A stretch of 24,707 nt of DNA from a virus: IMG/VR virus record IMGVR_UViG_3300042338_000373, positions 1 to 24,707 of that record. The stretch is one strand, 5' to 3'. The translations under genes and the position numbers were made by a program. The notes below the pieces were generated by a model that saw only the letters and a program-made list of their open reading frames with translations, was not told where the DNA came from and did no database searches. This document shows positions 1 through 24,707 of this stretch, piece by piece (the stretch's first letter is position 1; each line of letters begins with the position of its first letter).

Positions 1-61
1 GGTCAGCCTTGTTCCATAGGTCAATGACATCTGTTGGTTTGGGTGGTTCCCAAGGTTTCAT
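1..61 (-). CDS. 5' end of an unknown gene running off the left edge
   Basis: Only the first 20 codons are visible, starting MKPWEPPKPTDVIDLW. The ATG overlaps the TGA of the preceding gene as ATGA (58-61), the same coupling seen throughout this leftward operon, and that overlap is the main reason to call it. In tailed phages the gene after the terminase cluster is often the portal protein, but 20 residues are too few to tell. Function unknown. Confidence 0.55.
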   Translation of the reverse strand, partial: MKPWEPPKPTDVIDLWNKAD

Positions 62-267
62 GGCCCTACGCCTTCAGTTGGTGATTGCCACGCTGTGCGT
101 GACCGGGGATCGACTTGTTCTTTCTTTGTTGACTTAGAGAATTTTTCGGCGGCGATAGCTGCTGATGGATTCTTTGCCAACAATAGATTAGTCAATCTAC
201 GGTTCTCGCGTAGTAACAACAGGACAATGCCCAGTAGGGCGACGAGGCTGAACGCTGCGAATATCAC
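58..267 (-). CDS. Small single-helix membrane protein
   Basis: A 69-residue protein whose N-terminus (about residues 2-20, FAAFSLVALLGIVLLLL) is a clear hydrophobic transmembrane segment, followed by a basic and polar tail (RENRR...KSTKKEQ). It starts at a GTG that overlaps the upstream TGA as GTGA (264-267), so it is translationally coupled to the CxxC protein before it. The topology is most likely N-out/C-in by the positive-inside rule. It sits in the terminase operon; a lysis or membrane-anchoring role is possible, but no family is recognised. Confidence 0.7.
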   Translation of the reverse strand: MIFAAFSLVALLGIVLLLLRENRRLTNLLLAKNPSAAIAAEKFSKSTKKEQVDPRSRTAWQSPTEGVGP

Positions 268-761
268 AGATCACCAACGAAATCAGTATCTATTTCGGGT
301 TTGGGGGTGTCTTCCCGACGAGGACGACCTCGCTTGCTGGTAAGGGGTGAACCTGCTACATCGGGCCGTGCGGAGCCTAACGGCGGATCATCCTCGTCGA
401 GTTGACTTGTAGGGCCTGCCTGCTCTACAGGTTGTGAGTCTACACCCACGATTGCTCCTGCGATTAAGGCTAGGCGTTCTTCTGCTATTTCTGCCCGGTC
501 ACCCATTTCTTTGGCGACTCGTTCCATTGCTGCGAATTCTCCGAAGCGACGCATTTCTACGGCACGGGCTGGTGCAACCATGCGAGCTAGTTCTAACGCA
601 CAGTCGGCACAAATATAAAGACGGGTGTTGGCTGACGGGTTTACGTCATCGGGATGGTTATGTCCGTCTAAGTCTAGTTCCATGTCAATAATGGGTTTTG
701 CGACCCCTCGACAGATCCAACAGCAACCTGGCAGATAATTGTAGTTGTCAACGATTCTCAT
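264..761 (-). CDS. CxxC zinc-binding-type protein downstream of terminase
   Basis: A protein of about 165 residues. Its N-terminal half carries two cysteine pairs, CCWIC near residues 13-17 and CADC near residue 51, spaced as in a zinc ribbon. The middle (RRFGEFAAMERVAKEMGD) looks helical, and the C-terminal third is low-complexity, acidic and proline-rich (DEDDPPLG, RGRPRRED). A longer start at 767 is possible, but the purine-rich GGAG lies directly against that ATG. GGAG is spaced 6 bases from the ATG at 761, which also forms a TAATG overlap with the terminase stop, so 761 is preferred. Similar zinc-ribbon proteins are common in actinophages; their function is unknown. A DNA- or protein-binding role is inferred from the metal site only. 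Confidence 0.75.
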   Translation of the reverse strand: MRIVDNYNYLPGCCWICRGVAKPIIDMELDLDGHNHPDDVNPSANTRLYICADCALELARMVAPARAVEMRRFGEFAAMERVAKEMGDRAEIAEERLALIAGAIVGVDSQPVEQAGPTSQLDEDDPPLGSARPDVAGSPLTSKRGRPRREDTPKPEIDTDFVGDL

Positions 762-2332
762 TACCATCTCCGCTTTTTTGTTTTGTCCAACTTCTCCATG
801 AACCTTTGTACTCTACCCTCTGCATCATATGTGGCGTGTTTATGTTTGCGGGTGATTTCATTGTACGGACGGCAGGCTAGCAGATATCGGAGTGCGTCTA
901 CTGCATGGTCTTCGTCGTCCGTGTCTACGTCTTCAACTTTGGTTTTGTCGTGGCGCATCGCGGGCAGGGTGCGGAGCAGATGCTCGCAAGTAGAGAAAAT
1001 TTTTAATTTTGGCTCATCGTTGATAACGCCTGGTTGTAGGTAGCGGTGGACGTTTTGCCATCCTGAGATACGGGCGTTTTTGGCTCGGCTGGTGGAGACT
1101 CCTAGTGAGTTGTATACGCCTGCGACGGTTTGTCCTAAGCCTTGGACGTTGCTGTATGTGGATGGGTCGATGACGGTGGCGGTGATGCGTTCGTTTTTGC
1201 CGTCGCTGGTTTTGGACATTTCTTTGATTTGCATGGCTTGTTGTGCTGCTGTCAGGTTTTTTTGGTATGCCTCTCGGTAGACGTAGCAGGTTCCGTCGGC
1301 CGGATCCCAGGCTCCCCATAGGCAGCAGTAGGGGTTTGCTGTTCCGAAGTCGATTCCTCGGTAGCGTGGCCATTCTGCTGGGATTTCAAATGGTGGTATG
1401 ACGTGGGTTTCTCTGTTGAATTCGGAGAAGTATTGCCCGGTGAAGGTGTCCCAGTCGCCTAACAGTTTTTGTTTGCGTTCTGTTTCGGGGAGCATGGATA
1501 GGTGCTTGCGGTATGTGGGGTCAATGTGGGGGTTGTCGTCCACGGTTGACGGTACGAACGCGACAATGAGGTGGTCGGTGGGGTCGTGGGGTATTTCTAG
1601 TTTGTCGATCTCTGCTGGGTCGTCGGGGAGTTCGACTCGGCGTACTACTTCGGGATTCTCAAATCCGTCGCGCACATCGTAAACAACAGCGTATTTGCCG
1701 TGCTGGGTGGGTTGTACCAGCATTTTGTATAGGAATGTGTGTCCACGGTCGCCAGGGTTGGTTGCGAACATAACGTGGGTTCTTACGCCTAGCGCAGTCA
1801 TTTTTCGGCTGGTTCGGAGTCGGCCCGACATCATGAGCATTTGGTAGGGGGTGAATTGGGTTGCTTCGTCGAAACCGATGAAGTCGTACTCGGCAGACAT
1901 ATATTGACCGACATCTTCGTCGCGGGCGCAGAATCCGTATTCGATGATTGATCCGTTGCCGTACCACCAGGCTTTGACGTTGTCAATGGATCGTAGGGCT
2001 GCATCCACGTTTAGTTGGGCGTATCGGACTTGAGATCGGATGATGAGTGATCGGCGTAGTTCGGGGAGCGCGGTACGCACTAGGAGTGTGCGGTGACCGG
2101 GGTATTTCTCTGATAGTTCGTGGGCGTGGTAGGCAAGCAGTTCGGATTTGCCACCACCAGCTGCGCCACCATAGAGCAACCAGTCAACCTTCTTGACGAG
2201 GGCGTGAGCTTTCTCTTGGCGTTTGTTGCCTGTCAGTTTCCATGCTTGTAGGTCAATCTCTAGCAGTCGAAGGTATTCGTCTTGTTCTGCACCTGTGAGT
2301 TGACCGAATTCGTCATCAGATAGGAAGTTCAT
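761..2332 (-). CDS. terL: Terminase large subunit (ATPase-nuclease packaging motor)
   Basis: A 523-residue large terminase that pumps DNA into the prohead and cuts the concatemer. The N-terminal ATPase has a Walker A at residues 55-63 (GGAAGGGKS), a Walker B at 151-156 (FIGFDE) and a coupling motif ATNPG at 190-194. The C-terminal RNase H-like nuclease shows acidic residues at D328 (GIDFG), D389 (VIDP) and D475/D479 (DEDHAVDAL). Length and motif order match the family. The start overlaps the preceding stop as ATGA (2329-2332), coupling it to the putative small subunit. All expected catalytic motifs are present, so it should be active. Confidence 0.97.
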   Translation of the reverse strand: MNFLSDDEFGQLTGAEQDEYLRLLEIDLQAWKLTGNKRQEKAHALVKKVDWLLYGGAAGGGKSELLAYHAHELSEKYPGHRTLLVRTALPELRRSLIIRSQVRYAQLNVDAALRSIDNVKAWWYGNGSIIEYGFCARDEDVGQYMSAEYDFIGFDEATQFTPYQMLMMSGRLRTSRKMTALGVRTHVMFATNPGDRGHTFLYKMLVQPTQHGKYAVVYDVRDGFENPEVVRRVELPDDPAEIDKLEIPHDPTDHLIVAFVPSTVDDNPHIDPTYRKHLSMLPETERKQKLLGDWDTFTGQYFSEFNRETHVIPPFEIPAEWPRYRGIDFGTANPYCCLWGAWDPADGTCYVYREAYQKNLTAAQQAMQIKEMSKTSDGKNERITATVIDPSTYSNVQGLGQTVAGVYNSLGVSTSRAKNARISGWQNVHRYLQPGVINDEPKLKIFSTCEHLLRTLPAMRHDKTKVEDVDTDDEDHAVDALRYLLACRPYNEITRKHKHATYDAEGRVQRFMEKLDKTKKRRW

Positions 2333-2883
2333 CCGTTTTGGCCGTCTCCAATGGCTCGCAACCCAGCCTCGACACGGGCTTTGGCTTCTGATCTTAACTC
2401 TTCTAGGCGTGACAGACGGTCTTCGGGGTTGCCGGTACGGTTCTCGTTGATTGTTGTTGCTTGGCCTGACTCCAACCTGAGGATGTCATACCAAATCTTC
2501 GCCACCTTTGTGGCTTCTTCGGCTGACTTAATCTCCCATTCGTTGCTAACTAGGCGTAAACCGAGGTCAACAATGATGGATTGAGCCAATTTGGGCAGTA
2601 TTTCCCGTGATGCGACCCCTGAAGCGAGCAGATCTTGCCCTAAAGCCTTTAATTGTTCGGCTGACTTGCGTCGTTCTTCTTTTTCCAGCACCTTTTTGAC
2701 CCGAACTTCTTCAATGTCGGCTGCACGGTGCGCTCTTTTGGCTTGTTGAGCCTCGCCTTTAGAAATAACGACGATCTCATCCATGTCTTCGACCACTCTT
2801 GTGGACTTAGCCTGAGTCGGACGGCGACCTTTGATACCTTCAATGATGTCATCTGCGTCATCGAACGCTTTACGCATCGTCAT
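2329..2883 (-). CDS. Putative terminase small subunit
   Basis: A 184-residue, charged, mostly helical protein ending four bases inside the terminase large subunit start. Small terminases usually occupy this position and bind the packaging site to load the motor. No helix-turn-helix can be assigned with certainty. Residues about 50-90 (KRAHRAADIEEVRVKKVLEKEERRK, given here in pieces: KRAHRAADIEE, VRVKKVLEKEERRK) and the C-terminal region (RLSRLEELRSEAKARVEAG) look coiled-coil, as expected for an oligomer. A longer start at 2925 exists, but the ATG at 2883 makes an ATGA overlap with the upstream stop and is preferred. The call rests on position and general character, not on sequence recognition. 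Confidence 0.55.
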   Translation of the reverse strand: MTMRKAFDDADDIIEGIKGRRPTQAKSTRVVEDMDEIVVISKGEAQQAKRAHRAADIEEVRVKKVLEKEERRKSAEQLKALGQDLLASGVASREILPKLAQSIIVDLGLRLVSNEWEIKSAEEATKVAKIWYDILRLESGQATTINENRTGNPEDRLSRLEELRSEAKARVEAGLRAIGDGQNG

Positions 2884-3164
2884 ATAAGGTCTTTGCCCGA
2901 TGTCAGGTCGTGAAGGGTGGCCCAAATCTGCATTGCGAGCGAACCAACCGACTGCGTAGCAACCATTTCGCCTGCCGTCAACGAATTCACGTCATAAGAA
3001 CGCTCCGCAAGCTCGACAATGTGCGCTGCCGCACAGAAAGCTGCCTTACACATATCGGGTGTTAGGAAGATCCCGGCGGACTCCAACGCAAACCGAGCCT
3101 GGGCGACCAGCGCATCGTTACCTAATCTTGTAACAGTTTGCATCAAATCATCAACAGTTGCCAT
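2880..3164 (-). CDS. Unknown small helical protein, first gene of terminase operon
   Basis: A 94-residue alanine-rich protein (MATVDDLMQTVTRLG...) that looks all-helical, with a moderately hydrophobic centre containing CKAAFCAAAHIVELAE. The ATG at 3164 has a good ribosome site, GGGAG, six bases upstream; the longer TTG-initiated form (3176) would bury it. It is the first gene of the leftward terminase operon and overlaps the next gene by ATGA. No family is recognised. Its place before a putative small terminase would fit a packaging or regulatory protein, but nothing in the sequence shows this. Confidence 0.7.
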   Translation of the reverse strand: MATVDDLMQTVTRLGNDALVAQARFALESAGIFLTPDMCKAAFCAAAHIVELAERSYDVNSLTAGEMVATQSVGSLAMQIWATLHDLTSGKDLI

Positions 3165-4118
3165 ATCTTCTCCCAAATAAACTTTGTCCTGTTACAAAAA
3201 CTGACCTTATCACCATACAGCCCCATGGTATTGTCATGTCACCGAACTTACGAAGCTGGTCATGTCGGGATGACACACCAGCGGAACTCGCCCGTAGTAA
3301 GCCTGTCTAACCAGGAGCGTAGGGACATTGTGACCTGAAAGGGGGTTCGGATCCCATGCATAGAGTCAAGCCGACAGTCGAATCGGATGCCAGCTAGTAA
3401 GCCGTGGGTAGGTAGTTAATATATGAAACGAGTGAACATCGATAAGGTTCGGGAGTTGGTACGGTGTAGGGCCGCCAACGGTAGGGCATTGGGGCAGACC
3501 GAAAGGTCTGAGACAAAGTTAAAGTCACCGATGTGACAACACACGGATGACAACAACGAACTTCGACAGCCACGCTGGCGATGGTGAGGCGTTAGCCGCC
3601 AACGGCGGAACATCCCTTGACCTACCAACATCGAAGATGCCAAGCCCCCGGCAAGGACACCCCTTTCAAAAAGGTCGAAAAATACGGGAGAGTGAACAAG
3701 AAGGGGGGGGTGGGGCCCCCCTAGGGGTGCGGGGTGGGGTGTGTGGTTGGTGGGCAAGGTCATCGGCAGGTGATGGGGATACGGGCAACGGCCACCGAAC
3801 CGACAGCGAACCGAACCAGGGACGGGCCACGGCCACGGGCCACCAGGTGAACCAGGAGACGCACACCAGGGCAACGACCTGCCGCCCTCGCGGGCTCGGT
3901 TGCCACCAATACCAACGGCCGCAACTAGCCATGCTTACCGACAGCGACGGCCACCACGGGCCACGAATTCGGCCGCATAGTTTCGGGTTGGTTTGGCCTG
4001 GCGAATGGTTGCCAGATGGTCGGGGGTTAATGCTTGATCGGTGGCGGTGGCGTGTATAGAATCGGGGTTGCGGGTCCGTGCGGGCTCGTCCGTTTCGGCG
4101 GTCAACAGTTAGGGGTCA
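3165..4118. other. Gene-free region between divergent operons, with G-tracts and hairpins
   Basis: About 950 bases separate the leftward terminase operon from the rightward 4119-6978 operon. Open frames exist on both strands but have low-complexity translations, no ribosome sites and no recognisable protein, so they are treated as chance. Visible structure: a GNRA hairpin GACCGAAAGGTC, a nearby hairpin GTCAC-CGAT-GTGAC (about 3498-3538), a repeated 11-mer GCCGCCAACGG (3471-3481 and 3595-3605), a run of G-tracts (3703-3739), and six copies of GGCCAC between about 3790 and 3970. The right end holds the rightward promoter. A leftward promoter for the terminase operon must lie near 3180-3260, but no strong match was found. 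A structured non-coding RNA is possible and unproven. Confidence 0.6.
4034..4062 (+). promoter_or_regulatory. Sigma70-type promoter for the 4119-6978 operon
   Basis: The -35 TTGATC (4034-4039) and -10 TAGAAT (4057-4062) are separated by exactly 17 bases. The predicted transcription start is near 4069, giving a leader of about 50 bases before the first gene. It points rightward and stands just upstream of the first gene of the operon, with no competing promoter between. Confidence 0.7.
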
Positions 4119-4634
4119 ATGATGAAAGATATGTCGGTTCATTTCTCCAATATGGGGAACTTGGCGCAGGCTTTGGCCGCGCATTATGGCGGCGCGGCCG
4201 TCTGCAATATGGGCAAGGCGGGAAATGTTGCTTCGTCGGCGTGGCACGTCTCGGTTGATGGTGAGCGTCTCGTGACGTTGTGTGATAACGGGTTGAATCC
4301 GATCTGGTTGTTTGTTGGCCAGAAGGCGGCGATGTCTCGCGATGTGTGGATGCTTAGCGAAGCGGTGTCGTTCATTGATCTAGCGAGCGAGGCTTCGGAA
4401 GATGTTGGTCGTGTCATGTCTGACGATGGTGTCACGTTCCAGTACTCGGTTGAGTATTGGGTGACCATTCGAGGCGGCGAAGTTGTCAGCGATTCAAAAG
4501 ATGCTGAATTCATTGGTGTTTTTAATGCTGAGACTTTGGAAGATCTGACCGGGGAGGATCTAGATCTAGTTGTCAATGCGTACGGCCCGATAGCGGATGC
4601 ACGCGCTGAACGTGACATGGGGTTGTCGTCGTGA
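4119..4634 (+). CDS. Unknown acidic protein, first gene of rightward operon
   Basis: A protein of about 171 residues, acidic toward the C-terminus (ETLEDLTGEDLDLVV). The N-terminal part resembles a small alpha/beta fold: a predicted helix (NLAQALAAHYGG) followed by strands (SAWHVSVDGERLVTL). There are two adjacent ATGs, 4119 and 4122; AGGGG (4111-4115) is 3 bases from the first and 6 from the second, so the second may be the true start. It is the first gene after the 4034-4062 promoter and overlaps the next gene as GTGA. No family is recognised. Confidence 0.75.
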   Translation: MMKDMSVHFSNMGNLAQALAAHYGGAAVCNMGKAGNVASSAWHVSVDGERLVTLCDNGLNPIWLFVGQKAAMSRDVWMLSEAVSFIDLASEASEDVGRVMSDDGVTFQYSVEYWVTIRGGEVVSDSKDAEFIGVFNAETLEDLTGEDLDLVVNAYGPIADARAERDMGLSS

Positions 4635-4822
4635 CGTTGTTTTTGATAGTTCATCCAGGAACGGAAACGATCTTGAACGCTCACGAATGTTTCATGGTTG
4701 ACATTGACTCATTAGACGATCATGACAGCGCGGTGCTTGCGTCGTTGGATGATGACGAATACTTAGATAACGCGGCCGTGGTTGAGATCGTGACGCGTTG
4801 CGGTCGGGCGGTTGTTGGTTGA
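4631..4822 (+). CDS. Small acidic unknown protein
   Basis: A 63-residue, strongly acidic protein (central DIDSLDDHDSAVLASLDDDEY) with two cysteines. The GTG start overlaps the previous stop (GTGA, 4631-4634), so it is coupled to that gene. The net negative charge would suit a protein-binding or DNA-mimic role, but that is speculation. No family is recognised. Confidence 0.65.
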   Translation: MTLFLIVHPGTETILNAHECFMVDIDSLDDHDSAVLASLDDDEYLDNAAVVEIVTRCGRAVVG

Positions 4823-4829
4823 TCGTTCA

Positions 4830-4872
4830 GCGCGGCCCTGGGGGCTTGTTCGGGTTCAATTCCTGACCGCGC
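4830..4872 (+). other. tRNA-like acceptor plus T-arm minihelix in an intergenic gap
   Basis: The gap between two operon genes contains a 5-bp stem with a 7-base loop TTCAATT (stem 4850-4854 with 4862-4866). It satisfies the usual tRNA T-arm invariants (G53, T54, T55, C56, purine 57, A58, pyrimidine 60, C61). It is flanked by GCGCGG (4830-4835) and CCGCGC (4867-4872), which pair like an acceptor stem. Only 14 bases lie where a D-arm and anticodon arm should be, so this is not a normal tRNA. It may be a tRNA remnant, a tRNA-like RNA hairpin, a tRNA-derived attachment core, or chance. Confidence 0.35.
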
Positions 4873-4917
4873 ACTACTCGCCCAACGGGGGCGGGTTCAA
4901 TGAATAAAGGGGTAATG

Positions 4918-5202
4918 ATGAGAGTTCAAGTAACTAGAAGAATCACGGCGGGGGCGGTGGTCATGTACGAGGTTGACGTGTACGAGGTCGCGTCTCTTGA
5001 GATGTGCAACATGGCCACGGCTTCGGCCGATGTTTTTTCGTCGGTCGTTTCGTTAGAAGACATCTACGAACAAGTCACGAACGGCGAATGGATCAAGGGC
5101 CATTTAGAGGCGACACAATTTGACTCTGACGGTGTCGGTATTTATGCCGATTTAGACGGCGAACAACTAGACGAGGTTGTACGGGTTGAGGTGTTCGGAT
5201 GA
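4918..5202 (+). CDS. Unknown small beta-rich protein
   Basis: A protein of about 94 residues beginning MRVQVTRRITAGAVV. The alternation of hydrophobic and charged residues (VMYEVDVYEVASLEM, EVVRVEVF) suggests a mostly beta fold, and it is acidic. Three in-frame starts exist at 4900, 4915 and 4918. AAAGGGG at 4905-4911 is optimally spaced only for 4918, so that start is used. It overlaps the next gene by ATGA. No family is recognised. Confidence 0.7.
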   Translation: MRVQVTRRITAGAVVMYEVDVYEVASLEMCNMATASADVFSSVVSLEDIYEQVTNGEWIKGHLEATQFDSDGVGIYADLDGEQLDEVVRVEVFG

Positions 5203-5549
5203 ACGAGCCAACGTTTAGTTATCTATCCAATGGGACCTATGTTCAAGACATACCAGGCGGTTACATAGAACTACCGCGGCCCGATGAAAGCGGCCCGACA
5301 CAAACAGAGCGTGACGCGGCCCGATGGAATGCGTTTATGAGTACGCCCATTCAGAATGGGTCATCGTGGGCGCGGGCCGTCGTGGCTCCTCGTCTCGTGG
5401 CGTGTGCTTCGTGTGAGAACGTCGGCGCGCCCGATGTGTTTCTTGATGTTCGTATTGCGGCTGTCGTTCCGTGGGATGTCATGGGCGACCCTCGTTCGTT
5501 CGCTTTTGTTTGCGATGAATGCGCGAGCGGTTCGGCGGTGGTGTTGTGA
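5199..5549 (+). CDS. Small CxxC zinc-binding-type protein
   Basis: A 116-residue protein with two cysteine pairs in its second half, CASC near residue 70 and CDEC near residue 107, giving a probable four-cysteine zinc ribbon. The first half is polar with a proline-rich stretch (IELPRPDESGPTQ). The start overlaps the upstream gene as ATGA (5199-5202), and the stop overlaps the next GTG (GTGA, 5546-5549), so it lies inside one translationally coupled series. No function is recognised. Confidence 0.72.
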   Translation: MNEPTFSYLSNGTYVQDIPGGYIELPRPDESGPTQTERDAARWNAFMSTPIQNGSSWARAVVAPRLVACASCENVGAPDVFLDVRIAAVVPWDVMGDPRSFAFVCDECASGSAVVL

Positions 5550-6562
5550 CTACCTCGAAAAAAGCTTCAGAAATTAGGCCATCTAGCAGGGCTTTTACGG
5601 CGAGTCTGACCGGGGTCGGCGGCGGCGTTGGTGTCGTGTGTCGTTGCGGTGTGTCGCTTCGGTTCATGCTTCACCATGACGCGAAGACAGCCCCATTAGT
5701 AGCGATCAAGGCGAACGGGTCCGCGTCGGCGTTAATCCCTAACGCGTTCCCGTTGCCCGTCGGGCCGCTTGATATGGGCGGTTCGTGTGACGCGACAACG
5801 GCGGCGTGTGTTGACTGTTACGCGGCGAACCTTGAGAGTCTCTACAGCAATTTCGGGCGGGGTGCTTCGGCCAACCTTGCGAACCTTGAACACTTGAAAG
5901 CGTGCGGCGGTCAACGTGCTGTCGTGGCCGCGTTGGTTGCGTGCGTTCAACATTCCGAGAGTCAACAACGGGCGCGGGGTGTTGCGCGGCCGTCGTTCCG
6001 TTGGCATTCGGGCGGCGACATTTTCGCGGCCTGGTATGGGCGCGCAATTCGTGCGGCCGTCGTGGCTTCGCCAGGTGTGGCCCATTGGATTTATACGCGC
6101 GACGCGGTCAAGGTCAAGAGCCTGCTGCCCGTGCCCGATAACTTGCGGGTCATGTTGTCGGCGGACTCGGAGAACGTCGCCAGGATGGCCAGGGCGGGCT
6201 ACAAACTCGGTTTGCCGCTTGCCATGCTTGCGGACAATCAAGCGCACGCTGTCGCATTGTGGGCCCGTGCTGCGGCCGCTGCTCCCGTGGTTGCTCCCAT
6301 TGAATGCCCCGCAACGGGCAAGTATGCGCGAGATGGTCAAGGCGTGGCGGCTCATGTCGTCGGCCCTGATCGGCGGCGGTCGTCGGCCGTGCGTGGCGGG
6401 TCGGGCGTTGGTGCGTGCGTTGCGTGCCTCGTGTGTTTGCCCGTGGGCCGTGTTCGTGGCGTGACGTTCTTGTTGCATGGTGGCAAGAATCGCGGCGCGT
6501 CTGCGGGTCGTCTCGGTGCGGCCGTGGCCGTTCGTGTACGTCGTGCGGCGGTGGTGTCGTGA
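5546..6562 (+). CDS. GP88-like cysteine-cluster protein
   Basis: A protein of 338 residues resembling the actinophage 'gene product 88' family, whose function is not established. Visible hallmarks (numbered from the GTG at 5546): C81, C88 and C91 in SCDATTAACVDCYA; the block FRWHSGGDIF at 151-160; a YTR segment near 183-185; C254; and a C-x2-C-x2-C cluster at 291/294/297. The cysteine arrangement could bind a metal or an iron-sulfur cluster, perhaps as in radical-SAM-like phage proteins; that is inference. The GTG start overlaps the previous stop (GTGA); an in-frame ATG at 5519 would overlap the previous gene by 31 bases. The first 25 residues are encoded within a 45-bp repeat that recurs just after the gene. 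Confidence 0.72.
   Translation: MTTSKKASEIRPSSRAFTASLTGVGGGVGVVCRCGVSLRFMLHHDAKTAPLVAIKANGSASALIPNAFPLPVGPLDMGGSCDATTAACVDCYAANLESLYSNFGRGASANLANLEHLKACGGQRAVVAALVACVQHSESQQRARGVARPSFRWHSGGDIFAAWYGRAIRAAVVASPGVAHWIYTRDAVKVKSLLPVPDNLRVMLSADSENVARMARAGYKLGLPLAMLADNQAHAVALWARAAAAAPVVAPIECPATGKYARDGQGVAAHVVGPDRRRSSAVRGGSGVGACVACLVCLPVGRVRGVTFLLHGGKNRGASAGRLGAAVAVRVRRAAVVS
5575..5619 (+). repeat. 45-bp direct repeat, left copy
   Basis: A perfect 45-bp match to 6591-6635, 1,016 bp away. This copy encodes residues 11-25 of the GP88-like protein (RPSSRAFTASLTGVG). The repeat reading phase is identical in both copies. Confidence 0.95.
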
Positions 6563-6654
6563 ACACACATTCGAAGCACGCACGAAAAACTAGGCCATCT
6601 AGCAGGGCTTTTACGGCGAGTCTGACCGGGGTCGGTTCGGCGGTGGCGTTGTGA
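6559..6654 (+). CDS. 31-residue peptide mirroring the GP88-like N-terminus
   Basis: A short frame starting at a GTG that overlaps the GP88-like stop (GTGA, 6559-6562) and ending at a TGA. Its central segment RPSSRAFTASLTGVG is identical to residues 11-25 of the preceding protein because both are encoded by the 45-bp repeat in the same phase. It may be a real coupled peptide, or the scar of a duplication in which the rest of a second copy was lost. The coupling and frame conservation favour something more than chance; no function can be given. Confidence 0.45.
   Translation: MNTHSKHARKTRPSSRAFTASLTGVGSAVAL
6591..6635 (+). repeat. 45-bp direct repeat, right copy
   Basis: A perfect copy of 5575-5619. 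Together the two copies bracket nearly the whole GP88-like gene; recombination between them would remove 1,016 bp and leave a single short in-frame peptide gene. Confidence 0.95.
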
Positions 6655-6705
6655 TCGTGTTCGCGTGTTGGGTTTGTTGGGTGTGTGCCGTGGTGGTGGT
6701 GTGCC

Positions 6706-6978
6706 GTGACTGACCGTGTGGACTTGCTCCCGTGTGCCGTGTCTAAATACGACCATAACCACAAACACTCGGCGCGCTGTCTGCCCGTGGTGGCCCGACA
6801 CCTGCCACCGCTCCGCCCAGGTTGGTCGTGGGGTTGGGGTCGCTCCCGTGGCGGTTGGTCCGTGTGGATGGATTACCCAGGCGGGCGGGCCTGGTTGGTT
6901 GGGCTCCCCACGTGCACCAGGGCGGCCGACCTAGTCGTCGTCGTTTGGGCGTATGTACTCGGGTCCCGACACAATTGA
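6706..6978 (+). CDS. Possible small Trp/Gly/Arg-rich protein
   Basis: A 90-residue open frame starting at a GTG (MTDRVDLLPCAVSKYDHN...). It is rich in Trp, Gly and Arg in the middle and hydrophobic near the end (ADLVVVVWAYVLG). It ends 12 bases before a strong terminator, as expected for the last gene of the operon. Against it: no good ribosome site, a 51-base gap to the previous frame, and GC-rich sequence that keeps several frames open. Alternative start at 6685. Treated as possible only. Confidence 0.4.
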   Translation: MTDRVDLLPCAVSKYDHNHKHSARCLPVVARHLPPLRPGWSWGWGRSRGGWSVWMDYPGGRAWLVGLPTCTRAADLVVVVWAYVLGSRHN

Positions 6979-6990
6979 CCCGACAACATT

Positions 6991-7025
6991 GGGGCCGCCT
7001 CCGAATGGGGGCGGCCCCTTTTTTT
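6991..7025 (+). terminator. Rho-independent terminator of the rightward operon
   Basis: A 12-base-pair stem (one G-T pair) with a GAAT loop (6991-7002 pairing with 7007-7018) is followed directly by seven T residues. It ends the operon that begins at the 4034-4062 promoter. It is not bidirectional, since no T-tract lies on the other side. The 217 bases from here to the recombinase-like gene hold no recognised gene. Confidence 0.95.
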
Positions 7026-7242
7026 ATTTCCCGATTCAAAGCTTCAACTACACTTTTCCGAAAACGGGCGGGCGGAACAGGTCCTACCGAGAACCCACCA
7101 ACCCCGGCGGGCGGCCGGACCACCAAAAATTCCTGGGTGTGGGGTAGATCTGATTGCTTACCGTCAAAATATTTTCGCATTTGTGGGGTCGATGGGCGGT
7201 TTTGGGGTGAATAAATGGGTTTTGGTGTGGTAAACATTGTTT

Positions 7243-8142
7243 ATGGCTTCTGTACGATCAATTACGGCTCATCATCTTGGGTCTTATGCCTCGATTCATA
7301 CTCGTAAACGGTACAAGAAGGACATTATGACGTGGCAACGATGGTGCACTTTGGTGGACATTCATCCCCTGGATTGCACCCAACTGAACGCTCAAATGTT
7401 TGTTGATTGGATGGTTTCGCAGTACACGTCTGCTTCGGTTTCGTCTCGTGTTTGTGGGGTGGCTCGATGGATGGATGCGCTGGTTGATGGTGGGGTCGTG
7501 CGTTCGCATGGTTTGCATTCGGTGAAGCTTCCGAAGCGGGTGGTGGTGTTGAGTTCTGATTGCTTACCGTCGGATGATGAGATGGTTTTGGTTATGAGTG
7601 CGTTTGCTGGCCGGGGACCAAGGTGGGAGTGGCTTGCTGCGATGGTCGCTTGGGGTGGCTGTGATTGCGCTGAAGCTTTGCGGGTTCGGAAGACTGATGT
7701 TCGGACGTGGGAAGGTAAGACGTTGATTACGGTGCGTTCTCGGCGTGGTAACAGGCGTGAGATTCCGGTGGACGGTCGTCTCGAAGTGTTGACTCTTGGG
7801 TTAGCTGCGGTGTTCGCTGCAACAACGTCGTTGGGTGGGTCGTTTAATAGTAAGCACGGGACTGAGACGATCAATGATGTTGCTTCGAAAGCTGTTGGCC
7901 GCCGGTTGACGGTGCAGGATATGCGTCGGTGGGCTGTCCAGCGTCAGTTTGATCGGGGTGTGCCGGTTCCGGTGATTGCTAAATGGTTGGGGCATACGAA
8001 TGAACGTAATGTTCGTCAGACGTTGCGGTTGCTTGACCCTGTCGCACAGGTGCGGCAGTCTGATGTGATTGCTCAGATTGTGGTGGAGCCTAATGGGGAT
8101 CGATTCGGGTCGGGTTCTGTACCTGACTCGGTTATTTTGTGA
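7243..8142 (+). CDS. Tyrosine-recombinase-like protein lacking most catalytic residues
   Basis: A protein of about 299 residues with integrase architecture: an N-terminal SAM-like core-binding region (HTRKRYKKDIMTWQRWC) and a C-terminal catalytic-fold region. Using XerD/Cre spacing, the second Arg (R228) and the LGH histidine (H251) are kept 23 residues apart, as in XerD. The first Arg of the G-x-R-x-x-E block is Asp (GCDCAEAL), the beta-hairpin Lys is Arg (RRGNRREIPV), the H of HxxR is Gln (VQDMRRW), and the nucleophile position nine after H251 is Thr. Strand cleavage is therefore unlikely. It may be a DNA-binding pseudo-integrase or a decaying gene; the frame is intact. ATG 7243 is preferred over TTG 7237. 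The 3' end overlaps a leftward gene by 11 bases. Confidence 0.8.
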   Translation: MASVRSITAHHLGSYASIHTRKRYKKDIMTWQRWCTLVDIHPLDCTQLNAQMFVDWMVSQYTSASVSSRVCGVARWMDALVDGGVVRSHGLHSVKLPKRVVVLSSDCLPSDDEMVLVMSAFAGRGPRWEWLAAMVAWGGCDCAEALRVRKTDVRTWEGKTLITVRSRRGNRREIPVDGRLEVLTLGLAAVFAATTSLGGSFNSKHGTETINDVASKAVGRRLTVQDMRRWAVQRQFDRGVPVPVIAKWLGHTNERNVRQTLRLLDPVAQVRQSDVIAQIVVEPNGDRFGSGSVPDSVIL

Positions 8143-8284
8143 TCTTGCCGATGATCCACCACAGGATCGCGACACACGTTGCCGCGAGTCCTGCAAAGTA
8201 GATGACTTCGACTGTTTTGTCCACGAAACGCTGCTCCTCGGCTGTAAGTGCCTGCACCTGGGATACCCCCTTGTATTTTGTCAT
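8132..8284 (-). CDS. Short single-span membrane protein
   Basis: A 50-residue protein, MTKYKGVSQVQALTAEEQ..., with one clear hydrophobic span near residues 28-46 (VIYFAGLAATCVAILWWII) and a lysine-containing C-terminus. The ATG lies four bases after the stop of the upstream gene, so it continues the leftward operon and is its last gene. Its last 11 bases overlap the 3' end of the convergent recombinase-like gene. No strong ribosome site is seen, so reinitiation is likely. The size and single span would fit a holin-like, anti-holin or membrane-stress protein, but there is no proof. Confidence 0.7.
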   Translation of the reverse strand: MTKYKGVSQVQALTAEEQRFVDKTVEVIYFAGLAATCVAILWWIIGKITK

Positions 8285-8288
8285 GACG

Positions 8289-8504
8289 TTATAGTTTTCG
8301 CCATTCGGATGGTGAATGGTTTTCTTCTACCAATTTAGCGTGTTCGGAGCTTTCGTAGTATCGGATCATCCATATGCATGGGTCACCTTCGTACATTTCT
8401 TCGTCTTCGCTTTCGGTGGTTGGTAGGCCGTCGTGGGTGTAGCAGAGCAGCGGGCCGCACCAGTTGTTTTCCATGCCCATTGTGAGCCATTCGGTGAAGT
8501 TCAT
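8289..8504 (-). CDS. Small conserved actinophage-type protein of unknown function
   Basis: A 71-residue acidic protein with features I recognise from small hypothetical proteins of actinophages: a start like MNFTEWLTMG, a CGPLLCYTHDGLPT segment with two cysteines four residues apart, a GDPCIWMIRYY strand, and an ending NHSPSEWRKL. The ATG overlaps the preceding stop as ATGA (8501-8504), and AAAGG lies eight bases upstream. Function unknown. Confidence 0.8.
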   Translation of the reverse strand: MNFTEWLTMGMENNWCGPLLCYTHDGLPTTESEDEEMYEGDPCIWMIRYYESSEHAKLVEENHSPSEWRKL

Positions 8505-8749
8505 CGTCCGTACCTTTGCTGGTTCCAGCGGTCTTGCTGTTGAGCGTCCCGGATCGCTGTCAGGACTACGACGAGTTTCTTGAGTTCGATGGTGTGTTCG
8601 TCCATGATTCGTTTCATGTCACGCGTTACCTCAGTCAAGTATTCGACCATGTCGTGTTGTGATTCGCGTACTACGGGGTCGCCCATACCGAAGTCGGGTC
8701 GGCGGGGGAATATCTTGGGTCGTGGGTCTTCTATTGGTTCACGGTTCAT
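8501..8749 (-). CDS. Unknown small coiled-coil protein
   Basis: An 82-residue protein with a proline-rich N-terminus (EDPRPKIFPRRPDFGMGDP) and a helical, probably coiled-coil C-terminal half (VEYLTEVTRDMKRIMDEH, TIELKKLVVVLTAIRDAQQQ). A strong ribosome site AAGGAG stands seven bases before the ATG. It overlaps both neighbours by ATGA. The heptad-like pattern suggests an oligomeric accessory protein. No family is recognised. Confidence 0.75.
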   Translation of the reverse strand: MNREPIEDPRPKIFPRRPDFGMGDPVVRESQHDMVEYLTEVTRDMKRIMDEHTIELKKLVVVLTAIRDAQQQDRWNQQRYGR

Positions 8750-9087
8750 TTGTTGTCTCCTTCATCGTTAACGAACAGTTTCATGTGGGCATCTCGCCCT
8801 AGGTTGGTGATTGCACAAATAATGCGCTGGCGACCACGGTCATTGGCACGGGTTTCCCCGGTCGGTGCGATCCAGCCCAAAGCTCGTAGGTCGGATGCTC
8901 GACGGCGGATACCTTCATCGGCAAGTGTTGCGGGTCGGCCCAGGAGCAGTCGTACGGCTTCTTCGTCGGTGACATCGTGTAAGGCGTAGATGTCCAGTAG
9001 GCGCGCTGCACCGTTGGCGCGCGACTTTGGTTCAATGCACGTCACGGGATCGTCTGCACGGACAGCAGGTGTGAAGTTGATAATCAT
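8746..9087 (-). CDS. Winged-helix DNA-binding-type protein
   Basis: A protein of about 113 residues. Its central region, VTDEEAVRLLL...LADEGIRRRASDLRALGWI, followed by a basic hairpin (GETRANDRGRQRIICAI), has the pattern of a winged helix-turn-helix: a helix, a recognition helix carrying arginines, and a beta wing. Proteins of this pattern are common in actinophage early regions and are presumed transcription or replication regulators. The ATG at 9087 makes an ATGA overlap with the preceding gene; the longer GTG start at 9096 is less likely. The target is unknown. Confidence 0.75.
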   Translation of the reverse strand: MIINFTPAVRADDPVTCIEPKSRANGAARLLDIYALHDVTDEEAVRLLLGRPATLADEGIRRRASDLRALGWIAPTGETRANDRGRQRIICAITNLGRDAHMKLFVNDEGDNK

Positions 9088-9305
9088 GACTGCCACACAC
9101 CGTTCTGTAGTTGCTCGGTGAACGCGAACTGGCGTGGTTTTGTCGTGTAGTCAAGGCCACCACAACTCATGTATGTCAGTACGCCAGCATCGTCAATGCA
9201 GAATGCAATAACTGATCGGCGCGTGAATGTGGATGTGCCGTCAGGGTTTGTCCATTCAAGCACAATCCTGGTTGGGATGTGTATTGGTATCCATGTTCTA
9301 ATCAT
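9084..9305 (-). CDS. Unknown small beta-rich protein
   Basis: A 73-residue protein with alternating strands (TRIVLEWTNPDGTSTFTRRS, VIAFCIDDAGVLTYM) and a C-terminal CGGLDY segment. The ATG is preceded by the purine box AAAGGGGAAA. The 15-base string around this box recurs exactly before the gene starting at 12367. It overlaps the preceding gene by eight bases and the next by ATGA. No family is recognised. Confidence 0.72.
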   Translation of the reverse strand: MIRTWIPIHIPTRIVLEWTNPDGTSTFTRRSVIAFCIDDAGVLTYMSCGGLDYTTKPRQFAFTEQLQNGVWQS

Positions 9306-9474
9306 TGTATTTCCCCTTTGTTTGTTGGTATTTGTTTTCTAGCTCTTGGCAGCGAGCGCACCGTAGGTAGCCCGTCTGCTTGTTAAAACTGTGCGGGATT
9401 GCCCAGCCTTCAATAAATTCTCCGCAGGTATCACAGTCACCTTCGACGGGTGGTTCAAAGTACGAAGACCCCAC
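9298..9474 (-). CDS. Small CxxC zinc-ribbon protein
   Basis: A 58-residue protein with two cysteine pairs, CDTC near residue 14 and CARC near residue 39, separated by about 22 residues, a classic zinc-ribbon layout. The C-terminus is lysine- and glutamine-rich (ELENKYQQTKGK). A longer in-frame start at 9585 exists, but it would run through another coding frame (9476-9637) that has its own zinc motif and a good ribosome site. The GTG at 9474, one base after that gene's stop, is therefore preferred. Function unknown; nucleic-acid binding is plausible. Confidence 0.65.
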   Translation of the reverse strand: MGSSYFEPPVEGDCDTCGEFIEGWAIPHSFNKQTGYLRCARCQELENKYQQTKGKYND

Positions 9475-9475
9475 G

Positions 9476-9637
9476 TCAATCCCATTGACTCTTGTAGTTG
9501 CCACGAACAAACGGTGCTTCGCGTTTCGCCCAGCAGTCCCGGCACAACCACATCGTCCCGCCACCCGAAAGGTTGAGGGCAACATGAACGAGCAACTTTC
9601 TTTTGTCGCAGTCGGGACAGATGTCAGCTTTGTTCAC
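9476..9637 (-). CDS. Overlooked 53-residue zinc-finger-type protein
   Basis: A short frame beginning VNKADICPDCDKRK, with cysteine pairs at residues 7/10 and 32/35 (CPDC, CRDC) enclosing a glycine-rich turn. The GTG start overlaps the end of the WhiB-like gene by 14 bases and has an AAAGGA ribosome site eight bases upstream. Its stop is one base before the next GTG. These features outweigh the competing longer frame of the downstream gene. It is probably a structural zinc ribbon that binds nucleic acid or protein; the role is unknown. Confidence 0.8.
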   Translation of the reverse strand: MNKADICPDCDKRKLLVHVALNLSGGGTMWLCRDCWAKREAPFVRGNYKSQWD

Positions 9638-10304
9638 TTGCTATGTCCTTTGCTATCGGCCAGTCGGCTGTTGTAACTGAATGCAATAGGTTCAGCACCT
9701 GGCGTAACGGCGAGTCCGTCTCTAAGGCTGTCGTCTTGGCTAAGTAGTCGGCTTTCTCTACCTCGTAAGCAGCTTGGCAGGCTTCGCATATCGGTAACCC
9801 TAACCGTTTCTCTGACCGATAGCCAGCATATGTTCCATGTTTTATTTTGGATTTCTGTTGGGCTTTGTTGCGTCGCGTCGTCTCAGCATTGGCCGCCAGG
9901 CAAGCATCACAATGCTCTAGGCCATACCGCCATTCAGCCTTGTAACCATTCAACGTGCCGTGTGGGATGCGCTTGACTGCACCATCCGTACGAAACTCTG
10001 AACGCATCGTGCGACGTTCTTTCTCCGATGTGCCGCCAAAGATGCCGACTACTTTGCCGGGAAGCTCCATCGCATACTGCAAGCATTGACTACGGACTGG
10101 GCACGGTGGGTCACCGACCATTTCGTAGCGTTGTTTGTCACGGTTAAACCGGCGAGTTTGGTTTCCGTTGCAAATCTCTTTAATCTCGGCCGTGCTGTCA
10201 CCGGGCTCCGGCATGAAGATGTTGGGATCCATGCCACGGCAACGAGCTTTTTCAACCCAGTCTTGAACGGGGATGAAGTTAAATGTAACTGCTTCACCTG
10301 TCAC
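9624..10304 (-). CDS. WhiB-like iron-sulfur regulator with tandem zinc-knuckle tail
   Basis: A 226-residue protein. The N-terminal WhiB domain (about residues 15-105) has the family marks: C22 in ARCRGMDPNIFMP, C45, C68 and C74 in CPVRSQC, a GIFGG turn at 87-91 and basic SEKERR after it. WhiB proteins hold a 4Fe-4S cluster and act with the sigma factor at actinobacterial promoters; phage versions can alter host transcription. Cys2 and Cys3 are 22 residues apart instead of the usual two. The C-terminal half has two copies of HGT-x2-GY...G(L)-x2-C-x2-C (about 115-136 and 156-177), probably zinc-binding. The GTG start overlaps the upstream stop (GTGA). Confidence 0.88.
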   Translation of the reverse strand: MTGEAVTFNFIPVQDWVEKARCRGMDPNIFMPEPGDSTAEIKEICNGNQTRRFNRDKQRYEMVGDPPCPVRSQCLQYAMELPGKVVGIFGGTSEKERRTMRSEFRTDGAVKRIPHGTLNGYKAEWRYGLEHCDACLAANAETTRRNKAQQKSKIKHGTYAGYRSEKRLGLPICEACQAAYEVEKADYLAKTTALETDSPLRQVLNLLHSVTTADWPIAKDIASEQS

Positions 10305-10540
10305 GACTCGTCAAACTCCCGCCAGGCTGACACGCTGTCGCTCAAGATTATCGCATAGTCAACTGTCCAGTCGTTGTTCTCAATGGCTTGCGCGAGACGC
10401 TCACCACGGATACGCAACGCTTTGTTCTCGCGCTGTAATTCCGTGATTTGATCGGCACAAGCAATGAGGTGTCGAGACATTAGGTTGAGGTGGCCTTGGC
10501 GTGAGCGACGACGCATTATGAATAGTTTTACCGGGTTCAT
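10301..10540 (-). CDS. Unknown small coiled-coil protein
   Basis: A 79-residue protein with a basic start (KLFIMRRRSRQGH) and a heptad-like helical centre (ADQITELQRENKALRIRG), then an acidic end. It lies between RecT-like and WhiB-like genes, overlapping the former by ATGA and the latter by GTGA. It may be a small DNA-metabolism accessory protein, based on position only. Confidence 0.7.
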   Translation of the reverse strand: MNPVKLFIMRRRSRQGHLNLMSRHLIACADQITELQRENKALRIRGERLAQAIENNDWTVDYAIILSDSVSAWREFDES

Positions 10541-11445
10541 GCGACACCGCCAGGATGGTTGTCCTTCAAGTAGGTGATGAACGCTGATGCTTCAGCTTTC
10601 GTGATTGTTCCCAGCGATGCGATCTCGCGACCAAGTTGCATCGAGGCAAGGCTCAGGGCATCTTCGGCGTTCAGTCCCCATTCGCGAATCAGCGCACGAA
10701 CCATACCAATTTGTGGTGTGGTCGCTACCGTTGACTTAACGACTGGTTTCTGTTCAACAATCATGGCATCTTGAATTTCTGCGCCGGGGAATTCTTCTGT
10801 CCAGTCAAGTGTCGGTTCGTACGGCGGGTCTTCAACCCAGTCAGCCTCGACAACGACCTGCTGTGGTTCAGCATTAGGTGCTGTCGTTGGTGGTGCTGCG
10901 GTCAGTACTGGCTCAACGGGTGCGTCAGTCCATTCCACGCCAGCGATAGACGATGCTTCTTCGGGCGTGTATGACAAACCCATGATGCAGTCGCTAAAAA
11001 TTTGTCGGCAAATCTCTGATGTGGCACGAGCCAACAGCATGGCACGAGGGTAGGTCTTCCATGCACCACGGCCAGCCAAACCAGCCTGCTGTGCATCCTT
11101 CATTGACCATTCAACCGTCGCTTCAGAACCGTTGTCAGCGCGCTTGCCCCATAGGACAACCTTGTCGTTGCTCGCGAGCTTGACATCAAGTCGGTGACCA
11201 GCACGAGCGACAAGCGCACGCATCAGTTCGGGAGCCATGGACGGCTTACCTTCAATGACATGGATCGAGTTAAGCGATTGCATCGGCCCTAGACCCAACT
11301 CGTCGCCGTACAGGATCGCAGCGAACACCGCTTCGGGTTTGCCACGGAACGCTGTAGGTACAAACGGTGTGTTCGCAATCTTTTGTGCGGTCTTCCAGTT
11401 GACTTCAGCCGGGGACAGAGGTCGTGCTACTTCAATATTGGACAT
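10537..11445 (-). CDS. recT: RecT-like single-strand annealing protein
   Basis: A protein of about 302 residues related to phage RecT proteins, which anneal complementary single strands during phage recombination and replication. The recognisable core is in the first half: ILYGDELGLGPMQSLNSI, VIEGKPSMAPELMRALV and the segment around KTYPRAMLLARATSE, which are typical of actinophage RecT members. The C-terminal part is acidic and proline-rich, probably a linker, ending in a small helical domain. No partner exonuclease is visible in the window. The ATG at 11445 is used; a GTG at 11457 would overlap the upstream stop as GTGA and cannot be excluded. Confidence 0.85.
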   Translation of the reverse strand: MSNIEVARPLSPAEVNWKTAQKIANTPFVPTAFRGKPEAVFAAILYGDELGLGPMQSLNSIHVIEGKPSMAPELMRALVARAGHRLDVKLASNDKVVLWGKRADNGSEATVEWSMKDAQQAGLAGRGAWKTYPRAMLLARATSEICRQIFSDCIMGLSYTPEEASSIAGVEWTDAPVEPVLTAAPPTTAPNAEPQQVVVEADWVEDPPYEPTLDWTEEFPGAEIQDAMIVEQKPVVKSTVATTPQIGMVRALIREWGLNAEDALSLASMQLGREIASLGTITKAEASAFITYLKDNHPGGVA

Positions 11446-11453
11446 GGTGCTTC

Positions 11454-11969
11454 TCACTTTGTGATCTGTACGGTCTGACGACCATAGGTTGCTTCTGAAT
11501 ATTCTGAGACATCAATGCCCAGTTCTTTTAGTGCGGTGACTCGCCAGCCCAGCGATGCTGTGAATGGGAGAACTGCTTTAAGTGTGTCAATGAGCATGAC
11601 AACATTGTTGATTGACACTTCGCCTGTTCCTTCGGGGTCAAGCGTTGAGCGTGTGATGTGCTTCAGCAGGTCTTCCGACTCCCATTTGCGGGTGGAAGTT
11701 GTGCGACGCTCGACCGTACCAACATCGTCAATGAACATCTTTTTCTCAGGCATGAGACGGGTGATGTCGTCCTCGGTGGCACGGATCAACGTGTCCAGGT
11801 CTGCTTTGATGTCCTTGAGGTACAGCAAGCCTTTGAGCAGTTGCGGATATTCCCCGGCTGCGGCTAACTCTTCTCGACTGGTGTCGGAGCGCATGATCGC
11901 GCCTCGAAGTCCGTCTTGGCCTTGTTGCTCAAGCGAGCTGGATAACGGTACTGGAACTAATTCAGTCAT
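11454..11969 (-). CDS. Unknown protein adjacent to RecT-like gene
   Basis: A 171-residue, mostly helical protein. A helical hairpin near residues 45-75 (LLYLKDIKADLDTLIRATEDDITRL, given in pieces: LLYLKDIKADLDTL, IRATEDDITRL) is followed by a strand region (FIDDVGTVERRTTSTRKWE). A ribosome site AGGAG is well spaced before the ATG. Its stop overlaps or abuts the RecT-like start, so the two are probably co-translated. It has no nuclease motif, so it is not obviously the exonuclease partner. Similar genes accompany RecT in actinophages as I recall, but the function is not known. Confidence 0.78.
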   Translation of the reverse strand: MTELVPVPLSSSLEQQGQDGLRGAIMRSDTSREELAAAGEYPQLLKGLLYLKDIKADLDTLIRATEDDITRLMPEKKMFIDDVGTVERRTTSTRKWESEDLLKHITRSTLDPEGTGEVSINNVVMLIDTLKAVLPFTASLGWRVTALKELGIDVSEYSEATYGRQTVQITK

Positions 11970-11983
11970 GGTTTTCTCCTAGG

Positions 11984-12367
11984 TTAGTTGACTTGTGTTG
12001 TTTCGACGACGATAACTGCGGCTGCTGAATTGAAGCCTTTGGTAATCGAATCAGAAATTCTGTTGGCTTCCTGGACCGCTGAACTGTAGTCACGTCGCCA
12101 TGCTACGGCCGTCCATACGTCTGCAATGTTTGCAAGCTCTTTGTTTACTTTAGCAATTTCTTTATTCATACGAGTGATGAATCCTTCGTAACCTGGGCGA
12201 TTGGTGCATTCGGCAATTTCTCGCTCGTTGTTGGCAATTACGTTAAGTAATACTTTCATCCGGTGTTCTTTGGTATGCATGACAAGCACCGCATGGTTGT
12301 AAGTGTGATTTTGCGTATTGCGCTTGTGAATTGAACCGTCAGGTGCGGTCACGATGTACTTATTCAT
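11984..12367 (-). CDS. Unknown helical protein, first gene after a strong promoter
   Basis: A protein of about 127 residues starting MNKYIVTAPDGSIHKRNTQ; the first 25 residues look like a small beta hairpin, the rest helical (AKVNKELANIADVWTAVAW). The ATG at 12367 has AAAGGGG at good spacing; the long upstream frame to 12475 is rejected because it runs through the promoter and the end of the previous gene. It is the first gene of the transcript from the 12426-12454 promoter. No family is recognised. Confidence 0.75.
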   Translation of the reverse strand: MNKYIVTAPDGSIHKRNTQNHTYNHAVLVMHTKEHRMKVLLNVIANNEREIAECTNRPGYEGFITRMNKEIAKVNKELANIADVWTAVAWRRDYSSAVQEANRISDSITKGFNSAAAVIVVETTQVN

Positions 12368-12391
12368 TTGGTTTCCCCTTTGTTTGGTTAC

Positions 12392-12410
12392 CCTCACCGT
12401 ACCGGTGGGG
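12392..12410. promoter_or_regulatory. Inverted repeat in the leader of the 12367 gene
   Basis: A dyad of eight base pairs around TAC (left arm CCTCACCG, right arm CGGTGGGG, one mismatch) sits about 9-27 bases downstream of the predicted transcription start. It could be a repressor operator or an mRNA hairpin near the ribosome site. Confidence 0.4.
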
Positions 12411-12425
12411 TGTTGCACAGTAATG

Positions 12426-12454
12426 ATTATGAAGTATGGGTGTATGAAAGTCAA
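12426..12454 (-). promoter_or_regulatory. Strong leftward sigma70-type promoter
   Basis: Read on the minus strand: -35 TTGACT (12449-12454), 17-base spacer, -10 CATAAT (12426-12431); five of six consensus bases in each box. The -35 overlaps the stop codon of the lipoprotein gene. It should drive the RecT/WhiB operon starting at 12367. Confidence 0.75.
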
Positions 12455-12984
12455 GGCATATTTAAATAAGCCCACGGTGACCAGCCCGACGACTTCTGTA
12501 ACGCAACAGCGAACGTCAGGTTTTTTACGGGATCTAGCAGGTCTTCTCTGCCGAAACCGAACTCCGACAACCAGGCTTCATGCACCCGAAAAAATATTTG
12601 GGTTAGCCCTATGCAATCGGCTGTTGCGGGGTTTTTTCCTGGTGCTGGGATGCATCGAGATTCAGTCCACAGGACTCGTGACCAGGTCGGCCAGTCTTCT
12701 TCCCGGCCACCGACAGCGATAAGCGTGTCGTACCATTCACCACACTTGCCATACATTGCGCGCGATTCGTCAATGTAATCAAGGGGATCTGACACTAGCG
12801 GTGTTTCGGTTGTGGTCGTTGTTGCGAGGTCTTCTTGTAATGCTTCGTGTGCATTCAAGATGACTGGTTGTGTTGTGACTGGTGCGAGCTGGAGAACAGG
12901 GAGCGTCTCGGTTGAGACTTTCATTGTCGATCCGCACGATGACATAACGCAAACTATAAGTATTGCTTTGGTGATTTGCCGCAT
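12451..12984 (-). CDS. Lipoprotein with transglycosylase (SLT)-like domain
   Basis: A 177-residue protein. The N-terminus is a signal peptide (MRQITKAILIVCVMSSC) ending in a lipobox-like MSSC, so C17 is probably lipidated and the protein anchored on the outer face of the membrane. A Thr/Pro-rich linker (about 25-65) leads to a lysozyme-like domain: E108 in LWTESRC is the expected catalytic Glu, followed by ADCIGLTQI (122-130) and a C-terminal GWSPWAYL. SLT domains cleave peptidoglycan glycan strands. The start has AAAGGA six bases upstream and lies behind its own candidate promoter. It may aid lysis, cell-wall remodelling or exclusion of other phages; the domain is short, so activity is not certain. 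Confidence 0.75.
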   Translation of the reverse strand: MRQITKAILIVCVMSSCGSTMKVSTETLPVLQLAPVTTQPVILNAHEALQEDLATTTTTETPLVSDPLDYIDESRAMYGKCGEWYDTLIAVGGREEDWPTWSRVLWTESRCIPAPGKNPATADCIGLTQIFFRVHEAWLSEFGFGREDLLDPVKNLTFAVALQKSSGWSPWAYLNMP

Positions 12985-13033
12985 GAATTTCCTTTGTTAA
13001 GGGTGATAGAGGCTCTAAGCCTTCAACATCACG

Positions 13034-13052
13034 TTTGTGTTGGCAACACCAA
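13034..13052. promoter_or_regulatory. Inverted repeat at the start site of the lipoprotein promoter
   Basis: GTGTTG-G-CAACAC (13037-13049), extended to 19 bases with one mismatched pair, lies directly downstream of the -10 box of the leftward promoter, at the predicted start site. This is a typical place for a repressor operator. Confidence 0.45.
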
Positions 13053-13079
13053 GTTTACCCAACAGCCACCTTCGGTCAA
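13052..13079 (-). promoter_or_regulatory. Candidate leftward promoter for the lipoprotein gene
   Basis: On the minus strand: -35 TTGACC (13074-13079), 16-base spacer, -10 TAAACT (13052-13057). It is placed in the 128-base gap between two genes and points to the lipoprotein. The -10 is only four of six. Confidence 0.5.
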
Positions 13080-13090
13080 GTCACCGGGAC

Positions 13091-13113
13091 AAAATGACAC
13101 CGTGAGCAGGTGT
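13091..13113 (-). terminator. Weak candidate terminator of the right-hand operon
   Basis: Immediately after the stop of the 13113-13382 gene, a 5-bp stem (ACACC / GGTGT, 7-base loop) is followed by CATTTTG on the minus strand. The T-run is short, so termination may be partial. Confidence 0.35.
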
Positions 13114-13382
13114 TACATCTTTTGTTGCGGTTGCGTCATTGAGAATGCTTTAACAAGATTCATAACATTTTGATTCATGTCGCCAGCTTCGGATGAAACA
13201 TATGACATTCGACCAATCTTGTCTTCTAGTTCTTGGCCACGTTGGTCACCAATCATTTGTTCAACGTATTGTTTGTATGAAGGTGTGTCGGCGTAAACAG
13301 TTGCGCTGGTTTTGTCTGTAAGTATGACAGCGTTGTTTCGGTTTGGGCCTTCTTTGTCAGCAATAATTCTGATGTACCTCAT
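13113..13382 (-). CDS. Unknown small protein ending the tagged-protein operon
   Basis: An 89-residue protein: strands at the start (MRYIRIIADKEG, NAVILTD), helical afterwards (YKQYVEQMIGDQRGQELEDK), with a Met/Gln-rich tail. Its ATG overlaps the stop of the kinase-containing gene as ATGA (13379-13382), so it is made together with it. It could be an immunity, chaperone or assembly partner of that protein, but only position supports this. No family is recognised. Confidence 0.7.
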   Translation of the reverse strand: MRYIRIIADKEGPNRNNAVILTDKTSATVYADTPSYKQYVEQMIGDQRGQELEDKIGRMSYVSSEAGDMNQNVMNLVKAFSMTQPQQKM

Positions 13383-15694
13383 GGGTTCACGTACTCCTTG
13401 ATTTGATCAATATATTTTTGGGCAAGTTCTTCGGGGTCAGCAGACAAAAATGCTTTTACTTTATTTTCAAATGATTGAATTTGATTATCAAAATCCCATT
13501 TATCAACAGCATTAAGGTCGGTAAAATCAATTCCAACTTTTTTTGTTGTTTCTAAAAGTTTTGATTCAAACCTTTTTACTATTTGAGAAGTTTGTAAATC
13601 ATCTTGTATTTTTGTAATTATTGTTTTAATTTCTTCAAACAATTTTATTGGGTCAGCTTTATAAGCCTCACGAACACTAAAATTCATAGCGGCAGGATAT
13701 CCAATTCCAGTATCACGTGCTGGAAAAAAAGTTATTTCGTGGTCAATGGGGACTAATCGAACGCCCCCGGCTTCATCAATAGAAAACAATACGTTGCTTA
13801 CATTTCGATCTCCATTATCAATTAACAAATCTAAAACTGCCATGCGAATACGGTCTTCTATTGGAACAAAGTTTCCTGGGGCTAATGATTGTGGAAGATT
13901 TGCGTTTGCGGGAACTGCTGCATAGTGTGAATCTATAATTTTGCCACCGTAAACATCTTGAGCAAGATCAGTAATAATAGAAACACTCTGATCACCATTG
14001 ACTATCAACCTCAAATTCATATTAGGGAATCCGAGAGCAACAGCAACTTCGTTACTTAATATTTCTCCCATTGGGCCATCTAAAGTAGAAGTGTAAAAAC
14101 CGTTACTTTGTCGTATTGGATTTTTAAATAAAAACCTATATTGAGGTCTGTATTTCAAACCAAAGTGTTTCCCTGTTGCTCGATCAACATATCTATCCAT
14201 GCCAATATGGCCGCCTGCTGAACCAATTCGATCAAACCTTCCACCTTCAAACCCGTTGTTTCTAATGGCTTCCCACAAATATTCGGGCGCAACTTTTTCT
14301 AATTGTTCTAATAAACCGCCGTTGGTAATGAAATAATGCGCTGCATCAGGACTACTAATAACAAAATTTGGTTCTAAAACTTTTGTTGGTGATAAAGATT
14401 CCATAATGGAATCAAAATATGGTTGATAATTTTGTGGAACCAATTCTTCGTGAAATTGCCATTCGTTTACAAAATTTGGGCCTTGAACAGCATCAAACGC
14501 ATTTTGTGGCCCAGGTGTAGGTATTTGATAACTGGGATCAATTAAACCAGCTTGTTGTAATTGTTCAATTAAGGGTCGAGGTATATTTGGCGACGGTATT
14601 AAAGGGTATTGCGATTTTAAGAAATCAAATTGTTTTAATTCATGCAATGCAGCCGCTGCCAGTTGAGGAACAGCAAATTCATCTACAACACCCATCATTT
14701 CTAGCGTGGCTGTTTGTGTTGCAAAATCAACATCAATATTCATTGCGCCTGTCATGTTTTTTGTATTTTTATCTAATACCTTTAATGTGATATTTCGCCC
14801 ATTTTTAAGTAAATTACCGTATTCATCTAAGTGTGGTTCAGTATATTTTACGACCCTGCTGTTGGGAAGTTGTCTTGACCACGGCAACTTAACAATTTCA
14901 ACAGCAGGCGCGACTGGTTGCGGAGTTAATGCGCGAGTAGTTTGTGCTTCGGCTAGTCGAGTTGCCGGGGATGCAGGTGAGTCAACGATGCGAGCTGGAA
15001 CGCGTGATCCTTCCGCACTATCAATAATTCTTCCAGGACTAGTAGTTAAATTTCTAGGAACTCCTGGAGATACTAATTCTCCTTCTACAAATCCTTTTGG
15101 TCTAACTTTTGCAACACCAACTTTGGCTAACGAACCTGCGCCAAATACATTAAGAAGGTCTTCAACTCCCATGGTTATGCCTTCGCCACGTTTGTACGCT
15201 TGAGCATAGTTAATACCTGGTTCTCCAAAGTCTTTACCGCCAACAACTTGACCTAAGTCAGCAATGTTTTTTCCAGTATTAACAAACGAATTAACAACAC
15301 CCAACGGGACAATTAAAGGATTCTCTTGAAGCGCAGCAGCAAACATTTCGCTTTCTTTAGTGCCGGGAATAAATGTTTTGCCCGTTGTTGCAGCTGTTGA
15401 AAGCAATCCACGGACATTGTCCATAAAGCCTTTGGGTGGATCGGGCGGTCGAACTGTTCCTTTGTTAAAACTTGGCACGGCAGTAGGTGCTACAGGTTTT
15501 GAGAAATCAACTTTTTGACCGTTGGCGTAGATGTTGCCTTGAGCATCTCTTGTTATGCCAGGCCCAAGAACACTCCCAGCCAATTGGGCGTTTGTTGCAG
15601 CGTCTTGTTCGGCTTTCTTTTTAGCCAAGCGTTCAGCCATGTCGGCGGTCGTGTACGGCAATTGCCGTGTAGGGGGTTCGGGTCGAGGGAGCAT
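13379..15694 (-). CDS. Tagged protein with PI3/PI4-kinase-like kinase domain
   Basis: A 771-residue protein. Residues 1-30 are the tag shared with the next two upstream genes (MLPRPEPP...YTTADMAERLAKKKAEQ). About 100-260 is a Gly/Ala-rich region with the block GSRVPARIVDSP (229-240), also shared. About 300-392 matches the central domain of the 15694-17334 protein. About 485-655 carries kinase-type motifs of the PI3/PI4-kinase-like class: a Gly-rich turn GSAGGHIG, K514 in FGLKYR, an acidic E544, the catalytic block DNGDRNVSN (D629, N634) and the metal-binding IDH (D651). The C-terminus is coiled-coil. It probably phosphorylates protein, lipid or another target; delivery with the virion is inferred. 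The 3' part is much more AT-rich than the 5' part. TAATG overlap with the preceding gene. Confidence 0.85.
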   Translation of the reverse strand: MLPRPEPPTRQLPYTTADMAERLAKKKAEQDAATNAQLAGSVLGPGITRDAQGNIYANGQKVDFSKPVAPTAVPSFNKGTVRPPDPPKGFMDNVRGLLSTAATTGKTFIPGTKESEMFAAALQENPLIVPLGVVNSFVNTGKNIADLGQVVGGKDFGEPGINYAQAYKRGEGITMGVEDLLNVFGAGSLAKVGVAKVRPKGFVEGELVSPGVPRNLTTSPGRIIDSAEGSRVPARIVDSPASPATRLAEAQTTRALTPQPVAPAVEIVKLPWSRQLPNSRVVKYTEPHLDEYGNLLKNGRNITLKVLDKNTKNMTGAMNIDVDFATQTATLEMMGVVDEFAVPQLAAAALHELKQFDFLKSQYPLIPSPNIPRPLIEQLQQAGLIDPSYQIPTPGPQNAFDAVQGPNFVNEWQFHEELVPQNYQPYFDSIMESLSPTKVLEPNFVISSPDAAHYFITNGGLLEQLEKVAPEYLWEAIRNNGFEGGRFDRIGSAGGHIGMDRYVDRATGKHFGLKYRPQYRFLFKNPIRQSNGFYTSTLDGPMGEILSNEVAVALGFPNMNLRLIVNGDQSVSIITDLAQDVYGGKIIDSHYAAVPANANLPQSLAPGNFVPIEDRIRMAVLDLLIDNGDRNVSNVLFSIDEAGGVRLVPIDHEITFFPARDTGIGYPAAMNFSVREAYKADPIKLFEEIKTIITKIQDDLQTSQIVKRFESKLLETTKKVGIDFTDLNAVDKWDFDNQIQSFENKVKAFLSADPEELAQKYIDQIKEYVNP

Positions 15695-17334
15695 TAGCTA
15701 AATATCTCGTCTTCGGGAAGTTTCAACAAAATGTTTTCTAATTCAGACATCAAACGGATGCGACTTGCTTCATTAATTAAGTAAGCATCTTTTAAGATAT
15801 CGGGGAATTTTTTTAGATTTTCAGGAGTGTTAGCGTAATTGTCAGCGAAATAACCAAGATCTTCAGATGGTTTAATTTTTCCCCACATATCAATTAGTTT
15901 TTGTGCAGCTGAACTGGGATTTGCAAAAATTTCTCCCATAAAAGAATCAAATTCATTATCTGACATTTGTTTTAACAATGGGTGTTCGGGTATTCTTAAA
16001 GACTGCATACTTGCGCGATAAGCCGCAGCGTCATTTAGCCCTGGCGGTCGGAACTTTAATGTTTGTAATTCTTTTGATGACGTGGTAAGTCGTCCAGTTT
16101 TACCTGCAAGTTTTGCTTGACGTTGGCTTTCAATTAATGCTTTAAGAATGTCGTTATATGTTGGTTGATATGACAATGGATCAATAACTGTTTGTGTTCC
16201 TGTAAATGGAGAAGCAAAATGTCCTGGCACAGTTTGTTTAGTTATTGAATTCATCATATTAACTTTGGGCAGTTCATAATTTGGATCAATTAATCCAGCT
16301 TGTTGTAAACGCTCAACAAACGGTCGAGAATATGCCGACAAACTATCTGATGGATCAATAGGAAATTGAGCTGTGCTGCCTAATTTTTTTATTTCTGTTG
16401 CAGCCGCAGCGACTAATTGTGGAGTAACCGTGGGGCTGGTTGCAGACATTCCTACAACTTTTGCTGTTCCATTGTAAGCTGAATAACTTAATGTAATAAC
16501 TCCTGTATATTCGCCTGTTTGCTGATTAAATGAGCGAATAGTAACAAATGCAATATTTTTGTCGCCTACAATTTCTGATGTTAAACGGCTTGATGCTGGT
16601 ACTTGTCGTTCACGAAATGCTGGTGGTGTTAAGCGCGACGCAGGCGGTTCTATTACTCCTGGCGCAATCTCGGCAGGTAGTGTGGGTGAGTCAACAACAC
16701 GAGCTGGTACACGCGATCCCTGTAGCGCGTCAACGTCAATAACGTCGTCTGCGTAACGCAAAGCAGGGAATGGATTTGCTGCACGTTCCATGCGAGCAAG
16801 TTTGTACGCGTTAAGAACATCGCCTGTCACGCCAGCACCTTTAGCCACGACCGGGATGAACTGCGAGTAGTCAATGGCTGCGCCTAGTACGCCTCGTGCT
16901 ACGCCTTGTTCGCGTATCTGATCTGCGGTGTACGACGGCGAGTCTGCACCTACTCGTGGGATTGCTGTGATGTCACCGACTGCTCGACGGACAGCGAGTC
17001 GTGCTGGTTCTGTTACTAACGATTTACCTGTGCCTTGGCCACCCATTGACACCCCGGCATTGCCACCCATGTTGACTGGTGTTGAGATTGGGTTAGACAT
17101 GGGCATATTGTCGTAGACAGATTTGATTGCACCACCGACGGCTCCCAAAGCATCCCTGTACCACGGCTCATCTTTTTTAACAGCGGGCGGATTGGTGACA
17201 CCAAAGCGTAAAGCCTGGTTGGCTTTGGCTTGTTCGGCTGCCTCTTGCTCGGCTTTGCGCTTGGCTAGACGTTCGCTCATATCTGCCGTGGTGTACGGCA
17301 GTCGTCTTGCGGGGGCATCAGGTCGAGGCAACAT
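15694..17334 (-). CDS. Tagged protein of unknown function, sharing a domain with the kinase protein
   Basis: A 546-residue protein. It has the N-terminal tag (residues 1-30), then ANQALRFGVTNPP, and a Met/Gly/Asn-rich stretch (76-105). RRAVGDITAIPRVG (116-129) is identical to the 17337-18542 protein, and GSRVPARVVDSP (206-217) matches the kinase protein. Residues about 258-355 (with TPQLVAAAATEIKKL and QQAGLIDPNYELP) match about 300-392 of the kinase protein and may be an alpha/beta domain. The last 170 residues are helical, AT-rich in DNA, and unlike anything I recognise; no kinase motifs are present. It starts two bases after the upstream stop. Probably a virion-associated or injected protein by neighbourhood. 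Confidence 0.82.
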   Translation of the reverse strand: MLPRPDAPARRLPYTTADMSERLAKRKAEQEAAEQAKANQALRFGVTNPPAVKKDEPWYRDALGAVGGAIKSVYDNMPMSNPISTPVNMGGNAGVSMGGQGTGKSLVTEPARLAVRRAVGDITAIPRVGADSPSYTADQIREQGVARGVLGAAIDYSQFIPVVAKGAGVTGDVLNAYKLARMERAANPFPALRYADDVIDVDALQGSRVPARVVDSPTLPAEIAPGVIEPPASRLTPPAFRERQVPASSRLTSEIVGDKNIAFVTIRSFNQQTGEYTGVITLSYSAYNGTAKVVGMSATSPTVTPQLVAAAATEIKKLGSTAQFPIDPSDSLSAYSRPFVERLQQAGLIDPNYELPKVNMMNSITKQTVPGHFASPFTGTQTVIDPLSYQPTYNDILKALIESQRQAKLAGKTGRLTTSSKELQTLKFRPPGLNDAAAYRASMQSLRIPEHPLLKQMSDNEFDSFMGEIFANPSSAAQKLIDMWGKIKPSEDLGYFADNYANTPENLKKFPDILKDAYLINEASRIRLMSELENILLKLPEDEIFS

Positions 17335-17336
17335 GG

Positions 17337-18542
17337 TTATCGATTCACCATATTGTCAAACAATTTTTGTGCGGAAGGATCACGAAGAAGTTCTTCTAAC
17401 GGTGCATTGGGATCAAGTTTGTAAATGCCGGGGTAATACGTTTCTGTACCTGGCATAAATCCACGACTAATAGTTATGCGAAGTTGTTCTTCAGCCATTT
17501 GGCGCGGCCTATTTATTACGTCACGTCTGACTTGTGGGTTCATGCCACGAAATTTAGATTCAAGTCTGTCGGCTTGTGCGCTTCGTTGAGTGATGCCATA
17601 TTTTTCTAAAACTGCTTGTAAAGCAGCACGCTCTCTTGGCAGTTGTGTAATTACTTCTTGATTTCCAGCAACACGCAATGAAGGTGAATTAAGGACGTTT
17701 GCGTCTTGAAAAACTGTATTTGCAGGAGCGCGCGTCAAATATATTTCAGGCGTGTGGTAAGCAAGTTCTTCGGGAGTCATCAGAAAATCAGCAAGTTCGG
17801 GGTTAAGTTGCCAATTATCAAAAATTTGTGAAATTCCTTGTGGACTTTTAGCGTCCCACATATATGACGAGCCAGTCATAGAGTCGCCAGCCATATATTG
17901 GTTTTGCATTGCTTTGCGGGCCTGAATTTCTGCGAGGTCAGCCATAGGTGAGACATGGATACCGTATGTGTACGGGATTTCTGTTGCGACATTTGCGCCA
18001 CGAATACCTTGAACACCTTTAGCTGCTGCACCTGCAAAGGGTGCTGCCGTAGCGGCCAGGTTGCCGTAATCAAGGATTGCTCCACCAAGTCCTTCAACAA
18101 AACCTTTTTGTCTAATATCTGCAGCGGTTGGTGACGCAGACGGTTCACCTACACGGGGGATTGCCGTAATGTCACCGACTGCTCGACGCGTAGCCGCTTC
18201 TAATCCTTGACCGCCAGCTTGGAAGAAGTTGGATGTGCCGTCGTTTTCGGGTTCGTAGCCCCACGCGCCTTCGCCCGCAACCCCAGGAAGTTTAGTGGAG
18301 TATGGAATCATGTCTAATATTGTGCCACCAGGCATTAAGGCTAATGATTTAGCCATGTTCCCAACTTGAGATAGCCAGCCACCACCACTTTTTTTAGGTT
18401 CAGGTGCAGGTGCAGGCGGGTTGGTGACACCATAACGCAGAGCCTGGTTGGCCTGTTCGGCTTTTTTTTTAGCCAAACGCTCGCTCATATCGGCGGTCGT
18501 ATACGCCAATCGAGTTGCAGGGGCTTCGGCGCGAGGCAACAT
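17337..18542 (-). CDS. Tagged protein, possible ADP-ribosyltransferase-like module
   Basis: A 401-residue protein beginning with the shared tag (MLPRAEAP...YTTADMSERLAKKKAEQ) and ANQALRYGVTNPPA, then a Gly-rich region and RRAVGDITAIPRVG (119-132), identical to the downstream paralogue. Residues 190-300 differ from both paralogues. YGIHVSPM (193-200), PEIYLTRAP (265-273) and NQEVITQLP (294-302) are loosely like the His-Tyr-Glu order of ADP-ribosyltransferase folds found in phage polyvalent proteins; this is a weak resemblance. The C-terminus is helical and basic. It begins three bases after the stop of the Gly/Met-rich gene. Confidence 0.82.
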   Translation of the reverse strand: MLPRAEAPATRLAYTTADMSERLAKKKAEQANQALRYGVTNPPAPAPEPKKSGGGWLSQVGNMAKSLALMPGGTILDMIPYSTKLPGVAGEGAWGYEPENDGTSNFFQAGGQGLEAATRRAVGDITAIPRVGEPSASPTAADIRQKGFVEGLGGAILDYGNLAATAAPFAGAAAKGVQGIRGANVATEIPYTYGIHVSPMADLAEIQARKAMQNQYMAGDSMTGSSYMWDAKSPQGISQIFDNWQLNPELADFLMTPEELAYHTPEIYLTRAPANTVFQDANVLNSPSLRVAGNQEVITQLPRERAALQAVLEKYGITQRSAQADRLESKFRGMNPQVRRDVINRPRQMAEEQLRITISRGFMPGTETYYPGIYKLDPNAPLEELLRDPSAQKLFDNMVNR

Positions 18543-18545
18543 GAC

Positions 18546-18827
18546 CTAGCTCATTGGGAATGGCGAAGGGTTGGACGACGGTGGCATTTGCATTGCTCCA
18601 CCCATGTCCATTCCGCCACCACGGGCTGCGAGGCGAGGCGGGAGCATTGCGCCACCACCCATCATGTCAGCAGGAACCATGCCAACACCTTGGCACATAG
18701 GGCAGGGAACCATTTCACCTTCGGCTTCGCCCATGCCACCGGGCATACCGCCACCCATAGGTGCGCCACCGCCACTCGCCATACCTGAGGCTAGACCTGA
18801 AAGAGCGTTGCTATACATTGGGTTCAT
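18546..18827 (-). CDS. Gly/Met-rich protein with a DnaJ-type CxxCxGxG motif
   Basis: A 93-residue low-complexity protein rich in Gly, Met and Pro. In the middle is CPMCQGVG, one unit of the C-x2-C-x-G-x-G motif that in DnaJ binds zinc in pairs; only one is present, so two subunits or a partner may complete a site. ATG 18827 has AGGAA six bases upstream and overlaps the RusA-like gene by 17 bases; the longer GTG form from 18866 lacks a ribosome site. It is placed between the giant virion-type protein and the tagged proteins, so a structural or chaperone role in the virion is possible. Confidence 0.7.
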   Translation of the reverse strand: MNPMYSNALSGLASGMASGGGAPMGGGMPGGMGEAEGEMVPCPMCQGVGMVPADMMGGGAMLPPRLAARGGGMDMGGAMQMPPSSNPSPFPMS

Positions 18828-19185
18828 CGGCGTTCCTAACTTCGATTCTGAGTCCGTCTTCTCCACAGACGTGCGGTGCGTAAAAGTCTAGCCTAACAAC
18901 GATGTCGGGTGTGTCGTCGGGAATAACCCCAGCGTCTACCAGTCCGTCTATCCCGGCTTTGGCTGCAGGGAAGCACGCTCCAACATCCTGTGGTGACCTG
19001 CCGTTCTTGTGCAGGGGGATGACCGAGATGTGGATGCGCTTCATCGGCGGGATGTCGGCTGCCAGTTCGGCGTACTGCGCTCGCCACCATTTGGTGTCGC
19101 TGGCCCTGGCTCCCCAGTTGTTGACTTTGCGTTCCTGGTTCAGGGTGGTGGGTCGTCGACCGTGTACTTCTAGTTTGTAAATCAA
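18811..19185 (-). CDS. RusA-like Holliday-junction resolvase
   Basis: A 124-residue protein of the right size for RusA, which cleaves four-way DNA junctions. The visible pattern is LEVHGRRPTTLNQ near the start and then PQDVGACFPAAKAGIDGL-VDAGVIPDDT (67-92, shown in two parts), where D67, K76, D80 and D90/D91 correspond to the acidic and lysine active-site residues of the family. The second Asp of the DxD pair is not obvious, so activity needs proof. The TTG start overlaps the giant protein's stop (TTGA, 19182-19185). Resolvases help clear branched DNA before packaging, which may explain its place among late genes. Confidence 0.75.
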   Translation of the reverse strand: MIYKLEVHGRRPTTLNQERKVNNWGARASDTKWWRAQYAELAADIPPMKRIHISVIPLHKNGRSPQDVGACFPAAKAGIDGLVDAGVIPDDTPDIVVRLDFYAPHVCGEDGLRIEVRNADEPNV

Positions 19186-22100
19186 CTTGCTGCTGCTCTC
19201 TCCTGGATGCGACGTAGCAATGCTGCCTGGTCACGTTGTGACTGGAGCTTACCTTGGCGTACAGCTTCGTCGTATTCAAAGATAGGTGCAGGGACACCGA
19301 AGGTGCTGAGAATGGCAGATAGGCGACCAGCGGTTGGTGATAGTCGAGGGTCTGCGTATGCGCCGGTGGTGCGAGCTGATCCTTGTGGGTATCGGTTGAC
19401 TGGTCCGGTAGCTACGTCGGTTCCTGGGATGGTCCCGGTAGGTAGGAGACTTAGTGTGTTTCGGAATGGGCCACCGAAAGCTTTTAGACCAAGATAACCG
19501 ATACCGCCAGCTACGTCTCCGATACCACGGGTGGTAGTTCCGGGGCGGCCTTCTAGGTAGCCGGGGCGGCTGACCGGTGAGAACGGGATGAGGTTGCGGC
19601 CGCTAGTGGCATAGACGACTTCGTTGAGAGCGTTCAATGGGAACGTGATTGCTGGTGATAGCGATGTGAACTGTTCTGCTGTTGCCGACATTGGGTTACC
19701 GGAGAACAGTAAAGCGTCTTCGTACGGGTTCAAGAACGATAGGTCGAATAGGAATCCACCGACTGGTGTTTTGCCTCGTAGCCAGTCATACCAATCTCGT
19801 GCGTTAGGATCTGCAACCATCATGCCAAGGTGCGCGTGAAACAGCACCCGGTCCGGGTTGTCGATAGCTAGCTTCATAGCGGCTTTGTTAATGAATTTGA
19901 TCCATGACCAAAATGGGAATGCTTGGCGTAGTACGTTGCGTTCCCACGGTGACAGTTCGCTGAATGCACCAAGTGTTTCGTTAGTGAACGAGACAGCATC
20001 AGAGACAGCCTGGTACAGAACCGGGTCGGCGGCAATTGTTTGTGGTGAAATTTCGTCTATGTTTCGACCCATGCTTTGCAATGTTTCGTCAAGTTTCACC
20101 ATGTAAACACCGGCACGGGCAAGAGTGTTTTGTGTTTCGTTCAGGTTGAACATTGTGTCTCGGAACGTACCGAAATATCTTGATGGTGCGTACTGTGGTG
20201 TAGGCCGCAAAGTTCCTTGGCGTACTGTTAATTGTTCTGAGCTGCGTAGGCCGCGAGCTTGCAAGCCCATGCCAATACCGGCAGCTATGACAGGGTCGTT
20301 AATCGCTTGGTTAGTTGTGTCAGAGAATAAAAGTTCTAACGTACTCAAATTCTTTGGGTCTGCAAGTCGAGCTTTAACATCGTTAATTGATTTAAGTAGT
20401 TGACCTGCCGGGATGTCTCCACGAACCCAGGCGTTCATTACGTTGCCGACAGCGTCTCCCATTTGCCAACGCACAATCGAGAACGGAAGAATAATAGATT
20501 TCCATTTTTGGGTAACAACACCTATTTTTTGGAATGCGTTGATAACACCTTGAGGTATGTCGCTGCCACCAAACCTGGGTGTGTATTGACCTGATAAACG
20601 ATCACGCATACCAATACGCATAACCAAACTGTCTTCAGCAACATTTTCGGGTTTGACTTTTTGTGACAGGTCACCTAATGGTGCGTGTCCTTCCATTGAC
20701 ATTAAGTCAACACGGGTCGGGGAGATCGGTTCGTAACCTTCGTTGCGTAGACGATCCATGATTAGTCGGCCGTATTCTGTTCGCACAGCAGCGGCAAACT
20801 GGACAGGTGTTTGCGCTATACCCATATTGCGAACATTGTTTTCGGCATTTGTTCTAAGGATAGACAGTTGGTCTTCAGGTATTTTGCCAGCTACTGTCGA
20901 AACAAAATCAGGGTTGCGAATAATGTCTTCGATGACACTATTGCGGCCCCATTGACCCATGACTTCACCGATACGTTCAGCGACTTGCCGTACTGATAGC
21001 GGCATCAGGTTAGAGAATTTAACTCGTTCGTATGATGCACCAAGTTGTGGTGCTGCACCGGTTGACATCTCTGATAGTTGTACGCGAGCAGCGTCTGACA
21101 TTGATTGGGTGATACCACCGGGAACGTACATGGGTGCTTCGGGTTGTACTTCCGGTCCGAATGGGCGGCGTAACTGTGCTTCGTATCTGCCAGCTGCGGT
21201 TTCTCCAGCTTCTGCACGTGCGGCTAGTTCGTCGGCACGAGCGTGTTTTTCACGCAGTTCTTCTAATCGAGTGGCACGTTTTGCTTGGTCTGCAATGATG
21301 TTGTCTCGTTCACCAAATAGGCGGCCGCGAGTAGTGGTTGTCATTACAACGTCGTTGGCGTTTGGGTTAGATCCGGCGAGGCGTACAGGGTTGCCTTCGT
21401 TGTCTAGCGTGTCAAATGTAATTGTTGCTGGTTCAATTTTGCCAATACCTTTAAGGCGTTGCCGGACTTGAACACGGACAGATGTGGCTGCTTCACGCGT
21501 ACGTGCTGGTAAACCTTTTTCTAATGCACGTAGTTCGGTTTCCATTCGACTCAAATATGGGTCAAGGTAACCTGATTGGTTAAGAGCGTTGCGGTAGATC
21601 CGTGCTAGGCGATCAAGTCGATCAGCTTCAACGATGTCACCACGAGCGCGAGCAGCTTTGGCTTTTTGGGTTAGGACGTTTTCAGGGAACTGATATTTGT
21701 TTTGTGACAGGTCTTCTAGTTCGTTGATTTGTCGGCGTAGATCAGAGATTTGGGCGGCACGTTCTGCTGCGGCACGTTCTGCTGCTGAAGTTAATTTTGG
21801 TATTTGATTTTCTAAAGCATCAATGCGGGCTTGGAATTGTTCAGGGTATGCAAAAGCATCAATGATGTCTTTGTAGTATTCCGGGAAGTATTCGCCACCG
21901 TCGCGCCCTTCATTAAGAAGTTCTGCTTCGGTTCGTGATGTTTTGGCTGGGCCATAAATGTCTTCGGCGTTGCGTAACTGGTCAACAACTTCTAGTAACG
22001 AGTTCTCGTCAAGTGTTGCCGCTAACGCTTGTTTTTTGCGTAGACGTGATACTTCTAAAACGATGCGCTCGACAGCGTTAAGTCCGCGAGTAGACGCACC

Positions 22101-24707
22101 TTCAAGGCCGGAGACACGACGAACTAATTTTGAGATGTATTCCCTAATAGGGAACGTGCCTTCAGGAGTAACTACTTCTTCAAGTGCGGCCTGGACTAGC
22201 TGACGTTCCGGTGCAACTTCACCATAGAAACGACGCGACCCACGAACTTCACGGCTAGCACGAAGATTGCGAAGGACACGCTGCCTAGTCTGATTTTTGT
22301 TGATGTCAGCTTCTAATCCGGACAGTACGCCTTGCTCCGGTGTAATGCCGAACGCGGCTTCAGGATCATTTTTGATGATGTCAATGAGGCGTTGTGCATC
22401 TTCGATGGTGTTAATTACATCAATGAGTCGAGCGTCTGCGGTTTCAATAGCTGTACCAAGTTTTGCTTGATTGGTTGTAGAGCTATCCATTATTTGTTGA
22501 GCGCGAGCTTTGATTGTTTCTAGGCGTTTGCCGAGACGTGTCCAGGTTTCTTTAGCGAATCGTTTGTTGGGGTCTAGGGCTGCGGCAATGTCGCCGTCAA
22601 TTGCTTCAAGTAGTCGGGTGTTGAATATGTCGCCGTATTCGGTAGCGATGTATTGCAGGCTTCGGGCCATTGAAGCTACGTCGTTGGCTCGTGCCGTTTG
22701 TGAGAAGCGTTCTTGTAATCCAAGTGATGGCCGCATTGGTGCGGGGTAGATCATTTTGTTTTGTAAAAATTCAACAATTGCTACGTTGTCGGAGTTGCGA
22801 AGGTAGTCAAATGATTCGATGATTGCTTGTGCGGCGATCTGATATTCGAGGCTGTCAATTGCTGAGTTAGCGAACTGAGAAAAGATTCGTGGTGGGGGGT
22901 CCATGACATCTAGTTCACCGAGGGTGTCAATGAGTTGTGGTGCGTCTCGTTCAATGACGTAAACAACTGCTGTGTCAAGGACTTCTTGTACTGCCGCTGA
23001 GATTGTACGCCCGTCTAATTCTTGAATGAGTAGCGATGGGTCGGGGTAGACATCTTGGTATGTGAATGGCATTGGGCCTTTGAGGAACCCTTTGCCTTGC
23101 ATGGCCATGTCGTTAAAGAAGTTGTGCCATCCGGCGTATGTTTGAATGAATGCTTCTAGTTGGATTGAAGATACGTCATCAATTGCGTTGTTCAAATATT
23201 GAAGGGCTTTAGTTAACGATTCTGCGCTGTAGCTATAACCAAGGTCTTTTAGTTCGGGTGGTAGGTCAAATGGTTGCAGATCAGCGAGGATTTCGTTTAA
23301 CGGTTTGCCAGCTCGTAATGCTGCTTGGATGTCTCTAATTTGTCCGGTGATGTGCAGGATTCCGGCTGCACCTACCCATTCAGGTAGCGGCTGATCGAAC
23401 GCGCCAGGGTTTGCTTCTTTGACGTTGGCTTTGCGTTCAAAGAAATCTGCTAGTTGGTTCATGCGGGCAGCGGTTGCTTGGTCGCCGGTAAGTGTTGCTG
23501 CTTCACGAAGTTCGACAACAGATGCTCGTAATTGTTCTACTGTTTCGGGAACTGCGCCAAGGTCTTGTAGTCGAACAAATTCTGCTGAGAAGCTGTCACG
23601 GTATTGGGTGTAGACGCGTTCACGTTGGCGTTCAAATTGTCGTAGTTTTTTGGGTCGGCCGGTGCGCTCAAGCCATGCCATACGTTTGTCGTTAAGTTTG
23701 ACAAGTTCACCAGTTTTGAGGTTGATTGCTGGATCAAATTGGTCAATTGCTCGTAGCGCATCAATTTCGTTATTAAGTACCGCAATTTTGGTGTCGTAAT
23801 CTTTGAGTTTTGTGTCAGCGAAATCTCGTTTGGCTGTTAATACTTCATCTAATGTTTGTCGTAATGGGCCGACACCGGGCTGGCGTACAGGTATATCAAT
23901 GTTGTTGAATCGTTTGTTGTAACGCTCGACAAGGTTTGGTTTCCACGGTAAACCTGATCCGGCGATACGTCCAGCTGCGGCAGCTAGATCGGATTTGCCA
24001 CCGTATTTTGCTCCGGCACTAACTACGCGTGCAGTACCACGAACAGTTGCAGCGATTGGTTGCTCCATGAATGAACCAGTACCTTTAATGACTGATCCGA
24101 GTCGGCCACCAGCGGCTGTACCGGCTGCTTCAAAGACTGATCCTGCACCGACACCTCGACCAAGTAACAGAATGTTTCCGGCATCTTCGATTAGGACGTT
24201 GCCTAGTTGGCCTTGGCGTAATGCGTTGTAGTAGTCGTTGCCTGGTTCACGGAAATTGTATGCGCCAAATGATCCTGTTTCTGCGAGGCGACCTACTGTT
24301 TGTGGTATAGATTGTGCCATTGCACCAAGTAACGGTAATGAACGCTGTGATGCATAGGCGGCTAGATCAGTACCTGTAAGACCTAGTTCTTTTCCTTTGC
24401 GAAGGTCTTCTTCTGCTCTTGATTCAATTCCTGGTGATATTTGCCCAATTAATACTTCAGGCATACCGACAGCTGTTTGTACTGTTTTGCCTACGAGGCT
24501 TGGAATCATTCCTGCCAAAGTTTTAGGGAATGTAAGAATTTGCCCAGCACTTGAAAGAAATCCACCTAGCAGACCTTTGTCTTTAGGTTTGTTTTTGTTA
24601 GACGAAGAAAGTCCTGGCGGTGGCGGGATGTTGCTTATAGAAGGTTTTGGTAACGTCAATGTTCGTGCCGTTACTGGTCGAAGCGACGGTTGTGTTGGCG
24701 TGACTTT
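19182..24707 (-). CDS. Giant polyvalent / internal-virion-type protein, 5' end outside window
   Basis: At least 1,825 residues; the frame stays open to the right edge (no stop before it, and the TTG at 24659 has no ribosome site), so the true N-terminus is probably outside. Regions in order: a Pro/Gly-rich start (PPPPGLSSS, GLLGGFLSSAG); an Ala/Gly-rich part with REPGNDYYNALRQG resembling a block in the kinase protein; a long charged helical and coiled-coil middle (about 280-1200); and a C-terminal part with LPFSIVRWQMGDA (about 1391), SPWERNVLRQAFPFW (about 1567-1582) and a hydrophobic segment near the end. The last motif resembles that of very large polyvalent proteins carried by phages and conjugative elements and delivered with DNA. 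No enzyme active site is seen. The first gene of the visible operon. Confidence 0.8.
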   Translation of the reverse strand, partial: KVTPTQPSLRPVTARTLTLPKPSISNIPPPPGLSSSNKNKPKDKGLLGGFLSSAGQILTFPKTLAGMIPSLVGKTVQTAVGMPEVLIGQISPGIESRAEEDLRKGKELGLTGTDLAAYASQRSLPLLGAMAQSIPQTVGRLAETGSFGAYNFREPGNDYYNALRQGQLGNVLIEDAGNILLLGRGVGAGSVFEAAGTAAGGRLGSVIKGTGSFMEQPIAATVRGTARVVSAGAKYGGKSDLAAAAGRIAGSGLPWKPNLVERYNKRFNNIDIPVRQPGVGPLRQTLDEVLTAKRDFADTKLKDYDTKIAVLNNEIDALRAIDQFDPAINLKTGELVKLNDKRMAWLERTGRPKKLRQFERQRERVYTQYRDSFSAEFVRLQDLGAVPETVEQLRASVVELREAATLTGDQATAARMNQLADFFERKANVKEANPGAFDQPLPEWVGAAGILHITGQIRDIQAALRAGKPLNEILADLQPFDLPPELKDLGYSYSAESLTKALQYLNNAIDDVSSIQLEAFIQTYAGWHNFFNDMAMQGKGFLKGPMPFTYQDVYPDPSLLIQELDGRTISAAVQEVLDTAVVYVIERDAPQLIDTLGELDVMDPPPRIFSQFANSAIDSLEYQIAAQAIIESFDYLRNSDNVAIVEFLQNKMIYPAPMRPSLGLQERFSQTARANDVASMARSLQYIATEYGDIFNTRLLEAIDGDIAAALDPNKRFAKETWTRLGKRLETIKARAQQIMDSSTTNQAKLGTAIETADARLIDVINTIEDAQRLIDIIKNDPEAAFGITPEQGVLSGLEADINKNQTRQRVLRNLRASREVRGSRRFYGEVAPERQLVQAALEEVVTPEGTFPIREYISKLVRRVSGLEGASTRGLNAVERIVLEVSRLRKKQALAATLDENSLLEVVDQLRNAEDIYGPAKTSRTEAELLNEGRDGGEYFPEYYKDIIDAFAYPEQFQARIDALENQIPKLTSAAERAAAERAAQISDLRRQINELEDLSQNKYQFPENVLTQKAKAARARGDIVEADRLDRLARIYRNALNQSGYLDPYLSRMETELRALEKGLPARTREAATSVRVQVRQRLKGIGKIEPATITFDTLDNEGNPVRLAGSNPNANDVVMTTTTRGRLFGERDNIIADQAKRATRLEELREKHARADELAARAEAGETAAGRYEAQLRRPFGPEVQPEAPMYVPGGITQSMSDAARVQLSEMSTGAAPQLGASYERVKFSNLMPLSVRQVAERIGEVMGQWGRNSVIEDIIRNPDFVSTVAGKIPEDQLSILRTNAENNVRNMGIAQTPVQFAAAVRTEYGRLIMDRLRNEGYEPISPTRVDLMSMEGHAPLGDLSQKVKPENVAEDSLVMRIGMRDRLSGQYTPRFGGSDIPQGVINAFQKIGVVTQKWKSIILPFSIVRWQMGDAVGNVMNAWVRGDIPAGQLLKSINDVKARLADPKNLSTLELLFSDTTNQAINDPVIAAGIGMGLQARGLRSSEQLTVRQGTLRPTPQYAPSRYFGTFRDTMFNLNETQNTLARAGVYMVKLDETLQSMGRNIDEISPQTIAADPVLYQAVSDAVSFTNETLGAFSELSPWERNVLRQAFPFWSWIKFINKAAMKLAIDNPDRVLFHAHLGMMVADPNARDWYDWLRGKTPVGGFLFDLSFLNPYEDALLFSGNPMSATAEQFTSLSPAITFPLNALNEVVYATSGRNLIPFSPVSRPGYLEGRPGTTTRGIGDVAGGIGYLGLKAFGGPFRNTLSLLPTGTIPGTDVATGPVNRYPQGSARTTGAYADPRLSPTAGRLSAILSTFGVPAPIFEYDEAVRQGKLQSQRDQAALLRRIQERAAAS

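What the first reader, a model, noticed from the sequence alone, without database searches (positions are those of the whole stretch)
7243..8142. Tyrosine-recombinase-like protein with four of six catalytic positions changed
Taking the spacing of XerD and Cre, the second Arg and the LGH histidine are kept. However, Arg1 is Asp, Lys is Arg, HxxR starts with Gln, and the nucleophile Tyr position is Thr. The frame is complete and has no stop, so it may be a pseudo-integrase kept for DNA binding, or a phage losing lysogeny.
Basis: partly seen in the sequence, partly recalled or inferred. Interest (0 to 1): 0.62.

Follow-up and report, generated by a model that had tools for sequence, protein, structure and literature searches.

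The report
Conserved dead integrase, probable phage regulator
A family of uncultured phages, probably of actinobacteria, has kept under strong selection a DNA-recombining enzyme that can no longer cut DNA, and conserved DNA boxes around its gene suggest it now works as a DNA-binding switch, as the unrelated SPbeta repressor MrpR does.

Summary
Window 7243-8142 (+) encodes a 299-aa tyrosine-recombinase-fold protein whose active site is dismantled: ArgI is Asp, Lys is Arg, the HxxR His is Gln, Tyr is Thr; only ArgII and the LGH His remain. Its catalytic domain has no tyrosine. It is not decay. Homologues in 26 other virus contigs (48-100% identity) share the losses at ArgI, HxxR and Tyr under strong purifying selection (dN/dS 0.01-0.16). 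All 17 homologue-bearing records searched carry exactly one such gene and no serine recombinase. The gene ends a roughly 4-kb inverted module that sister phages lack. A sharp asymmetric 15-bp box (GGCGTGCNTNCCGAC) lies at the module's other end. Related direct repeats sit in the gene's own promoter, and the two sets co-vary phage by phage (permutation p = 0.00025). Best reading: a recombinase domesticated as a DNA-binding regulator. It works like SPbeta MrpR (YopR), a repressor with this fold and a 15-bp site, but is not in that sequence family, so the loss looks independent. Fold, loss of catalytic residues and selection are well supported; box binding and repression are inferred.

The parts
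7243..8142 (+). pseudo-integrase ORF (299 aa): core-binding domain about residues 1-95, catalytic-fold domain about 105-265, low-confidence tail
7663..7665 (+). codon of D141 at the catalytic ArgI position (D, or E in the most distant members)
7744..7746 (+). codon of R168 at the catalytic beta-hairpin Lys position (R, K or A in the family)
7915..7917 (+). codon of Q225 at the first position of HxxR (Gln in all)
7924..7926 (+). codon of R228, catalytic ArgII (kept in all)
7993..7995 (+). codon of H251, LGH His (kept in all)
8020..8022 (+). codon of T260 at the nucleophile Tyr position (Thr, or Val in the most distant members)
7133..7143 (+). CTGGGTGTGGG: exact copy only once in each of eight sequences searched, about 80-122 nt upstream of this gene throughout the family
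7149..7165 (+). promoter-proximal candidate binding site TCTGATTGCTTACCGTC (window's counterpart of the direct repeats seen in other phages)
7555..7571 (+). exact 17-nt second copy of that site inside the ORF, in the interdomain linker codons
3929..3942 (+). distal box CCATGCTTACCGAC (family consensus GGCGTGCNTNCCGAC), sharply conserved, asymmetric
4034..4062 (+). sigma-70-like promoter TTGATC-17-TAGAAT about 90 nt downstream of the distal box; the only hit in 6 kb, but no more than shuffles give
   Evidence: aligned promoter-like sequence in close relatives
4119..6978 (+). rest of the inverted module: small genes of unknown function, the gp88-like gene (PF17338) and a small ORF
6991..7018 (+). 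intrinsic-terminator-like hairpin between the module's upstream genes and the pseudo-integrase promoter

Best explanation
The protein descends from a XerC/phage-type tyrosine recombinase that lost catalysis but kept its two-domain DNA clamp. It was domesticated in an ancestor of this phage clade as a sequence-specific DNA-binding regulator. It probably binds, as monomers, asymmetric half-site boxes of about 15 bp. One box is at the far end of its module, upstream of the module's promoter region. The others are direct repeats in its own promoter, giving autoregulation, and in two lineages there is one inside its own gene. Through these it would control a switch between the inverted module and the main operon, as a lysogeny-type or early/late repressor. 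Shown: fold, loss of catalytic residues, purifying selection, conserved boxes, co-variation of the two box sets, and joint absence of box and gene in sister phages. Inferred: that this protein binds the boxes, that binding represses transcription, and the lysis-lysogeny role.
For: Fold and family. Losses shared by all sampled homologues. dN/dS 0.014-0.157. Only recombinase homologue, one per record, in 17 of 17 records, and no serine recombinase. Distal box: invariant at eight of 15 positions across eight lineages with unconserved flanks; ranks first of about 15,000-50,000 positions in 16 of 20 loci with a leave-one-lineage-out matrix, and in the top four in all. Promoter repeats of 9-20 nt are identical or nearly so within a phage and differ between phages; they match their own phage's distal box better than other phages' boxes, permutation p = 0.00025. 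Lineage E has the same 15-mer at -106 and about -3.9 kb. Lineage D has the exact distal box inside the gene. Sister phages (TerL 69-73%) lack pseudo-integrase, module and box but keep WhiB, the terminase genes and their order. Precedent: MrpR has this fold, no recombinase activity, and a 15-bp motif at ten phage promoters including its own operon (PMC10516654).
Against: No binding data. The strong box occurs only once or a few times per genome, not at ten promoters as in SPbeta. In the two best-sampled lineages (A, which includes the window, and B) the promoter site does not match the distal box better than background by matrix score. Lineage B has no significant direct repeat. The presence/absence contrast with sister phages may be one phylogenetic event. 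The phages encode a WhiB-like protein and other candidate DNA binders that could recognise the box. No prophage state was found, so a lysogeny role is unproven.
Confidence: 0.55

Rival explanations
1. The protein is a DNA-binding architectural or replication factor. It binds iteron-like direct repeats next to an AT-rich stretch (CAAAATATTTTCG or CAAAAATTT) upstream of its gene and marks an origin or partition site rather than regulating transcription.
For: Direct repeats flank an AT-rich core in several lineages. No DNA polymerase, primase or Rep gene was recognised among the ORFs seen (inspection only).
Against: The repeats overlap the gene's own promoter region close to the start codon, as expected for autoregulation. 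Only two copies, none significant in lineage B. The distal box is single and has no AT-rich neighbour.
Confidence: 0.15
2. The boxes belong to another protein (WhiB-like regulator, terminase small subunit at a cos/pac site, host factor). The pseudo-integrase has a different role, for example occupying att or Xer sites of competitors.
For: The distal box lies about 1.6-4 kb from terL, near where packaging sites often lie. A conserved WhiB-like protein is encoded.
Against: Sister phages with 48-64% identical candidate small-terminase proteins and with WhiB lack the box. The related repeats sit in the pseudo-integrase promoter and co-vary with the box.
Confidence: 0.2
3. It is a decaying integrase, caught while the phage loses lysogeny, with no present function.
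For: Most catalytic residues are lost, and no other integrase or integrated copy was found.
Against: dN/dS 0.014-0.157, no stop or frameshift in any full-length homologue, and the same losses in lineages only 48% identical.
Confidence: 0.03
4. It is still an active recombinase with displaced or trans catalytic residues.
For: ArgII and His remain; some relatives have a Tyr four residues before the canonical position.
Against: The window protein has no Tyr in its catalytic domain, the alternative Tyr column is N/Y/W, and ArgI is acidic in every homologue.
Confidence: 0.03

Closest known systems
MrpR (YopR), master repressor of Bacillus phage SPbeta (PDB 8A0A, 8BJ6; PMC10516654)
   Same: Phage-encoded tyrosine-recombinase fold with most catalytic residues lost. 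ArgII is kept and the HxxR His is replaced (Asn there, Gln here). Asymmetric 15-bp motif, sites in its own operon. Found by Foldseek.
   Different: No detectable sequence relationship (hhalign probability 0.1; Pfam MrpR_N_CB and MrpR_C_cat not hit). MrpR keeps Tyr304 and Lys169 and has ten sites; this family lacks Tyr. SPbeta also carries a working serine integrase.
Phi3T SroF (PDB 9RD5)
   Same: Phage protein that the predicted structures match (TM about 0.5-0.57); solved bound to DNA.
   Different: Known here only from the PDB title; 11-12% identity; function not read.
Gordonia phage tyrosine integrases (for example Utz gp31)
   Same: Among the best sequence relatives with intact residues (hhalign E = 2e-13).
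   Different: Complete catalytic set R, K, H, R, H, Y; in Utz it lies in a lysogeny region with a serine integrase and an immunity repressor.
Tfp / GinC proteins of SE and GInt elements (PMC10214605)
   Same: Recombinase-fold proteins lacking the RHRY residues, conserved beside other genes.
   Different: They accompany active recombinases in integrative elements; here no active partner was found.
Crypton-derived DUF3504 proteins (PMC3212892)
   Same: Domesticated tyrosine recombinases lacking the catalytic Tyr; many are transcriptional regulators.
   Different: Animal genes; they lost ArgII, which is kept here.

Membership tests
Catalytically competent tyrosine recombinase/integrase (PF00589) | Tyrosine-recombinase fold and sequence relationship | tested here: met
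   PHROG 1 E = 1e-13, XerC 19/19 members, fold matches; PF00589 only below its cut-off for the window protein
Catalytically competent tyrosine recombinase/integrase (PF00589) | Catalytic set Arg-Lys-His-Arg-His/Trp-Tyr | tested here: not met
   ArgI, Lys, HxxR His and Tyr replaced in the window; ArgI, His and Tyr in all members
Catalytically competent tyrosine recombinase/integrase (PF00589) | DNA cleavage and strand exchange at an att/core site | not testable with these tools
   needs biochemistry
MrpR family (PF22822/PF22823) | Sequence membership | tested here: not met
   no hit; the YopR control hits PF22823 at 7e-146; hhalign probability 0.1
MrpR-like (works like MrpR) | Recombinase fold with loss of recombinase catalytic residues | tested here: met
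MrpR-like (works like MrpR) | Conserved asymmetric ~15-bp boxes in phage promoter regions including its own | tested here: inconclusive
   distal box strong; own-promoter repeats related and co-varying in most lineages but weak in lineages A and B
MrpR-like (works like MrpR) | Protein binds the boxes and represses lytic genes | not testable with these tools
   needs EMSA, ChIP and genetics

The most novel reading that the evidence does not exclude
Tyrosine recombinases have been turned into phage regulators more than once. This clade is an independent conversion in uncultured, probably actinobacterial, phages, with even the nucleophile lost, where an integrase-derived repressor is the core of a self-contained switch module (box, small genes, pseudo-integrase) in a phage clade without any integrase.
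Probability: 0.4. Interest if true: 0.75.

Novelty: new variant of a known kind. Interest (0 to 1): 0.58.

Why it matters
The MrpR authors suggested that recombinases recruited as transcription factors are more widespread than thought. This family would be an apparently independent case in phages of another bacterial group, with a predicted binding site that can be tested directly. It also warns that an 'integrase' hit is not proof of a temperate phage: these phages could be scored as lysogenic on a gene that, by its residues, cannot integrate DNA.

Tried and rejected
Decay rejected (dN/dS, breadth). A displaced nucleophile rejected (no Tyr in the catalytic domain; the alternative Tyr column is N/Y/W). 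A second true integrase sought and not found (PHROG 1 and serine resolvase in 17 records). Sequence search of the PDB gave nothing useful; only the fold search did. Integrated copies: none close in 395 genomes of the class of the Acidimicrobiales MAG, apart from that MAG's own 5-kb contig. The distal box as part of a two-armed att core: no inverted second half-site conserved. The distal box as coding sequence: its two variable positions are not both synonymous in any frame (reasoned). Single-matrix prediction of the promoter sites works in lineages C1, C3, D and E (C2 borderline) but not in A or B; lineage F's best matrix hit is not its repeat. Literature: no paper on this family found.

Full report
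WHAT IS THERE. The window is a 24.7-kb IMG/VR virus record. It carries phage genes: terminase, a WhiB-like protein, a RecT-like protein, a very large protein, a lysozyme-like protein. Relatives have records of up to 37-43 kb. The finding's ORF (7243-8142, +) is intact and encodes a 299-aa protein. PHROG 1 (integrase) recognises it at 1e-13, while Pfam's integrase model stays below its cut-off. All 19 aligned members match XerC weakly. Two AlphaFold models (mean pLDDT 78 and 80) match XerA, Cre, integron and lambda integrases in the PDB.

THE ACTIVE SITE. Across 22 homologues, ArgI is always acidic (D, or E in one lineage), HxxR is always Gln, and Tyr is Thr (or Val). ArgII and the LGH His never vary. 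Lys is R or K, or A in the most distant lineage. The window protein has no tyrosine after residue 61.

NOT DECAY. Homologues were found in 26 other virus contigs and one Acidimicrobiales MAG contig, 48-100% identical. Pairwise dN/dS is 0.014-0.157, and both domains are constrained. Of 17 records searched, each has exactly one PHROG 1 match (this gene) and none has a serine recombinase. One UniProt relative exists as an unnamed 'DNA_BRE_C' protein (83%).

SETTING. In relatives most conserved genes run in one direction. The exception is an inverted block of about 4 kb: small genes, a gp88-like gene, a small ORF, then the pseudo-integrase. Sister phages (terminase 69-73% identical) run WhiB, the small gene and the two terminase genes in the same order. 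They lack the whole block, the pseudo-integrase and any integrase (one search had no positive control of its own, but the same query matched the L027 genome).

CANDIDATE BINDING SITES. (a) A distal box, consensus GGCGTGCNTNCCGAC, lies at the block's other end (window 3929-3942), about 90 nt above a promoter-like sequence. A matrix trained without the lineage tested ranks it first of about 15,000-50,000 positions in 16 of 20 loci and in the top four in all. Flanks are unconserved and no inverted partner is conserved. With the full matrix it scores 19-27 in 22 of the terminase-selected contigs of the same clade (some are the same records as before), and no better than about 10.6 in all 18 sister contigs. 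Some clade contigs, mostly with little upstream sequence, also lack it. (b) Between an 11-nt motif (CTGGGTGTGGG) and the start codon most phages have two direct repeats that match each other but differ between phages. (c) These repeats resemble their own phage's distal box more than other phages' boxes: permutation p = 0.00025 over eight lineage representatives. (d) The window repeats its promoter site, 17 nt exactly, inside the gene (7555-7571), and lineage D has an exact distal box at nearly the same place.

MECHANISM. A recombinase monomer clamps one asymmetric half-site (established for Cre and lambda Int). A dead recombinase that keeps its clamp is therefore expected to bind single asymmetric boxes of this size. 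MrpR of SPbeta is the worked example: same fold, no recombination, a 15-bp motif at ten promoters including its own operon, and a master repressor of lysis (PMC10516654). I infer that the window protein binds the boxes, autoregulates, and controls the module promoter. The co-variation of two box sets 2-4 kb apart is what a single co-evolving DNA-binding protein would leave. Which protein that is remains unproven; the pseudo-integrase is the best candidate because one set is in its own promoter.

WEAK POINTS. The window's own lineage is one of the two in which the promoter site is not distinguishable from background by the matrix. The direct match to its own box is 10 of 15 positions (p = 0.013 against shuffles). 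Several tests were tried on the same sequences, so p-values are indicative. The promoter-like hit is a consensus match, no more frequent than in shuffles. The contrast with sister phages may be a single event. Temperate life is not shown. The host group (actinobacteria) rests on the WhiB-like gene, the weak relation of capsid and terminase to Arthrobacter and Microbacterium phages and one MAG contig.

COMPARISON. It works like MrpR but is not a member of its sequence family. MrpR keeps Tyr and Lys; this family has lost Tyr. Among the nearest intact relatives are Gordonia phage integrases.

Noticed in passing
window 5555-5619 and 6571-6635: A 65-nt near-identical direct repeat (45 nt exact) brackets the gp88-like gene. 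Of the sequences held it occurs only in the window and its near-identical contig L001; possible recent duplication or cassette boundary.
   Followed up: partly
window 13379-18542: Three tandem genes begin with the same N-terminal motif (MLPRPxAPxRxLPYTTADMxERLAKxKAEQ) followed by different bodies, perhaps virion-packaged proteins with a shared N-terminal tag.
   Followed up: no
window 13379-15694: Weak match to PI3_PI4_kinase (1.7e-4) and HipA_2 (6e-4) in the 771-aa protein, both below cut-off: a possible virion-delivered kinase.
   Followed up: no
L054 5938-9495 (Gordonia phage Utz): A tyrosine integrase with a complete catalytic set and a serine integrase lie within 4 kb, near an annotated immunity repressor.
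   Followed up: no
L055 33692-34768 (SPbeta yopP): A second integrase-like gene lies two genes upstream of mrpR/yopR in the same operon (PF00589 2e-10).
   Followed up: no
L002 about 3890-3950; L004 about 7770-7830: Clusters of AGCGTGC-type repeats about 2.2 kb upstream of the pseudo-integrase in two lineage-A phages.
   Followed up: no
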